In this document: piece after piece, positions 1-64,000 of the stretch
Numbering within the stretch: position 1 is the stretch's first letter
Layout: the number at the start of each line of letters is the position of its first letter
NCBI GenBank assembly: GCA_003034855.1
Contig: PZKD01000076.1
Location: 1 to 64,000, forward strand
Source: an archaeon SCG-AAA382B04
GTDB lineage: Archaea; Halobacteriota; Methanonatronarchaeia; Methanonatronarchaeales; Methanonatronarchaeaceae
Direction: 5' to 3'
Length of the DNA stretch: 64,000 bases
Program-made: the position numbers and the translations under genes
Notes under the pieces: generated by a model
What the model was told of the DNA's origin: nothing
Seen by the model: the letters and a program-made list of their open reading frames with translations, nothing else
The model's database searches: none

Positions 1-14
1 ATTATGGAGGTGAA

Positions 15-65
15 GGGCAATTCCTCCCCAACCTAATCAAAAATTAGGAAGGGGTCCCCTTGCCC
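15..65. repeat. long imperfect hairpin at the window edge
   Basis: GGGCAA (15-20) pairs with TTGCCC (60-65), CCCC (26-29) with GGGG (51-54), and CCTAAT (32-37) with ATTAGG (43-48) around a CAAAA loop. The inner pattern C4-NN-CCT...AGG-NN-G4 resembles the end hairpins of the two IS605-type elements in this window, so it may be a solo element end. It could also be a terminator of a gene to the left. It ends 8 bases before the GTPase start codon. The window edge prevents a decision. Confidence 0.4.
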
Positions 66-72
66 ACTCAAG

Positions 73-1653
73 ATGAAAAAACCTCTGAAGCTAATTGAAG
101 AAGGAGAAAAAGAGAATATAGAGTTTAAAGAGATACTTAAAAGAGATTTACATCTTAAAAAGGACATCAAAAATAGCTTAGCTAGTCAGATGAAATTTAG
201 GATACTTAATGGTAACGGTTGCGCTATTTACTTGATAGGGGTTAAGGACAATGGTGAGATAAGAGGACTAAATGAAAGCGAATTCAGAGAAACAATAGAG
301 GTTTTAGAAAAGGTTTCAAATGATATAAATTGTAGTTTAGATGAAGTTGAAAAATACGAAAACAAGGAAGGATTTTTTGGTCAAATTAAAATTAGTTCCA
401 AGTCCGATAATATGGAGCACATAATTGTTGGAACTGCAGGTCATGTCGATCATGGTAAAAGTTCTTTAATTGGTTCACTTGTAACTGGTGAAGCTGATGA
501 TGGAGCAGGAAAAAACAGAGTGTATTTTGACGTTCAACCTCATGAGATAGAAAGAGGGTTGAGTGCTGATCTCAGTTATGGTGTTTATGGTTTCGAGAAA
601 GATGGATCACCTATTAGGTTAAGAAATCCCTTGAATAGTCAAGAAAGAAGTGAAATAGTTTCAAAGGCTATTAAGGCAGTTTCTTTTGTAGATACAGTAG
701 GTCATGAACCTTGGTTAAGAACAACTATTAGAGGAATAGTTGGTCAAAAATTGGATTATGGCTTATTAGTTATTGCTGCTGATGATGGGGTTACTCATGT
801 AACTAAAGAACATTTAGGTATTTTATTGGCTATGGACTTGCCAATTATAGTTGCTATCACTAAGACAGACTTAGTAAGTGAAGAAAAAGTGAATAAGTGT
901 TTGGAAGAAACAGTGAGGTTATTGAAAAAAGTAGGAAAAGTTCCTTATAAACTTGAGTGTAATGAAGATATTAAAACTGTAATCGAAAACGGTTTGAATA
1001 CCCTAATTCCAGTAATTAAAACTTCAGCAGTTACATTAAAAAACCTTGATCTTTTAGATAAGTTGTTTTATTCTCTCTCATCCCCAAAGAAGAAAACAGA
1101 GAAACCATTTAGAATGTATATTGATAGGATCTATAATGTTGACGGAGTTGGACGAGTAGTTAGTGGCACTGTTCTTGATGGAGAAATCTTTGAAGGAGAT
1201 ACAGTTCTTTTAGGTCCTGACAGAAGAGGGGACTACCACGAAGTTGGAGTAAAATCTATCGAAATGCACCATCATAGAGTGAGTGAGGCATCTGCTGGGG
1301 AAATAATTGGAGTTTCAATTAAGGGTGCTGATGACGTTGAAATCAAAAGAGGTATGACACTTTGTTCTAAAGAGTTGGAACCCAAAACGGTTAGGGAGTT
1401 TGTTGCCGATGTAACTGTCTTGAACCACCCTACTAAAATAAATAAGGGATATGAACCTGTTATACATCTAGAAACAATATCAGAAGCAGCTGAATTCGAG
1501 GAGATTAAAGATGACTATCTTACAGCAGGTGAAACTGCCGAAGTTAGGTTAAAGTTCAAATTTAATTCCTATTACGTATTTAAAGGGCAAAAATTTATTT
1601 TTAGAGAAGGAGAAAGCAAAGGAATTGGCAAAGTCAAAAAAATAATCAACTAA
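73..1653 (+). CDS. GTPBP1-like translational GTPase
   Basis: A 526-residue GTPase related to the archaeal/eukaryotic GTPBP1 branch of EF-Tu-like factors. After a roughly 115-residue N-terminal domain without nucleotide motifs comes G1 (GHVDHGKSS, about residues 123-131), then a DTVGH switch II motif near 206, TKTD (G4) near 262 and a TSA G5 motif near 316. Beta-barrel domains II and III follow (RIYNVDGVGRVVSGTV starts domain II). In the family such proteins bind GTP and associate with mRNA turnover or ribosomes; the archaeal substrate is not established. The ATG lies 8 bases after a hairpin and no Shine-Dalgarno is visible, so leaderless translation is possible. The next gene is convergent, 5 bases away. 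Confidence 0.88.
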   Translation: MKKPLKLIEEGEKENIEFKEILKRDLHLKKDIKNSLASQMKFRILNGNGCAIYLIGVKDNGEIRGLNESEFRETIEVLEKVSNDINCSLDEVEKYENKEGFFGQIKISSKSDNMEHIIVGTAGHVDHGKSSLIGSLVTGEADDGAGKNRVYFDVQPHEIERGLSADLSYGVYGFEKDGSPIRLRNPLNSQERSEIVSKAIKAVSFVDTVGHEPWLRTTIRGIVGQKLDYGLLVIAADDGVTHVTKEHLGILLAMDLPIIVAITKTDLVSEEKVNKCLEETVRLLKKVGKVPYKLECNEDIKTVIENGLNTLIPVIKTSAVTLKNLDLLDKLFYSLSSPKKKTEKPFRMYIDRIYNVDGVGRVVSGTVLDGEIFEGDTVLLGPDRRGDYHEVGVKSIEMHHHRVSEASAGEIIGVSIKGADDVEIKRGMTLCSKELEPKTVREFVADVTVLNHPTKINKGYEPVIHLETISEAAEFEEIKDDYLTAGETAEVRLKFKFNSYYVFKGQKFIFREGESKGIGKVKKIIN

Positions 1654-1658
1654 TTTCC

Positions 1659-1961
1659 TTAAGATTCATCTTTAAGTTCAACTAGTTTTTTCCTTAACCT
1701 TGAAAGCTCATTACTACATCTATCATCTTTATCGATTATATCATCAATTTCCTCTATCCTTAACTCAGCCTCAACTGAAACCACATGTCTAAACATTTCC
1801 CGGTTCTCTCTCTTAAAGTCTTCACTAAATCTCAAAGACTTATTTATATTCATCAATAAAGGCCTAATTTTTTTAAACACCTCGGTTTTTTCTTCTTCTA
1901 TTAATTTATTTTTAATTCTGTATATTTCCTCTTTAGTCTCTTCTATTTTGTCCTCAATCAT
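1659..1961 (-). CDS. small charged coiled-coil protein, unknown function
   Basis: A 100-residue protein, almost entirely helical in appearance, with heptad-like runs of Glu, Lys, Ile and Leu (for example EETKEEIYRIKNKLIEEEK near the N-terminus). It has no Cys-pair zinc site (a single Cys near residue 82), no membrane segment and no recognisable catalytic motif. I do not recognise the family. It converges on the GTPase gene, and an 11-bp inverted repeat lies 37 bases upstream of its start. Codon use matches the neighbours, so it is probably a real chromosomal gene rather than IS cargo. Confidence 0.6.
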   Translation of the reverse strand: MIEDKIEETKEEIYRIKNKLIEEEKTEVFKKIRPLLMNINKSLRFSEDFKRENREMFRHVVSVEAELRIEEIDDIIDKDDRCSNELSRLRKKLVELKDES

Positions 1962-1997
1962 CTATATGTAAATTGTTTTTTCAATAAACTAAATGCT

Positions 1998-2029
1998 TCA
2001 CCAAATATTGTTTTTAACATATTTGGTGA
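1998..2029. repeat. 11-bp perfect inverted repeat upstream of the small coiled-coil gene
   Basis: TCACCAAATAT (1998-2008) and ATATTTGGTGA (2019-2029) form a perfect stem around a 10-base T-rich loop. It lies between the start of the minus-strand coiled-coil gene and the left end of the IS element. It may be an operator or a hairpin that attracted insertion. The other IS605-type left end in this window (33298) lacks it, so it is probably not part of the element. Confidence 0.55.
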
Positions 2030-2034
2030 GAAAT

Positions 2035-2073
<39 letters not shown>

Positions 2074-2122
2074 CACCGTAACCTTTTTATGCATAGGTTG
2101 ATGTAATATATGTAGAACCAAT

Positions 2123-2554
2123 ATGAGATATGACCTAAAATCATCGTCACATTCAGTGTATAGTCTGAACTATCACTTGATTTTAGTAGTCAAGTATAGA
2201 AGAAAGATATTCACAAATCAAGGGATAATAGACGAATTGAAAGAGAGAACAAGAAATATAGCAAAGAACTATGATATACAAATAGCCAACCAAGAAGTTG
2301 ATAAAGACCATATGCATATCTTATTTTCTTCAAAACCAACATCTAACCTAACAAAGTTCATAAATGCTCTGAAGACAGGGACAAGTAAATCTATACGACA
2401 CAGATTTGATGTAGAGGATAAACTTTGGAATAATGTGTTTTGGTCAGACAGTTATTGCTTGATAACCACAGGTGAAGTAACCCTTGGCCAACTCAAAAAA
2501 TATGTTGAAAGTCAAGGTGAAGATAATGCAACTAACACAAAAAATAAAGATTGA
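2123..2554 (+). CDS. tnpA: IS200/IS605 Y1 (HUH) transposase TnpA
   Basis: 143 residues, full length for the family. The HUH motif is HMH at about residues 63-65 (DHMHILFS), and the nucleophilic Tyr is in QLKKYVESQ near residue 127. Known family enzymes excise and insert one DNA strand, recognising subterminal hairpins rather than inverted repeats, and act as dimers. The ATG follows the left-end hairpin by about 54 bases, and the 3' end overlaps the tnpB start by 29 bases. The reading frame is intact, so the protein could still act on its own element and, in trans, on the IscB element, whose ends look alike. Confidence 0.93.
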   Translation: MRYDLKSSSHSVYSLNYHLILVVKYRRKIFTNQGIIDELKERTRNIAKNYDIQIANQEVDKDHMHILFSSKPTSNLTKFINALKTGTSKSIRHRFDVEDKLWNNVFWSDSYCLITTGEVTLGQLKKYVESQGEDNATNTKNKD

Positions 2555-3834
2555 GCCAACACAAGAACAGGAAGAGGTTCTCACTTCTTTGTCTGAGGTG
2601 TGTAGGTTACTCTATAATTTTTCGCTTGAAGAGAGAATAGAAGATTGGAAGAAAAACAAAGAAAAGCCAGAGGAAGACAGAAACTATATTACATACACTA
2701 ACCAGCAGAATAAGTTGCCAGAGTTGAAAGAGGAATATCCCAAATACAATTGGGTGTATTCTAAGGTTTTACAAATGACTCTAAAGAAGCTGGACGCCAA
2801 TTACAAGTCCTTCTTCTTCCTTTGGAAAAAAGGAGACGAAAAAGCGAGACCACCGAGATATAAAGGCAGTAACTATTTCGCCACTTTGTGCTATAACCAA
2901 TCTGGGTTCGAGATAAAAGAAGGAGAAATAAAGTTTTCTCACAACCACCCAAATAAAGTAGAGCTATCTTTTGACGTTCCAAACAAGTTTGGTTTAGAGG
3001 AAAAAAACATTAAGCAAGTCGAAATCTTTAGGGATGAACTCAAAGAAGAATACTATATATCAGTTACCTATAAAGAAGAAACACCAGAGCATAAGGACAA
3101 TGGACTCTACCAAGCATTTGATTTAGGAGTTACCAAACACACAGGAGTAAATATGGATGGAAAGTTTGTTGAGTTCAACAACCCAAGACCAGATAAGTAT
3201 TGGCAACCAAAAATAAGAGAAGTTCAATCAAAAAGAGACAGATGTAAAAAAGGAAGCAATAGATGGAAATGGTATAACAGGAAATTACGAAAGATGCAGA
3301 GAAAGATCGCTAACCAAATGAAGGATTGGCAGCACAAGACAAGTAGAAAAATAGTTGAGAACACTAAAGCGAATACGATAGTAGTTGGAGACTTGTAGTT
3401 GGAGACTTAAACACTAAAAATATGGCCCAGAACAACAAGAATGCAAAAGGATTGAACAGAAGTTTACAAAACACAGGCACAGTTGGTAGATTCGTTAGAT
3501 TTCTAACCTACAAGGCAGAGAACTTGTAGGTAAGAAGGTAATAGAAATCAACGAAGCAAACACTACCAAAAGATGCTGTGTCTGTGGAAAGAAACAAGAA
3601 ATGCCACTACATAAAAGAACCTATAAATGTGATTGTGGAAACGAAATCGACAGAGACAAGAATTCTGCTGTCAACATAATGAATCGTTTCCTATCACAAA
3701 AACGCTCTGTGAACGAGCAATCTTCCTTTATGGAAGATTTTCTGCGACAAACAGGTTTGGAATATGCCAACCAGCAAATGCCCAAACACTCGCAGGAAAC
3801 CCCCTCCTCACCGAACGAATGTGAGGTAAGGTAG
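2526..3834 (+). pseudogene. tnpB: TnpB RNA-guided nuclease, frameshifted
   Basis: The start is taken at the ATG at 2526 (MQLTQKIKIEPTQEQEE), overlapping tnpA. RuvC-I is AFDLGVTK. The first frame stops at 3398 because the 14 bases at 3381-3394 are repeated exactly at 3395-3408. Past that the original frame continues (NTKNMAQNN..., GRFVRFLTYKAENL) to a stop at 3527-3529. A second shift is then needed to reach LVGKKVIEINEANTTKRCCVC, the zinc ribbon and RuvC-III (CDCGNEIDRDKNSAVN). At the RuvC-II position the sequence is VVGDL, with Gly where many TnpBs have Glu. The nuclease is therefore broken, although its 3' region still encodes the probable guide-RNA scaffold. Confidence 0.88.
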
Positions 3835-3844
3835 GGGTAGTTCA
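3690..3844 (+). ncRNA. candidate TnpB omegaRNA (reRNA) scaffold
   Basis: In IS605 elements the TnpB guide RNA overlaps the 3' end of tnpB and runs through the right end, with the guide taken from downstream flanking DNA. Here the region holds the stems GCTC/GAGC (about 3703-3718), ATCTTCC/GGAAGAT (about 3720-3738) and the right-end hairpin at 3800-3837. By analogy the guide would start after 3844, in the L40e leader. The 5' end is a guess, and with TnpB broken the RNA would need a partner in trans. Confidence 0.5.
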
Positions 3845-3894
3845 CGGAAAAACATTATAATTGGAAAAGAAAAACCATCTTGTTGGTGTTTTAG

Positions 3895-4041
3895 ATGGCA
3901 AGATTTACTGAAGCAGAGGAAAAGCTATTCGAAATTAAAATTTGCATGAAATGTAATGCTAGAAATCCAAAAGATGCCGTTAAGTGTAGAAGATGTGGTT
4001 ATAAAGGATTAAGACAAAAATCAAAAGAAGGTAGAGGATGA
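3895..4041 (+). CDS. rpl40e: ribosomal protein L40e
   Basis: A 48-residue protein ([20 protein letters not shown]...) with four Cys in two CxxC/CxxxC-type pairs (ICMKCNARN and VKCRRCGYK) forming the zinc site of archaeal L40e in the large subunit. Its TGA overlaps the ATG of the GGGP synthase gene (ATGA at 4038-4041), so the two are translationally coupled. The IS element lies about 50 bases upstream, and an AACATTATAATT stretch between them may be the promoter. Confidence 0.93.
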
Positions 4042-4763
4042 AGCTCGACCAAAAATTTTCTGAACAAAAAACTAGTCACTTAACCTTGATAGATCCCGAT
4101 GAACAAAAACCTAATAAAGCTGCTTCTATGGCGTTGGCCGCTGAAAATGGTGGAACAGATGCCATAATGGTAGGAGGATCCATTGCTAGTGGATTAGATA
4201 GGCTTGAAAACACCGTTGAATTAATTAAAGATAAAACTGACCTAAAGGTTGTTTTATTTCCTCAAGATCATAGTGGTTTAACTGATAAGGCAGATGCTGT
4301 TTTTTTTATGAGTTTGCTTAATTCAAGAGAAAAAATGTACATTTCAGGTTTTCAGTTTTTGGGAGCACCTCTTGTGAAGAGATATGGCTTAGAAGTTTTG
4401 CCCATGGCTTATTTGATAGTTGAGCCAGGAGGGACTGTTGGATTTGTTGGAGACGCTAAAGAGATTCCACGTGACAAACCTGACGCTGCTGTTGCATATG
4501 CTCTTACTGGACAATATATGGGTATGGATTATGTTTACCTAGAAGCTGGTTCAGGAGCAGAAGAACCAATTCCTGCTAAGATGGTGGGAGCCGTTAAAGA
4601 AAATATAGACGTAAATCTAATTATTGGTGGAGGAATTGACACTCCGAAAAAAGCTGCTAAATTATCAAAAGCAGGAGCTGATATTATTGTTACTGGTACA
4701 GCTATTGAAGAAAAGGATGAATCAGCTGTTGTTAAAAAAATGGTAAAAGCTATTAAAAGCTGA
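4038..4763 (+). CDS. pcrB: geranylgeranylglyceryl phosphate synthase
   Basis: 241 residues, a TIM barrel of the PcrB/GGGPS family that joins geranylgeranyl diphosphate to sn-glycerol-1-phosphate, the first ether bond of archaeal lipids. Visible signatures are [11 protein letters not shown] near the N-terminus, the [11 protein letters not shown] strand, [13 protein letters not shown] (phosphate-binding region, about residue 175) and [13 protein letters not shown] followed by [12 protein letters not shown], which closes the phosphate site. The length fits the archaeal group. It overlaps L40e by 4 bases. The 241-residue size and YLEAGSGA motif favour GGGPS over a bacterial heptaprenylglyceryl phosphate synthase. 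Confidence 0.94.
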
Positions 4764-4767
4764 TATT

Positions 4768-5754
4768 ATGAATAATAAGGATTCTGTTCTTAAGCTAAGT
4801 GGAGATGAGGTCAAGAAATGTATTTCAATTAGTGAAACTATTGATGCTGTAGAATCTGCATTTTCTGAATTTGGTAGAGGAAAAGCACAGATACCCTCGA
4901 AGATCTATTTATTTTTTGATAAATACAATGGAGATTATCGATCAATGCCTGGTTATTTAGAAGAAGAGAATGTTGCAGGCTGTAAATTAGTTAATTCACA
5001 TCCAGATAATGATGATTTTCCCACGGTAATGGCTTTATTGGTTCTTGTAGATCCTGAAACTGGTTTTCCCTTTTGTTTAATGGATGCAACTGAATTAACT
5101 GCATATAGGACAGGAGCTGCTGGTGCTATTGCAACTAAAAATCTATCTCGTCAAAATTCTAAAAAAATTGGTTTTGTTGGAGCAGGTGTTCAAGCTATAA
5201 CCCAGTTTAAAGCTATAACCCAAGTTAGAGAACTAGAAGAAGCTTACATTTATGATCTATCGGATGAAGCTGCCAAGAATCTTAAGGGAATTATAGAGAG
5301 TGAAAGAATAAATGCGTCTATTTGCCAAAACCTAGAGAACTTAGTTCCAAAATTGGATATTTTAGTGACTACAACACCAGTAAAAGACCCTATTATAAAA
5401 GAAAAATGGATTACTGAAGGAACACATATCAATGCAATTGGCGCGGATGCTGAAGGAAAACAAGAACTAGAAAGTGACATAATTAAGGATTCTATGGTTG
5501 TTGTTGACCAATTTGAACCCGCCTCTCATGCTGGAGAAATCAATGTTCCTTTCCAAAAAGGGATGATAAGTGAAGATGACATTTATGGAGAATTAAGTGA
5601 GATTGTTACTAAAAACAAGGAAGGGCGCATTGATGATAGTGAAGTTACTATTTTTGATTCAACTGGTTTAGCTATTCAAGACGTTTCTAGTGGATATAGG
5701 GTATACAAAAATGCAATTAAAAAGGGTGTTGGAGAAAAAATAGACCTAATCTAG
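4768..5754 (+). CDS. ornithine cyclodeaminase / alanine dehydrogenase (mu-crystallin) family
   Basis: A 328-residue NAD(P)-dependent enzyme of the OCD/mu-crystallin family. The N-terminal substrate domain contains [19 protein letters not shown] (catalytic Lys region) and [15 protein letters not shown]. The Rossmann domain begins [13 protein letters not shown] near residue 135, and [15 protein letters not shown] carries the conserved Asp. Archaeal members have been shown to act as alanine dehydrogenase or ornithine cyclodeaminase, and the substrate cannot be assigned from sequence. It starts 4 bases after pcrB and overlaps the convergent topoisomerase gene by 4 bases. Confidence 0.85.
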
Positions 5755-7781
5755 TTTTGGTCTTTTTTCCACTCATCATAGTTACATTGAGGACATCCAA
5801 GGAACCAAGATTTTTGTCCCTTTTTATTTACTTTCAATTTAAACATATCATGTTCATCGCATTTTTGTTTTGTTTTAATTAACCTGCCTTGCTTAGGGAG
5901 AGGTAAAGAAAACTCACATTCAGGGTAACCTGAACATCCAACGAATCTTGATCCTTTCTTAGATCTTCTAATTATTAGGTTCTCACCACATTCTGGACAA
6001 GTTCCTATTATTTTGTCTTTTCTTAATCCCTCTCTCAATGATTCAGATATTTTTTCTTTGTCTTCTTCAAGTTCTCTAAACACTTTTGTTAGCATTTGGC
6101 GAGAATCTTTAATTACCTCCTGTTCGGATATTTCTCCTTCACTTATTTTATCCATCTCTTTTTCTAGAGTTGCTGTCATCTCATGTTCAGTTATTTCTTT
6201 AGCATAATCTTCTAGTGTTTCCACTACAGAAATTGCAGTACTTGTGGGTTTTGGAGGGTCCCCGTGAACATAATTTCTTGAATATAATTTAGATAATATG
6301 TTGTGTCTTGTCGATTTTGTTCCTAAATCAAGATCCTCCATTTTCGACATCAACCGATTTGAACCATATCTGTTAGGAGGTTGTGTTTGTTTTTCCTCTT
6401 TGTTTTTCTTCATTATCTCTAATTCTTCTTTTTCTTCTAGCTCAGGGATTTCTTTTTCTTTCCTACTGTAATAGGGATAATGCCATCTCCATCCAAGTTT
6501 TAGATATTTTGAGCCTTTAGTTTTGAATATTTCACCATTTGAATCCAATTCAACTCTAATTATCTTCTTAATAGCATTTGAGGCTAATGTGGCGAAAAAT
6601 CTTCTTGCTATTAACTGATAGATTTTCCATTCTAAATCACTCAGCTTGTTTTTCTGAGCAACCGAGGTAGGATAAATTGGGGGGTGGTCAGTTGTTTCTT
6701 TATCTCCGCGAGTTGGAGAATACTCATCTTTTTTCAATAAAGAATTAGCATATTCGCTAAGCTCATTATTATCACTAAGTTGACTTAGTATTTTCTTAAA
6801 ACCTAAATCATCGGGATATACGGTGTTATCAGTCCTAGGATAACTAATTAGTCCTTCAGTATATAAATCTTCAGCTACACTCATCGCTAAAGAGGGGGAA
6901 ACCCCTATTGCTCCTGCAGCTCGTTGATATTGAGTTGTATTAAATGGAATCGGAGGTGTTTCTTTTTTCTTGCTTTTTATTATCTCTGAAACTATTGCTT
7001 TATCGGTTAGGTTCTTCATTATTTGGTTTGCCTCATCTTCTTCCCAAATTCTCCCTGCCTGATGTTTTGCTGTAAATTCTTTTTGTTTTTTTTGAAAATC
7101 AGCGGATATTTTCCAATAGGTCTCTGGATCAAATTCTTCAATTTCTTTTTCTTTATCTACTATTAAAGAGAGTGTCGGTGTTTGTACCCTGCCCACTGAT
7201 AAAAAGTTGCTTCCATATCTTTTTGCGGTCAATGAGATGAACCTTGTTAAAGATGCTCCCCATATGAGGTCTATTACTTGTCTAGCTTCTCCTGAATCTG
7301 AAAGGTTCTTATCGAGTTCTTGGGGATTATTAAATGCATTTCTCACTTCTTCTTGGGTTAATGAGCTAAATCTAACTCTTTTCATTTCTGCTCCATTTTT
7401 GTTTTTTTCTATAATTTGTGCAGCATCGGATCCTATTAATTCTCCTTCCCTATCAAAGTCTGTTGCTATTATTATGCCTGAGGCTTCTTGACTCAAATCT
7501 TTAAGTAAAGAAACTATGTTTTTATGTAAGGGTTTTTTTTCCAAATCAGTTTTTATTAATTCTTTAGGATCGGTCTTTTGCCAATTACTGTATTCTTCTG
7601 TAAAATCTAATTTTAAAATATGGCCTCTAAGCCCAATAACCTTGAATGAATCATCTTTTGTTTCAAAATTATATGTATTTATTTTATTTTCTTTTTTAGT
7701 ATTATATGAATTATTTGATAATATTTCAGAAATTCTTTTAGCTGCATTCTTTTTTTCGGCTATTATGAGATTATCCATCAT
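5751..7781 (-). CDS. topA: DNA topoisomerase I (type IA)
   Basis: 676 residues. The N-terminal Toprim domain starts [17 protein letters not shown] and contains ATDFDREGE (metal-binding acidic triad) near residue 110. The four-domain core carries the catalytic Tyr in [14 protein letters not shown] at about residue 312. The C-terminal end has a Cys4 zinc ribbon (CPECGENL...CSGYPEC, from about residue 605) and a second Cys/His cluster (CDEH...CPQC). The family relaxes negative supercoils through a covalent 5'-phosphotyrosine. It has no helicase domain, so it is not a reverse gyrase. It is the last gene of a gatC-gatA-gatB-topA run, overlapping gatB by 11 bases. Confidence 0.95.
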
Positions 7782-9171
7782 ATCCCTCCAGTATCTTTTG
7801 TAGTTTTTTTCTAGTATCAGCAGGTTTCGCTTTGCCTTTTGTTTCGGACATCACTTGGCCTACTAGGTAGTTTATTGCTTCTTCTTTGCCTTTTATATAG
7901 TCTTCAACGGCCTCAGAATTTTTTTCTAAAATTTTATGAATTATTTGATCCAAATTTTGGGATTTTATTGCTTTAAAATCTTTTTGTTTTATTATTTCCT
8001 TAGGATGTCCTCCTTCATCGAGTATGTGTCTGATTATTTTGGTTGCACCCTTTTCTGTTATATCTCCATCTCTCAGTTTTTCCAGTATATAGATGAATTT
8101 TTGTTTGTTCATGTTTGATTCGCTGAGTGATTGGTCTCTGTAATTTAATTCACCCATCAATGAATCTGTAACCCAAGTAGCTGTTTTTTTAGGGTTAACT
8201 TGTTGTGATATCTCTTCAAAAAAATTGGCCAATGTTTTTGAGGTTGTTAGTGACTTAGCTTGATCTTTAGTTATTTCATATTGATCAAGAAATCTTTTTC
8301 TTTTTTCTTCGGGTAGTTCAGGTAATTTTTCTTTTATTGAATTGATTTTTTCTTCAGTTAACTGTATCAGAGGTAAATCCGGTTCTGGAAAATACCTGTA
8401 GTCATGTTCTTGTTCTTTTTCTCTCATAGATCTTGTTATTTCTTGACTTTCATCGAAGTGTCTTGTTTCTCTTTTAACTTCCTTTCCTCTTCTAAGTAAG
8501 TTTTTTTGTCTTGTTATTTCGTAGGACAATGCTTTTTCTGCACCTTTGTAAGAAGAAATGTTTTTTACTTCTGCTCTTCCTCCACCCTCTAAAGAGATAT
8601 TAGCGTCACATCTCATTGCTCCATCTAAGGACCCATCAAAGATGTCCAAAAACTCTAATGTTTCTCTTATTTTTTTCAAAAAACTTCTAGCTTCTTGGGG
8701 TGAATCCATATCAGGTTTAGTTACTATCTCCAACAAGGGAACCCCAGAACGATTGTAATCTATCAGACTATACCTAGCGCTGGGTGGATGTACTAATCTC
8801 CCTGGATCCTCTTCTAGATGAATCCTTTTAATTCGGATTTTTTTATCTTGGTCTAGTCTTATTTCTCCATTTTGACCTAATGGACGATCATACTGGGTAA
8901 TTTGAAACCCCTTTGGGAGATCAGGATAAAAATAATTCTTTCTGTGGAACTGCATCTCATTGGCGATATCACAATTAAGTGCTAGTCCAGCCATTGTTCC
9001 ATATTCTATTGCTTTTTTGTTTAAAACTGGTAGACTACCTGGTAACCCTAGACAGACAGGGCAGGTGTGTGTATTGGGTTCAGAATCTCTATAGTTGGTT
9101 CCACAGTTACAGAAGAGTTTGCTTTTAGTTAATAATTGAACATGAACTTCAAGTCCTATTGTTACATTCAT
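7771..9171 (-). CDS. gatB: Asp/Glu-tRNA amidotransferase subunit B
   Basis: 466 residues. GatB is the kinase/tRNA-binding subunit of GatCAB, which converts misacylated Asp-tRNA(Asn) (and Glu-tRNA(Gln) in bacteria) to the amide. The cradle domain shows [27 protein letters not shown] and [15 protein letters not shown] with Cys pairs, [21 protein letters not shown] and [17 protein letters not shown]. The C-terminal YqeY-like tail ends [21 protein letters not shown]. The lack of the AspRS-like insertion and the presence of gatA and gatC mark GatB rather than archaeal GatE. It overlaps gatA by 4 bases and topA by 11. Confidence 0.95.
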
Positions 9172-10580
9172 TGGTTCTCCTCCTCGATTATTTTTCCAGT
9201 TGATAATATTTCGCCTTCACTAAATGGTTCTCCAATAATCTGAATTCCAATGTCTTCTTCCTTTGAAGGAACTGATAAAGCTGGTAATCCAACCATATTA
9301 ATTGGAACAGTTAATATATCTGCAAAATAGAGTGATAATGGATCTTCTATTTTTTCTCCCAACTCAAATGGCTTAAATGGCATTGTTGGGGCCACTAATA
9401 AATCAGATTCGTTTAAAGCTCTTTCAAAATCATTTTTTAATAATGTTCTTATTTTTAGTGCCTTTTGATAATATTTTTCATAGTATCCAGCACTCAAGGC
9501 ATAAGTTCCTAGCATTATTCTCCTTTTTACCTCTTTTCCAAATCCTTCCCTTCTAACTTCAGAGAAATAATCCTCCCAGTCTTTATTTTTGTTTGAATAA
9601 TGGCCATATCTAACTCCATCAAACCTAGCAAGATTACTACTAGCTTCCCCTATAGCTACGAGATAATAAGCTGCTAAAGCATACTCCATACTAGGTATGT
9701 TTACGGATTTTATTTTGGCACCTTGATCTTCGAGATCTTTAATTGATTTTTTGACTTCCTCATTTACTTCTTGGTCAACTCCTTCCCCAAAAAACTCTTG
9801 AGGAACTCCAATGGTTTTTTGTGATATATCTGTATCTAATTCTTCGTAAACATCTCTATCTGGATATTTTAAGGATGTAGAGTCATTTTTTGTTTTACCT
9901 TTTATAACATCGAATAAATATGCTGATTCTTCAATGGTATTTGTGATGGTTCCAATTTGATCCAGAGAACTTGCATATGCTATGAGTCCATATCTTGAAA
10001 TTGAACCATATGTTGGTTTAAGTCCTACTGTTCCACAAAAAGACGCTGGACATCTAACTGATCCTCCGGTATCAGATCCTAATGAAAAAGGAGATGCACC
10101 ATATTTTATTGCAGCAGCACTTCCACCTGAGGATCCTCCTGGAACTTTCTCATGATCAATTGGGTTGTGTGTAGGTCCAAAATAACTAGTTTCAGTTGAG
10201 GTGCCCATACAAAACTCATCGCAATTAGTTTTCCCTATTATAATTCCGTCTTCTTTTTTTATTTTTTTAATAACATCTGCATCATATTGAGGTGAAAAAT
10301 CCTTTAGCATCTGTGAACCACATGTAGTTCTAAGGTTTTTTGTTATAATTGAATCCTTTATTGCAATTGGAGTTCCCGCTAATTTACCAACCTCTTTACC
10401 GTTATTTATTTTTTTATCAATCTCTTTTGCTTTTTCTCTTGCTTTTTCTTCGTTTAAGGTTATAAATGCGTTAATTTCATCTTCTTTTTTATTAATTTGA
10501 TCTATAAATTTTTCTAAATACTCTAAACTACTTAATTCTCCTTTTTTTATTTTTAATATTGATTCTATATGATTCATCAA
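9168..10580 (-). CDS. gatA: Asp/Glu-tRNA amidotransferase subunit A
   Basis: 470 residues, an amidase-signature enzyme that releases ammonia from glutamine (or asparagine) for GatB. The Ser-cisSer-Lys triad is visible: Lys in [10 protein letters not shown], cis-Ser in [11 protein letters not shown] and nucleophilic Ser in [26 protein letters not shown] and [13 protein letters not shown] are typical GatA segments. The N-terminal helix starts at an ATG that overlaps gatC by 4 bases, consistent with coupled translation of the heterotrimer. Confidence 0.95.
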
Positions 10581-10858
10581 TCTCTCACCTTAGGTCCTTT
10601 AAAATATCCCTCTTGTGGATTAGAAGAATTCTTTAGTGCACTTTCATTATCTAATTCTTTCTCTACTTCATCTTCTCTCATCTTGTTAATTATTTCCATT
10701 ACATGGGAGGTGGGGGGAACATTTTCAGTGTTTGCCTCATCTAGTTTATCAAAATAATCTAAAATATTCAATAATTCATCCTTGAAATCTGACAACTCTC
10801 CTTCCTCAACAGCTAGTTTAGATAAATTTGCAACTTTTTCTATTGTTTCTTTATCCAA
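10577..10858 (-). CDS. gatC: Asp/Glu-tRNA amidotransferase subunit C
   Basis: A 93-residue small subunit that wraps the GatA-GatB interface. The N-terminal helix (ETIEKVANLSKLAVEEGEL) matches the family pattern of a helix ending in LARL or LSKL, followed by LLNILDYFDKLDEANTENVPPTSH, the conserved belt with a Pro-rich turn. The C-terminal [10 protein letters not shown] is the common ending. It is the first gene of the gatCAB-topA run, with a divergent 179-base promoter region shared with the citrate synthase-like gene. Confidence 0.92.
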   Translation of the reverse strand: MDKETIEKVANLSKLAVEEGELSDFKDELLNILDYFDKLDEANTENVPPTSHVMEIINKMREDEVEKELDNESALKNSSNPQEGYFKGPKVRD

Positions 10859-10923
10859 TTTTTTTTCCGTAATCTTTTACACCTCAACCTATCATGTTTT
10901 CTAATTTATTTTATCTATAAGAA

Positions 10924-10962
10924 CCAAAATGTTTGCTTTTGGAAAAATTTTTCTTAAATAAA
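10924..10962 (+). promoter_or_regulatory. candidate TATA box and small inverted repeat before the citrate operon
   Basis: CCAAAA (10924-10929) and TTTTGG (10937-10942) form a 6-bp inverted repeat just upstream of the A/T-rich element TTCTTAAATA (10951-10960), a plausible archaeal TATA box for the plus-strand gene at 11038. The repeat sits where a repressor or activator could meet the BRE/TATA region. It could equally belong to the divergent gatC promoter. Sequence evidence only. Confidence 0.35.
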
Positions 10963-11037
10963 CAATAAGTTTCTTGAGACCTGAACACCTTTGACTAATG
11001 GTCATTCAATAAAAACGGGGTAAGAAAGAGGTACAGA

Positions 11038-12264
11038 ATGATTAGAAATTATGAAGATTTGAGAAAAGTAGAAATTGAGAATATTGATGAGATAAAAATT
11101 AGTGATGCCACTTTGAGAGAAGGTGCTCAAATGCCTGGAGTAGTTATTAAGAGTGAAGATAAATTAGAAATCTATAAGTATCTATCTAAGATTGGAATTG
11201 AAAAAGTAGAAACATTTCTCTATAAAGATAGAGACAAAAAGTTGGCTAGAGAAATGATTGATCTTGGTTTTGAAAAGCCTGAAGTTACTGGGTGGATTAG
11301 AGCGAAAAAATCAGATATATCTCTTTTAAATCAGTTTGAAGAAATTCAAGAGACTGGAGTATTAATGTCTGTCTCAGATTGTCATATATTTGATAAGATG
11401 GGTTTTGAAAGTAGAGAAGACGCTAAGGATCAATATTTAGCTGCTCTACAAGAGGTAGTAGATCAGGGGATTAGGCCAAGATGCCACATAGAGGATGTAA
11501 CTAGGGCTGAAGTGGAGGAATTTGTTTTTCCTTTTTTAGAAGATGTATTAGAAATAGCTCCCAATGCTATAATTAGGGTTTGTGACACTCTTAATTATGG
11601 AATTCCTTTCTATGAAAAATTACCCTATTCTATACCAAAACTTGTAGAAGAAATAGATAAAATTGGAGCAAAAGACATTGAATTACATGTCCACGATGAT
11701 TACGGGTTAGGAGTTGCTAATGTATTAGCTGGTTTTGAAGCAGGTGCAAATTGGGGTAATCTAACTTTTATGGGGTTAGGTGAAAGATCAGGTGTTGCTG
11801 AACTAGAAAAAGTTCTTTTATTCCTAGAAGATAGATTGGGAGTAGAAAAATATGATCTATCCGTTTTGAAAGAGTTTGCAGATTACTTAGAAGAAAATGG
11901 AAATTATCATGTTCCAAACAACAAAGCACTTGTAGGGAGCAACGTATTTGCTCATGAAAGTGGGATTCACACTGATGGGGTTTTAAAGAACCCGATGACT
12001 TATGAGCCTTATCCTCCAGAAAAAGTGGGTGCAAAAAGAAAACTATTCATAGGAGATTCCTCTGGAAAGGAAGTTGTTGCTCAGAAAATTAATAATTTGC
12101 TAAAAGAAAAAGGATATGAAATTAATTTTAAGAAAGATGACCAAGAAGTAAAGAAAATATATGATGAAATACAAAAAATGTATGACGAAAATCAAAGAGA
12201 ATCGAGTATCCTTGATGAAGAATTGTTTGATTTGATCCAAGGCCATATAAGTTTAGGAGGCTAA
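11038..12264 (+). CDS. Re-citrate synthase / homocitrate synthase-type condensing enzyme
   Basis: A 408-residue DRE-TIM metallolyase. The catalytic segment is [15 protein letters not shown], the metal-binding HxH is in [11 protein letters not shown], and a C-terminal [15 protein letters not shown] is typical of isopropylmalate/homocitrate synthases. The run [12 protein letters not shown]...[11 protein letters not shown] resembles, from memory, the Re-citrate synthase branch. The protein is too short for the LeuA regulatory domain, so it is unlikely to be a leucine-inhibited LeuA. With aconitase-like and isocitrate dehydrogenase genes directly downstream (2 bases to the next), a role in making citrate from oxaloacetate and acetyl-CoA is inferred. 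Homocitrate or citramalate synthesis remains possible. Confidence 0.72.
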
Positions 12265-12266
12265 TT

Positions 12267-13502
12267 TTGTCGAAGACAATTGTAGAGAAAATATTTTCTC
12301 ACAAAAGTGATAGAGATGTCAAAGCCAATGATGTAGTGTTAGTTGATGTTGATTTAGCAATGGCTCAAGATGGAACAGCTCCTTTAGCTATCAGGGCTTT
12401 TGAAGAGATGGATATGGATGTGGAAAACCCTGATGATATTAAGTTAGTTATTGACCATATCTCTCCAAGTAAAAGTGAAGGAGCTTCTGAATTACATATC
12501 AAGATGAGGGAATTCGCAGAAGAAAACAATATAGAACTCTATGATGTTGGTGAAGGAGTGTGTCATCAGTTAATGCTTGAAAACCATGCTGAGCCCGGTG
12601 AGTTGATAATTGGAGCAGACTCCCACACATGCACATACGGAGCGGTCGGCGCATTCGCAACAGGAGTAGGATCAACAGACATGGGAGCAGCACTAGCAAC
12701 AGGAAAACTATGGTTCAAAGTACCAGAAACCATCAAAATAACTGTAGATGGAGAACTACCTCAAAATGTTAGTCCCAAAGACATAATCCTCCAAGTTGCT
12801 GGTGACTTAGGGGCTGATGGAGCACTATACCAAGCACTAGAATTTCGAGGATCAACCATAAAAAACCTAAGCATCCCTAGAAGAGCTACCATAACAAACA
12901 TGGCAATAGAAGCAGGAGCAAAAACAGCGATAGTCGAACCAGACCAAAAAACCGAGGACTACACAAACAAAAAACCACCAAAATGGCTATATTCGAACAA
13001 AAACGCAAACTACATCAAAGAAATAAGTTATAAGGCAGAAAACATAGAGCCAAAAATCGCAAAACCACACCAAGTCGACAATGTGGTTGATGTAAACAAA
13101 GTGGCAGGAACGAAAATTGATCAGGTTGTGTTGGGCTCTTGTACCAACGGAAGATTCGAAGATTTAAAAAGAGCTGCTAAAATATTAGAAGGGAATCAAA
13201 TTGATAATGATGTTCGTTTTTTGATTTTTCCCGCCTCAAAAAATGTTTATAAAAGAGCTGTCGATGAAGGTCTTATTGACATTTTTATAGATTCAGGAGC
13301 TACTGTATGCAATCCAGGATGTGGTCCTTGCCCTGGAACTCACATGGGTCTCCTTGCTCCAGGTGAAAGAGCACTTGCAACTACCAACAGAAACTTTAAA
13401 GGAAGGATGGGTAGCACAGAAGCAGAAGTCTACTTAGGATCTCCAGAGACAGCTGCCTATTCAGGAATCAAAGGAGAAATATTTAATCCAGGAGGAAAAT
13501 AA
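12267..13502 (+). CDS. aconitase/homoaconitase/IPM isomerase large subunit
   Basis: 411 residues, the [4Fe-4S] dehydratase large subunit of the LeuC/HACN type. The cluster Cys are in [13 protein letters not shown] (about residue 290) and [13 protein letters not shown] (about 350-353). [21 protein letters not shown] is the family signature, and [11 protein letters not shown] lies in domain 1. The start is TTG at 12267 with GGAGG 7 bases upstream. The substrate is inferred as citrate/isocitrate from the neighbours. Codons between about 12600 and 13090 differ sharply from the rest of the gene (A/C-ending, few T-ending), suggesting a recombined segment. Confidence 0.85.
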
Positions 13503-13503
13503 G

Positions 13504-14016
13504 ATGAAGTTCAAGGGAAAAGTTTGGAAATATAGTGACGACGTTAGCACAGATGCAATAATTCCAGGTAAATACAAATTTGACACTCTAGATATGGACA
13601 AATTAGCCAGACATGCAATGGAAGGGATAGACCCCAATTTTTATGAAAAAATAAATGAAGGAGATTTAATTGTGGCTGGAGAGAATTTTGGCTGCGGTAG
13701 TAGTAGGGAACAAGCTCCTTTAGTAATAAAGCATGCAGGAATTTCTTGTGTAATTGCAGAAAGCTTTTCAAGAATTTTTTATCGAAATGCCATAAATGTA
13801 GGATTACCTATTCTAAAAATACCGAATGTAACTGAAATAGTTGAAGAAGGAGATAAAGTTAAAGCAGATATAGAAGAGGGTGAGGTAGTTAATTTGAGTA
13901 ATGACCAAAGCCTTAAAGGTGAAAAACTTTCAGAATTTATGTTAAAGATTCTAAAATTTGGAGGACTTTCTAAATACATAAAAAATCAAGGAGGTTTTGT
14001 ATGGCCCACAAAATAA
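13504..14016 (+). CDS. aconitase/homoaconitase/IPM isomerase small subunit
   Basis: 170 residues, the swivel-domain partner of the preceding gene (1 base apart). [25 protein letters not shown] is the usual beginning, and [14 protein letters not shown] is the conserved substrate-phase signature with Ser and Arg. In this family the short loop after IIPG(K/R)Y discriminates substrates. Here it reads YKFD instead of YLRT (homoaconitase) or YLVY (IPM isomerase), placing a Lys where a third carboxylate could be bound. This fits citrate or homocitrate-like tricarboxylates but does not prove it. It overlaps the next gene by 16 bases. Confidence 0.83.
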
Positions 14017-14999
14017 CTCTAATACCTGGAGATGGAACTGGTCCAGAAGTTGTTGAAGCTGCTAAAAGAGTATTAGAGGAAACTGATGTCAGTATAGAGT
14101 ACGATGAAGTTCAAGCTGGAAAAAACGTTATGGATGAAGAGGGAACTCCTCTGCCTAAAGTAGTTTTAGATAAAATTAAGAAGAATAAAGTAGCTTTAAA
14201 GGGCCCAATAACTACCCCTATTGGTTCAGGATTTAGAAGTGTCAATGTAGCTATTAGGCAAAAATTAAGGTTATTTGCAAATGTCCGACCATCCTGGAAC
14301 CTACCAGGCATAGGTGTTAAGGACGCTGATATTGTTACAATTAGAGAGAACACTGAGGGATTATACAGTGGTGTCGAGCATTATTGTGATGAAGACAAAA
14401 ATGCTGCTGAAACACATTGTATCATCAGTAAAAAAGCAACTGAGAGGATAGCTAAATTTGCATTTGAATATGCTAAAAAAGAAGATAGAGAAAAGGTAAC
14501 TGCTATCCATAAAGCGAATATAATGAAAGCTACTGGTGGATTGTTTTTAGATATAGCTAAAAAAGTTTCTAAGGATTATCCTTCTATTGATTTTGGAGAT
14601 AAAATTGTTGATAATATGGCGATGCAGTTAGTTCAAAAACCTGAGAGATATGATGTTTTATTAACTCCAAACTTGTTTGGTGACATCTTATCTGATCTTT
14701 GCGCAGGATTAATGGGTGGTCTAGGTGTTGCACCTGGAGGAAACATAGGTCATGAATTAGCGGTTTTTGAGCCTGTACATGGTAGTGTACCTAAATATTC
14801 TGGGAAAAACAAAGTTAATCCCACTGCAGAGATATTAACAACTGCTATGATGCTTAAGCACATTGGTGAAAGGAAAGAAGCTGATAAAATAAAGAAAGCC
14901 GTCTCAGAAGCTATAAAAGAGGGAAAAAAATTAACTTATGACTTGGGTGGAAAAGCAGGCACCCAAGAATTTGCGGGATATGTAGCGTCAAAAATCTGA
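14001..14999 (+). CDS. icd: isocitrate dehydrogenase-like beta-decarboxylating dehydrogenase
   Basis: 332 residues, of the IDH/IPMDH/homoisocitrate dehydrogenase family. The substrate segment [20 protein letters not shown] has the Ser-x-Asn-x-x-x-Arg pattern of isocitrate-specific enzymes; IPMDH has Leu-rich and homoisocitrate dehydrogenase other residues there. Catalytic Tyr and Lys lie in [12 protein letters not shown] and HKANIMK, and metal Asp in [22 protein letters not shown] carries Lys-Tyr at the position that in E. coli IDH contacts the 2'-phosphate, suggesting NADP. A Shine-Dalgarno AAGGAGG precedes the ATG. It ends the operon at a hairpin terminator. Confidence 0.82.
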
Positions 15000-15056
15000 A
15001 AAACCAACGTTTTTCAGGTTTCTTGTTTTAATCTTTTTGTAACTTTTTTCTTTTTT
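14996..15056 (+). terminator. hairpin plus T-tracts after the citrate operon
   Basis: CTGAAAAAC (14996-15004) and GTTTTTCAG (15009-15017) form a perfect 9-bp stem with a 4-base loop that includes the icd stop codon. Tracts of 5 to 6 T follow at about 15033-15056. U-rich tracts terminate archaeal transcription, and this site separates two convergent operons. Confidence 0.65.
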
Positions 15057-15088
15057 AGAGGAGCTTTATCTATATGCTTCTCTCTTTT

Positions 15089-15553
15089 TTATTCTTCTTC
15101 TGGAGTTTTTAATTCACCTGGAGATTTTTTGCTATTTAGAATTAAGTTGTCATTGTACTTATCCGCATCTGCTAATAAGAAGTCATCCGTCATTTCTATT
15201 GCATCAACAGGGCACATATCTACACATTGTGAGCAGGAAGTGCATCTACTTAGGTAAAATACGAGGTAGTTATCCTGGTCAGGGTCTTTTTCCATTACGT
15301 TTGCGGGACATACTTTTTTACATTGGTAACATTTAATGCATTTATCTGTATCATAAGATAATTTTCCTCGGAAATCTGGTGGAATTTCAATTGGTGGATT
15401 TAATTCAGCTTCACCTTCTTCAAGTAATTCAAAAAGCTTTAATACTGAATTTGGAGCATACTTAGCTGGAAAGAGATTAGTAAATGGTTTTTGAAAAAGT
15501 TGTTTGAATATTTTTCTCATTATTTTTGACACTTTCATACACCTCCAATCCAA
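15089..15553 (-). CDS. mbhN: Mbh hydrogenase subunit N, 2[4Fe-4S] ferredoxin-like (NuoI homologue)
   Basis: 154 residues. Two CxxCxxCxxxCP clusters (CIKCYQCKKVCP and CTSCSQCVDMCP, about residues 74-121) bind [4Fe-4S] centres that pass electrons from ferredoxin to the catalytic module. The N-terminus is basic (MKVSKIMRKIFKQLFQKPFTN), like the membrane-associated helix of NuoI homologues. It is the last gene of the 14-gene membrane-bound hydrogenase operon and overlaps mbhM by 19 bases. The annotated first residues (MDWRC) may not be used; ATG for MKVSK is an alternative start. Confidence 0.9.
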   Translation of the reverse strand: MDWRCMKVSKIMRKIFKQLFQKPFTNLFPAKYAPNSVLKLFELLEEGEAELNPPIEIPPDFRGKLSYDTDKCIKCYQCKKVCPANVMEKDPDQDNYLVFYLSRCTSCSQCVDMCPVDAIEMTDDFLLADADKYNDNLILNSKKSPGELKTPEEE

Positions 15554-16515
15554 ATTATAACTAATGCAATTAATGAGAGTGCTGAAACTATTCCAAGGAA
15601 ACCAGTAGAGAATTGATCTATTTTAAATCTTGCGAAAGCTGTTCTAACAAAGGTAACTGAGACAAACATTAGAAGAAATACCTTTAGCAGGAAGAAAACC
15701 AAATCAATTGATATTGCGTACAAACCAGTGATTCCTATTATGGGTGATAGTTGATATGGGAAAAAGATAGCTATTATAACTGAGGCTAGAGCTATTGTTT
15801 TTACTGCATCTGAGATATAAAATAGTGCTAGATTCTTTCCGGAGTATTCAGCTAAACTACCTCCTGATAGCTCTTGTTCTGCTTCAGCTATATCAAATGG
15901 GATTTTTGCTAGTTCTGCTGGAGTCACGATCAATAGAACTGCTAAAAATATAATTAATCCAACGAATCCAATAGGTCCAACTAATCCCCATATTGGTTGG
16001 GAGGCTATTGTTGAAAGTGAAAACGCTGTTTGGCCTCCAGTTATCCAAGCAACAGTTGCTATAGTTATTGCTAGCGGGAATTCATATGACATCATCATCA
16101 CGATTTCTCTTTGTGACCCTATTGAGGAATAAGGTGAACCTGCTGAGAAACCTCCTATAGAGATAGCTAAGGGAGGTATACTTAAGAGATAAAGGATGAC
16201 AATAAGGTCACCATGACCTGCTAATAAGGGCTCTAAACCAGCTATTGGGACATAAAATAGTACTCCAATTGTTGATACTAGTGCTAATATCGGCATTAGA
16301 TTGAATAACCACGATACAGCATTTTCTGGTACCAAATTCTTTTTTGCCATTAATTTTCTTACGTCATAGAAGGGTTGTAACAAAGGGGGTCCTACTCTCC
16401 ATTGCATTTGTGCATGTATTTTTCTATCCAGTCCTTTAAAGAGAAGTCCTAATAAGATTGCCAAAATTGTTATTATTGGAACACCAATAACTGCTTTAAG
16501 TATAATTTCAATCAT
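15535..16515 (-). CDS. mbhM: Mbh hydrogenase subunit M (NuoH homologue)
   Basis: 326 residues with about eight hydrophobic membrane spans. Family signatures are QWRVGPPLLQPFYDVRKL near residue 40 and PFDIAEAEQELSGG near 210, the quinone-site loops of NuoH retained in hydrogenases. In Mbh complexes this subunit anchors the peripheral hydrogenase arm to the membrane and links redox chemistry to ion movement. It overlaps mbhL by 4 bases and mbhN by 19. Confidence 0.93.
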   Translation of the reverse strand: MIEIILKAVIGVPIITILAILLGLLFKGLDRKIHAQMQWRVGPPLLQPFYDVRKLMAKKNLVPENAVSWLFNLMPILALVSTIGVLFYVPIAGLEPLLAGHGDLIVILYLLSIPPLAISIGGFSAGSPYSSIGSQREIVMMMSYEFPLAITIATVAWITGGQTAFSLSTIASQPIWGLVGPIGFVGLIIFLAVLLIVTPAELAKIPFDIAEAEQELSGGSLAEYSGKNLALFYISDAVKTIALASVIIAIFFPYQLSPIIGITGLYAISIDLVFFLLKVFLLMFVSVTFVRTAFARFKIDQFSTGFLGIVSALSLIALVIIWIGGV

Positions 16516-17789
16516 TTTTTCAGCCTCTCAGTTTTTTCTTTACTGATTTCACGAAGTTCTTTTTTTGAATAAGTTTCTTTTTCTCCATTTTCAACGAAAA
16601 TCATTCTATCCATGCAAGTCATGCATGGGTCGATTGATGCTCCAACAATTGGTATGTCTGCTATCTCACTTCCCATGAGCATTGGTCTTAAAGATAATAA
16701 GTTTCCATAAGTTGGAGTTCTTACCTTCATGACCGACATGTTTTCTTCGCCTTCTTTTGATCCCGTGTAATGGATAAGTTCTCCCCTTGGGGCTTCTGTT
16801 CTGGCAAATCCGTATCCTCCTGAACTTTTAATTTCAGTTAGTAATTTACCTAAGTTTTCTTCATAAGCTATATTTCCCTCAGGTAAATCTTCTATGCATT
16901 TCTTAATGATCCTAATTGATTGGGCTACTTCTTTTACCCTAACAGCGATTCTATCAAAAACATCTCCATGAACTTCATTGAAAATCCTCTGAGGTGTGAT
17001 AGGTTCAAAATCAAATTCTGAATAGACAGAATACCCTTGTCCAAACCTTACATCTTTTTTGACGCCAGATGCTCGAACAGTTGGTCCAACTGATGCAAGA
17101 TCGAGAGCTTTTTCTTTTGGAAGTACTCCTACATCTCTGGTTCTCATTTTTACTGTTGTATCATTGATAAGTGTTTCTTCAATTTCTTCTTTTATGTTTT
17201 CGTAATGATTCAAGGCCTTTTTTAAGTACACTATTCTTTCTTCGGTCAAATCTCTTCTAACTCCTCCAACTAGGTTCATTTCGTAGTTAACTCTATTTCC
17301 ACTAACGTATTCCAATGCATCCATGACCTCTTCTCTTTCTTTCCAGATATAGTAGAAAAGTGAATCAAACCCTATCTCGTGTGCTGCGGATCCTGCCCAT
17401 AAGAGATGTGAGTGAATTCTTTCAAGTTCAGCTATGATTACTCTTATGTATTGGGACCTGAGAGGAGGTTTAAAGTCTAGAGCGTCTTCTATACTTCTTA
17501 CAAAAGTGAATCCATGCGTGTCGGAACAAATACCGCAAATTCTCTGGGTTACAGGTTGAAATTCTAAAGGATTTCTCTTGGTAGCTATTTTTTCAATACC
17601 TACGTGTGTGAAACCTGGTTTTATGTCAACATCGATTACTTCTTCTCCTTCTTCTTCAAAGTAAAGTCTTAAGGGTTCATGTAAAGCTACATTTATGGGG
17701 CCTACTGGAACTGAATAAGAATTATCTTTTTTTGAAAGTTTTACATTGTCTTTTCCTTCGTTAAACTCTATTTTATCATCATCACTCAT
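16512..17789 (-). CDS. mbhL: Mbh [NiFe] hydrogenase large subunit
   Basis: 425 residues. All four nickel-ligand cysteines are present: RICGICSDTH (about residues 83-92) and DPCMTC (about 386-391). This separates it from Mbx/Mbs-type and NuoD proteins, which have lost them. After DPCMTCMDR about 30 residues remain, a C-terminal extension expected to be removed by a maturation protease, and hycI lies in the divergent gene at 23481. The family (group 4 energy-converting hydrogenases) evolves H2 from reduced ferredoxin while exporting protons or sodium ions. Confidence 0.95.
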   Translation of the reverse strand: MSDDDKIEFNEGKDNVKLSKKDNSYSVPVGPINVALHEPLRLYFEEEGEEVIDVDIKPGFTHVGIEKIATKRNPLEFQPVTQRICGICSDTHGFTFVRSIEDALDFKPPLRSQYIRVIIAELERIHSHLLWAGSAAHEIGFDSLFYYIWKEREEVMDALEYVSGNRVNYEMNLVGGVRRDLTEERIVYLKKALNHYENIKEEIEETLINDTTVKMRTRDVGVLPKEKALDLASVGPTVRASGVKKDVRFGQGYSVYSEFDFEPITPQRIFNEVHGDVFDRIAVRVKEVAQSIRIIKKCIEDLPEGNIAYEENLGKLLTEIKSSGGYGFARTEAPRGELIHYTGSKEGEENMSVMKVRTPTYGNLLSLRPMLMGSEIADIPIVGASIDPCMTCMDRMIFVENGEKETYSKKELREISKEKTERLKK

Positions 17790-18313
17790 TTTTGCCCCTC
17801 CTTTTCATATACATCTTCTAGTCCAACGCCATATTCATCTTTTCTCCAAGGATATTCGTCTTCAGGGTGATCATATGGTAAATAAACATGTCTATCATCT
17901 GGAATGTCTTTTATTTCAATTCCGAACATTTCTTTCATTTCTCTTTCTGTAGTTAGGGCTCCACTAATTTTATCCGTTATAGTAGGTAGCCATAAGTCAT
18001 CCTTTGGAATTGGAGTTGACACTATAAGGGATAGTTCACTTAACCTTTCGTCATAGAATAAAGAAAAATGATAACTTATTTCTATTTTATCTTCTTCTAC
18101 TAGATCTCTGCCAAACATTGAGGTAAAATGTGGTGTTTGGAATTCAAAAAAGAAGGATATTAATTCACTTAGATTTTCTCTATCTATTTCTAACCAAATT
18201 TTACTAACTTTTTTTCCAGATGCTCCTCCTTCTTCTTTAAGTTTTGATTCAACTTTATCGCCAAATTCATTCTCTAATTGTTTAAGGAAATCTTTTGCAG
18301 ACAAAGAATTCAT
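17786..18313 (-). CDS. mbhK: Mbh hydrogenase subunit K (NuoC-like)
   Basis: 175 residues, a 30-kDa-subunit (NuoC) homologue. The conserved C-terminal portion reads EREMKEMFGIEIKDIPDDRHVYLPYDHPEDEYPWRKDE when read across; the motif E-R-E-x-x-E-M-F-G-I near residue 128 is diagnostic. It is a soluble structural subunit on the cytoplasmic face next to the large subunit. It overlaps mbhL and mbhJ by 4 bases on each side. Confidence 0.92.
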   Translation of the reverse strand: MNSLSAKDFLKQLENEFGDKVESKLKEEGGASGKKVSKIWLEIDRENLSELISFFFEFQTPHFTSMFGRDLVEEDKIEISYHFSLFYDERLSELSLIVSTPIPKDDLWLPTITDKISGALTTEREMKEMFGIEIKDIPDDRHVYLPYDHPEDEYPWRKDEYGVGLEDVYEKEGQK

Positions 18314-18801
18314 TCTAATACCTCCTCTTTAGCTTCTTCTTCATCAATGACTTCAGGTTCCTTTTTTAATTCTTCACCTTTTCTTAGTTTTTCTAGTTTC
18401 TCCCAAGCTTTTACGACTCCAAATATTATTGCTTCAGGACGAACTGCACATCCCGGAACATGAACATCCACAGGAATTATTTCATCAACTGGTCCTTCTA
18501 CGTTATATGATTCATGAAAGACATGCGCTGTATTTGCACAATTTCCTACACACAAAACAACTTTTGGATCCATCATTTGATCATAGACTCTTTGAAGTAC
18601 TTCTTTTGTTGCTTTCGTAACTGGTCCAGTTATTACAAGCACATCAGCGTGCCTAGGTGTGCCAACTAATTTAATACCAAATCTTTCAACATCATATCTT
18701 GGTGTCAAAGCTGCAAGTATTTCTATGTCACAACCATTGCAAGAACCTGAGTTGAAATGGAAAGCCCATAACGATTTATCAAAGCTCTTTGATAACTTCA
18801 T
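18310..18801 (-). CDS. mbhJ: Mbh [NiFe] hydrogenase small subunit
   Basis: 163 residues, a NuoB/hydrogenase small-subunit homologue that carries the proximal [4Fe-4S] cluster. Ligand cysteines are C21 and C24 (SGSCNGCDIE), one in VGNCANT and one in PGCAVRPE. The last is a variant of the usual GCPPRPE. The C-terminus is a charged Glu/Lys tail. It sits between mbhI and mbhK with 4-base overlaps, as in known Mbh operons. Confidence 0.93.
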   Translation of the reverse strand: MKLSKSFDKSLWAFHFNSGSCNGCDIEILAALTPRYDVERFGIKLVGTPRHADVLVITGPVTKATKEVLQRVYDQMMDPKVVLCVGNCANTAHVFHESYNVEGPVDEIIPVDVHVPGCAVRPEAIIFGVVKAWEKLEKLRKGEELKKEPEVIDEEEAKEEVLE

Positions 18802-19145
18802 ATTTTAGAGCCCCCTATCAATATAAGGAATAGTGCAACTATAACCAAAAGAAACCAGAATATATAGTCATTTATAAGGCCTGAATGCATCTTTTTCATT
18901 AATTTGTAATATTTTTCCATGGATTCAAGTAAGCCCCAGTAGAGATTACTTCCAGACATTCTATGAGCTTCTTTAGATATTTCTGGGTTTCCAGACAGAA
19001 AGGGTTTGGATCCTTGAGCAGGAGACACATCTTCTTCTCCCAACTGATAGATTAAGTAACTGATGAAACCAACTATAGCTAGAAAAACTATGAAAACGAT
19101 TGGATTCCAGACCCCTCCAGGAGTAACTAGATCCATATATAACAT
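18798..19145 (-). CDS. mbhI: Mbh hydrogenase subunit I
   Basis: A 115-residue membrane protein with a hydrophobic segment near residues 13-35 and another at the C-terminus (YIFWFLLVIVALFLILIGG), separated by a loop rich in Ser, Gly and Pro. The position between mbhH (antiporter-like) and mbhJ (small subunit) and the single-residue spacing match MbhI, a linker between the antiporter and hydrogenase modules. Sequence signatures alone are weak; the order decides the name. Confidence 0.85.
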   Translation of the reverse strand: MLYMDLVTPGGVWNPIVFIVFLAIVGFISYLIYQLGEEDVSPAQGSKPFLSGNPEISKEAHRMSGSNLYWGLLESMEKYYKLMKKMHSGLINDYIFWFLLVIVALFLILIGGSKI

Positions 19146-20692
19146 TATAACATCCCTCCTATGTATTTAGCTTGATCAACAAGAGCCATTGCAGCAGGTT
19201 CAACAAATTCATTAACTATTAGATTAGGGAATAACCCGAATAGAATTATTAAAACAGAGAGTATAACCATAGAAATCTTCATTTTAGTTGGCACTTCACC
19301 AACTCCCTTATATTCTGTTATTTCTGGCCCCAGGAATGCACTTTGGAAGACTTTTACGAAAATTGCTAGAGTCATAACACTTACTAACATTGCTACTGCT
19401 GTTAGGAAAGGATTTATTTTGTAAACTGATTCATAAATCAAGAATTTTGATGCAAAACCATTGAAAGGTGGAATCCCTGATATAGCTCCAGCCCCAACGA
19501 TGAAGGCAATAACTGTAACTGGCATCTCCCTTGCTAACCCTCCTAGTTCATTTAGACTTCTTTCTTTTGTTTTATATATCAATGCTCCAGCTGTTAGGAA
19601 TAACAACCCCATATAAATTACATCGTTAACCATATGGAATAACCCGCCTTCAATTGCTTTTAGACCATACTCAGCGATGGCTCCAGTTTTTAGTGCTATC
19701 AAACCTGCTCCAACACCTAATAATATATATCCTATTTGTGAAATTGCACAGTAAGCCATTAATCTCTTTAACTTCTTCTGGATAAGTGCCATTGTTACTC
19801 CCACAAACATCGTTAGCAATCCTAGTACAACTATTATCCAGCCCAATGTTGTCCCATCTAAATTTAATCCATAGAGCGAGAAAGAAATTCTAACTAGGCC
19901 ATAGAGTGAAAGTTGACTGATTACAACCATCATCATACTTACTGGGGCTGGTGATTCACCATATGCATCAGGAACCCACATATGCATAGGTACTGAACCG
20001 AGTTTCATTGCTAGCGCACTGAAAATAGATATTAAGGCTAATTTATCGGCTATCCCGAACTGCATTCGTTCTGCTACAGCAGCAATACTTAGAACATCAT
20101 ATTGACCATATAATATTCCTACACCAAATAGGTACACTAATCCACCTAAAACACTAATTACTAAGAACTTGAAGGCAGCTTCAGCTGAAAGGCCATCTCT
20201 TTTAGGATAAGCTACCAATCCTACTGCTGAAATTGATGTGACTTCTAGGAATACAAATAGATTGAATAAATCACCAGTATAAGCAAAACCTATACTACCT
20301 GCTGCCATTACTAGAACTAATGTATAGAAACCTGTTAAATTCCCTTTTCCCTCAAGATATGAGAAGGAATAGATAGAAGCTAAAAATATTGACAATATTG
20401 CAAATAACCCGAAGAAAGCTCCAATCGCATCGACTTCAAAGACAACTCTAACAGGAACTTCTAGTCCAGAGGGGACAGGTACACCATGTCCAATGGCATA
20501 ACTTATGATTCCTTCTGAAAGAACTGTATTTAAAACTAAACCCGTTAAAATTAATTGAATCCCTAAGACTACTGTAACATAAATATTTCGTATCTTGGAT
20601 CCAAATACCCCTATTATTGGAGCAGCAAATCCTGCTATCAATGGTATTATTATAGCGAAAATAGGATAATTGGTAGGAACTGAAGCACTCAT
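19145..20692 (-). CDS. mbhH: Mbh hydrogenase subunit H (MrpD/NuoN-like antiporter subunit)
   Basis: 515 residues and about 14 membrane spans. Proton_antipo_M family motifs are visible: GDLFNLFVFLEVTSISAVGLVAY near residue 145 and MKLGSVPMHMWVPDAYGESPAPVS near 230, plus MALIQKKLKRLMAYCAISQIGY near 315. Lys and Glu residues in these broken helices carry ions in Mrp and complex I homologues. It is the main ion-translocating subunit of the complex. It overlaps mbhG by 4 bases and abuts mbhI. Confidence 0.94.
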   Translation of the reverse strand: MSASVPTNYPIFAIIIPLIAGFAAPIIGVFGSKIRNIYVTVVLGIQLILTGLVLNTVLSEGIISYAIGHGVPVPSGLEVPVRVVFEVDAIGAFFGLFAILSIFLASIYSFSYLEGKGNLTGFYTLVLVMAAGSIGFAYTGDLFNLFVFLEVTSISAVGLVAYPKRDGLSAEAAFKFLVISVLGGLVYLFGVGILYGQYDVLSIAAVAERMQFGIADKLALISIFSALAMKLGSVPMHMWVPDAYGESPAPVSMMMVVISQLSLYGLVRISFSLYGLNLDGTTLGWIIVVLGLLTMFVGVTMALIQKKLKRLMAYCAISQIGYILLGVGAGLIALKTGAIAEYGLKAIEGGLFHMVNDVIYMGLLFLTAGALIYKTKERSLNELGGLAREMPVTVIAFIVGAGAISGIPPFNGFASKFLIYESVYKINPFLTAVAMLVSVMTLAIFVKVFQSAFLGPEITEYKGVGEVPTKMKISMVILSVLIILFGLFPNLIVNEFVEPAAMALVDQAKYIGGML

Positions 20693-21030
20693 TCTTTTAA
20701 CCTCCGAACAAATTGTGTGTCAAGGGTATCATATTTTTGATATATATTAACTGCTAATCCAAGCATCAATGCTGTGGTAGCTAAGCCTATAACTATTGAT
20801 GTTAGAACTAAGGCATGTGGAACTGGAAAAACCATGTTTTCATGAGGGGCTAGTGTGTATATAGCTGCTACTCCTCCATCAACATATGCTAAGGTGATTA
20901 AAAATAGATTAACAGCATATTCTATAATAGATAACCCTATTATTGTCTTAATTAAATTTCTTTTGAAAAGTATACCATAGAAACCAATAGATAGTAGCAA
21001 AATAACTGCTATGTAGTGAATATCTATCAT
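20689..21030 (-). CDS. mbhG: Mbh hydrogenase subunit G (MrpC/NuoK-like)
   Basis: 113 residues with three membrane spans. The family segments are GLSIIEYAVNLFLITLAYV near residue 32 and PVPHALVLTSIVIGLATTALML near 70, the latter being the MrpC/NuoK signature (PLPQALVLTAIVI-like). It packs beside the antiporter-like subunit and takes part in the ion path. It overlaps both neighbours by 4 bases. Confidence 0.93.
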   Translation of the reverse strand: MIDIHYIAVILLLSIGFYGILFKRNLIKTIIGLSIIEYAVNLFLITLAYVDGGVAAIYTLAPHENMVFPVPHALVLTSIVIGLATTALMLGLAVNIYQKYDTLDTQFVRRLKE

Positions 21031-21488
21031 TCTTCAACCTCTCCTAATTGACTAAACATATAGATTATAAGACCAAGTCCACAAGAAACTGCTATCCCCA
21101 CCATAATCTCTATTGGGGGCTCAATTCCAGCGCTATTTATAAATCCTTGATTTATTCCATCAGGGACATACCCAAACAATTGAGTTCCAAGTAAATAATT
21201 ATGTAAAAAAGCGTAGCCCAACGCAATTGCAATTACACCAATCACTGCAAATCCCATAGAACCTATGCCTGTGTATTTAGCTAGCTTCTCACTAGAGAAA
21301 AAGTCTTTTGAAGCTTCACTTCCATAAGCCACAATTACTAATGCTATGCCTGAAGCAATTATAGCTCCTCCTTGAAAACCTCCACCCGGAGTTAAGTGAC
21401 CATGCATAATCATGAAGGCTCCGAAAATTATTGTGAGAGGATATACTAACGACGATATCGTCCTAACGATCTTTGTCATTTCAATCAA
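21027..21488 (-). CDS. mbhF: Mbh hydrogenase subunit F (MrpB-like)
   Basis: 153 residues and about four membrane spans. HGHLTPGGGFQGGAIIASG near residue 28 is the hallmark of MrpB-domain proteins. The C-terminal part IEIMVGIAVSCGLGLIIYM is the last span. It belongs to the sodium/proton antiporter-like module of Mbh. It overlaps mbhE and mbhG by 4 bases. Confidence 0.92.
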   Translation of the reverse strand: MIEMTKIVRTISSLVYPLTIIFGAFMIMHGHLTPGGGFQGGAIIASGIALVIVAYGSEASKDFFSSEKLAKYTGIGSMGFAVIGVIAIALGYAFLHNYLLGTQLFGYVPDGINQGFINSAGIEPPIEIMVGIAVSCGLGLIIYMFSQLGEVEE

Positions 21489-21760
21489 TCGTTTAACCTC
21501 CTTATTAGAACCATAAATGCAATTGATGCCGTGAATAATACAGTTACTTCACCTAATGTGTCAAATCCTCTGTAATCATAGACTACACCCGAGATAATAT
21601 TATTGGCTCCAGTTTCTTCTTGACCATTTTCAATTATGTAATTGTCCATATCTGAATTCGGCGGAGCTCCAAAAGATCTAATCGAAAAAGCTGTGAAAAC
21701 TAGGGTAGAGATAAACAAAAGCAAGACTAGAAAATAAATTCCTTTCTTCATCTTTCCCAC
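21485..21760 (-). CDS. mbhE: Mbh hydrogenase subunit E (MbhE)
   Basis: 91 residues with an N-terminal membrane span (GIYFLVLLLFISTLVFTAF), an extracytoplasmic loop, and a C-terminal span preceded by YDYRGFDTLGEVTVLFTAS, the conserved segment found at the junction of MrpA C-terminal domain pieces. It corresponds to part of the split MrpA/B region in Mbh operons. It overlaps mbhD by 13 bases and mbhF by 4. Confidence 0.88.
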   Translation of the reverse strand: MGKMKKGIYFLVLLLFISTLVFTAFSIRSFGAPPNSDMDNYIIENGQEETGANNIISGVVYDYRGFDTLGEVTVLFTASIAFMVLIRRLND

Positions 21761-21996
21761 CTCTGAGTTTTTCTAAGTGTAAAAACAAACAATGCGATAG
21801 TTAGACCGGCTCCTATTGATGCTTCAGTTATAGCAACATCGGGGGCTTGGAGAAGATAGAATTGAAGTGAAAGAAGTAATCCTGCTACACCATAAGCCAC
21901 TACCGCTGAGAGCAAATCTTCTAGTGAAATAGCTAGGAAAGCAGAGACCACTATGAGGGTTAAACTAATATAATTGAGTAATAAAACGATGTTCAT
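21748..21996 (-). CDS. mbhD: Mbh hydrogenase subunit D (DUF4040-like)
   Basis: 82 residues with three membrane spans. DLLSAVVAYGVAGLLLSLQF followed by QAPDVAITEASIGAGL is the DUF4040 signature from the MrpA C-terminal region. It belongs to the membrane antiporter module. It overlaps mbhC by 4 bases (ATGA type) and mbhE by 13. Confidence 0.9.
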   Translation of the reverse strand: MNIVLLLNYISLTLIVVSAFLAISLEDLLSAVVAYGVAGLLLSLQFYLLQAPDVAITEASIGAGLTIALFVFTLRKTQRWER

Positions 21997-22367
21997 TTAA
22001 CTTCTTCCCCCTTCTTTTCTCTCAATTCATCTACCTCATACTTTTTTGGAAAATAATTACTTTCATGGGAAGCTTTTGCGATGGCATAGGAACTCACTGG
22101 ATTCGTTAGTAAAAGAGCAATCAATGCTACTACTGAATGTATTGCTAAATATATCCGTGAATTACCTACTATACCGCTTTGATATGTTTCAATTGAAAAA
22201 ACAATCACTGCAAGCACTAGAAATATTGAAGCAAATGTTGTTGACTTCGTAGAAGCATGTAACCTAGTATATGGATCTGGAAATCTATGTAAACCTAGTG
22301 ATGCTAGAATATAGAAAATTGCACTTATTGACAAAAATACCCATATAAGTGTTTCTAAGTAATTCAT
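21993..22367 (-). CDS. mbhC: Mbh hydrogenase subunit C (MrpG-like)
   Basis: 124 residues, three membrane spans and a charged C-terminal tail. LGLHRFPDPYTRLHASTKSTTFAS near residue 25 is the MrpG/PhaG signature (GxxRFPDxxxRxHAxTKxxT), and LLLTNPVSSYAIAKASH near 85 is the second conserved block. Part of the MrpEFG-like trio at the start of the operon. Confidence 0.94.
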   Translation of the reverse strand: MNYLETLIWVFLSISAIFYILASLGLHRFPDPYTRLHASTKSTTFASIFLVLAVIVFSIETYQSGIVGNSRIYLAIHSVVALIALLLTNPVSSYAIAKASHESNYFPKKYEVDELREKKGEEVK

Positions 22368-22621
22368 TTTGCTCTTTCCTCCAAGTAATTAGAGATATAT
22401 AGTGTTCCAATAAACGATAATAAAGCATAGACTATCCCTACATCTACATAAATTGCTTCTTCAAAAACAACTCCTAATATTATCATTAACCCAATAACCA
22501 TCTGATTTACCGTATCAAGACCTACTACACGGTCAGGGGTTTTTGGCCCTAATATTACCCTTATAAAAGATATCAGTATTGCAACTCCAACAATGATTGA
22601 GGCTATTAAAAATACATTCAT
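22364..22621 (-). CDS. mbhB: Mbh hydrogenase subunit B (MrpF-like)
   Basis: 85 residues, three membrane spans. VILGPKTPDRVVGLDTVNQM near residue 23 is the MrpF/PhaF signature (GPTxxDRVxAxD), and YVDVGIVYALLSFIGTLYIS is the conserved last span. It overlaps mbhA and mbhC by 4 bases. Confidence 0.94.
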   Translation of the reverse strand: MNVFLIASIIVGVAILISFIRVILGPKTPDRVVGLDTVNQMVIGLMIILGVVFEEAIYVDVGIVYALLSFIGTLYISNYLEERAK

Positions 22622-23127
22622 TCAAATGTCCTCCTTGCCCATTCTCTGAAGGAACCAATAACGTCATGAACAGAATATGGTTCTTTGTAATTTATCCAAT
22701 GCACAAAAAGATCACCATCATCTTCATCAACTGTTAAAGTTCCAGGAGTAAGTGTTATTGAATTTGCGAGCATCGTTACTGAGGTATCTTTATCAAAATC
22801 TGTTTCTATTTTAACAATCCCTGGATTAATTTTTCCTGTTATAACCCTGTAAGCTACGTCAAAATTGGCCTCTGCAATACGAAAAAAGAAAGGCCCAAGG
22901 AAAACCAAAAAAGTCAAAAGCTTTTTCGGTTGTAGCAAAAACTCAAATCCATTTATTTCTTCAAGCAGTTGAGCGCAAATAATAGCTGTAATAATTGCAA
23001 TTAAAAATGCTAAAATCACTTCACCCGTTTGCCATAACAAAAGGTCATTAGATGGATTTATTGTTAAAATAAGGTAACCCACAAAAGAATACAAAAAGAG
23101 TATGAAATGGCTTTTTTTAAGTTTTAT
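22618..23127 (-). CDS. mbhA: Mbh hydrogenase subunit A (MrpE-like), probable ATA start
   Basis: An MrpE-family membrane protein. The last 75 residues read LANSITLTPGTLTVDEDDGD, then FVHWINY, the MrpE signature (LxNxITLTPGTxT). The only NTG start downstream of the in-frame stop at 23148 that keeps most of the protein is TTG at 23094, which lacks a Shine-Dalgarno. The codon ATA at 23127 lies 7 bases after GGAGG (23135-23139) and would add MKLKKSHFILF, a natural positive-inside start of the first membrane span. I therefore place the start at 23127 (169 residues); from TTG it would be 158. It is the first gene of the operon. Confidence 0.85.
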   Translation of the reverse strand: MKLKKSHFILFLYSFVGYLILTINPSNDLLLWQTGEVILAFLIAIITAIICAQLLEEINGFEFLLQPKKLLTFLVFLGPFFFRIAEANFDVAYRVITGKINPGIVKIETDFDKDTSVTMLANSITLTPGTLTVDEDDGDLFVHWINYKEPYSVHDVIGSFREWARRTFE

Positions 23128-23204
23128 ACTTCTCCCTCCTTGTTACACATGATTTTTCACCTATCTCCTTAACTCCTAAAATCAATACTAAGTAAATTAT
23201 GTAC

Positions 23205-23225
23205 CTTGTTTTATAAATATATTTT
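23205..23225 (-). promoter_or_regulatory. candidate TATA box of the mbh operon
   Basis: On the minus strand ATATATTTATAAAAC (about 23208-23222) is a good archaeal BRE/TATA sequence. A transcription start about 25 bases downstream (near 23185) would give a leader of about 60 bases to the GGAGG site and the probable mbhA start at 23127. There is no experimental support. Confidence 0.5.
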
Positions 23226-23310
23226 TCAAACACTTTTTTTTATCTCTAGAATAAAGGCGTATGTTTTATTTCCTCCCATAACTTGTAAATTGCTTTAGAT
23301 AGGGATAGGT

Positions 23311-23355
23311 TTTGCAAGGTACTGGAAACAAGATACCATAAAATTTCCTTGCAAA
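23311..23355. repeat. 9-bp inverted repeat with nested arms in the mbh-hycI intergenic region
   Basis: TTTGCAAGG (23311-23319) and CCTTGCAAA (23347-23355) form a perfect inverted repeat, and inside it GGTA (23318-23321) faces TACC (23334-23337). It lies about 100 bases upstream of the mbh TATA candidate and about 125 before hycI in the 353-base divergent region. It could be an operator, a structured RNA or a remnant. The rest of this intergenic stretch is A/T-rich with no other feature recognised. Confidence 0.5.
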
Positions 23356-23480
23356 CAGAGTTTTTGTAATTACTCAAGATTTTGATTTATTTGATTAAAA
23401 AAACCTAACAAAGTAGAGAATCAAACCACAACATAAAGAAAACAAAAAACAAAAGATAACCATAAAAAATAGAACTCAAT

Positions 23481-23942
23481 ATGAAGGCCAAAATCAAAAA
23501 ATTAATAAGGAATAAAGAAAACCCAGTTTTTCTTGGGTTAGGTAATGAAATCAGAGGCGATGATGGTGTAGGCATCTTTATCACAAAAAAAATAAAAAAA
23601 GATTACAAAACAATAATAGGAGAAAAAAACCCTGAAAAACACCTAAAAAAAATAAAAAAAGAAGAACCAGACTTGTTATTTATAATTGATTCAATGGACA
23701 ATAACTCGCCTCCGGGATCAGTTATCTTTAGCGAAGCAAAAAATATAAAAAAAAGATCGATGTCTTCTCATAGAATGCCAATTCCCGTCTTAGTAGAAAT
23801 ACTTAAAGATAAATTACCGAATCTGGAGGTTTATTTAATAGGAATTCAACCAAAAAAAATTGACATTAAAGAAGAATTAAGTGATGAGGTTAAAGAAACT
23901 GCAGAAACTATAATTGGATTACTAAGAGATTTGTCTAGATAA
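23481..23942 (+). CDS. hycI: hydrogenase maturation protease (HycI family)
   Basis: 153 residues. FLGLGNEIRGDDGVG near the N-terminus holds the Glu and Asp that read out nickel in the large subunit, IIDSMDNN supplies another conserved Asp, and SSHRMPIPVLVEIL has the conserved His with the Pro typical of HycI (hydrogenase-3-type) proteases. The enzyme would remove the roughly 30-residue tail of MbhL once nickel is inserted. It is divergent from the mbh operon. A-rich codons give a Lys-rich protein, but the length is normal. Confidence 0.9.
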   Translation: MKAKIKKLIRNKENPVFLGLGNEIRGDDGVGIFITKKIKKDYKTIIGEKNPEKHLKKIKKEEPDLLFIIDSMDNNSPPGSVIFSEAKNIKKRSMSSHRMPIPVLVEILKDKLPNLEVYLIGIQPKKIDIKEELSDEVKETAETIIGLLRDLSR

Positions 23943-24013
23943 ATTATTTAAATAACTTTTTAATAGATTTTCGGGTGCTGATAAATTTTAAAGAAAACAA
24001 CTAAGGTTTGTAT

Positions 24014-24871
24014 CTATAGGTTAACTTTTATCCCATAGGCTTCTTCCGGAATGGTCTTATGTATATTGATCAAATCTTCTTTGTTCACAATTTTTTGGTT
24101 TAATAACCAATTTGTTTTTTTAGGAACATTTTTTGGCCCTAAAACTGCCCCTGGTCTCTGTGGGTCATCTAAGTAATCTGTCTCCATTAAGAATCTACTT
24201 CCTTTTTTTATTGCCTCTTTTAGGTTTTCTTTTTTAGAGATTATAGAGGGTAAAATTCCTTCTTGAGTGTATACATCTATAATTGGATTAGAAAAATGTT
24301 TTATCACTTTTGATTTATCTAATCCTGATTCATTAATCATTTTAGAAAGCTTTATTACATCTTCTTTAGTCATCGATTCTGTGTGTAATTGAACAGAAAA
24401 ACCATTATCGTTTGCAAGACGAAAACTATGTCTGATCAATTCATGGGACAATTCCATTACTTCTTTAGAAACAGGATAATGTGGCCTACCTATTTCTCCT
24501 AGTGCTATAGCTTTTTTTTCTTTTATGTATTCAGAAGCTAAATTAAGTCCTTTTTTCATTAATTCAAATGTTTCCTCTAACGATTTACCCTCCTCCGTCC
24601 ACTTTGTTAATTCTGCTGGGTGAACACCAATCACGGGATATGTATTTAAATCTGTCTTTTTATCTATTTCTTTTGACATTGCTATGCATTTGTCAAAGGG
24701 TTTTTTATAATTCGATGGATCAGTTAAATTAACCCCGTATGTCCATGATGGTAAATTAACTAGAACAATATGGGTTCCTCCCGCTTTGCTAAACTCTTTA
24801 GCAGCTTTTATTCCTTTACCATTTCCTCTCAAATGCATATGGTTGTCTAGTATTGGTAATTCTTCATTCAT
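24014..24871 (-). CDS. TatD-family metal-dependent hydrolase
   Basis: 285 residues, an amidohydrolase-fold protein of the archaeal TatD group. Metal ligands are visible: DNHMHLRG (HxH) near residue 8, the GEIGRPHYP Glu near 140, QLHTES His near 180, KHFSNP His near 215 and METDYLDDP Asp near 255. Members act as deoxyribonucleases or have unknown substrates. Its start overlaps the RNase HII stop by 1 base, so the two are probably co-transcribed. Confidence 0.85.
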   Translation of the reverse strand: MNEELPILDNHMHLRGNGKGIKAAKEFSKAGGTHIVLVNLPSWTYGVNLTDPSNYKKPFDKCIAMSKEIDKKTDLNTYPVIGVHPAELTKWTEEGKSLEETFELMKKGLNLASEYIKEKKAIALGEIGRPHYPVSKEVMELSHELIRHSFRLANDNGFSVQLHTESMTKEDVIKLSKMINESGLDKSKVIKHFSNPIIDVYTQEGILPSIISKKENLKEAIKKGSRFLMETDYLDDPQRPGAVLGPKNVPKKTNWLLNQKIVNKEDLINIHKTIPEEAYGIKVNL

Positions 24872-25554
24872 TAGTCATAATCACCTAAGTTGGATTGCTT
24901 AAAATTTTTTAGTGATTCTTTAGAAGTCTTCCAACTCTTTCTACAAAAGATAGGTAATTCCTTATTCTCAGAAATCCATTTTCTCAGAAATTCTTTGGTA
25001 TCTTTTGTTGGATAGCCCTTGCCAATTTCTTTTTTTATTATCTTTTCTAAGTCTCTTATTCTCTTATCTCTCTCTTTCTTTGAGATTATTGATGCAGCAG
25101 AAACGACTGGATATCTCTCATCTGCTTGGTGTTCAGAAATAATTCTTTTTTTGGACCCTATTTTTTCTTTTACCTTTTCTAAGAACCTATTTTCATCTAC
25201 ATCAGCAGCGTCTAGGATTGCTATATCAAAATCATTGTTTTTTAAAATTAATGAAAAAGCATCTATTGTTATTTTATTCATAGTTTTCTCTTCTCTCAGT
25301 CTATCTATATGTGGGGCTTCAAGACACTTGATTTCAATAGAAAATGATGTTTTTTTTATTTGTTTACTCAATTGATTTATTTCTTCAGTGCTTAGTTTTT
25401 TTGAATCAGTTAGGCCATATTTACCAAAAGATTTTGGCGGTTTTTTAATATCTCGGTTTTTTGGATATTGGAATACTACTCCACTCACTATCATTGGTCC
25501 TATTACTGGTCCTTTACCTGCTTCATCAATCCCTATTATTTTCTTATTTTCCAA
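24871..25554 (-). CDS. rnhB: ribonuclease HII
   Basis: 227 residues. The catalytic acidic residues are in GIDEAGKGPVIGPMIVSGV (Asp-Glu, about residues 9-10), ILDAADVDEN (Asp near 119) and a later Asp in ISKKERDKRIRDL. The family removes RNA primers and misincorporated ribonucleotides from DNA. The gene sits 17 bases downstream of geranylgeranyl reductase and abuts TatD. Confidence 0.94.
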   Translation of the reverse strand: MENKKIIGIDEAGKGPVIGPMIVSGVVFQYPKNRDIKKPPKSFGKYGLTDSKKLSTEEINQLSKQIKKTSFSIEIKCLEAPHIDRLREEKTMNKITIDAFSLILKNNDFDIAILDAADVDENRFLEKVKEKIGSKKRIISEHQADERYPVVSAASIISKKERDKRIRDLEKIIKKEIGKGYPTKDTKEFLRKWISENKELPIFCRKSWKTSKESLKNFKQSNLGDYD

Positions 25555-25571
25555 CTAGAGATTTGCCTCCT

Positions 25572-26744
25572 TTATATTATCTCTTTAATTTCTTCCGCAA
25601 TTTCGGGATTTTCCTCTATCAATTCGGAGACTAAAGAGGCTACAGAGATTTTTTCAAAATCAGTTCCTTTTAATGAACTAACTATTGAGTTATATTTCTC
25701 ATCACCTAAAGATTGGAAAAGTTCTTTTAGTTGATAATTTCTTTTGTTTTTTAGCGCTATCTCTTGTTTTCTCTTTTCTTCATAATATTTCAAAGTATCC
25801 TTTGAGTAGTTTTCATTCTCTTTAGATCTTTTTGCCGCTTCTGCAGCAATCTTACCTGCTTTAATTCCATTTATAATTCCTCCACCAGTTATTGGATCAG
25901 CCTGTCTCGCTGCATCTCCTACTAACATAATATTATCGTCAATTGCTGTTTCAAGTGGCTCGGCAACTGGAACCCCTCCAAACATTTCTTCAATGATTTT
26001 CCCATCCTCCAATCCAAGCTGAGTCATAAATTCATCAAGATATTCCTTTGGTTTCTTTGATGCTCTTGTAGGTTGAACTCCTAACCCAACATTTGCTGAT
26101 TCCGGACCTTTTGGGAAAATCCATGCATATCCACCTGGAGCTATCTCTTTCCCTAAATAAAAGTGGGTGTAGTCCAAATCTATATCTTCTATTCCCGTTA
26201 CTAGGTATTGGGCACAGGATTCAATGTCTTTTAAGCTCAATGAGTCGATTATTCCTGTTAGTCTCCCTATTCTTGACTCAACACCATCAGCAGCTATAAC
26301 TATTTTTGATTTAATTTTGATTTTTTTTCCATTTCTAATTGCTTTTGTGATTATGGAATCCCCATCTCTTTCAATGTCCTTTGCTCTAGTCCTGAGCTTT
26401 ACTTCAGCTCCTTCCTCAATGGCTTTTTCTACTAGGTATTGATCAAATTTCTTTCTTTCTAATATGTAGCCAACTTCATCTCCTGCTGCCCTTTCAGCCA
26501 TCTCAAATAATTCTTGATTTGGTGAAAATATTTTGGCTCCTTCAACATCTTTGGAGATGAAATCATTTTCTATTTCTACAAATTCTTCAACATTTTTTCC
26601 CACACCTTCAGCACATCTAATAGGTGTACCTATCTCCTGTCTTTTCTCTATAACTAGTGTGTCTAATCCTTTTTTAGCTGCAAATTTTGCTGCAGTTGAA
26701 CCAGCAGGACCAGCCCCTATTACTAAAAGATCCTTTTCGATCAT
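25572..26744 (-). CDS. geranylgeranyl reductase (FAD-dependent)
   Basis: 390 residues, of the archaeal GGR family that saturates the isoprenoid chains of ether lipids. The FAD-binding GxGxxG is in VIGAGPAGSTAAKFA at residues 8-22. Other hallmarks are RCAEGVGKNVEEF (PxxCxxG-like region), YAWIFPKGPESANVGLG near residue 212 and VGDAARQADPITGGGI near 272. Its ATG overlaps the stop of a small ferredoxin gene, the likely electron donor. The 3' end is rich in Glu/Ile. Confidence 0.93.
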   Translation of the reverse strand: MIEKDLLVIGAGPAGSTAAKFAAKKGLDTLVIEKRQEIGTPIRCAEGVGKNVEEFVEIENDFISKDVEGAKIFSPNQELFEMAERAAGDEVGYILERKKFDQYLVEKAIEEGAEVKLRTRAKDIERDGDSIITKAIRNGKKIKIKSKIVIAADGVESRIGRLTGIIDSLSLKDIESCAQYLVTGIEDIDLDYTHFYLGKEIAPGGYAWIFPKGPESANVGLGVQPTRASKKPKEYLDEFMTQLGLEDGKIIEEMFGGVPVAEPLETAIDDNIMLVGDAARQADPITGGGIINGIKAGKIAAEAAKRSKENENYSKDTLKYYEEKRKQEIALKNKRNYQLKELFQSLGDEKYNSIVSSLKGTDFEKISVASLVSELIEENPEIAEEIKEII

Positions 26745-26911
26745 TTTTCACCCTCTATTGCTCCAACTGGACATGTTTGTATACAGTTCCCACAGTCTAT
26801 ACAATCACCAACCAATTCAATTTGATAACCTATCAAATCTAAGGCATTTACGGGGCAAACTCCCACACAAGCACCGCAATGGCCACATAATTCATTATCT
26901 ACTTCAATCAT
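26741..26911 (-). CDS. 2[4Fe-4S] ferredoxin paired with geranylgeranyl reductase
   Basis: A 56-residue protein: CGHCGACVGVCP and CIDCGNCIQTCP are two complete CxxCxxCxxxCP motifs, so it holds two [4Fe-4S] clusters at low potential. Its TGA overlaps the reductase ATG (ATGA), tying synthesis of the two together. In methanogens such as Methanosarcina a ferredoxin-type reductant has been linked to this reductase, so a dedicated donor is a sound inference. Confidence 0.92.
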   Translation of the reverse strand: MIEVDNELCGHCGACVGVCPVNALDLIGYQIELVGDCIDCGNCIQTCPVGAIEGEK

Positions 26912-26959
26912 AGTTAGAAAAACTTTATCAATGAAACTAATAAGTTTTTTTAGTCTTTA

Positions 26960-27772
26960 TCACCACGGTGAAAAGCTTGGTTGAATCAATTTCTTTTGAT
27001 CTGATAATTTAGAGATTCTTTCCATTTCTTCTGGTGTAAGAGTAAAATCGAATATTTTGATATTTTCTTTTCTATGTTTTGGGTTACTGGCTTTCGGTAT
27101 CGCACAAACCATATCTTGTTGAATTAAATACCTCAAAGATACTTGTGCTGGTGTTTTATCATATTTTTGACCAATCTTTTTTAATAACTCGTTTTCGGTT
27201 ACTTTACCTCTTGCAAGGGGACTATAGGCAGTTAGAATTATGTTGTTTTCTTGACAATATTGGAGAAGTTCATTATGGAGAATGAAAGGGTGATATTCAA
27301 CTTGATTACAAAAGATTTTCTCTTCCGATTTTTTTTGGGCTTCTTTTAATAAGCCTAGGGTAAAGTTACTAACACCGATGTGTTTAATTTTTTCGTCTTC
27401 TTTTAATTCTTGCATAGCTTTCAGCGTTTCGGAGATTTCTATTTCATCATTAGGCCAATGAATTAACAAGAGATTCACATACTCTGTTTTTAATTTTTTT
27501 AGGCTTTCTTTTGTGGTAACTAGAACGTCTTCGTAAGATAGGTTTGATCTCCAAACCTTAGTTGTAAGGAATATTTCATCTCTTTTTACATCTGATTCAT
27601 CAATAGCTTTACCTACGTTTTCTTCGTTTTTATAGCGTTGAGCAGTATCTATATGCCTATAACCTAGTTTTAATGCATCTTTTACAGCTTTTGTACAAAA
27701 TTCACCTTTTATTTGCCATGTTCCATATCCTAGAACAGGAACAGTCTCTCCAAATACATTAATATATTCCAA
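26960..27772 (-). CDS. aldo-keto reductase
   Basis: 270 residues, with the AKR catalytic tetrad: Asp and Tyr in GYRHIDTAQRYKNEENVG (about residues 41-50), Lys in LTTKVW and His in LLLIHWPN. VSNFTLGLL and TAYSPLARGK are conserved strands, and ending KASNPKHRKENIKIFDF is the NADP-binding segment (Lys/Arg). The physiological carbonyl substrate cannot be told. It lies 5 bases from a Cys-rich small protein gene. Confidence 0.92.
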   Translation of the reverse strand: MEYINVFGETVPVLGYGTWQIKGEFCTKAVKDALKLGYRHIDTAQRYKNEENVGKAIDESDVKRDEIFLTTKVWRSNLSYEDVLVTTKESLKKLKTEYVNLLLIHWPNDEIEISETLKAMQELKEDEKIKHIGVSNFTLGLLKEAQKKSEEKIFCNQVEYHPFILHNELLQYCQENNIILTAYSPLARGKVTENELLKKIGQKYDKTPAQVSLRYLIQQDMVCAIPKASNPKHRKENIKIFDFTLTPEEMERISKLSDQKKLIQPSFSPW

Positions 27773-27777
27773 CTAAT

Positions 27778-27903
27778 TCACCTCTCTTTGTTATTTTTTT
27801 GTTCATTAGGTTTATTTAGTTTGCACCCTTCCTGGAGAGGTTTACATTTCTTTTTTAAATAGGTACATCTATCTTGTTTTTTGTGTGGGCATGTCCAACT
27901 CAT
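27778..27903 (-). CDS. 41-residue cysteine-rich protein
   Basis: MSWTCPHKKQDRCTYLKKKC begins the protein, with Cys at 5, 13, 20 and 27, then a Lys/Asn-rich tail. The WxCPH...C...C...GC arrangement suggests a small metal-binding protein; similar short Cys-rich proteins occur next to housekeeping genes in anaerobes, but I cannot name the family with certainty. It starts 1 base after the uracil-DNA glycosylase stop and ends 5 bases before the aldo-keto reductase gene, so it is probably translated as part of this operon. Confidence 0.7.
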   Translation of the reverse strand: MSWTCPHKKQDRCTYLKKKCKPLQEGCKLNKPNEQKNNKER

Positions 27904-27904
27904 A

Positions 27905-28480
27905 TCACTGATTATTTAATATTTCTATATAATAATTCAATTTTTCAAAGTCTTCTTTCAAGGTTTCTTCTAAGTTCTTATTATACAAACAGGCTGCAGG
28001 GTGATATGTTATAAAGAGTTTGTTTTTTCCATACTCTTCGGTGGTTTCAGTTATAGTTCCATGATGGTTTTTTAATGTAACCTTTCGACTTAATAATCTT
28101 TGAGTAGCTACCTTACCAACAGATATTATTATTGAGGGGTTAATAATTTCGATTTGTTGCTTAAGGTATTGTTCACAGGCCTCCATCTCTTCAGGTTTTG
28201 GATTTCTGTTAGAAGGAGGTTTGCATTTCACTATGTTCGTGATATAAATATCTTCTCTTTTTAACCCTATATGGTTCAATAACTCAGTTAGGGTTTCTCC
28301 AGCTCTCCCTACAAAAGGCCTTCCTTTTTCGTCTTCCCTCTTACCTGGGGCTTCTCCTATTAGTAATATGTCCGCATTGGTTTTTCCTTCACCAACGACA
28401 ATGTTGTTTCTATTCTCGGATAAAGAGCATTTAGTGCAGTTTTTTATACCTATTTGGTGCCTTATTTCCTTGTTGTTCAT
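27905..28480 (-). CDS. udg: uracil-DNA glycosylase, family 4 (iron-sulfur)
   Basis: 191 residues. Motif A is [20 protein letters not shown] and motif B is [10 protein letters not shown] near residue 165. Cluster Cys are CTKCSL (residues 15 and 18), [14 protein letters not shown] and one in ACEQYL. The family removes uracil from deaminated DNA. Overlap with PAC2 is nil, but the spacing is 2 bases, so it is part of the same run. Confidence 0.95.
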
Positions 28481-28482
28481 GC

Positions 28483-29250
28483 TTAACCAATATATCTCAA
28501 ATCTTCTCCACTTGGTTGAGGTGCTTGCCCTTGTTGTTGGGCTTGCTTCTTTTGTTTAATTTTTTGTGCTAGATCTTCGATTTCTTCTGCTCTATCCTCT
28601 AGTTCTTGGAGATCTATTTCGAATTCCAATAGCTTTGAGAGCTTTCTTAAAATTAATTGGGCGCTAACTGGGTCAACAATGTATCCGGATGTCTCCCCCA
28701 TAAGACAGGCTGCTTTTATTCCTTTTCTTTCTGATAAACCTAACAGTAATCCTGAAGCTCCAACTATTCCTCCCTCTGGTTTCTCCTCATCAAATTCTAC
28801 ATCTACTTCTTTTAGTTCATCGATTAAGGAAACATCATTTACAGCTCCATATATCTCTGGAGAGTCAACCATCTCACCCGTTGCAAATCCACCTATAGTG
28901 AAAATTCTTTCTACATCATTCTCTTCGACTGTTTCAAGTATTTCTTTAACTATCTCAAAATGCCCTACATTATCTGTGCTTTGATGGTCCCCTACTACAA
29001 AAATGAAATTATTGTTTTCGTGTTCAACATAATAAAGTTCTATTCTAACGAGATTAGTTTTGTTGTCTTCATCAATCAATACCTGTGGTGGTAGATGCGG
29101 AGAGTATATCTCTGCATATTTTTCTGCTCCTAATTCATCAATCAAGTGTTCAGTTGCTAATTTCCCTATATGGCCAACTCCTGGTAATCCTTCAATTAAA
29201 ATAGGTTTTTCTAAATCAATTTCTTTTATTTTTTTAGTTTGAGTTTCCAT
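28483..29250 (-). CDS. PAC2-family protein (proteasome assembly chaperone-like)
   Basis: 255 residues. [20 protein letters not shown] near the N-terminus and [10 protein letters not shown] plus [16 protein letters not shown] are the conserved PAC2 blocks. The last 30 residues are Lys/Gln-rich low-complexity ([15 protein letters not shown]). The archaeal function is unproven; eukaryotic relatives chaperone proteasome assembly. It follows aIF2 alpha by 2 bases, a common archaeal order, although nop10, often found between them, is absent. Confidence 0.88.
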
Positions 29251-29252
29251 TT

Positions 29253-30056
29253 TTATGCCTCCTCTTCAATTTCTCTGTGGAATTTGCTTTCGCCACCCAG
29301 AGAATCAATTTTATTAATAGCTTTTTCTTTCGTCTTGCTGAGAATGTTCTCAGCAACTTTATAGTCTGGTGCTTTAATATGGATTCTATAGTAGGGTGCT
29401 CCTACATAAGAAATCTCTACTTCAGAATTTTTTTCGTCTATTTTCTGAGCTTCTTTTAATGCTTTTTTTATTTTTTTGACACCATCTGAGGAATTTGATT
29501 TTAATTCTAAGAATCCTGTAACTTCTACATAGGGTATTTCAACATTATCTAAAGCAATATCTAAGAAAGCTTCTGCTTCTTCTTCACTAAGGCCTTTTTC
29601 TTTTAACACTTCCTTTCCATTTAAGGCAGCATCTTCAAAGGCCTCATAGAGCAAACCATTATATTCCTCTCTTAGCTTGTCTCCTATTTTTTCTTTAGTT
29701 TCTTCAGAATCTCTATCAAGTTTTTTGGCTACAAATTCTAGCCATCTTTCTCCTTTTTGTTCGTTTTTCCATTCTTGTATTTTCTCTCTTTCTTGATGTT
29801 CGTTTACATCTTTTAGAGATAAATTTATTTGCTCTTTACTTGGATCAACTTCTAGAACTTCACAAACAACTTTTTGTCCTTCTTGAACATGGTCTCTTAC
29901 GTGTTTTATCCAACCTGACGCTAGCTCTGAAATGTGGATTAAACCTTCTTTTTGTCCATATTCTTCTAGTTCTACAAATGTCCCAAAATCAACTACTTCT
30001 GTCACGGTGCAGACTACTAATTCTCCCATCTCGGGGTAATCTTCTTTATTCGTCAA
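29253..30056 (-). CDS. eif2a: translation initiation factor aIF2 alpha
   Basis: 267 residues. The N-terminal S1 domain is [25 protein letters not shown] (read in two pieces) with [21 protein letters not shown], and the helical and C-terminal alpha/beta domains follow ([17 protein letters not shown]). It is one of three aIF2 subunits delivering Met-tRNAi. The start is TTG at 30056, which overlaps the S27e gene by 11 bases; an ATG at 30029 would lose the conserved YPE motif. Confidence 0.94.
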
Positions 30057-30222
30057 CCCTTTTAACCACCTTTGTCTTTATATCTGCTATTCCTCCTGTT
30101 GGAACTGCTAGTGTTCTCCCACATATATTGCATTCTACATTGTTGCTAACCTTGCTGAATATTACTTGTTCGTTTTCACAGTCTTCGCATTTAACTTTTA
30201 TGAATTTGCTTTCTTTTTTCAT
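30046..30222 (-). CDS. rps27e: ribosomal protein S27e
   Basis: A 58-residue zinc-ribbon protein: [15 protein letters not shown] and [16 protein letters not shown] supply the Cys4 site, and the ending [13 protein letters not shown] is typical of archaeal S27e in the small subunit. It starts 2 bases after the L44e stop and overlaps the aIF2 alpha start. Confidence 0.94.
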
Positions 30223-30224
30223 TC

Positions 30225-30500
30225 TTAACCCTCTAATTCTAATCGTGATACTCTAAATCCTTCTCTTGTGTGTGCTTTTCCACATTCTGTGCATCGGTAT
30301 CGCAGATCAACTTTTTGAGTGGGTTTTCCTCCTGGGGGTAGAGGTCTTGGGTACCCTCTGTATCCACTTGTTACTCTTCTAAATTGTCTTTGACCCCATT
30401 TCATTTCACTCGGTTGTCCTTTTCGAGCTTTTTGGATTTCATGTTCGTTGTGTTCATTACAAAAGGGACAATGAGTTCTTATCCTTCTTGGCATCTTCAT
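30225..30500 (-). CDS. rpl44e: ribosomal protein L44e
   Basis: 91 residues. Zinc Cys are [14 protein letters not shown] near residue 12 and [12 protein letters not shown] near residue 72. The basic linker with [15 protein letters not shown] is the L44e tail that reaches the ribosomal E site. It overlaps the GINS stop by 1 base. Confidence 0.96.
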
Positions 30501-31090
30501 TAATGGTCACCTTCTATTTTTTCAGCTACTCCTTTTTTTATTAACATTTTGGCATCTTCTTTTGGAAGAGATACTACATCTTCCTTTGAAAGGCAATGAC
30601 TTCTTCCATTAGAGCCAACAAATTTCGGAAAATTGTCTAATACTCTAACTACCGAAAATGTTTCCTCGGATTTATTAAGTTTTTCCTTTGTGTTATTATT
30701 TTCTTGGGTGTCTTTTGTTTCCTTGGGAAAAATCTTTTGTTCTACTTTTTTTCTTCCCTCTTTTAATTCATCTTTTAATGAGGTAAAAATTTCTCTCTCT
30801 TCAATTGTCATGTTTTTTTCTTTAACACTCAACCCCTTCGTATTCAAAGATGCTAGCCTTATTACTTTGCCAATTCTTCTATCAAATATTTTTTCAATAA
30901 ATCTTTTTGCACTCTCTCTTTCATCTCTGAGCATTTGTTTTTTGTTTTCCTCTTGTTTTTTGTCTATTTCGTTTTCTAAATCTTTTATATAACTACCTAC
31001 CTGTGGATAGAAGTTGTCATCTAATTCAGTTAATTCATCCATCCTTCTTTCTTTACGAAGTAAATCTCTAAGTTCTTCTAAATTTACCAT
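30500..31090 (-). CDS. gins51: GINS complex subunit (Gins51/Gins15 type)
   Basis: 196 residues. The N-terminal alpha domain ([20 protein letters not shown], then [16 protein letters not shown]) is typical of archaeal Gins51, with a Lys/Glu/Asn-rich linker and a C-terminal B domain ([17 protein letters not shown]...[18 protein letters not shown]). It bridges primase and MCM in the replisome. It overlaps priS by 7 bases, the standard archaeal gene pair. Confidence 0.92.
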
Positions 31091-32259
31091 CCTTCTACCT
31101 CAACTTTTCCTATACAGCTCAGAAAAATAGCGGCATATTCTGGTATTTCTTTAATTTCGTCTTTCTCTATCTTTATTTTTTTATTCATTAAGGTTGTTTC
31201 GTAATTGTCTTTTGAATATATTTTAACGGAATCTTCTTCAAATACTACCGCATTGACGAAGGGGTTGAATTGCTCGATTTCAGTGATGGATAAAGGGGTA
31301 ACTCTAAATCCGGTTCCACCATGGAGAGAAGTGGGTAGTCTTATCAGTCTTTTTATATCGCTTGTAACTGGTTCATCTGCGTTTGCTTTTATTTGTTGTT
31401 TTGCTTCTTCTATCAATTGTTCCCAAAAAGATTTCGGAAGACCTCTTGCTATATCTAATTGTCCATTTTTTTTGATTCTATCTAAAGTTTCTTCTCTTTC
31501 TATAGATCTATATATCCTTTTTGCGGTTTTTTCTCCTACTCCATTATAACTAGTTAATTTGTTTATTGCGTCTTTTTTTTCTTTAGAAGCTATTTCCGAG
31601 AGTATGTTGTTAAATAGGTAATATTTAATTCTATTGTTCCAATTAGTGCTTTTAGAGGAAAGGTAAGGTATTTTTGCTCCTTTTTTCTTTTTTTCTTTTA
31701 TCAATGACTGAGTTCCTCTCCCCAGTATGTAATCAATTATTTCTCTTCTCTCTTGACTGTTAAGATCCAAGAAGCCTTCTTCTCTAACATGAATATGGTA
31801 ACCTCTTCCACCTGAAAAAACTAATTCAAGTTCATCTCTGTCAATTCCAAAATCATCAATTAAAAAATCAAATAAGAGATGCATAGTTTCTTCTTTCACT
31901 TTTTTTAGCATTTCTTGATAAGTAAGGTTCTTTGCGCCAACTAGATGATCTGCATCCAAATCAAAAACTAAATCAGCTGCTTTCCATTCTTTCTCTTCCA
32001 TAATGGGGGCGCTTGGTCGTTCATAGTAAGCTGAAGAAAAATAAACATGCACAGGAATAATTGATTGGAGATAAGATTGGAGTTGTTGTTTGGTTGAAAA
32101 CGATTTATGTCTTTTCATCACCGTTTTTTCGGGAAAATCTTTATTTAAAGGAATAAAACCCCACTCTCTATTACTAAGTGATGGAGGTGTTTTCAGTTGA
32201 TGATTTGAATAATATTTCCCAAACTTTTCTTCCAGAAACTTTTTAGTTCTCAGCCTCAT
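31084..32259 (-). CDS. priS: DNA primase small (catalytic) subunit
   Basis: 391 residues, an archaeo-eukaryotic primase. The catalytic acidic motif is DLVFDLDADHL (about residues 93-103), the nucleotide-binding SGGRGYHIHV lies near 150 and the third motif HGGTGFRVTPL near 305. A helical insertion with LTSYNGVGEKTAKRIYRSIE looks like a helix-hairpin-helix and is an extra compared with short PriS. It overlaps priL by 17 bases. Confidence 0.95.
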   Translation of the reverse strand: MRLRTKKFLEEKFGKYYSNHQLKTPPSLSNREWGFIPLNKDFPEKTVMKRHKSFSTKQQLQSYLQSIIPVHVYFSSAYYERPSAPIMEEKEWKAADLVFDLDADHLVGAKNLTYQEMLKKVKEETMHLLFDFLIDDFGIDRDELELVFSGGRGYHIHVREEGFLDLNSQERREIIDYILGRGTQSLIKEKKKKGAKIPYLSSKSTNWNNRIKYYLFNNILSEIASKEKKDAINKLTSYNGVGEKTAKRIYRSIEREETLDRIKKNGQLDIARGLPKSFWEQLIEEAKQQIKANADEPVTSDIKRLIRLPTSLHGGTGFRVTPLSITEIEQFNPFVNAVVFEEDSVKIYSKDNYETTLMNKKIKIEKDEIKEIPEYAAIFLSCIGKVEVEGW

Positions 32260-33292
32260 CTTTTTCCTCTGATTTTACCCTCCATTCATAATATCCAAGT
32301 GGATGAGAAACCTTTTCACATCTCCATTCATCGCTTACACAAAGCCCATAAGTTTTTAGGGTGGAGCAGGATGGCGGTTTATATTGATCCTGAGGTTTAT
32401 TCCCACCTATATGCCCTATTTGGTATCTTGTTGTTTCTTCATCAAAATCCGGAGCCACCTCAAATAAATCAATTATTTCATCTTCAGACATTCCTATGTT
32501 AAGTAAAAAGGAGACCAGAGTGAAACGTGCAGTGTGCGAAATATTTTGGCTTTTTTGGACCTTTCCTAATAGGGTTTTGATGCAGGGAGGGAATAACTCT
32601 TCCTCAATAATTCCCTCTATATCAGTTTGGAAAGATGCTTTTTTCTTCTCAAGAGCACTTTTTATCTCTTGAATTGGTTGAGTAAGTTTCTCACAAATCT
32701 CTTTCGGAACTTCTACAGGTAAATTGTTCTCTATTTTCCTTCTAACTCCTTCTTGTAATATTCTCTCAAAATCATCCCTAGTAAGAGACACTTTACCTTT
32801 CTCTATAGTTTGATTCACGAGTTTCCATTTTTTTTCGTTTAGATTTGTTGTGAGCTTTATATAATCTGTAAAATGTAAGTTAAATCCTCCCTCTTCCTTT
32901 AACTTAACTGAATCTATTCCTATACCTCTTGCTACATTGATTATTTGCTCTGTTGGTTCAGTTTTAATTCTTTTCTCAAAGGCTTTTGATTCTGCTAAAG
33001 AATATCTTTTTATTAAATATCTATCGTTTATACAGGATATGAGAATTCTGCTTAGTGGATATGAATAAAACTCCGTGTGTGGTTGAATATTTGTTTCGGT
33101 TATAAAAAGAGGGATTATTCCCTGATTTAGTGATTCTATAATCCTTTTTTTAGCTCTGGTTCTCGCTGAACTAAAGGTTTTTTCCTCAACTAAATCTTCA
33201 GTGGTTGTGTTTGACTTTTCAACATATTTTTTGGCCTTTTTGAGAAATGGATATCTTGCAAGTTCTTGATCCATTTTTTGTTTATCTATCAT
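32243..33292 (-). CDS. priL: DNA primase large subunit
   Basis: 349 residues. The C-terminal iron-sulfur domain keeps four Cys: PPCIKTLL, PPSCSTLKTYGLC and WRCEKVSHPLGYYEW, expected to bind a [4Fe-4S] cluster. The N-terminal helical domain (YPFLKKAKKYVEKSN, YPLSRILISCINDRYLIKRY) binds PriS. The start ATG lies only 5 bases inside the flank of the IscB element, so the upstream pcna-priL junction has been split by that insertion. Confidence 0.93.
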   Translation of the reverse strand: MIDKQKMDQELARYPFLKKAKKYVEKSNTTTEDLVEEKTFSSARTRAKKRIIESLNQGIIPLFITETNIQPHTEFYSYPLSRILISCINDRYLIKRYSLAESKAFEKRIKTEPTEQIINVARGIGIDSVKLKEEGGFNLHFTDYIKLTTNLNEKKWKLVNQTIEKGKVSLTRDDFERILQEGVRRKIENNLPVEVPKEICEKLTQPIQEIKSALEKKKASFQTDIEGIIEEELFPPCIKTLLGKVQKSQNISHTARFTLVSFLLNIGMSEDEIIDLFEVAPDFDEETTRYQIGHIGGNKPQDQYKPPSCSTLKTYGLCVSDEWRCEKVSHPLGYYEWRVKSEEKDEAEN

Positions 33293-33303
33293 TTTCGAGA
33301 AGA

Positions 33304-33336
33304 CCCCTCCCTCACGACTGTAGGGAGTTAGGTGGG
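33304..33336 (+). repeat. IscB element left-end hairpin
   Basis: CTCCCT and AGGGAG pair around CACGACTGT, flanked by CCC/GGGG with a small internal bulge. It resembles the hairpin at 2035-2069, including the following GGGGAATGAAT (GGGGGATGAAT there). It lies between the iscB stop and the priL start. Confidence 0.65.
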
Positions 33337-33382
33337 GAATGAATTGAAAGGGGTGTTAGCCGTTGGTGGTTTTCTTTGGAAA

Positions 33383-34597
33383 TCATAGTGAAAACTGAAG
33401 TCCTGCACCATATTTGAGCAAACTAACTTCTTTGATAGAGGAGTTCACTTTTTCTCCCCACCGATTAACTAACCTCACCCATTTGCCATAGTTGAATACT
33501 CCTTTAACACTATGAACGAGACCCTTTTTCTCTACCTCTACCAAATCTCCAGGCTGAAGGTCGTATCTTTCTCTTCTAATGCTTCTACCATAGCCCTTTC
33601 TGTTTGTTTGTATTAACCTGTTGTTTCTACGGTTCTGCTCTACAATATATGGTTCTGCTCTTTCTTGGTTTTTCCCGCCAGCAATTATAAAGGCATCGTT
33701 AATGTGAGATTTCTCTAAACCAAGCTCTATTCGCTTCTTCTTGGTAATGTGTCCAAAAGTGTGATTGCAACCCAACTCGTTAACTATCTTCCACCTCACT
33801 TGGTTCATAAAGGCTGTTTCTTTTAGTGTATTTTCAGCTTTTTCTTGGACTTTTGGATGTCCAAATTCCTCCGCCGTCTGGTCACTCTTCTCTTGATTAC
33901 ATTTATGACAGCTGATAGCTAAGTTGGACACTCTATCCGTTCCACCTCTAGACTTGGGAACGATGTGCTCCACCTCCAAAGGAACACCTCCCTTACCACA
34001 GTAAGCACACTCGTAGTCAAACTTCTCTAAGAGGTAGTTCTTGATGTTGTATTCTTTTAGTGTTCCTTGCTGGTATTCTTTTCCACATATCTCAGGGTTC
34101 TGCATCTTTTGTTGATCAAACTTAGCTACCTCCATCACTACCTCATCAATAGGCAAAATCTCCTTGAGTTTCTCAACTAGCTTGATGTGGGTGTTCTTCT
34201 TGTGTTTAATGGAGGGTGCCAACCAATCTTCTTCACTTCTGTTGTCAAATCTTGGTTTCCTGTACCTAGTATTCCTGCTTCTCCTGTTCTTGCGGTACTT
34301 CATTCTTTGCTCTAGCTTTCTGGAAATGTCATCTCTCAGTTCCATCTCACCAGCTATCAGTTCTTTGTTCTCTGTAACCACTGAAAACCCTACTTTTGAG
34401 TAACCAGCGTCGATTCCTAGAGTGGTTTTTTCTCTGTTCTTTTTTCCCTTGATTTTGTAGTTCAGCTGAATGGTGAAAGGCATTCTTTCCACTACTTCTG
34501 CCTTTCCCTTCTCCAATAAGTGCCTAGCCTTAGCTGGCTTTGTAGGCATCAATGGTTCTCCGCTTCTATCCTGAACAAACACTTTTTGGTTACTCAT
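33383..34597 (-). CDS. iscB: IscB RNA-guided endonuclease
   Basis: 404 residues, a full-length IscB (relative of Cas9). The N-terminal PLMP domain reads [20 protein letters not shown]. Ruv[17 protein letters not shown] has the catalytic Asp near residue 63, and the Arg-rich bridge helix is [15 protein letters not shown]. Ruv[12 protein letters not shown] holds Glu. The HNH domain (CAYCGKGG...[14 protein letters not shown]...[10 protein letters not shown]) keeps both Cys pairs and catalytic His. RuvC-III is [11 protein letters not shown] with His and Asp. The C-terminal domain after about residue 320 is expected to read the target-adjacent motif. No catalytic residue is missing. It is oriented like pcna and priL, so it can be co-transcribed with them. 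Confidence 0.95.
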
Positions 34598-34621
34598 TTT
34601 TGTTTTTTGTTTTTTGTTTGG

Positions 34622-34935
34622 CAGTTTTTAGTGCCGAGGTCTTTTGGCCTCACCTTACCAAGGGTGAGTTAGTTCCCATCGCCAATGTTGGGGCAGGCAC
34701 AGGACAGGTGATGTTGCACAGCCTGGGGAATAACACTATGAGGTCGTCCACTATGGTTTCCAAAGCCCAGTGGCTTGGGAGGCACCCACAAGGTGTATGT
34801 CAAACACTCAGTCCCAAACGTAGCTCATTTGCCACTTCCCTAGAGTGACATCACTCAGGCTAATCTCCCACCCCTCTACGGAGCTTTTTCAAGCCCCCTT
34901 CCTCAGCCCGAAAAGGCTTAGGGAGAGGTAGTTGA
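34622..34935 (-). ncRNA. IscB omegaRNA (HEARO-like RNA)
   Basis: The roughly 300 bases upstream of iscB hold no ORF but are G/C-richer than the genome and full of pairing segments: AGCCTTTTCGGGCT, GAGTGATGTCACTC, AAGCCACTGGGCTT, GGTGAGGCC with AAAGACCTC, and GGCACTAAAAACTGCC near the 3' end. The layout and several segments resemble HEARO RNA, the IscB omegaRNA. On the minus strand the RNA runs toward iscB, and its 5' guide would be taken from DNA beyond 34935, the pcna coding sequence. The exact ends and fold need modelling. Three TTTTTTG repeats fill the gap between RNA and iscB. Confidence 0.85.
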
Positions 34936-35676
34936 CTCTGACTCTATTCTTGGTGCCAATAAGTACTCTACTTCTCCATTTTCATCTACAATATTGAAAT
35001 TTATTTTTACTGGGTAATCAGTTCCTAGTCTTATTTTTGTTTCTGAAGCTTTTTTTATTGATTTGCTCATATCAGCTAAGTAATCTAAAGAAAAAATTGA
35101 TCTTACATCCTCGCTTGTTTCTATGTTAATTAATTGGCTTTCATCTAGTTCCATTTTAACTGAATCGTTATCTCCTTCAGCTGTTATTATAAACTTGTCA
35201 TCTTTTGTGGAAAATACTAAATAATCACTTACTTTTTCTGATGCTCTAACTGCTTTTCTAATTTTGTTTCCTTCAAGAACTATCCTGGCTGGTAAATCCA
35301 AATCAGGGACTTTTGGCTCTTGTTGAATTGTAGAAGGATCTAATAAGGAGATTTTGTAATCAAATCCAGAAACTTTTATTGAAAGTTGGTTGCCTTCTTC
35401 GCTTTGCATTTCAATTTCATCACCCATTGATGCTACACTCAAGATATCTTCTAATCTGTTTAAGTCAAATCCAATAGTCATTTCTTCGTCGACATGGAAT
35501 TCTTCGAAACCTTCTTTTTTTAGTTTAAACATCACCATCGCTACATTCGCTGGATCAGCTGATACTGAGCTTATGCCTTCTTGGTTGATGTTTAATTTTA
35601 TTTCATCTACTAGTCTTGAAATCGATTCAATTGAATCCTTAAAACTTCCTGCATTAATTTTTGCTTCAAAAGACAT
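34918..35676 (-). CDS. pcn: DNA polymerase sliding clamp PCNA
   Basis: 252 residues. KDSIESISRLVDEIKLNIN near the N-terminus, the interdomain loop LLDPSTIQQEPKVPDLDLPARI and C-terminal VEYLLAPRIES are typical of archaeal PCNA. The C-terminus ends TTSP after RIESES, longer than most, because the last five codons and the stop lie inside the right end of the IscB element (34918-34935). The clamp core is intact. It heads the chain that once ran into priL. Confidence 0.95.
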   Translation of the reverse strand: MSFEAKINAGSFKDSIESISRLVDEIKLNINQEGISSVSADPANVAMVMFKLKKEGFEEFHVDEEMTIGFDLNRLEDILSVASMGDEIEMQSEEGNQLSIKVSGFDYKISLLDPSTIQQEPKVPDLDLPARIVLEGNKIRKAVRASEKVSDYLVFSTKDDKFIITAEGDNDSVKMELDESQLINIETSEDVRSIFSLDYLADMSKSIKKASETKIRLGTDYPVKINFNIVDENGEVEYLLAPRIESESTTSP

Positions 35677-35729
35677 CTTCTCACCCTATTTAGTTAAAAA
35701 TATTATTTAATATTTTTGTATATTTCTTT

Positions 35730-36035
35730 TCAATCATATTCTCTCCATGTGTGTTCACATTCTAGACAACGGAAAAACCTGGTTTCTGACTCATCAGCAC
35801 TTCTGGTTTGTCTCATCCACCAACCAGCCTTATTGTGGCCACATTTTGGACATTCTTTTTTTATTGTAGGTAAGACAGAATCCTCTTTTTGATCTATTAC
35901 AGGTATTTCTGATTCAGATTTATTTTCTTTTGATTTATATTCCTCTTTTATTTCTAAAACTGTATCACAATCTTTACACTTAAAAAAGCCCTCTTCAGGC
36001 ATCATCATACTTCCACATTTTGGACAAAATTTCAT
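35730..36035 (-). CDS. tfs: transcription factor S (TFIIS-like)
   Basis: 101 residues. The N-terminal zinc ribbon is FCPKCGSMMMPE...CKDCDTV and the C-terminal ribbon is CPKCGHNKAGWWMRQTR, then SADESETRFFRCLECEHTW. The Asp-Glu pair in SADESE is the acidic tip inserted into RNA polymerase to stimulate cleavage of backtracked RNA. It overlaps the NUDIX gene by 4 bases. Confidence 0.96.
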   Translation of the reverse strand: MKFCPKCGSMMMPEEGFFKCKDCDTVLEIKEEYKSKENKSESEIPVIDQKEDSVLPTIKKECPKCGHNKAGWWMRQTRSADESETRFFRCLECEHTWREYD

Positions 36036-36457
36036 TTTATAGTTACCTTCTTATACTCATCAATTATTTTTTTGTGATCAAATGCTAGAGTTGGTAGTTC
36101 ATTTATGCTAAAAAGTCTTGTTTCTTTAGCATCCGAAGAAGCTTCCAACCCACCCTCCTTAATCTCGGAAGAATAAACCACAGATACTACATGTCCTCGG
36201 GGATCCCTATTTGGATCTGAATAAACTCCTACTAAGTTTTTTATTTCTATTTTTAAATTTGTTTCCTCCTCAACCTCTCTAGATATGGCTTGGGTGGTTT
36301 TTTCTCCTTCTTTCACAAAACCACCTGGAAGAGCCCATCTCCCTTTAAATGGCTCTTTTCCCCTTTTAATAAGGACTATTTTTTCTTTTTCTCTTATTAT
36401 TGCGTCCACAGCTAAAGCAGGTATTTTGTATTTTCCATTACAGATGCATTCGATCAA
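36032..36457 (-). CDS. NUDIX hydrolase (ADP-ribose pyrophosphatase-like)
   Basis: 141 residues. The Nudix box is GFVKEGEKTTQAISREVEEE followed by TNL, with all metal-binding Glu present. The preceding ALPGG and following VGVYSDPNRDPRGHVVSVVY resemble the archaeal ADP-ribose pyrophosphatase group. Hydrolysis of an X-linked nucleoside diphosphate is predicted, with the substrate uncertain. It overlaps tfs by 4 bases and is the first gene of the pcna-side minus cluster. Confidence 0.9.
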   Translation of the reverse strand: MIECICNGKYKIPALAVDAIIREKEKIVLIKRGKEPFKGRWALPGGFVKEGEKTTQAISREVEEETNLKIEIKNLVGVYSDPNRDPRGHVVSVVYSSEIKEGGLEASSDAKETRLFSINELPTLAFDHKKIIDEYKKVTIK

Positions 36458-36526
36458 TATTAATCAACTAAAATTATTTTTTTATTACAATAATTTAAGT
36501 CTTAATGGGGCGTAAATTAGTCTGAT

Positions 36527-37354
36527 TTGGTGAAAAACTTGCTTGAAAAATCTATTTGGGTTGCTATATTATTCTTATTGGTGGGAGTTCTTTATTCAAG
36601 AAAGGATTCCAAGAAAAATACTCACTTATTATTTGGTATTGGCTGGATTTTTTTTGGATTTTATTGGTTATCTCTCCCAATTGGGTTTTTAGAAACCAGT
36701 GATTATTTTAATGCTTTACTAACCTTTTTGTCATCTCTATTAGCTTGGTTCGTGGCTTATTTAGAGTTGAGGTATAATGATAAATTTTCAGAAGAATTAA
36801 TTTACCTGGGTAAAGCTGCAGGAATTGCATCCTTGTTTTATTTTCCTTATCATTTTGTCTCTACTATCCAACCTACCTTGGCTCAAGAAATTGTTGCCAA
36901 ACAAACTATTTTTGTTCTTGATTTTTTTAATCTCCCTGTTTCCTCTGAAGGAAACCTAATTATTTATAATGCTGCAAAGGTGGGTGTTGTTGAAATAACT
37001 TATGCCTGCACAGGCTTAGGAAGTATGGCTCTATTTGTAGGGGCTATTATCCCCTCTAAAGATAAATTAAAACTGAGGGTCAAAACACTTCTAGTATCGT
37101 TATTTACAATTTATTTATTAAATATCCTAAGAAATGCTTTTGTAGTTTTTGCTACAGGTGAAAGTCTCTTTGATGGAATCAGCTTGTTAGGGATGGAAGG
37201 AAGTTTTAATATTGCTCACAACGTTCTTGCAAAAATTGGTTCCCTAATTGCTCTTTTTTTGATCGCCTATTATTTATTAATAAAGTTACCCAATCTTCAA
37301 GAAAGGATATTGGATATATTAAGTATACCTAGAAAATTTTTAAAAGAAATATGA
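36527..37354 (+). CDS. artA: archaeosortase (ArtA-like)
   Basis: 275 residues and about eight membrane spans. The exosortase/archaeosortase triad is visible: Cys in YACTGLGSMALF (about residue 164), Arg in LNILRNAFVVFATG (about residue 204) and His in GSFNIAHNVLAKIGS (about residue 229). The family cleaves a C-terminal tripartite signal on surface proteins and joins the new C-terminus to lipid. Start is TTG at 36527 or the adjacent GTG at 36530. The 4-base overlap with psd and pssA fits with the phosphatidylethanolamine-type pathway used for anchoring. Confidence 0.9.
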   Translation: MVKNLLEKSIWVAILFLLVGVLYSRKDSKKNTHLLFGIGWIFFGFYWLSLPIGFLETSDYFNALLTFLSSLLAWFVAYLELRYNDKFSEELIYLGKAAGIASLFYFPYHFVSTIQPTLAQEIVAKQTIFVLDFFNLPVSSEGNLIIYNAAKVGVVEITYACTGLGSMALFVGAIIPSKDKLKLRVKTLLVSLFTIYLLNILRNAFVVFATGESLFDGISLLGMEGSFNIAHNVLAKIGSLIALFLIAYYLLIKLPNLQERILDILSIPRKFLKEI

Positions 37355-37980
37355 CTGCTATAGACAAAAAAATTGCAATAAAATTTTTTTTACCCCTAAT
37401 ATTGTTTTCGCTAATTTTTTTATATTTTGAGGTCTTCTTAGTTTTTATAGTCCTATTATTAGTCCTATTGTTTTTAATTTTCTTTTTTAGAGATCCTAAT
37501 AGGAATATTCCTCAAACAGGGGTCGTATCACCTGCTGATGGAAGAATAAAAAAGATTAAGAAAACAAGAGAGGGAGGTATTGAGATTAGTATTTTTATGG
37601 GTCCTTTTGATGTTCATGTCAACAGATCCCCTATAGGAGGATTGGTTAATGAAGTCAAACACAAAAAGGGAAAACACATTCCGGCGTTCAAAAAAGAGTC
37701 AGAAAAAAACGAAAGAACTATTATCAAATTAAAAAAGGGAGATTCCTCTTTTATAATCAATCAAATAGCAGGTTTCATGGCAAGAAGGATATATAGTTTT
37801 GTAGAGGCTAATGAAAAATTAAAAAAAGGAGAGCGAATTGGCTTAATAGCACTCGGTTCTCGGGTTAATCTGCTTTTACCTCCCTCAATAAACAAAGAGG
37901 ATTTACTTGTGGATGAGAATGATAAAGTTAGAGCAGGAGAAACAAAAATAGCAAATAATATTTTAGATTTAGGAAAATGA
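37351..37980 (+). CDS. psd: phosphatidylserine (archaetidylserine) decarboxylase
   Basis: 209 residues. The N-terminus has two membrane segments (residues about 11-45). FRDPNRNIPQTGVVSPADGRI is the conserved entry, FMGPFDVHVNRSPIGG the substrate region, and ALGSRVNLLLP the pyruvoyl processing site (cleavage Gly-Ser) near residue 167. The Psd family makes archaetidylethanolamine from archaetidylserine in archaea. It overlaps both neighbours by 4 bases, in an operon with archaeosortase. Confidence 0.92.
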   Translation: MTAIDKKIAIKFFLPLILFSLIFLYFEVFLVFIVLLLVLLFLIFFFRDPNRNIPQTGVVSPADGRIKKIKKTREGGIEISIFMGPFDVHVNRSPIGGLVNEVKHKKGKHIPAFKKESEKNERTIIKLKKGDSSFIINQIAGFMARRIYSFVEANEKLKKGERIGLIALGSRVNLLLPPSINKEDLLVDENDKVRAGETKIANNILDLGK

Positions 37981-38660
37981 AGAAGAAAGAGAATAATCTC
38001 ATTAGTTTAATTAGATATCCTGATTTAGCTTCTCTAGGAAATCTATTGTTAGGGTTTCTTGGAGTTATTTTTTTATTAAGAAACAATGAAGTTGCATTTC
38101 TTAAATCAATTTTGTTTGCAGGTTTATTAGATGGTTTAGATGGACTTATAGCGAGAAGAAGATATCAAGATAGTTCTTCAAGTTTTGGAGTTGAAATAGA
38201 TTCTTTAGCTGATTTAGTTTCTTTTGGTTTTGCACCAGCACTATTTTTTTGGGTTAAAACTGATTTAAATATTTTTTATTTAGTTATTCCAATGGCGTTT
38301 TTAGCTGTTGCTTTGCTTAGATTAGCAAGATACAATATCACAAAAGAAAAAAGCGGTTTCATTGGTGTTCCCACTACTTGTACAGGCCTAATATTGATAA
38401 TACTATTAAGTTTCAATATTCAAAATTACAACTTAATAATGGGTATTTCATCATTAGTCCTTACTTCTCTAATGATAAGTCCCTTCCATTTTCCAAAATT
38501 CAGAACAAAATTCTTGGTTCCAATTGGTTTATTATTAGTTTTTTTGATATCATCTCAAGGCAATCTATTTTATATAGGAAAAATTATCTTACTGGCTCTC
38601 TTATTAGCTTACATACTCATTAGTCCGGTGATAGAATGGAATTCTCCAAAGGTGAGTTGA
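37977..38660 (+). CDS. pssA: CDP-alcohol phosphatidyltransferase (archaetidylserine synthase type)
   Basis: 227 residues with about seven membrane spans. The CDP-alcohol phosphatidyltransferase motif D-G-x-x-A-R-x8-G-x3-D-x3-D starts at LDGLIARRRYQ and ends at VEIDSLAD (about residues 52-80), with two metal-binding Asp and the catalytic Asp. PssA transfers serine onto CDP-archaeol. It overlaps psd by 4 bases and mptD by 25, so the three enzymes of head-group synthesis are grouped. Confidence 0.9.
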   Translation: MKKKENNLISLIRYPDLASLGNLLLGFLGVIFLLRNNEVAFLKSILFAGLLDGLDGLIARRRYQDSSSSFGVEIDSLADLVSFGFAPALFFWVKTDLNIFYLVIPMAFLAVALLRLARYNITKEKSGFIGVPTTCTGLILIILLSFNIQNYNLIMGISSLVLTSLMISPFHFPKFRTKFLVPIGLLLVFLISSQGNLFYIGKIILLALLLAYILISPVIEWNSPKVS

Positions 38661-38986
38661 ACAACCGAGAAAAAGTTGCATTTGAGTTAGGGATAAAACT
38701 AGGAGCTATCTTTCATCAATTTATTGGCACACCAGTAAGTGAAAAAACCAAGGATAGCCTCGAAAATTCAATTGAAGAGAGCATAAAAAACCAGCCATAT
38801 GTTGAAGATGTAGAAATAAAAATAGATTTAGAAGAAGAAGAGGAATACACATCTCTCTCTCCCCAAGAAATCGATTCAAGAGTGATAATTGAGGTTGAAG
38901 ATAAGCGTGGGATTGGTAGGTTAAAATATACAGATAATTATCCTTTGATGTGGATTGATAGGATTAAGGAAAAGAATAATTCTTAA
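38636..38986 (+). CDS. mptD: dihydroneopterin aldolase, archaeal type (MptD)
   Basis: 116 residues. FELGIKLGAIFHQFIGTPVSEKT near the N-terminus is the family block, then SPQEIDSRVIIEVEDKRGIGRL and DNYPLMWIDRI near the end. MptD splits 7,8-dihydroneopterin to 6-hydroxymethyldihydropterin on the way to (tetrahydro)methanopterin. It overlaps pssA by 25 bases, and with Ftr at 60645 it supports a methanopterin-based C1 pathway. Confidence 0.85.
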   Translation: MEFSKGELNNREKVAFELGIKLGAIFHQFIGTPVSEKTKDSLENSIEESIKNQPYVEDVEIKIDLEEEEEYTSLSPQEIDSRVIIEVEDKRGIGRLKYTDNYPLMWIDRIKEKNNS

Positions 38987-39016
38987 TTAAAGTTATTTAA
39001 AAAATGGAGGTTTACA

Positions 39017-39472
39017 ATGAGTTTTAAAGAAGAGATTAGAAACGTAAAGGGTATTGGTAAAAGTACTGCCGAAAGCATTTTGGATGAGTTCTCTAGTTGG
39101 GATAAAATTAATGAAAGTGAGTTAGAAGAGGTAACGAAAATAAAGGGAGTAGGTGAAAAGACAGCTAAATCAATAATTAAGAAAGCAAGAGAATATGCCG
39201 AAGAAGTTGAGGAAGAATCTAAAGAATTTACTAGTAGAATATTGAACTATAAAGGTGGAGCAAGTTCTCAAAAAAATAATCAAGTAATTCTAGAAGTTGA
39301 AGCAAGTCAACCTTCGCAATTAATAGGTCAAAGAGTAAAATTTAAGACCTCATCAGGTAAGATTATTAAAGGAAATATCATATCTACTCATGGTAATAAA
39401 AATAAGTTATTAGCTAGATTCGAACGTTCATTACCAGGTCAAGCTTTAGGAACAGAAGTTGTTATAAGATGA
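39017..39472 (+). CDS. rpl35ae: helix-hairpin-helix domain fused to ribosomal protein L35Ae
   Basis: 151 residues. The first ~65 hold two HhH repeats (NVKGIGKSTAESILDEFSS and KIKGVGEKTAKSIIKKA). Residues about 70-151 match archaeal L35Ae: SRILNYKGGASSQKNNQVILE, then KIIKGNIISTHGNKNKLLARF and ending LPGQALGTEVVIR. Free-standing archaeal L35Ae is about 85 residues, so this is a fusion. The start has GGAGG 9 bases upstream (AATGGAGGTTTACAATG). It overlaps trm1 by 4 bases. Confidence 0.88.
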   Translation: MSFKEEIRNVKGIGKSTAESILDEFSSWDKINESELEEVTKIKGVGEKTAKSIIKKAREYAEEVEEESKEFTSRILNYKGGASSQKNNQVILEVEASQPSQLIGQRVKFKTSSGKIIKGNIISTHGNKNKLLARFERSLPGQALGTEVVIR

Positions 39473-40593
39473 GGACTAAAGAGGGAGAGACAGAACTAAA
39501 AGTTCCTGAGATCGAGGAAGATAAGTTCCCTCCTTCCTCTTCAGGTGTTTTTTTCAATCCTAGGATGGAATCAAATCGCGATTTGACAATTGCTTGTGTT
39601 AAAGCTAATTCTCCTCAAAAATTTTTTGATGCTCATTCGGCAACTGGTGCTAAAGCTATAAGAGTTGCTAATGAGGTTTCTAATGATATTAGTGTTTTTG
39701 CTTGTGATTGGTCAAAAGATGCTATTGAATTTATAGAAAAAAACCGAGAGATAAATCAGGTAGGAAATGTTAAGATTATTAATCAGGACAATAGAATCCC
39801 ATTGCATAAAAATAAATTTGATTTTATTGATTTAGATCCTTTTGGTTCACCTGTTCCATTTCTTGATGCTTCTATTGAATCTTTAATAGGTGAAGGGATT
39901 TTGGCTATAACTGCGACAGATACAGCTCCCTTGTGTGGCTCACACATTAAGGCTGGTTTGAGGAGATATGGTGCAAGAACATTAAGAACGCCATATCATA
40001 AAGAAGTGGGTCTCAGAACTTTATTGGGAAAAGTGATAAGAAAAGGTGCTGAAAAGGATAAAGCACTCATTCCCCAATTGTCTTATTATCAAAATCATTA
40101 TTTTAGGGCATATATGAAAAACAAAAAAGGTGCAGAAGCTAGTGACAAATTAATTGAACAAATAGGTGTCATCCAGCATTGTTTTGGTTGTGGAAATCGT
40201 GTAATTGTGAAAGGGTATTTACCTAACTTAGATGAAAAATGTAGGTGTGGAAAAAAATATAAAAATGCTGGTCCGCTTTTTCTTGGAGAACTGGGAGATA
40301 AAGGTTTTATTAAGCAACTAATTGAGCAATTAGAGAAAGATGAGATCAAGACTAAAGAAGAAAACCAAGAACTCTTACAAACCCGGTTACAAGAAGTTGA
40401 TTTTCCCCCTACTTTTTATGACATTCACAAAGCGTGTAAAAGGCTTTCAACTAGCGCTCCAAAAACCAAATCTCTATTAAAAAAATTAAGAGAGAAAGGA
40501 TTTAGAGCTACAAAAACTCATTTTGAACCTACAGGAATAAAAACAGATACAAGTATTAATGAGCTGAATAAAGTGATTAGGTCTTTTAATTAG
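39469..40593 (+). CDS. trm1: tRNA (guanine-26-N2) dimethyltransferase Trm1
   Basis: 374 residues. SAM-binding region DAHSATGAKAIRVANE and motif IV-like DFIDLDPFGSPVPFLDA, then TATDTAPLCGSH. Cys-rich middle GVIQHCFGCGNR and KCRCGKKYKNAGPLFLGEL form the Trm1 zinc site, and the C-terminal helical domain ends with NELNKVIRS. It dimethylates G26 of tRNA. Its ATG overlaps the L35Ae gene and its 3' end meets the convergent rlmE. Confidence 0.95.
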   Translation: MRTKEGETELKVPEIEEDKFPPSSSGVFFNPRMESNRDLTIACVKANSPQKFFDAHSATGAKAIRVANEVSNDISVFACDWSKDAIEFIEKNREINQVGNVKIINQDNRIPLHKNKFDFIDLDPFGSPVPFLDASIESLIGEGILAITATDTAPLCGSHIKAGLRRYGARTLRTPYHKEVGLRTLLGKVIRKGAEKDKALIPQLSYYQNHYFRAYMKNKKGAEASDKLIEQIGVIQHCFGCGNRVIVKGYLPNLDEKCRCGKKYKNAGPLFLGELGDKGFIKQLIEQLEKDEIKTKEENQELLQTRLQEVDFPPTFYDIHKACKRLSTSAPKTKSLLKKLREKGFRATKTHFEPTGIKTDTSINELNKVIRSFN

Positions 40594-41351
40594 GTCTTTT
40601 TTGATTTTGCATAATTATCTTTTATATCAGTTATTCTAACCTCGAGTACCTCTCCTTTTTCAGCCCCTGGAACAAACACTACAAAATCATCTATTTTGGC
40701 TATTCCGTCTCCTTTTTTCCCTTTATCAACTATTTCCACCTGGTAAGTTTCTCCCTTTTCTATCGGTTTTTTTCTATAATCTTTACCTATTACATATATC
40801 TCAGCACTCTGCTCACGGGAGGCGTCAGGAGAATGTGCCTTGACAAAATTGAATTTATTTTTAACTTCTTCATAGAAACTGTGATACATCTCTCCCTGAA
40901 ATACCTTCACTAAGTAGTTTCCTCTAGGTTTTAATAGTTCTTCTAACAGATCAAGGGTTTTTCTCACCAAATCTATAGATTTGGCATGATCTACTGACCA
41001 ATTGCCACTTAAGTCAGGTGATGCATCGCTTATTATAACATCAAATTCTTCTTCAACTTGTTTTATTTTATCAATAGTGCTTTTTTGGGTTATATCCCCT
41101 TTTATAGTTTTAACATTTTTTATTGGTTTTATTTTTTTTAAATCAACACCAACAACCTTTCCTCCATCTCCTACTATCTCTTTACTAACCTGTAACCAAC
41201 CTCCTGGTGCTGCACCTATATCTAAAACCCTTTCACTTTTCTTTATTACTTCAAACCTTTTATTTATTTGTTTTAGTTTATAAGAGCTTCTTGCTCTATA
41301 TCCCTCGTTCTTAGCTTTTTTCCAATATTTATCCTTATCCTTCATTTTCAT
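40590..41351 (-). CDS. rlmE: FtsJ-like 2'-O-ribose methyltransferase with TRAM domain (RlmE)
   Basis: 253 residues. KNEGYRARSSYKLKQINKRF and VLDIGAAPGGWLQVSKE are the FtsJ SAM motifs, and the catalytic K-D-K-E tetrad is spread over K (SYKL), DASPD, LVKVFQ and the final E. Residues about 195-253 form a TRAM domain (YQVEIVDKGKKGDGIAKI), an RNA-binding OB fold added in archaeal members. The likely target is 23S rRNA. It overlaps trm1 by 4 bases (convergent). Confidence 0.92.
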   Translation of the reverse strand: MKMKDKDKYWKKAKNEGYRARSSYKLKQINKRFEVIKKSERVLDIGAAPGGWLQVSKEIVGDGGKVVGVDLKKIKPIKNVKTIKGDITQKSTIDKIKQVEEEFDVIISDASPDLSGNWSVDHAKSIDLVRKTLDLLEELLKPRGNYLVKVFQGEMYHSFYEEVKNKFNFVKAHSPDASREQSAEIYVIGKDYRKKPIEKGETYQVEIVDKGKKGDGIAKIDDFVVFVPGAEKGEVLEVRITDIKDNYAKSKKT

Positions 41352-41413
41352 TCCTAAATAACTTATTTTTCTAATTACAAAAACCTAAATAAGTTGTTCA
41401 TACGAGGAAAATT

Positions 41414-42109
41414 ATGCAATTTAGTATAATACTTGATAGGCCAAAATATAGTGGAAACATCGGTTTTATCGCTAGGGTTATGAAAAATTTTGGATTTGAA
41501 GATCTAGTTATTGTGGGGGATAAAAAGATTGATGAAACTGCTAAATCAAGAGCTTCTCATGCTCAAGATATTTTAGATAACGTCACTAGGACCCATGATA
41601 TTCAAGAAATTATCGATGACTTTGATATAAGGGTAGCTACCACTGGAATCAGAGGTAAATCAGAAGACAGGTTTAAAAGAAATCCTTATCTTTTACCCAA
41701 AGAATTAAAGAAAAGATTCGAGAATAAAAGTGGGAGTTGTGGAATTTTTTTTGGAAAAGAGGATCATGGACTCAATAATGAAGTTGTTAAGGAATGTGAA
41801 ATAGTTTTATCAATTCCAACTTCTCCAGATTACCCAGTTATGAATCTATCACATGCCGTGTCAATCGTTCTATATGAGTTAAATGATATCGAAGAAGCTG
41901 GGAAAAATTTAGCTAGTAGAGAGGAACTAAAATCGGTGGATGATAGAATAGAAACATTATTTAAAAAAATAAATTATCCTAATTTTAAAAAGAAAAAAAC
42001 AAAATTGATACTAAAAAGAATCCTGGGAAGAGCTACCTTAACCTCTAGAGAGGCTCACACTTTATCAGGTTTTTTCAGAAAAATCTTTGAAAAAATTGAA
42101 GAGGAATGA
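41414..42109 (+). CDS. SPOUT RNA methyltransferase (TrmJ-like)
   Basis: 231 residues. The N-terminal SAM-binding portion ILDRPKYSGNIGFIARVMKN, IFFGKEDHGLNNE and IPTSPDYPVMNLSHAVSIVLYEL is the knotted SPOUT core. Archaeal TrmJ makes Cm32 in tRNA, but other ribose 2'-O positions cannot be excluded. A C-terminal helical extension (about residues 170-231, KKKKTKLILKRILGRA) is present. It has no operon partner; convergent rlmE ends upstream on the other strand. Confidence 0.88.
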   Translation: MQFSIILDRPKYSGNIGFIARVMKNFGFEDLVIVGDKKIDETAKSRASHAQDILDNVTRTHDIQEIIDDFDIRVATTGIRGKSEDRFKRNPYLLPKELKKRFENKSGSCGIFFGKEDHGLNNEVVKECEIVLSIPTSPDYPVMNLSHAVSIVLYELNDIEEAGKNLASREELKSVDDRIETLFKKINYPNFKKKKTKLILKRILGRATLTSREAHTLSGFFRKIFEKIEEE

Positions 42110-42186
42110 AAAAGTTTTTATTAATAGCGAAGGTTTAATGTTTTTAGAACTTTAACCTTTTTTACCTTTTTAGTATAGGTGATTTC

Positions 42187-42711
42187 ATGGGTGAAAAACT
42201 AGGCAAAATGTACAGGCGGCCTAAGAAACAGGCTTACACACGAAAAGAATACATGCAGGGAGTGCCAGGTAACAAAATAGTATCTTTTGATATGGGTAAC
42301 AAAGAAGAAAAGAATGATTTTAAAGTTGAAGTTTCTTTGGTTTCTGAAGAAGAATGCCAGATAACACACAACTCTCTTGAATCAGCTAGGATAGCGTGTA
42401 ATAGTTACTTAAACAACGAATTAGGAAATAAAAATTATTTCCTTAAGTTAAGAGTTTATCCTCATCATGTTCTCAGAGAAAATAAGATGGCTACAGGAGC
42501 AGGTGCTGACAGAGTTCAGGATGGAATGAGGTTAGCTTTTGGTAATCCAATTGGAACTGCTGCTAGAGTGAATAGAGGCCAGAAATTGTTCACTGCCAAC
42601 GTTGATGAAGAAAATTACAAAAATGCTAAAAAAGCATTAAACAGGGCTGTTCAAAAACTGCCAACACCTGGAAGAATAGTTGTTGATAAAGGGAGAGATC
42701 TAATTTCTTGA
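42187..42711 (+). CDS. rpl10e: ribosomal protein L10e (uL16 group)
   Basis: 174 residues. [23 protein letters not shown] at the start, [22 protein letters not shown] near the middle and [20 protein letters not shown] are L10e hallmarks. It belongs to the large subunit, near the A-site tRNA. It is directly followed by aIF2 beta with overlap at 42708-42711, so the two are co-transcribed. Confidence 0.96.
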
Positions 42712-42716
42712 TAAAA

Positions 42717-43136
42717 ATGGAAGATAATTACGAAAATCTATTGGATAGAGGAAGAGAAAAAATAAAGGATTTAGATGCCATTGAGAAGGATAGATTTGAA
42801 ATTCCTGATGTAGAAACATATCAAGAAGGTAAAACTACAATTCTAGGTAATTTTTTAACAATAGCTAAAAAATTTAATAGAGAGCCCGAACACTTACTCA
42901 AATTCTTAAGTGATAAATTAGGAACTTCTGGTAAGCGAAAAGGAGATAAAGCATCATTTAAGGGTAACTTTTCAAAAAGACAACTAAATAAAAGAGTGGA
43001 AGAATACGCTAATAACTATGTTTTCTGTTTCGAATGTGGTAGTCCTGACACTAGATTTGTTAAGATTGAAGGAGTTAAAATGCTTAAATGTGATGCTTGC
43101 GGTGCTAGGAACTCAATTTCTTCAATAACGAAATAA
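42717..43136 (+). CDS. eif2b: translation initiation factor aIF2 beta
   Basis: 139 residues from the ATG at 42717 (an upstream TTG at 42708 would add three). [21 protein letters not shown] is the entry, [24 protein letters not shown] the alpha-beta core and [26 protein letters not shown] (split) the C-terminal zinc ribbon. Binds aIF2 gamma in the initiation complex. Coupled to L10e. Confidence 0.95.
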
Positions 43137-43149
43137 AAAAATAAAGTTT

Positions 43150-44733
43150 TTATATTTCTATAAATTTTGCTTCTATTATTTCTTCTATATTCTTTATTTC
43201 TTCTAGTATAGCGTTATCTAGATTTTGATCTATGCTTAGAACCATCATCGCTGTTTCTTTTGGTTTTTCTCTACCCACTTGCATGCTTCCGATGTTTATT
43301 TCATTTCTACCTAGTAATTCACCTACCTTGCCGATAACCCCAGGGTAATCTTTGTGTTTAGTAATTAACATTCTTTCATCTATTTTGGTGTTAAAAGTAT
43401 AATCTCCTAGTTTTACTAGTCTCTTTTCTCCTTTACCGAAAATTGCTCCTGATGCTCCTGATATTGTCATTTGTTCTTCTGAGTCTATTACTTTAACTTC
43501 TATAAGTGAATTGAAATCTTCTATTTCTCTTATTTTGCTTTCTTTTATTTTTATATTTCTTTCTTTTGCAATTACTGGTGCTTTTACGAAGTTAACTGGT
43601 TCTTGTAGTATTTTATCAAAGAATCCTTTTATAACACCATTTCTTAATGGGTCTGTATTCTCTTCTGAAATTTCTCCTGAAAAAGTTATTTCTATATTAC
43701 CTACTTGTGAGGTCATTGTTTGAGCTATTATTGATCCAAGTTTCTCAGATAAATCAATATATGGTTTTAGTTTCTCCATCTCAGATGGAGGTAGATCTGG
43801 TAGATTTAGAGCATTTTGGACAGGTTTTCCTTCTAGAGAGTCTATTACTTGATGAGCTATAGATATAGCAACGTTTTGTTGTGCTTCATAAGTTGCTGCT
43901 CCTAGATGAGGAGTCATTATTATATTATCCAGGTCTAATAGGTTAGAAGAAAATGGAGGCTCTTCTTCAAAAACATCTAGAGCTGCTTTTTTGATTTTAT
44001 TTTCTTTTAGTGCTTTATGCAACGCTTCTTCGTCTATTATTCCTCCTCTTGCTACGTTTAGTATTATTGCTGTATCTTTCATTTTTTCGAATTCTTTGTC
44101 ACTTATCATTTTGTTTGTTTCATCGGTTAGAGGCATGTGAAAAGTCAAAAAATCTGATTTTTTTATTACTTCTTCTTTGTTAGTTATTTCTACACCTAGT
44201 TCTTCTGCTCTTTCATCTGGTATATAGGGGTCGTAGGCTAATACTTCCATTCCTAGTTTTTGAGTTCTTTTTGCTACTTCTCCTCCTATTCTTCCAAGTC
44301 CAAATATTCCAATTTTTTTCCCATTAATTTCTTTTCCTGTGAATTTGCTTTTTTCCCATTTTTTGTTTCTTATTGATCTATCGGATTGGGGGATATTTCT
44401 GGTAGCTGATAGTAGGAGTCCAAGAGTGTGTTCTGCTACCGAGATTGTGCTTGCTGCTGGTGCGTTTATGACTATAATGCCTTGTTTTGTTGCAGTAGAG
44501 ATATCTATATTGTCAACTCCTACTCCTGCTCTTCCTATCACTTTTAAATTTCCTGGTTGTTTGAGTATGTCCTCATTGAGTTTTGTGCCACTTCGAACTA
44601 TTATTGCATCGTATTTTTGGATTTCTTTTTTTAGTTCTTCCTTGCTTAGGTTGGTTTTGATGTCAATATCTGCTCTTTCTCTTAATTTTTCTAATCCTTC
44701 TTCTTTTATGGGATCGGAGATAAGTATTTTCAA
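43150..44733 (-). CDS. serA: D-3-phosphoglycerate dehydrogenase
   Basis: 527 residues, the long form. VIGRAGVGVDNIDISTAT and IGIFGLGRIGGEVAKRTQKLG (GxGxxG) precede NAD binding; VARGGIIDEEALHKAL and MTPHLGAATYEAQQNVA hold the catalytic Arg/Glu/His. An ASB domain follows, and a C-terminal ACT domain (DYPGVIGKVGELLGRNEINI) may bind serine. It starts the serine pathway. The 3' end converges with aIF2 beta. Confidence 0.95.
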   Translation of the reverse strand: MKILISDPIKEEGLEKLRERADIDIKTNLSKEELKKEIQKYDAIIVRSGTKLNEDILKQPGNLKVIGRAGVGVDNIDISTATKQGIIVINAPAASTISVAEHTLGLLLSATRNIPQSDRSIRNKKWEKSKFTGKEINGKKIGIFGLGRIGGEVAKRTQKLGMEVLAYDPYIPDERAEELGVEITNKEEVIKKSDFLTFHMPLTDETNKMISDKEFEKMKDTAIILNVARGGIIDEEALHKALKENKIKKAALDVFEEEPPFSSNLLDLDNIIMTPHLGAATYEAQQNVAISIAHQVIDSLEGKPVQNALNLPDLPPSEMEKLKPYIDLSEKLGSIIAQTMTSQVGNIEITFSGEISEENTDPLRNGVIKGFFDKILQEPVNFVKAPVIAKERNIKIKESKIREIEDFNSLIEVKVIDSEEQMTISGASGAIFGKGEKRLVKLGDYTFNTKIDERMLITKHKDYPGVIGKVGELLGRNEINIGSMQVGREKPKETAMMVLSIDQNLDNAILEEIKNIEEIIEAKFIEI

Positions 44734-44847
44734 TTTTTTACCCTCTTGGTATCTTGAATTTTTAATTCTATCAATTGTTCCTTAGAGTTGAATTCTTTTT
44801 TCGAGACTTTTTATGTTTACTAATTTTTTTACATATATTTTGTTGAT

Positions 44848-44866
44848 TAGTTATTTTTAAGCCAAA
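44848..44866 (-). promoter_or_regulatory. candidate TATA box for serA
   Basis: On the minus strand GGCTTAAAAATAAC (44850-44863) is a TATA-like stretch about 118 bases from the serA ATG at 44733. A start about 25 bases downstream would leave a leader of about 90 bases. It sits back to back with the HTH promoter region. Confidence 0.35.
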
Positions 44867-44903
44867 AAAAAGGTTTTGTGATTTTTTGGTCACAAATATT
44901 TCA

Positions 44904-44922
44904 AAAATTTTATAGGTCTTCA
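44904..44922 (+). promoter_or_regulatory. candidate TATA box for the HTH-ppsA operon
   Basis: CAAAAATTTTATAGG (44903-44917) lies about 30 bases before the GTG start at 44948, so the mRNA would have a very short leader. AAATATTT just upstream is palindromic and could be a binding site for the encoded HTH regulator. Inference only. Confidence 0.35.
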
Positions 44923-44947
44923 AAATAAGTAGATAGCGGAGACAAAA

Positions 44948-45406
44948 GTGGGCCCAAAAATAACCGAAAAAAGCTTTTACTTACCTGATTGGCTAAAAAA
45001 CTACGCTAAAGAAGTTGCTGGGTCAATAATGCTATCAAAGAACCATGGAAAAACCGTTAAAGAATACAGAGAAAAAACAGGCCTAACCCAGGAAGAATTA
45101 AGCAAAATCCTTGACCTGGCTAGGGAAACTATTTCTAGAATAGAAAATGGCAAAATGAAGCCCAATTATGATTTCGTTAGAAAATTAACCGAAGTGATAG
45201 TTCTATCAGAAGCTATTAGAAGCTCAATTGCCAAGAAAGAATCAGAAAAAGGAGGAATCGGTATACCTTACCTAGAAAGAATAGCAAACGAACTAGAGCT
45301 TTCAAAAGAAGAATTTGAAAAGATAGTCCTATCTTCGCTAAATAGCTATCAAAAACGAAAAAAAGATATATTAAAAAATTTGGAGGAATTAGATGAACTC
45401 AATTAA
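44948..45406 (+). CDS. archaeal HTH transcriptional regulator, upstream of ppsA
   Basis: 152 residues from a GTG. The HTH_3 motif is VKEYREKTGLTQEELSKILD followed by LARETISRIENGKMKPN (about residues 37-75), then a helical C-terminal half (LERIANELELSKEEFEKIV) that may dimerise. It overlaps ppsA by 14 bases, so the regulator and PEP synthase are co-translated. It probably senses carbon or energy state; no ligand domain is visible. Confidence 0.85.
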   Translation: MGPKITEKSFYLPDWLKNYAKEVAGSIMLSKNHGKTVKEYREKTGLTQEELSKILDLARETISRIENGKMKPNYDFVRKLTEVIVLSEAIRSSIAKKESEKGGIGIPYLERIANELELSKEEFEKIVLSSLNSYQKRKKDILKNLEELDELN

Positions 45407-47666
45407 ATGGATAGATGAAGTGGATAATAATGATGTAGAAATTGTGGGTGGAAAAGCAGCAAGTTTAGGTGAATTACGTTCAGCTGAATTACCGGTTCCA
45501 GATGCATTTGTTGTAACAGCCGAAACATTCCGAAAATACATTAAAAACACTGAGATTGATGAAAAAATCTTTGAAATACTTAGTGATGTTAATGTAAATA
45601 ACTCTAAAGAACTTAATAAAGCAAGTGAAGAGATAAAAGAAATAATACTCAAAAAAGATATGCCAGATTCCTTAAAAGAAGATATATACCAATCATATGA
45701 GGAAATATCTAAAGAAGTTGAAGGGAAAGCCTTTGTAGCAATTAGATCATCTGCTACAGCAGAAGATCTTCCTGATGCAAGTTTTGCAGGACAACAAGAA
45801 ACTTTCCTAAATATAAAAGAAGAAGAAAACGTAATAGATGCTATTAAAAAATGCTGGGCCTCATTATATACAGGAAGAGCAATATTTTACAGGGAAAAAC
45901 AAGATTTTAAGCATTCAGATGTAAATATAGCGGTTATTGTCCAAAAAATGGTTGATGCAGAGAAAGCTGGAGTTATCTTCACCTCACATCCCACAACAGG
46001 AAAAAATGAAGTAATAATAGAAGCGGGTTGGGGGTTAGGCGAAGGAGTTGTTTCAGGACAGGTTTCACCTGATCACTACATCATTGATAGAAAAACCTAT
46101 GAAGTGACTAAAACGGAGATAGCTAATAAAAAAACAATGTTTTTAAAAGATAAAGAAACTGGTAAGACCATAGAAAAAGATGTCCCTGATGACAAAAAAG
46201 AAGCTCAAATTCTTGACAAAGAAGAAATTCAAGAATTAGCCAAATTAGCAGATACTGTTGAAAAGCACTATGGAACCCCACAAGATGTTGAATGGGCTAT
46301 AAAAGATGGAGAAATATTCATGCTTCAATCAAGACCTATAACAACTATAACTGGAATAGAAGATGAAGAAGAAAAAGAAACAGAAAAAGGAGAAGTAATT
46401 GTAGAAGGTTTAGGAGCATCCCCCGGCAGAGCATCTGGAAAGGTTAAGATAGTTCAAAATATTGATGAAATTGACAAGATAAAGAGTGGAGATATTATAG
46501 TAACAACCATGACAACCCCTGATATGGTTCCTTCTATGAAAAAGGCATCAGCAATAGTAACAGATGAAGGAGGTATGACCTGTCATGCTGCAATAGTTTC
46601 TAGAGAACTTGGGACGCCTGCTGTTGTAGGTTCAAAAAATGCAACATCTGTTCTGAGTGATGGTTTATTCATAACGGTTGATGGGGAAAAAGGAAAGGTT
46701 ACTAAGGGTAAAACAGAGAAAGAAGAGAAAGAAGAAGAGAAAGAAGTAAAAGAAAAAGTAGTTGAAACTAAAAGCACAGAGACAACAGCAACAGATATTA
46801 AGGTAAATGTTTCTATTCCAGAAGCAGCTGAAAGAGCTTCTAAAACAGGTGCTGATGGTGTTGGGTTATTAAGAATAGAACATATGGTCTTAAGTCTGAA
46901 TAGACACCCTCAATCCTATGTTGATGCAGGAGAAGAAGATAAATTTGTTAATGAATTATTTAAAGGAATAAGAAAAGTTTGCGATGAATTTTATCCAAAC
47001 CCTGTTTGGGTTAGAACACTCGATGCTCCTACTGACGAATTTAGAAGTTTAGAAGGAGGAGAACACGAACCAAAGGAACATAATCCCATGCTAGGCATGA
47101 GAGGAATAAGAAGAGACCTAAGATACAAAAAGAACTTCAAGATGCAGATCGAAGCTATCAAAAAATTACAAGAAAAAGGTTATGACAACATTGGAATAAT
47201 GCTCCCCTTGGTCCAAAATTCAAGAGAAATTAGAGAAGCAAAGAAAATTATGAAAAAATCAGGTATTGACACTAAAAAACTCGATTTCGGTATTATGGTG
47301 GAAACACCTGCCTCAGCTATGATAATAGAAGATCTAATAGAAGAAAGAATTGAATTTGTGAGTTTTGGAACCAACGACTTAACACAATATACCTTAGCGG
47401 TTGACAGAAATAATGAAAATGTAAGCCATCTATACGACGAAAGACACGAAGCAGTCTTAAAATTAATAGAAAGAGTTATCAAAAAATGCAATGAAGAAGG
47501 AGTAAAAACATCTATTTGTGGGCAAGCAGGAAGTTATCCCGATATAGTTGAAAAACTGGTTAGTATGGGAATTAACAGTGTATCAGCAAATATCGACGCA
47601 GTTAATGAAATCAGAAACACTGTAGCTAAAACTGAAAAGAAACTATTACTAGATTCAATTAGGTAA
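45393..47666 (+). CDS. ppsA: phosphoenolpyruvate synthase
   Basis: 757 residues. N-terminal nucleotide domain (VGGKAASLGELRSAELPVP, AIRSSATAEDLPDASFAGQQET), phosphohistidine domain with catalytic His in EGGMTCHAAIVSRELGTPAVVG (about residue 400), and a TIM barrel (EFVSFGTNDLTQYTLAVDRN, with catalytic Cys in TSICGQAGS). A charged, Lys/Glu-rich linker of about 25 residues (about 431-460, KGKTEKEEKEEEKEVKEK) separates the last two domains and is longer than I expect. GGAGG precedes the ATG. Direction in vivo is inferred as gluconeogenic. Confidence 0.95.
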   Translation: MNSIKWIDEVDNNDVEIVGGKAASLGELRSAELPVPDAFVVTAETFRKYIKNTEIDEKIFEILSDVNVNNSKELNKASEEIKEIILKKDMPDSLKEDIYQSYEEISKEVEGKAFVAIRSSATAEDLPDASFAGQQETFLNIKEEENVIDAIKKCWASLYTGRAIFYREKQDFKHSDVNIAVIVQKMVDAEKAGVIFTSHPTTGKNEVIIEAGWGLGEGVVSGQVSPDHYIIDRKTYEVTKTEIANKKTMFLKDKETGKTIEKDVPDDKKEAQILDKEEIQELAKLADTVEKHYGTPQDVEWAIKDGEIFMLQSRPITTITGIEDEEEKETEKGEVIVEGLGASPGRASGKVKIVQNIDEIDKIKSGDIIVTTMTTPDMVPSMKKASAIVTDEGGMTCHAAIVSRELGTPAVVGSKNATSVLSDGLFITVDGEKGKVTKGKTEKEEKEEEKEVKEKVVETKSTETTATDIKVNVSIPEAAERASKTGADGVGLLRIEHMVLSLNRHPQSYVDAGEEDKFVNELFKGIRKVCDEFYPNPVWVRTLDAPTDEFRSLEGGEHEPKEHNPMLGMRGIRRDLRYKKNFKMQIEAIKKLQEKGYDNIGIMLPLVQNSREIREAKKIMKKSGIDTKKLDFGIMVETPASAMIIEDLIEERIEFVSFGTNDLTQYTLAVDRNNENVSHLYDERHEAVLKLIERVIKKCNEEGVKTSICGQAGSYPDIVEKLVSMGINSVSANIDAVNEIRNTVAKTEKKLLLDSIR

Positions 47667-47676
47667 AAAAAAATTA

Positions 47677-48651
47677 ATGAGATACGAAATACCTTACAAC
47701 GAGATTAAAACATCGATTAGTGGAAAAGAATTTAAAAAAATCGCTATACAACTCCCAGAGGGACTAAAGAGATATGGCAAAGAGATAATACAAAAATTAG
47801 AGAAAGAGGTCGAAAAAGAGCTTATTTTATCTGGTTACCCTTGTTATGGGGCTTGTGATACCAAAGACAAAGAACTTGAAAAACTTGGTATCGACAAAAT
47901 CATTCACTTAGGTCATTTTAAGATACCATTTAAACAATCAATTGAAACTGAATATTTTCCCATCAAGTCAAATCTAAAAATAAAAAATACACTAGAAAAA
48001 ACCCTAGAGTTCATTGATAAAAATGAAATTGGCCTGATAACTACCCCTCAACACATCCACAAGATAGACAAGATTAAGGAATTTTTCAAAAATAAAGGAA
48101 TAGAAGCAAAAACCTCAAAAGGGAATAAAAGAATAACAAGTGAGGGATTAGTTCTTGGTTGTAATTTTTCAGCAGCCAAAATAAAGCAAAAAGAGACCTT
48201 ATACATTGGTTCAGGGGAATTTCACCCACTAGGAGTGGCTTTGTCAAATAAATCCAAGGTAATTGCTGCTAATCCGGAAACCAATCAGATAAAAGAAATA
48301 GGTTACAAAAACTTCATTAAAAAAAGGTATTCAATAATTGGCAAAATAAAGGACCTTAATGATTTTGGAATTCTAATTAGCACCAAGAAAGGACAAATTA
48401 GGTATAATTTAGCTAAAAAAATTAGAAAAATAATAGAAAAAGCTAATAAAACTGGCGACCTCATTGCAATTGATGACGTTTTGCCAAATGAATTGATTAA
48501 TTTTGGATACGAGGCTTATGTAAACACTAGTTGTCCACGATTAAGTATTGACGATTATAATAAATTTGAAATGCCAATAATCACTCCAAACGAAGCTAAA
48601 ATAGCTTTCGGAGAAAAAGATTACCAAAAATATGAAATGGATGAATTTTAA
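47677..48651 (+). CDS. dph2: diphthamide synthase subunit Dph2
   Basis: 324 residues, a non-canonical radical-SAM enzyme that transfers 3-amino-3-carboxypropyl to His of aEF2. The three cluster Cys are in [16 protein letters not shown] and [10 protein letters not shown]. The N-terminal [16 protein letters not shown] and [12 protein letters not shown] are conserved blocks. It overlaps the METTL5-like gene by 20 bases; csl4 and rpoL follow, a common archaeal order. Confidence 0.93.
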
Positions 48652-49267
48652 AGATGGTTATCTCAAAAAAAATCTAGAAATCAAACTAGAAAAACTAGAT
48701 ATTATAAAAAACCCAAAACCACGTTATGAACAATACCCTACTCCACCAGGATTAGCTGCAGCTCTTTTAAACATCTCCCTACTTCAAGGAAACATTAAAG
48801 ACAAAAAGGTAATTGATCTTGGTTGTGGTTCTGGAATCTTATCCATTGGTGCTGCTCTTTTAGGAGCTAAAAAAGTTATTGGCATTGATCTTGATGAAGA
48901 TGCTATTAAAGTAGCGAAAAGAAATGCTAAAAAATTTGATTTAGATATTGATTGGAAAAATAAGGATGTTAAAGAAGTTAATGAAAAGGCTGATACAGTA
49001 ATACAAAATCCCCCATTCGGCTCTCAATCTAAAGGAAATGATCGACCATTCATTAAAAAATCCCTTGAGATCAGTCCTGTTGTATATTCTCTCCATAAAA
49101 CAGAAACTGATGATTTTATTAAAGAATTTGTGAACCAAAATGGTGGGAAAGTTGATGAAAAAGTTGAGATTTCATTTCCAATAAGGAGAAGATTTAACTT
49201 TCATAAAGAAAAAGAAAAATCAGTCAAAGTTAATATTTATAAGTTTGTTAGGGTTGAAAATGATTGA
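48632..49267 (+). CDS. METTL5-like RNA methyltransferase
   Basis: 211 residues. [20 protein letters not shown] opens the SAM domain; [20 protein letters not shown] is motif I and [21 protein letters not shown] contains the NPPF catalytic motif of N6-adenine RNA methyltransferases. The METTL5 group modifies a base in small-subunit rRNA in eukaryotes. Start ATG at 48632; ATG at 48638 is also possible. Overlaps csl4 by 8 bases. Confidence 0.88.
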
Positions 49268-49826
49268 TGAGAAATTAGTTATTCCTGGAGAATTTTTGGG
49301 TACGTCCGAGGAATTTACAGGAGGAAAAGGAACATTTGAGAGAAATGGCGATGTTTACTCTTCTATAACAGGCAAAGTGAGTTTTGAAAAAAAGACCAGA
49401 ACCATAGAGGTTGATCCAGTTACCTCTTCTCCACCTGTACCTACTCATGGAGATGAGATAATTGGTAAAATAAGAAGCATCAAGGACCAGATTGCTCTTG
49501 TAAATATTGATATGTTGGTTGGAAATGAAAAAAGAGAACCTGCAGTTAGCGAGGTAGGGGCAATTCACGTTTCAAATGTTTCAGAGGATTATATAGATAA
49601 CGTGGGTGACGAATTCAATAAAGGGGACATAGTTAAAGCAAAAGTCATTGTTGACAAATTAGGTTCAATTGATTTAACAACCAATGAACCCCAATTGGGT
49701 GTTGTTAGTGCTAGATGCACTAAATGTGGTAGTAGACTCATGAAAGAGGGTAAAAAATTGGTTTGTAAAGATTGTGGAAACACTGAAAATAGAAAGATAT
49801 CTTCTGATTTTGGAAAAGGAGTGTGA
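49260..49826 (+). CDS. csl4: archaeal exosome RNA-binding subunit Csl4
   Basis: 188 residues from the ATG at 49260; a TTG at 49245 would add five. [20 protein letters not shown] is the N-terminal domain, the S1 domain covers about residues 60-140 ([20 protein letters not shown]), and the C-terminal zinc ribbon is [13 protein letters not shown]...CKDCGNTEN. It caps the archaeal exosome for RNA processing. It overlaps METTL5 at 49260 and abuts rpoL. Confidence 0.93.
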
Positions 49827-49831
49827 TTTTG

Positions 49832-50095
49832 ATGGAATATGAAATACTTGAAGAATCAAAAAACGAGATCAAACTGGAATTATTGGATGAAGAACACACT
49901 ATGGGTAACTTATTGAAATCTTCATTTATCAAAGACGAGAGAGTGAAAGTTGCTTCATATGACATGGATCATCCTACAATGAGTAATCCAGTTCTTCATA
50001 TAGAGGTTAAAGAAGGGGAAGATATTGAAGATGTAATTAATGATAAGACTGATTCTTTAATTGAAGAATTTAAAGATCTTAAAAACCAGCTCTAA
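49832..50095 (+). CDS. rpoL: RNA polymerase subunit L (Rpb11-like)
   Basis: 87 residues from ATG 49832; GTG at 49823 would add three. LLDEEHTMGNLLKSSFIKDE near residue 18 is the RpoL signature, and VKVASYDMDHPTMSNPVLHIE the dimer strand for the RpoD partner. It belongs to the RNA polymerase assembly platform. Directly after csl4, it ends against the DUF99 ATG. Confidence 0.95.
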   Translation: MEYEILEESKNEIKLELLDEEHTMGNLLKSSFIKDERVKVASYDMDHPTMSNPVLHIEVKEGEDIEDVINDKTDSLIEEFKDLKNQL

Positions 50096-50688
50096 TGAGT
50101 TTTAAGAAGGAAACAAGAATATTAGGAATTGACGATGGTCCCTTTAAAAAATTTTCTAGCAAAGAGACTATTTTAGTTGGCTCTGTCTTTAGAGGAGGAG
50201 AATGGCTGGATGGCGTTTTAACTGATAAAATAACTGTTGATGGCTTTGATTCCACAAAAAAAATAATTGATCTAATTAACAATTCCAGGCACAAAAAACA
50301 GTTACAAACTGTTTTCTTAGATGGATTAACCTTTGCTGGTATGAACATTGTAGATATAAAAAAACTAAATAACCAAGTTTCATTACCAATTGTTATTGTT
50401 TCTAGGAAAAAACCTGATTTTGAGAGCATAAAGAGAGCATTAAAGAATGTTTCTAAGTCTGAAAAAAGATGGAAGTTAATTAAAAAAGCTGGAGAACCTA
50501 TAAAAGTTAAAACAAACTCCAGAAAAGAAGAAAAACCTATTTTTATTCAAGTAGAAGGAATGGAAGAAAGTAAGGCCAAAGAGCTTACCAAAATGATCTC
50601 CACTAGAAGTAGAATACCTGAGCCTATTCGTATTTCACATCTGATTAGCACTGGTATTGTAAGGGGAGAATCATATGGGAACGCCTAA
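50095..50688 (+). CDS. DUF99 protein (endonuclease V-like fold)
   Basis: 197 residues. ILGIDDGPFKKFSSKETILVG (start), TVFLDGLTFAGMNIVDI (middle) and ISHLISTGIVRGES (end) are the DUF99 blocks, a family predicted to share the endonuclease V/RNase H fold. The activity is unknown. It overlaps rpoL by 1 base (ATG at 50095) and ends against the convergent hemK2 by 4 bases. Confidence 0.88.
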   Translation: MSFKKETRILGIDDGPFKKFSSKETILVGSVFRGGEWLDGVLTDKITVDGFDSTKKIIDLINNSRHKKQLQTVFLDGLTFAGMNIVDIKKLNNQVSLPIVIVSRKKPDFESIKRALKNVSKSEKRWKLIKKAGEPIKVKTNSRKEEKPIFIQVEGMEESKAKELTKMISTRSRIPEPIRISHLISTGIVRGESYGNA

Positions 50689-51248
50689 TTATTTTTTAAT
50701 TCTAAAACACTAAGCTTCTCAAAAAATAATTTCTCTTTTGCCAATAATTTATATTCAAACCCCATCTTTTCTAAATAATTTTTTAAACTATTTATGTCCC
50801 CTAAATCTGAGACTAATATTATTATCTTGCCATGCTCCTCTAAGTAATCTTTAGATTCAGATAAAAATCTTTTTAAAACTTCTATCCCACCTTTACCTCC
50901 TTTCCATGCTCTTTCTTCTTCATTCAGAGGCTCTTTCTCAGTAGGTAAATAAGGTGGATTAAAAAGTATGTAATCAAATTTTTCTTGGTTCAAATTTGCG
51001 AATAAGTCACTTTTTATTATTTTTTTGTTATTGAAATCTGATAGCTCTTTTCTTGATTTTCTGACAGCATGCTTATTTTTATCTACTGCTACGACCTTTT
51101 TTGGATTTTCCTCTAGACATTTTTTAGCAATTATTCCTGATCCGATACCCATCTCAAGTATTTTCTTGTTTTCGAAGTTTTTTTCTTCAATAGCTTCTAG
51201 AAAGAGTGAGGTATCCTCTCTAGGAGAATAGTATTTTTTATTCATCAC
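50685..51248 (-). CDS. HemK2-like (N5-glutamine) methyltransferase
   Basis: 187 residues. ILEMGIGSGIIAKKCLEENP (motif I), NPPYLPTEKEPLNEEERAWKGG (NPPY plus Trp-Lys-Gly-Gly) and LVSDLGDINSL are typical of the archaeal PrmC/HemK2 group, which methylates Gln or other polar residues of release factor or another protein. It overlaps ksgA by 11 bases and converges on DUF99. Confidence 0.9.
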   Translation of the reverse strand: MMNKKYYSPREDTSLFLEAIEEKNFENKKILEMGIGSGIIAKKCLEENPKKVVAVDKNKHAVRKSRKELSDFNNKKIIKSDLFANLNQEKFDYILFNPPYLPTEKEPLNEEERAWKGGKGGIEVLKRFLSESKDYLEEHGKIIILVSDLGDINSLKNYLEKMGFEYKLLAKEKLFFEKLSVLELKNN

Positions 51249-52053
51249 TAACAGTTCTTTTTATTTTATTTGAAATTTCAACATATTCTTCTGGTGTTAT
51301 CTCTTCAGGTCTTTTGTGTAAGTACTGAGTGAGTTTTGATTTAACATTTTTGAAGTCATTTTTTTCTAATTCACTAATCATATGAATGGTGTTTTCTAAT
51401 GCATTTTTTAGTTTTTTTCTTCTTTGGGTGAAAACTGCTCGGGTAAGGTCAAAAAATAGGTCTTGATCTAGTAATTTTGGTAATTTCTCTTTAGGTTCAA
51501 TACTTATTATAGCAGAATCTACTTCTGGTTGTGGTTCAAAATTGTTTTTAGAAACCTCTCTTATTAATTGAACATTGGCAAAATATTTGACATTTACCGT
51601 CAGTCTTCCATACCTTTTAGTTCCAGAAGTCGCTACAATTCTTTCCGCAAATTCTTTTTGGTACATCCAGACTGCTGATTTAAATTGATAATTTAATAGT
51701 TTAAAAGTGATTTCTGAAGATATAGAATAAGGTAAATTCGAAATTGATTTATCAAAAGACTCAAAATCTTTTTTTAGAGCATTTCCTTCTATTATTTCGA
51801 CATTTGAATTTTTAAATTTTTCTTTAAGGATTTTTAATAATTCTCGATCTTTTTCTATTATTTTTATTTTTTTGGGTTTTCTAGTGAGAATTTCTTGAGT
51901 TAGATTTCCTATTCCAGCTCCAACCTCGAGAACAATGTCATCTTTTTGGACGTCGGCTCTATCAACTTGTTCCCTAGCTATTTCTTTGTTTTTTAAAAAA
52001 TATTGATCTCTCTTTCCTTGAGGTTTATATTCTTTAAAATTAAAAGGCCCCAT
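51238..52053 (-). CDS. ksgA: rRNA adenine dimethyltransferase KsgA/Dim1
   Basis: 271 residues. KRDQYFLKNKEIAREQVDRAD, ILEVGAGIGNLTQEILTRKP-like motif I (VLEVGAGIGNLTQEIL), and SNLPYSISSEITFKLL (NLPY) are the KsgA signatures. It dimethylates two adenines near the 3' end of 16S rRNA. Part of the L21e-rpoF-DUF655-ksgA-hemK2 cluster, 2 bases from DUF655. Confidence 0.95.
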   Translation of the reverse strand: MGPFNFKEYKPQGKRDQYFLKNKEIAREQVDRADVQKDDIVLEVGAGIGNLTQEILTRKPKKIKIIEKDRELLKILKEKFKNSNVEIIEGNALKKDFESFDKSISNLPYSISSEITFKLLNYQFKSAVWMYQKEFAERIVATSGTKRYGRLTVNVKYFANVQLIREVSKNNFEPQPEVDSAIISIEPKEKLPKLLDQDLFFDLTRAVFTQRRKKLKNALENTIHMISELEKNDFKNVKSKLTQYLHKRPEEITPEEYVEISNKIKRTVSDE

Positions 52054-52055
52054 AT

Positions 52056-52622
52056 TTAATCTTTAACGAAGAGATGGTATTTTACATCTTCTTCTTTGAC
52101 TTCTTTTTCTATTCTTTTAGCTAACATGTGGGATGGGTCATTTATTCCATCTATTCTTTCCGCTAATTCCTCAAATGATTCGAATTCTTTTTCTTCTCTC
52201 TCGTCGATTATTTTCCACATCAATTTTTTGCCAATTCCCGGGAGCAATTCGAGTGCATGTTGCCTTGTGGTTATGGGTTGGGCTTCATTAAAAAATGATA
52301 AATACTCTTCTTCTTGCTCTTCGATAATCTTCTCTATCACGAAGGGTAATTCTACTTGAGAGCTGTGAGTAAGGTCGTCGTAGCCTATTCTTCTTTTAAC
52401 ATGATCTACTCTATCTCTTTCACCGCTGCCAATATATACTCTATCGTATTGGTTAACTACTTCATCTTCTTTTGGCACAGCCTCTAGCAACATAAAATAG
52501 TCTTCGCCAACCCCTTGAATTAACTTTTCTTTCTGATAGGATGGTCTATCATCCTCAGGATGGCCTCTCGGCAAGAAATCTAATACTTTAATATATTCCT
52601 CTCTCTTTTTGTTTTCATTCAT
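52056..52622 (-). CDS. DUF655 protein (OB + HhH)
   Basis: 188 residues. VLDFLPRGHPEDDRPSYQKEK at the start, then an acidic region, and LELLPGIGKKLMWKIIDERE with FESFEELAERI near the C-terminus, a helix-hairpin-helix DNA/RNA-binding motif. The family is conserved beside KsgA and RpoF in archaea. The biochemical role is unknown. Confidence 0.9.
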   Translation of the reverse strand: MNENKKREEYIKVLDFLPRGHPEDDRPSYQKEKLIQGVGEDYFMLLEAVPKEDEVVNQYDRVYIGSGERDRVDHVKRRIGYDDLTHSSQVELPFVIEKIIEEQEEEYLSFFNEAQPITTRQHALELLPGIGKKLMWKIIDEREEKEFESFEELAERIDGINDPSHMLAKRIEKEVKEEDVKYHLFVKD

Positions 52623-52677
52623 TACTCTCCACTTCCTACATTCAAAATTGCTTTGTTAAAAAACAACTTAATTTTTT

Positions 52678-53031
52678 CTATTCTCTGTATTCTGAGATTA
52701 TATCTAATAATTCTTCTATTGTGTCTTCGTTTAAAGCAAATCTTTCTTTGGAATAAAGAGCTCGAATTAAATCTTTTTCTTTGGGTAACAAATCAGTCAT
52801 TTTTACAGCTAATTCAGGAGTGACCTTGTTGTGTTCAACTAGTTTTTGATAAAGTTCTTTTGCTTTTTCTGAATCTTGTTTTGAGAATTTTTGGATGTGG
52901 TCAAATGCTCTTCTTTGTGCATATCCTTTATCTCTTTCTTCTTCTCTTCTTTTCTCTGTTTCTTCTTTTAGGATTTCTCCAGCCTCTGATATCGGAATAG
53001 GTTCATCTTCTAGGACTTCTTTCACTTTCAT
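52678..53031 (-). CDS. rpoF: RNA polymerase subunit F (Rpb4-like)
   Basis: 117 residues. ISEAGEILKEETEKRREEE near the start and ALYSKERFALNEDTIEELLDII near the end are the RpoF/HRDC-like blocks. It pairs with RpoE in the polymerase stalk. It follows L21e by 1 base (stop 53033, start 53031) and precedes DUF655. Confidence 0.92.
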   Translation of the reverse strand: MKVKEVLEDEPIPISEAGEILKEETEKRREEERDKGYAQRRAFDHIQKFSKQDSEKAKELYQKLVEHNKVTPELAVKMTDLLPKEKDLIRALYSKERFALNEDTIEELLDIISEYRE

Positions 53032-53032
53032 T

Positions 53033-53326
53033 TTATTCCTCCTGAGGTTTGAGGTGTTCAGGTCTTATTGCTAGTTCTTTTTTGTCTGATTTATCTGTAA
53101 CTTCAATTATGTATGATTTGCCTCTTTTTTCTCTAATTTTGGCTGTTCTACCATCAAATCGTGGATGGGGCATCCCTTTGTGGATACTTGGATCTATGTC
53201 TATGTGAACTATGTCTCCTTTTTCGTATTTTTCAACTGCTTTTGTTATAGGAGAACTTTTCTTTTTTCTTTCTTTTTTTAATTTTTTTCTTGTTCCGTGT
53301 CTTGATCCTTGAGATTTTTGAACCAT
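53033..53326 (-). CDS. rpl21e: ribosomal protein L21e
   Basis: 97 residues from ATG 53326 (MVQKSQGSRHGTRKKLKK), the typical L21e start; a TTG at 53332 would add two. HIDIDPSIHKGMPHPRFDGRT is the diagnostic block, with GKSYIIEVTDKSDKKELAIRPEHLKP at the end. It is the first gene of the small cluster with rpoF. Confidence 0.96.
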   Translation of the reverse strand: MVQKSQGSRHGTRKKLKKERKKKSSPITKAVEKYEKGDIVHIDIDPSIHKGMPHPRFDGRTAKIREKRGKSYIIEVTDKSDKKELAIRPEHLKPQEE

Positions 53327-53409
53327 AATCAAATCACCTTTTTATTTCCTTAAGATAAAAGCGCTTTATAAAATAAATATCTCAATTCATATATAACTAA
53401 TTGGACCAG

Positions 53410-54699
53410 TTAATATTCTATTTCCATAACATCAAGTTTTTGGCATTCTAGGTTTTCTTCAAGTAAAGATGAAAGACTTGGTTTTGTTCTTTCACCGTCT
53501 CCACTAATAAGCTCTTTTATATAAAGACCAGCTTCGGTTTTAAACTCTATTGTGGCCTTATTATCTTCTATATCTACCAAATTAGTATCTAGAACATTTC
53601 TTTTCCTAACTTTTTCTGGACGTCTAGAAATTCTTTTTGGGGTTTTTTGAATTATTTCGGAGTTTTTAAACTCTTCAAGTGCTTTTAATATCTCTTTTTC
53701 TGTTTTATGAGTTTTTATTACTGATCTATACACTTTAGGTGGTTTTGCCTGTTTTATATCTCTTACTTTTTCTTTTTCAGTAAACTCTAAGTTATTGACC
53801 TCTACATCATTTTGGGAATCATTAATTAAAGTTTTTAATTCTTCAAGATTGATTTTTCTATTTTTTGGGTTTTTTACCTCAATAACAAAGGGTCTCCCTT
53901 TTCCAAGCATTTTAACATCTACGTCTTCTCTTCCACTACCATGAAAAACGGTTTTTTGTCCTTTTGTTTTCTCTAAAAGTGGTTCTGAAATAATTTTTTC
54001 AACGGAATTTTCATATAGATATCCAGTTCCATCACACCTCATGCATCCATCCCCACGACATACAGGGCAATGCCATTCACATTGAGGAATCTCCCGACTG
54101 AGTTTCCTATATCTTCCATAAATATAAAGAGGGTTTATATTTATCTCTATCTCTTGTTTTTCCGTATTCAATAAGAAATCGACTTCGGGGTTTTCTAAAT
54201 TAACTATTTTGTCTGTTTTCTTTTCGATTATTTTCCCAATTTCACGATTTATCTCTGATTTTATAGACTCTGAATATTTTGCTCCAAATTTTGCCCAAAA
54301 TTTTTCTTCTCTTTTTGTTAGGGAAGAATCAAGTTTTGTGCCAAAGAGAAATGTATCGAACTTTAGGTCATCAATTTCTTCAATGGCCCTATTTGCAAAA
54401 TAAGTGAGGTTTTTAAAAAGATTTTTACATAAATGACACTTTTTTATTTGTATTCTATCATATCCTCTTCTTTCTAATGCCTTATTTGCTTTTTTAAAAG
54501 ATTTTGCTAAATCTTTCATTTCGGAAGGGTTTTTTTCTTCTTTAATCAGGATATCGGCCTTCATCATTAATGTTTCTTTAATCGATTCTCCTCTATCTTG
54601 ATTGGTTGTCCCACTACCTAGTTGCGCAAATTGTCTCCCTAAACAATTGTCACATAGGGCATGTTTTTTTAGTATTTCTTGGCTCTTTTCTAGTATCAT
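53410..54699 (-). CDS. pus10: tRNA pseudouridine synthase Pus10
   Basis: 429 residues. The N-terminal Cys motif (CDNCLGRQFAQLG and KKCHLCKN) and THUMP-like region are followed by the catalytic domain: FHGSGREDVDVKMLGKGRPFV has the catalytic Asp, and the C-terminal AGLYIKELISGDGERTKPSLSSL is the conserved end. It modifies U54 and U55 in archaeal tRNA. It lies upstream of L21e by 78 bases, in the common archaeal order. Confidence 0.95.
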   Translation of the reverse strand: MILEKSQEILKKHALCDNCLGRQFAQLGSGTTNQDRGESIKETLMMKADILIKEEKNPSEMKDLAKSFKKANKALERRGYDRIQIKKCHLCKNLFKNLTYFANRAIEEIDDLKFDTFLFGTKLDSSLTKREEKFWAKFGAKYSESIKSEINREIGKIIEKKTDKIVNLENPEVDFLLNTEKQEIEININPLYIYGRYRKLSREIPQCEWHCPVCRGDGCMRCDGTGYLYENSVEKIISEPLLEKTKGQKTVFHGSGREDVDVKMLGKGRPFVIEVKNPKNRKINLEELKTLINDSQNDVEVNNLEFTEKEKVRDIKQAKPPKVYRSVIKTHKTEKEILKALEEFKNSEIIQKTPKRISRRPEKVRKRNVLDTNLVDIEDNKATIEFKTEAGLYIKELISGDGERTKPSLSSLLEENLECQKLDVMEIEY

Positions 54700-54738
54700 C
54701 TTGTATCCAAAAAAACCAAAAATAGTTTTTAAAAAACT

Positions 54739-56049
54739 TTATCTCTTGAATTTTTTCATCATTTTCTCCATTGGGCCTCTTCTTCCTCGCATTTGTTTCA
54801 TTAATTTCTTCATCATTTTGTGGTATTCTAATAATTCTTTTACATCTTCTCGATTTGTTCCTGATCCTTTCACTATTCTTTGTATCCGGGAATCCCCTAT
54901 TATGTTGGGGTTTTCTAATTCCTCAGAGGTCATGCTATCCATGATTATTTTGTATTTTTCCATTTTTTCCTTGGTAACATCCATGGCGTCATCAGGTAAT
55001 TGTGCTCCTCCCATTGGGAGCATGTTCATCACTTTATTTAGTGGCCCCAGTTTGTTTATCGATTCTAATTGTTTGTAGACATCTTTTAGGGTTAGATCAC
55101 CTTTCATCATTGCTTCCATGTCCATTTCGTCTTCTTCTAATCGCTCTTCGGCTCTTTGGATTAGTTTTTCTAAGTCTCCCATTCCTAATAATCTTGAAAT
55201 AAATCCTTCTGGATCGAATTCTTCGAATTCTTCGGGTTTTTCTCCTGTCCCAAGAAACGCAATCTTTGTATTTGTTTCTGATACTGCCGTCAGGGCTCCT
55301 CCACCTTTGGCTGTTCCATCTATTTTTGTTATTATAACTCCATCGATTCCTACTGCTTTTTCAAAGGATTTTGCTTGTTCTTTCACTCCTTTACCTATGG
55401 AAGCATCTATCACGAGGTATTTATTTTCGGGAGAAACAGTTTTTTCTATTTCTTTCATTTCCTTAATTAACTCTTCTTCCAAGGAGTGCCTACCTGCGGT
55501 GTCTATTATTCTTATTTCTTGGTCATTTAATGTTTCTAAGCCATTTTTTATTACTGAAACTACATCATCAGCTTCTTCTTCTCCATAGAAAGGGATGGCT
55601 ACTTTTTGAGATAATGTTTTTAGTTGCTCATAAGCACCTGGTCTATATGTGTCTCCACAGATTAAACCAACTTTCATGCCTTTGTTTTTAAAATAATTAG
55701 CTAATTTTGAGGCTGTGGTTGTTTTACCTGAGCCTTGTAAGCCTAATAATAATATATCCTGGCTTTCGATTGGAGGGGCTCCACCTTCCCCTACTATTTT
55801 AACTAACTCCTCATAGACTATTTTTACAACATGTTCTCTAGGATTAGCTCCTTTTGGTTTTTTTTCTAGAGCTCTTTCTTTTATTTGATCTGTTAGGTTT
55901 TTTACTAATTTTACATCAACATCGGATTTCAAAAGTGATCTTTGGATGTCTCTAGTTAATTCATCAACAGCTTCTTCATCTATCCTTCCACTGCCGGCTA
56001 TTTTCCTAATACTCTTCTTTAGAGAATTTCCAAGTTTATCTAAAACCAT
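54739..56049 (-). CDS. srp54: signal recognition particle 54 kDa protein
   Basis: 436 residues. N domain, then G domain: LLLGLQGSGKTTTASKLANY (G1), RIIDTAGRHSLEEEL (DTAGRH) and ITKIDGTAKGGGAL. The M domain (LNKVMNMLPMGG, then DSRIQRIVKGSGTN with RMRxGSG-type) binds the SRP RNA. It ends with a Met-rich tail (MMKKLMKQMRGRRGPMEKMM). It lies 3 bases from ftsY. Confidence 0.97.
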   Translation of the reverse strand: MVLDKLGNSLKKSIRKIAGSGRIDEEAVDELTRDIQRSLLKSDVDVKLVKNLTDQIKERALEKKPKGANPREHVVKIVYEELVKIVGEGGAPPIESQDILLLGLQGSGKTTTASKLANYFKNKGMKVGLICGDTYRPGAYEQLKTLSQKVAIPFYGEEEADDVVSVIKNGLETLNDQEIRIIDTAGRHSLEEELIKEMKEIEKTVSPENKYLVIDASIGKGVKEQAKSFEKAVGIDGVIITKIDGTAKGGGALTAVSETNTKIAFLGTGEKPEEFEEFDPEGFISRLLGMGDLEKLIQRAEERLEEDEMDMEAMMKGDLTLKDVYKQLESINKLGPLNKVMNMLPMGGAQLPDDAMDVTKEKMEKYKIIMDSMTSEELENPNIIGDSRIQRIVKGSGTNREDVKELLEYHKMMKKLMKQMRGRRGPMEKMMKKFKR

Positions 56050-56052
56050 TTT

Positions 56053-57006
56053 TTATTCCTTAAATAGTTGATTTACAAACCATTCAGAATCAAATTTTTT
56101 AAGGTCAGAATAAGTTTGTCCTGTTCCAACAAATATTATGGGTTTTTGAACCTCGTAAGTTATAGATATAGCTGAGCCTCCACTAACATCGGCATCTATT
56201 TTTGTTAATACAACGGCATCTATGTTAACGGCTTTATGGAATTCTTTTGCTCTTTCAACGGCGTCACTTCCAGCAACTGCTTCATCTACAAAAATAACTA
56301 AATCTGGGTTGGTTACTCTCTTTATCTTCTTAATCTGATCCATTAGGTTTATATCGGTGTGCATTCTCCCAGCTGTATCCCCTAACACTACATCCTTGTT
56401 ATTGGCTTCTGCAAACTCTACTGCATCATAAATTACTGCAGCTGGATCTCCTCCTTTCTCATGTTTAATCACTTTTGTATCTAGACTTTCGCCATGTTCA
56501 GAGATTTGTTTAGTTGCTCCAGCTCTAAATGTATCTCCACATGCCAAAACAGTAGAATAATTATTTTCCATCAAATATTTTGATACCTTTGCTATGGTGG
56601 TTGTCTTTCCTACTCCATTTGTTCCCACAAAGAGAATGTTAATGGGTTTTTCTTTCGATTGGATATAAGAATCGAAATTGAATTGAAAATCGAATATCTT
56701 TAGAAGAGCATCCTTAAGTGCTTTTTCTACGATTTCTCCAACATCTTTTCTCCATTTTATTTCTTTTCCAACTAATTCCTCTTTCACTTCTTCGATTATT
56801 TTTTCTGCCACATCGTAATCTACATCACTCTCTACTAATCCTAGTTTTAATTCTGAAAGAGGCTTTTCTAAGTCTTCTTCTTCTAAAATGACTTTTCTTT
56901 CTTTAACAAATTTTTTTGCCTTTTCACCTAGAGAAGCTTTCTTTTTTGTTTTTTCTTCGACATCAGACTCAAATCCCCTAATTTTATTTCTCAACTTCTC
57001 AAACAT
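56053..57006 (-). CDS. ftsY: SRP receptor FtsY
   Basis: 317 residues from ATG 57006 ([13 protein letters not shown]); a GTG at 57015 would add three. [21 protein letters not shown] (G1), [15 protein letters not shown] (DTAGRM), [15 protein letters not shown] and [17 protein letters not shown] are the G motifs. The acidic N domain is short. It is the membrane receptor for SRP54. Often pfdA lies between L18a and ftsY; here it does not. Confidence 0.96.
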
Positions 57007-57060
57007 CAAGACCACTAAAAAGATTTAGTTAAAAAATAGATTGCTTAAATTATTAAAACT

Positions 57061-57237
57061 TTAAGCTTTTTTAATATCTTTTATTTCAATATCTCTTCTT
57101 TTTACTCTATGTTTGCTTCCTATTATTGAATAGACTTTTTCTTTGGCAAACTCCTTGTTTTTTGCTTCTACTTCCTTCCTAAATTTTTGATGACTAGTTT
57201 TTCCCATCTTAAAGTATCCTTTTATCTCAAATTTCAT
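57061..57237 (-). CDS. rpl18a: ribosomal protein L18a (LX)
   Basis: 58 residues (MKFEIKGYFKMGKTSHQKFRK at the start). KVYSIIGSKHRVKRRDIEIKD matches LX/L18a. Its ATG overlaps the aIF6 stop by 4 bases. Short and basic, it binds the large subunit. Confidence 0.95.
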   Translation of the reverse strand: MKFEIKGYFKMGKTSHQKFRKEVEAKNKEFAKEKVYSIIGSKHRVKRRDIEIKDIKKA

Positions 57238-57911
57238 TCTTCTTCACCTTCCACAAACAATGTGTTTTCGATTCTACCTAATTCATGTCCAGTTGTTCTC
57301 GTTCCTATTATAAATCCCTTATCGTTAGCTACTGCTCCACTACCTACTAAAGGGCTTCCGTAGTTTACCGTTCCTACTTCTATTGGTATTTCTAAAAAAT
57401 CCTCTATTTTCTTAATTTTTTTGTCTGATGTTTTTGGGTGTAACAAGGCTCCATTATTGTTTATTATAGCTGCTGCACCTACATTTTTAACTCCAGAGAT
57501 AGAGGTTGACATTATGTCAACATTTAAGGTGTTTTTTATTTTTTGTTTGTCTTCTTTTTTTAAGTCAGGATGAACTAACGCTTTTTTGTTGTTGGAAACC
57601 ACTAAGTTACCTGATGCGTTCATATTTCCGGATATGAAGTCTAAATCTAGGTTTGTTTTGCTTATTTCTTCTATTTCATCGTCATTAATCATTCCTGAGA
57701 CTATTATGCCTTTTGAGTTCATTTCTACTAGTGAGCCTAGTAGTGAGCTGTCTTCGACAGTGCTAGATATCACTTCGACATCTAGAGTGTTGGAGATAAC
57801 TTTTTTGATTTTTGCTTCCAGCTCTCTTGGAACTATTGCATAATCTTGAGAAGAGCTTATATAAACACCTAGGTCTTGATTTCCGAAAAATTCTAATCTT
57901 TCAAATTTCAT
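57234..57911 (-). CDS. eif6: translation initiation factor aIF6
   Basis: 225 residues, a five-fold repeat (pentein) protein. Repeat signatures such as GVYISSSQDYAIVPRELE, GNLVVSNNKKALVHPDL, GAAAIINNNGALLHPKTS and GSGAVANDKGFIIGTRTTGHE show the repeated beta-alpha units. It keeps the 50S subunit from joining the 30S. It is 1 base from L31e and overlaps L18a. Confidence 0.96.
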   Translation of the reverse strand: MKFERLEFFGNQDLGVYISSSQDYAIVPRELEAKIKKVISNTLDVEVISSTVEDSSLLGSLVEMNSKGIIVSGMINDDEIEEISKTNLDLDFISGNMNASGNLVVSNNKKALVHPDLKKEDKQKIKNTLNVDIMSTSISGVKNVGAAAIINNNGALLHPKTSDKKIKKIEDFLEIPIEVGTVNYGSPLVGSGAVANDKGFIIGTRTTGHELGRIENTLFVEGEEE

Positions 57912-57912
57912 A

Positions 57913-58170
57913 TTAGTCCTCAGCTATCTCTGCTTCAACTACTCCGTCTTCAAATCTTCTGGCTCTTACCCTTATCTCGTTTGGAGGGTTTTCTATTCCT
58001 CTCTCCCAGATTTTCTCATTAATAGAGTTATCAAGATAGATATTTTCTTCTGATGAATTGAGATGTTTTTTTAATTCAACTTTTGTTTTATTAATAGCTT
58101 TTTTTGCCCTTAACCTTCTTGAAGTTTCTTTAACTCCGTTTAAAGGTATTTTTATTAATTTTTCTTCCAT
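57913..58170 (-). CDS. rpl31e: ribosomal protein L31e
   Basis: 85 residues. IPLNGVKETSRRLRAKKAINK near the N-terminus and EKIWERGIENPPNEIRVRARR are the L31e hallmarks. It lies near the exit tunnel of the large subunit. It is between L39e (8 bases) and aIF6. Confidence 0.96.
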   Translation of the reverse strand: MEEKLIKIPLNGVKETSRRLRAKKAINKTKVELKKHLNSSEENIYLDNSINEKIWERGIENPPNEIRVRARRFEDGVVEAEIAED

Positions 58171-58178
58171 TATTTCAC

Positions 58179-58331
58179 CTATTCGCCTGTATCATGTCTT
58201 CTCCAATTTCTTCTTTTTGGATGGTTGGTAACTTCTCTATTGGTCTTCATCATCACCCAAGCTGGAACTCTCCGATTTTGTTTTGTTTTCTTCGCTAATC
58301 TCTTCTTTTTGCCTTTAGTCTTTTTTCCCAT
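58179..58331 (-). CDS. rpl39e: ribosomal protein L39e
   Basis: A 50-residue basic protein ([20 protein letters not shown] at the start) with [20 protein letters not shown] and [11 protein letters not shown], the exit-tunnel protein L39e. It ends 8 bases before L31e and starts 6 bases after the PDCD5 gene end. Confidence 0.96.
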
Positions 58332-58337
58332 AGTTTC

Positions 58338-58667
58338 TCACCTTCTTTTTATATTAATATCCTTACTATCAGATTGAGCTTTTTTAAGAATTTTTTTGAA
58401 CTGATCATCATCTATCTTTCCTTGGATACTTCCTTTTTGTGCCAAAAGGATTAGTTGTTGTTCTATAGATTCCACAAACTCTGGTTTAGCCATTCTTAGG
58501 TTAGATAATCTCTGTCTTGCCTCTGAAGTCATAATCTTTTTTAATAACTTCTTTTTTTGAGCTTCTTGTTGTTGTTTTCTCTGCTCTAACTCTTCTTGAC
58601 TTCCTTTTTTTTCTTTCAATTCTTCAAGTTTCTTTTGCCTAATTTCCTCTATATCGTCTTCACTCAA
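58338..58667 (-). CDS. PDCD5-family DNA-binding protein
   Basis: 109 residues from TTG 58667 ([21 protein letters not shown]); a GTG at 58676 is an alternative. The triple-helix core [20 protein letters not shown] and [20 protein letters not shown] is the PDCD5 signature. The role is uncertain; it is a nucleic-acid-binding protein often beside S19e. An N-terminal Gln/Lys-rich stretch is coiled-coil. Confidence 0.9.
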
Positions 58668-58684
58668 CAAAACCACCTACCAAA

Positions 58685-59137
58685 TCAATATTTTTTTAAT
58701 TCTTCTTTTTCTTTTTCTAATTCACTTTTCAATTCTGAAGCTATGGAATCTAAAAAACTTTTACCTTCTGCGGTTATCTTCCTACCTTCTGGAGTAGACT
58801 CAACAAATCCCGCTTCTTCAAGTTGCTGTAATCCTTTTCTTATTATCTTACCAGAGCCCTTCTCTGATCTTTCAGGTGAACTTCCTGTTTTGTCCTTAGA
58901 GCCATAATATTTTCTAAGTCTTTCAACACCTATTGGTTGCTTTGTATAAACCTTTCTTAATAAAGCTGCTGTTCTAGTATACCACCAATTTTGTTGTGTT
59001 GGTGCTCTTTCCTTATTTGCAGCTGTCTTCACAAATTTTGCCCACTCAGGCATTTCTATTTCATCTATTTCTTTCAATAACCTCTCAGATGTCTCTTCTA
59101 TTAATTTGTTTGCTGGAACGTCATATGCTGTTGCCAT
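58685..59137 (-). CDS. rps19e: ribosomal protein S19e
   Basis: 150 residues. [17 protein letters not shown], then [20 protein letters not shown] and [20 protein letters not shown] are the S19e signatures. Small-subunit winged-helix protein. It is the first gene of the S19e-PDCD5-L39e-L31e-aIF6-L18a-ftsY-srp54 run. Confidence 0.96.
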
Positions 59138-59222
59138 AATTTTTACCTCAATTAGAGCTGATGATTAAAAAATGAATAATGCAATCCTTTTATTCTAACC
59201 TCATGCTTATAATATTTGCCCA

Positions 59223-59867
59223 TTATCTAATTTGTCTTAGTAATTTCTTAGGATTCTTGTCAACAACTTCTTTTGCCTTACCCTCTGATAAACCTGCTCC
59301 CATTGCAATTTTTATCGCTCTCTCCCGGGATATTAGATCACTTGGAGAATGAGAATCAGTGTTCACCAATAGTCGGGCATCATTTTTATCAGCTAAATTT
59401 GCTAAATGGCCATTTGTATAACAATGGCCTCTCCTAGAGGTTAGTTCCAAAAAAACATTATTTTGAGCGGCTTTTTTTACATTTTCTTCTTTAATGAGGC
59501 CTGGATGTGCTAAGATATCTACTTCCTCATTTCTAACTGCCTTCTTATTTGTTCCTTTTGGAACAGGTTCAACAATAGATTCTCCATGAAGTATGATGAT
59601 TTCAGCTCCTTGCTCTTTGACTTCTTTTACTAAAGAGTTGATTTCTTTTGGAGCTACATGAGTGATCTCAGCTCCTACTAAAACCTCAATATCTTTGAAT
59701 TTGTTCTTTATCTCCTTTATCTTCTGTATATCCTCAATATTTGTATGGTCTATATGGTCAGTAATTGCAATTGCTTCATAACCCAAATCCTTACATCTTG
59801 CTACAATCTCAGAGGGTAATAACTCACCGTCAGAAAATAAAGAGTGTAAATGGAAATCTATTCTCAT
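59223..59867 (-). CDS. PHP-family phosphoesterase
   Basis: 214 residues. Metal-ligand motifs are DFHLHSLFSDGE (HxH), ITDHIDH (DH), GAEITHV (Glu), DILAHPGLI and NTDSHSP. Similar archaeal proteins are histidinol-phosphatase-like or DNA-polymerase-X PHP relatives. The substrate is uncertain. It starts 9 bases after the ferredoxin gene stop on the same strand. Confidence 0.88.
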   Translation of the reverse strand: MRIDFHLHSLFSDGELLPSEIVARCKDLGYEAIAITDHIDHTNIEDIQKIKEIKNKFKDIEVLVGAEITHVAPKEINSLVKEVKEQGAEIIILHGESIVEPVPKGTNKKAVRNEEVDILAHPGLIKEENVKKAAQNNVFLELTSRRGHCYTNGHLANLADKNDARLLVNTDSHSPSDLISRERAIKIAMGAGLSEGKAKEVVDKNPKKLLRQIR

Positions 59868-59876
59868 ACTCTACTC

Positions 59877-60062
59877 TTATTCCCATTCTATTGCATCAAC
59901 AGGACAATTATCTATCGCCTTTTGGATATCAGGTTCCTCTGCTCCTTCAGGATCTTTAACATGAGATTTTCCATCATCACCCATTTCAAAAACTTCTGGA
60001 ACCATACCTACACAAATAGCATGTCCTTCACAAACCTCCTGATCAACAACTGGTTTTTTCAT
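59877..60062 (-). CDS. ferredoxin with CxxHxxC motif
   Basis: 61 residues. The single cluster site is CEGHAIC (Cys-x2-His-x2-Cys, from residue 11) with a later CP in NCPVDAIEWE. The second position of the usual CxxCxxC is His, as in the [3Fe-4S] ferredoxins of the P450 redox type (Fer4_13-like). The cluster could be [3Fe-4S] or a His-ligated [4Fe-4S]. The PHP gene follows; no obvious redox partner is adjacent. Confidence 0.88.
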   Translation of the reverse strand: MKKPVVDQEVCEGHAICVGMVPEVFEMGDDGKSHVKDPEGAEEPDIQKAIDNCPVDAIEWE

Positions 60063-60103
60063 TAATTTAACCTCCTTTATCTAATCTTATCATTCCATTA
60101 ATT

Positions 60104-60604
60104 TTATAGTTTTTTATCTTCTATTTCTTTTTTCAACTCATTATAACTAGATTCTATGCTCTGAGAAATCACTCTGGTATTTGATATTACAGGCATGAAA
60201 TTATTGTCCCCTTCCCATCGAGGAACTATATGGGTATGGACATGGTCATCGATTCCCGCTCCTGCAGTTCTTCCCAAATTAATTCCTATATTAAACCCAT
60301 CGGGATCAAAAACTTCTTTAGCTGCTTCTAAAAACTTTGAGAGCAGTTCGTGCTTTTCTAATACCTCTTCTTTTTCTAGTTTTGAATAATTGGATTCGTG
60401 TCGGTAAGGAACCACCATCGCATGTCCAGGATTATAGGGGTACTTATTTAGGATTATGAAATTGTGATCTCCTCGTTTGAGAATTAAATTTTCTTCATCA
60501 TTGTCCTCTTCTGGTTTTTCACAAAAGATACATTCATTATCTCCCTCTCTTACCTTTTTAACGTATGCAACTCTCCATGGTGCAAAGAGTTTTTGTTTCT
60601 TCAT
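60104..60604 (-). CDS. HIT-family nucleotide hydrolase/transferase
   Basis: 166 residues from ATG 60604; a TTG at 60631 would add nine. Catalytic motif is [12 protein letters not shown] (His-x-His-x-His). A Cys pair near the N-terminus ([10 protein letters not shown]) suggests the zinc-binding branch related to galactose-1-phosphate uridylyltransferase/Ap4A hydrolases. The partner nucleotide is unknown. It diverges from ftr. Confidence 0.92.
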
Positions 60605-60644
60605 AGAAGGTGTTATTAATCTTGAGTGCAATATTTTTTTCTGA

Positions 60645-61535
60645 ATGTTTAAGGTTAATGAAGTTCCTATTGAAGATACCTATTGCGAAGCCTTTGAGGG
60701 TGTTTTCACCAGAGTTCTTCTAACTGCTAAGAACTCGAAGAGGTTAAAGAAATCAGCCCAAGGTTCTACAGCCTTACCTCTAACTGTTTTTGATGAATCA
60801 GAAACTGGGGTTGAATCCTATTTAGATAGTGATCTAACACCTGATGATAGATATGGAGCTATTTTACAGTTCTGGGTCAATAAGAAAAGTGGAAAAGAGA
60901 AATTAGAAGAAGAATTTGCCAAAAGGGTTAGACAGGGTATATTAGTTGTTCCCGGAACGCGTGTTTTTAATTGGAATGATTTTAAGGATAAATTTGGAAC
61001 ATTAAAAAAAATTGGCCATTGTGGAGATGGATATGAGTGGATTGAAGAAAGATTTGGAAGACAGGTTATCAATATACCTATTATGATGGGTGAATTTTTG
61101 GTTGAAGAAAAAATTGGTTATGATGTAGGTGTGATGGGAGGAAATGTCTGGTTTTATTGTGATAGCTATGATTCTGGAATTAGAGCTGGAGAAGCTTTTC
61201 TAGATTCAACAAAAGATGTAGAAGGTGTAGTAACTCCTTTTGATATATGTTCTGCTGGTTCAAAAGTTGAGACAAATTATCCTGAAATTGGCCCAACTAC
61301 AAACCATCCTTACTGTCCTACTCTCAAAGATAAGATAGATAGCTCTAAGGTTCCTGAGGGGGTTAAGAGCATTCCTGAAGTAGTAATAAATGGCAGAAAC
61401 GAAAAAAGTGTTAAAAAAGCTATGAAAGAAGGAATAAAATCTGCAACATCTGTTGATGGGGTTATTAAAATAGGTGCAGGTAACTTTGGTGGAAATCTAG
61501 GTCGATATAAGATCTATCTCAAAAACCTCTTCTAA
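60645..61535 (+). CDS. ftr: formylmethanofuran:tetrahydromethanopterin formyltransferase
   Basis: 296 residues. [21 protein letters not shown] at the N-terminus, [41 protein letters not shown] and [22 protein letters not shown] are the Ftr signatures. The soluble enzyme transfers the formyl group from formylmethanofuran to tetrahydromethanopterin. The length fits. Together with mptD it shows the methanofuran/methanopterin C1 path. A single gene here; no fwd/mch neighbours appear in the window. Confidence 0.96.
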
Positions 61536-61638
61536 AAGAATTGCTAAATAATCAATCGGTTTTTTAGAGATCGTTATTATAATCTCTTATTGCTTATTTG
61601 ATTATTTTAGTGAGATAGGGGAGGTTTTAGAGGTGGAA

Positions 61639-62760
61639 TTAGGGCTTGGTTAACTCAGACAATTCTTTAACGACTTCTTTTAGGTCATTGTTTTTTTCAT
61701 ATATCTCTTTTTGTCTATCTGCTCCTGTATATCTTTCTTTAGCCATGTTTTTTATTTTATCTATTTCTTTTTCTATCCCCAACTCTTCAACCGGTTCTTC
61801 TATAAAATCCAACATTTCTACAATCTCGTTTTGTATATCAATTTCAAATGCTTCCCCTCCCTCTCTCTTTATAAATGACCCATCCAAACCATCTCTAAGT
61901 GCTCTCCACCTATTTTCTTTAATACTCTCTTGGTCAAGTTTAAATGGAAGATTCATGTTATCATTTTCGTAGATTTTTGTGATCTTATATACCAGTGCTT
62001 GAGTTAAAGCTGCAATTGCTATTGATTCTTCCACTTTGGTGGGTAAATCTGCTATTCTTACTTCGATGGTTCCTAAGTCTGCTCTTGGTCTAACATCCCA
62101 CCAAATCATTGTTACATCCTCTATACTTCCTCCTTCTATTAGCCTCTGTTCAACATTTTTGTATTCCCCCCAGCTCTCGAAATGCATTGGTAGCCCTGTT
62201 CTTGGTAAAGAATCAAAAATTCTTATTCTCGTTGATTTTAATCCGGTTTCCTCTCCTTGCCAAAATGGTGAATTAGTTGATAGAGCTAATATATGTGGAA
62301 GAAAGTTCTTAATTACGTTTGTTACATAAATTGCTTTTTCTTTTGACTCCACCCCTACATGAACATGCTGTCCAAAAATTAGTTCTCTCTTACCTGTCCA
62401 TCTTAAGTCTTCAAGAACTTTTTTATATCTCTTTTTTTCAGTAACATCTTGTTCATCCCATCTAGCAAAAGGGTGTGTCCCAGAAGCGGCTAATTTGTAT
62501 CCTTTCTCTTCACAGTAATCAAATAATTCATTTCTAAGTTTGGTAACATTTTGCTCAGCTTCTTCTATGTCTTCGCAGACGTCTGTTGCTATTTCAAGAA
62601 CTGATTGAAAAAGTTCGGTTCTCAAGTTGTCTTTTATAGATTCCACTTTACTCAACATCTCATCGGCTCTAGATCTCAAACCCCAATTCTCTGTATCAAC
62701 TATCTGGAATTCCTCTTCAATTCCTATGCTAAAGGGTTCGGATTCACCAAATTCAGTCAT
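61639..62760 (-). CDS. glutamate-cysteine ligase-like (GCS2/YbdK family) carboxylate-amine ligase
   Basis: 373 residues from ATG 62760 (a TTG at 62772 would add four). [20 protein letters not shown] is the GCS2 N-terminal signature, [19 protein letters not shown] has the conserved His/Val, and [19 protein letters not shown] is the substrate/metal block. Family members form gamma-glutamylcysteine or other gamma-glutamyl amides. Haloarchaea use such an enzyme, but the product here is unknown. It converges on ftr. Confidence 0.9.
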
Positions 62761-62921
62761 GATACAAACCAAAGTTGTGTTTTTTGCTATTTTCCTGATA
62801 TATCATAAAAATAGTTTTTTTATTATCGATTTTGTGGTGTTTTTTCACGCTGTTCTTCTCCCTATTAATCTATGCGATATTTTTTTCTTCCTTTTTTTTC
62901 TTAAAAGTTTCCCTAGATTCA

Positions 62922-63221
62922 TCAAGCTCGCCTAAACCCTAAGTAAAAGCCGGCAACAAATCCTCCACCCATTGGTAAAAAACCTGAAAGGCTTGGGATT
63001 ATTCCCGTTGTTTCAAATTCAAATGGAACTGCATTACCTATATTTTGTTGATTTATCTCTATCACTCCTCTTTGCTGAAGGTATACAAGACTGCCAAAAT
63101 ATACTCCCGCTAAAATTAGAAAAACCTTAAGAATTAATTTAGCGGCATAACCAGAAATAAAACCGACGACTGCTCCAACTCCCATATCAAATATCAAACT
63201 GGCTATTTGAAATTCTGCCAT
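62922..63221 (-). CDS. FUN14-family membrane protein
   Basis: 99 residues. The glycine-rich N-terminal half (DMGVGAVVGFISGYAAKLILK, a membrane span) and C-terminal LPMGGGFVAGFYLGFRRA are the FUN14 pattern. Function is unknown in archaea. Located alone between the GCS2-type gene (161 bases) and the divergent DUF89 gene. Confidence 0.75.
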   Translation of the reverse strand: MAEFQIASLIFDMGVGAVVGFISGYAAKLILKVFLILAGVYFGSLVYLQQRGVIEINQQNIGNAVPFEFETTGIIPSLSGFLPMGGGFVAGFYLGFRRA

Positions 63222-63298
63222 ATGTATTTTATGGAGATGTTTGTATAGTTAAAACTTTCGAAACATTTTTAGCGATTTCAAATGATTTAAAAAGAAAT

Positions 63299-64000
63299 AT
63301 GAAGATATATCCAAAATGTGTCCCTTGTCTATTGCAAAGAGCTTATTACGAGGTACAGATGTCCAATATTGATGGAGAAAAAGAATACGAAGCTATGTCT
63401 AGGGCTCTTGAAGAACTTTCAAATAAATTTACAGATAAAAATGCTACTTTTGAAGTATCTACGGAGATGCATAGAGCTGTGTATGAAGTCATCGATACTG
63501 ATGATCCATATAAAGAGAAAAAAAAGCTAGGAAATGAAGTGATAAAGGAATTATCTCCAAAGATAAAAGCTGAATTAAAAAATGATGAAAATAGTTTCAA
63601 AAAAGCTATGGTAGCTTCAATCGTTGCTAATTCTCTCGATTTCGGTGTTCTTGAACATGAGATAGATCCAGAGGAGCTCGGAGAAGATTTTCCTGAAAAA
63701 GTTAAAGATTCAGAATTAGGTATTGATGATACTGAAAAAATTAAGGAAGAAATAAAAGATGCTGACGAAATTGCATTTGTGGCTGATAATTGTGGGGAGA
63801 TTATCATTGATAAATTGTTTTTAGAAGAGATAGAGACTCTTAGTGATGCTAATATTGTTTTATATGTAAGAGGAGCTCCTATTTTTAATGATGTCACTTT
63901 GGAGGAGGCAAAAGAGGTGGGTATAACCAATTTGGTTGATGAAGTAATTGAGTTAGGTGGGAGAGCAGTTGGAGTTAATCCAAAATATGTCCCAGAAAAG
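63299..64000 (+). CDS. DUF89/ARMT1-like protein, truncated by the window
   Basis: The start ATG is at 63299; 234 residues are visible and the gene runs past 64000. YPKCVPCLLQRAYYEVQ opens the protein with a Cys pair, ASIVANSLDFGVLEHE gives the conserved Asn/Asp region, and FVADNCGEIIIDKLFLEEI is the hallmark metal-binding DN motif, followed by YVRGAPIFNDVT. The family contains metal-dependent phosphatases. The C-terminal part is not seen. Confidence 0.9.
   Translation, partial: MKIYPKCVPCLLQRAYYEVQMSNIDGEKEYEAMSRALEELSNKFTDKNATFEVSTEMHRAVYEVIDTDDPYKEKKKLGNEVIKELSPKIKAELKNDENSFKKAMVASIVANSLDFGVLEHEIDPEELGEDFPEKVKDSELGIDDTEKIKEEIKDADEIAFVADNCGEIIIDKLFLEEIETLSDANIVLYVRGAPIFNDVTLEEAKEVGITNLVDEVIELGGRAVGVNPKYVPEK

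Follow-up and report, generated by a model that had tools for sequence, protein, structure and literature searches.

What is the 404-residue open reading frame that stands between the replisome genes pcna and priL of an archaeon, does the region upstream of it encode its guide RNA, and how did both come to lie there? We analysed a stretch of 64,000 nucleotides (the window) within contig C89 of the source genome, SCG-AAA382B04 (G000; 1.42 Mb in 132 contigs). The host is a methanogen related to Methanohalarchaeum, and the only genome of the same family among those searched was that of Ca. Methanohalarchaeum thermophilum HMET1 (G001; Methanonatronarchaeia). In our reading, to which we give a probability of roughly 0.8, the locus is a 1651-bp ISC-type transposon (IS200/IS605 superfamily) that has no transposase of its own and encodes an OMEGA system. 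Its features, and those of the related IsrB loci, are collected in Table 1.

Table 1. Features of the IscB element, its flanking genes and the IsrB loci of the same genome
Feature	Position	Strand	Basis or remark
Whole ISC-type element, 1651 bp, GTCAAC...GATAG	33286..34936	-	Copy comparison, restored flanking genes
IscB, 404 aa	33383..34597	-	ATG start, intact ORF, RuvC and HNH catalytic residues kept
omegaRNA scaffold, HEARO model positions 1-211	34668..34936	-	23 bits here, sister copies 42-55; comparative structure
Predicted guide GCACCAAGAATAGAGTCAGA, 20 nt	34937..34956	-	Encoded by pcna 3' end; about 17 nt pair in OgeuIscB structure
Predicted TAM / target motif ATAAA, host DNA	33281..33285	-	14/14 readable copies; gives TAA of restored pcna stop
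Right-end subterminal hairpin region and element tip	33286..33343	-	TTCAT...TTCTC...AG layout recurs in other copies
pcna	34918..35676	-	Last codons (STTSP and stop) supplied by element; otherwise protein ends IESE*
priL, likely native start MDQELARY	32243..33274	-	Longer ORF from 33292 begins inside element end
IsrB-like gene, full 342-aa ORF	C1:3658-5030 (L007/L124)		HEARO upstream; right flank ATGA
IsrB-like gene	C45:1-1209 (L006/L114)		Without HNH; HEARO upstream
IsrB-like gene	C56:105442-106309 (L008/L109)		Without HNH; HEARO upstream

The reading frame encodes an intact IscB

The open reading frame encodes IscB, a member of the family of RNA-guided DNA-cutting enzymes from which Cas9 arose. 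It matched the NCBIfam model for guided IscB (NF040563) with 392.3 bits (E=1.4e-117), far above the curated cutoff of 175, and the Pfam domains RRXRR (E=5.6e-65) and HNH (E=9.9e-13), and it also matched solved IscB structures by sequence. The RuvC residues D63, E156, H298, and D301 and the HNH residue H211 are all kept; their counterparts in OgeuIscB are D61, E193, H340, and D343 in RuvC and H247 in HNH (PMC9640706). The AlphaFold model has moderate confidence (pLDDT of 73.7), and its top match in the PDB is the IscB structure 8csz (E=1.4e-24). The 404-residue IscB of the original prediction, which had been made from the letters of the window, is thus borne out by profile matches, fold, and catalytic positions, none of which has been lost.

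A divergent omegaRNA lies upstream of iscB

A structured omegaRNA, recognizable by the HEARO covariance model, had been proposed directly upstream of the gene. HEARO (RF02033) aligns there over its full length, but its 23 bits fall short of the gathering score of 83, and an Rfam search of the whole window at the gathering score gave no match. Sister copies from this genome and HMET1 scored 54.9, 42.5, and 42.1 bits against HEARO (E=1.3e-8 to 1.6e-5), also below the gathering score; the source genome has 12 HEARO matches, and the 2 that exceed the threshold both adjoin IsrB reading frames. Both this genome and HMET1 contain many copies of the omegaRNA-type sequence of the window.

The single-sequence folding energy of the upstream region is not exceptional compared with shuffled sequences (z=-1.06), and the structural claim therefore rests on comparison of the copies. 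In an alignment of 16 copies, 95.9% of consensus-structure cells pair, versus 38 to 52% with the partners slid, figures that lean in favor of the structure because it was derived from the same alignment. Compensatory changes are repeated in one helix (columns 265 to 271 with 315 to 320); the cells with double changes exceed those in shuffles (26 versus 12.8), whereas the pairs with double changes do not (6 versus 5.6). Judged from these comparisons, the region is best regarded as a real and conserved, if divergent, HEARO/omegaRNA: homology and the comparative fold agree with the original prediction, whereas its own folding energy and the Rfam cutoff do not.

The window copy and a few others have the lowest HEARO scores of the family, and every other IscB copy in this genome and HMET1 is frameshifted, interrupted, or truncated, as would be expected if the window copy were an OMEGA system that, although its insertion is recent, had lost the function of its omegaRNA or protein and was heading toward the decay of its relatives. 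We consider this unlikely, given that the window reading frame, the only intact and full-length iscB in its genome, keeps every catalytic residue and that the conserved RNA core is retained in the 16-copy alignment.

The element is inserted in the pcna stop codon

All copies share the left end GTCAAC and differ in the sequence before it, and position 1 of the HEARO model falls on the same base. Two copies on contigs C78 and C111, both with a broken IscB, agree at 1587 of 1593 positions (99.6%) between GTCAAC and ...AAGATAAAA, whereas their sequences beyond these bounds are unrelated. The C78 copy has inserted exactly where another element ends (left flank ...TTCTCAACATATAAG), and the cut must therefore lie between AAG and ATAAA. 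Right ends before ATGATAG or before AGATAAA were also considered and dropped; the nested insertion (L064) and the PCNA and PriL frames fit ...AG/ATAAA.

With these ends, the empty site of the window reads ...AGAATAGAGTCAGA directly followed by ATAAACAAAAAATGGATCAAG. Joining the flanks lets PCNA end in ...LLAPRIESE* and PriL start with MDQELARYPFL, indicating that the pcna stop codon is the insertion site; the insertion has made PCNA five residues longer (STTSP). In HMET1, pcna ends in IESE* with priL directly next to it and no insert. Joined in the same way, the flanks of HMET1 locus L059 restore a helix-turn-helix (HTH) reading frame, and those of L067 a plausible stop. Exact ends, several copies at different loci, and an empty site without target duplication characterize this mobile multicopy family as ISC transposons. 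The bounds proposed at first, 33298 to 34935, were therefore nearly right, and the place between two replisome genes was described correctly, but it is best read as one insertion.

A meaning of the pcna-priL location beyond this one insertion finds no support, since the site is empty in HMET1, the nearest relative. The intact reading frame, in the same direction as its two neighbors, could suggest a domesticated, replication-linked host gene, an IscB that the pcna-priL operon retains because it serves a cellular function; the empty site in HMET1, the exact mobile-element ends of the repeated element in which the gene lies, and the location of its relatives at other loci (none at pcna in HMET1) make this highly improbable.

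The predicted guide and likely TAM can be read from the flanks

In IscB systems, the guide is located 5' of the scaffold (PMC9640706), and in the family described here it is this left flank that varies from copy to copy beside a constant scaffold. The predicted guide of the window element is accordingly the 3' end of pcna, and its predicted target is the insert-free pcna-priL junction. On the other side, all 14 copies whose right end is readable are flanked by ATAAA, a word that occupies 0.37% of positions in the window; the 14 copies do not amount to 14 independent tests, since related copies could share the flank by descent. That ATAAA belongs to the target follows from the nested insertion and from the pcna stop and L059 frame that joining the flanks restores. 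OrufIscB uses an NTAAA TAM, of which ATAAA is the best as measured (PMC13180657), and we predict that ATAAA serves as the TAM of the window IscB. Strains with an insert-free site are predicted to read GAGTCAGAATAAAC. In the source genome itself, a search for a second copy of the empty pcna target found no exact match, only matches with two or three mismatches.

Weak matches to Cas9d, Cas9, and PtuB models, mostly over the shared HNH/RuvC region, and weak HNH-region matches in PADLOC could suggest a CRISPR-type (II-D Cas9-like) or other HNH defense protein in place of a transposon OMEGA nuclease. The model matches fall well short of the curated cutoffs (66 bits for Cas9d, where 375 are required), and the guides are the host flanks of each insertion; we regard this reading as very improbable.

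Proposed mode of retention and mobilization

How the ISC-type transposon would be transcribed, form an RNP, recognize its TAM, cut DNA, and be retained is suggested by the known biology of OMEGA systems. Transcription through pcna would give one RNA in which a 5' guide, made of the last pcna codons, is joined to the HEARO scaffold; IscB would bind this omegaRNA, and the complex would cut element-free alleles (...CACCAAGAATAGAGTCAGA, then ATAAA). Repair from the filled copy would restore the insertion, such that the element would be copied back and protected from loss. Because its guide can be read, its TAM predicted as ATAAA, and its natural target reconstructed, this archaeal IscB makes the retention hypothesis testable at a natural site.

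No Y1 transposase was found inside the element, and three Y1 transposase genes are present elsewhere in the genome. Few HEARO nucleases lie near a TnpA (PMC9755519), and the absence of an own transposase therefore bears on autonomy only. The two near-identical copies on C78 and C111 share the same broken IscB, and recent movement thus did not require the IscB of the element itself. The window also contains, at 1990 to 3830, a Y1 transposase gene (2123 to 2554) and, after it, a TnpB with a frame break near 3398. A hairpin upstream of this Y1 gene resembles the right end of the IscB element in reversed orientation, which makes the Y1 transposase a possible mobilizer of the IscB element, but the flank there is TTTTAAC, not TTTAT.

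Solo omegaRNAs and mini-elements

Four complete solo omegaRNA elements of 392 to 480 bp occur in the source genome (L067, L070, L074, and L078), and three further solo omegaRNAs (L072, L076, and L082) are interrupted by contig ends. Each has a different guide, and the flank is ATAAA where readable. We tentatively suggest that the single intact IscB may act as a shared nuclease for these guide-only elements, retaining many insertions in trans, although we would not yet bet on it. Standalone omegaRNAs reportedly have a bacterial precedent in the work of Altae-Tran et al. in 2021. A 1.4-Mb genome with one intact nuclease and several solo omegaRNAs offers a compact case in which a shared nuclease of guide-only elements can be studied. 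Contigs C35, C43, C44, and C46 of the source genome end inside omegaRNA copies; the copy count is hence likely too low, and the true number is probably higher.

Two further copies are of irregular form. A truncated omegaRNA-IscB piece (L068; C1:19252 of the source genome) lies within a coding region and is flanked by apparent GAAAG repeats, not ATAAA. In HMET1, a second element that also begins with GTCAACTAC breaks up the HNH region of an IscB copy (L059:2564, on contig C2).

HMET1 carries at least 40 copies of a mini-element of about 320 bp (L171 to L199), which runs from GTGACTTCC to CACTAAG with a conserved body and an ATAAA-type flank. Searched against Rfam, it gave no omegaRNA-type match, and its consensus structure is weak; consensus energies are of limited use as a strand test, as the reverse strand of a known omegaRNA also scores well. 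It is possibly an undescribed family of RNA-bearing mini-elements. We counted 174 occurrences of the right-end motif TTCTCNACCACTAAGATAAA in HMET1 (0 for the reversed control) versus 14 in the source genome (3 for the control; L142 to L168), and these counts relative to the reversed control indicate that several mini-element families share the right end. Some elements (L141, L146, L153, L154, L181, L185, and L187) seem to be single-hairpin remnants, and several such hairpin elements measure about 54 to 56 bp from the left-end motif to the ATAAA flank.

Comparison with known systems

The closest protein relatives of the window IscB are the IscB pseudogenes of HMET1 (L059 and L066/L061), with 75 to 82% identity in pieces. 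They share the ends of the window element and its ATAAA flank, whereas their reading frames are interrupted or frameshifted. The original prediction held a full archaeal IscB to be unusual, a view that we do not uphold: archaeal members were known before (PMC9755519), ISC transposons are called "bacterial and archaeal" in a title by Kapitonov et al. (cited in PMC9755519 and PMC6452270), and our sequence search found relatives in metagenome-assembled genomes of Methanolliviera, GoM-Arc1 Methanosarcinales, Borrarchaeota, Heimdallarchaeota, and Hodarchaeota, as well as in bacteria.

The IsrB elements on C1, C45, and C56 of the same genome resemble the window system in a homologous RuvC part and in a HEARO RNA directly upstream (71.6 to 86.9 bits, two of the three exceeding the Rfam gathering score) but lack an HNH match and differ at the right end. 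The C1 element, the one copy examined, ends in ...TATAAG/ATGAG. Measured IsrB TAMs are of the NTG or NTGA type (PMC9581776), which the ATGA flank of this copy fits, in contrast to the ATAAA of the IscB element.

Compared with OgeuIscB and OrufIscB, the window system has the same PLMP-RuvC-bridge helix-HNH-RuvC layout, catalytic residues, and upstream omegaRNA with a 5' guide, and its flank is of the NTAAA type, as for OrufIscB. It differs in its shorter protein (404 versus about 490 residues), its divergent omegaRNA below the Rfam cutoff, its archaeal host, and its form as a stand-alone element without a transposase. The system is an IscB by its protein, a divergent HEARO by its RNA, and an OMEGA system by its layout, and to this already known kind the present analysis adds an exact element anatomy and a testable natural target.
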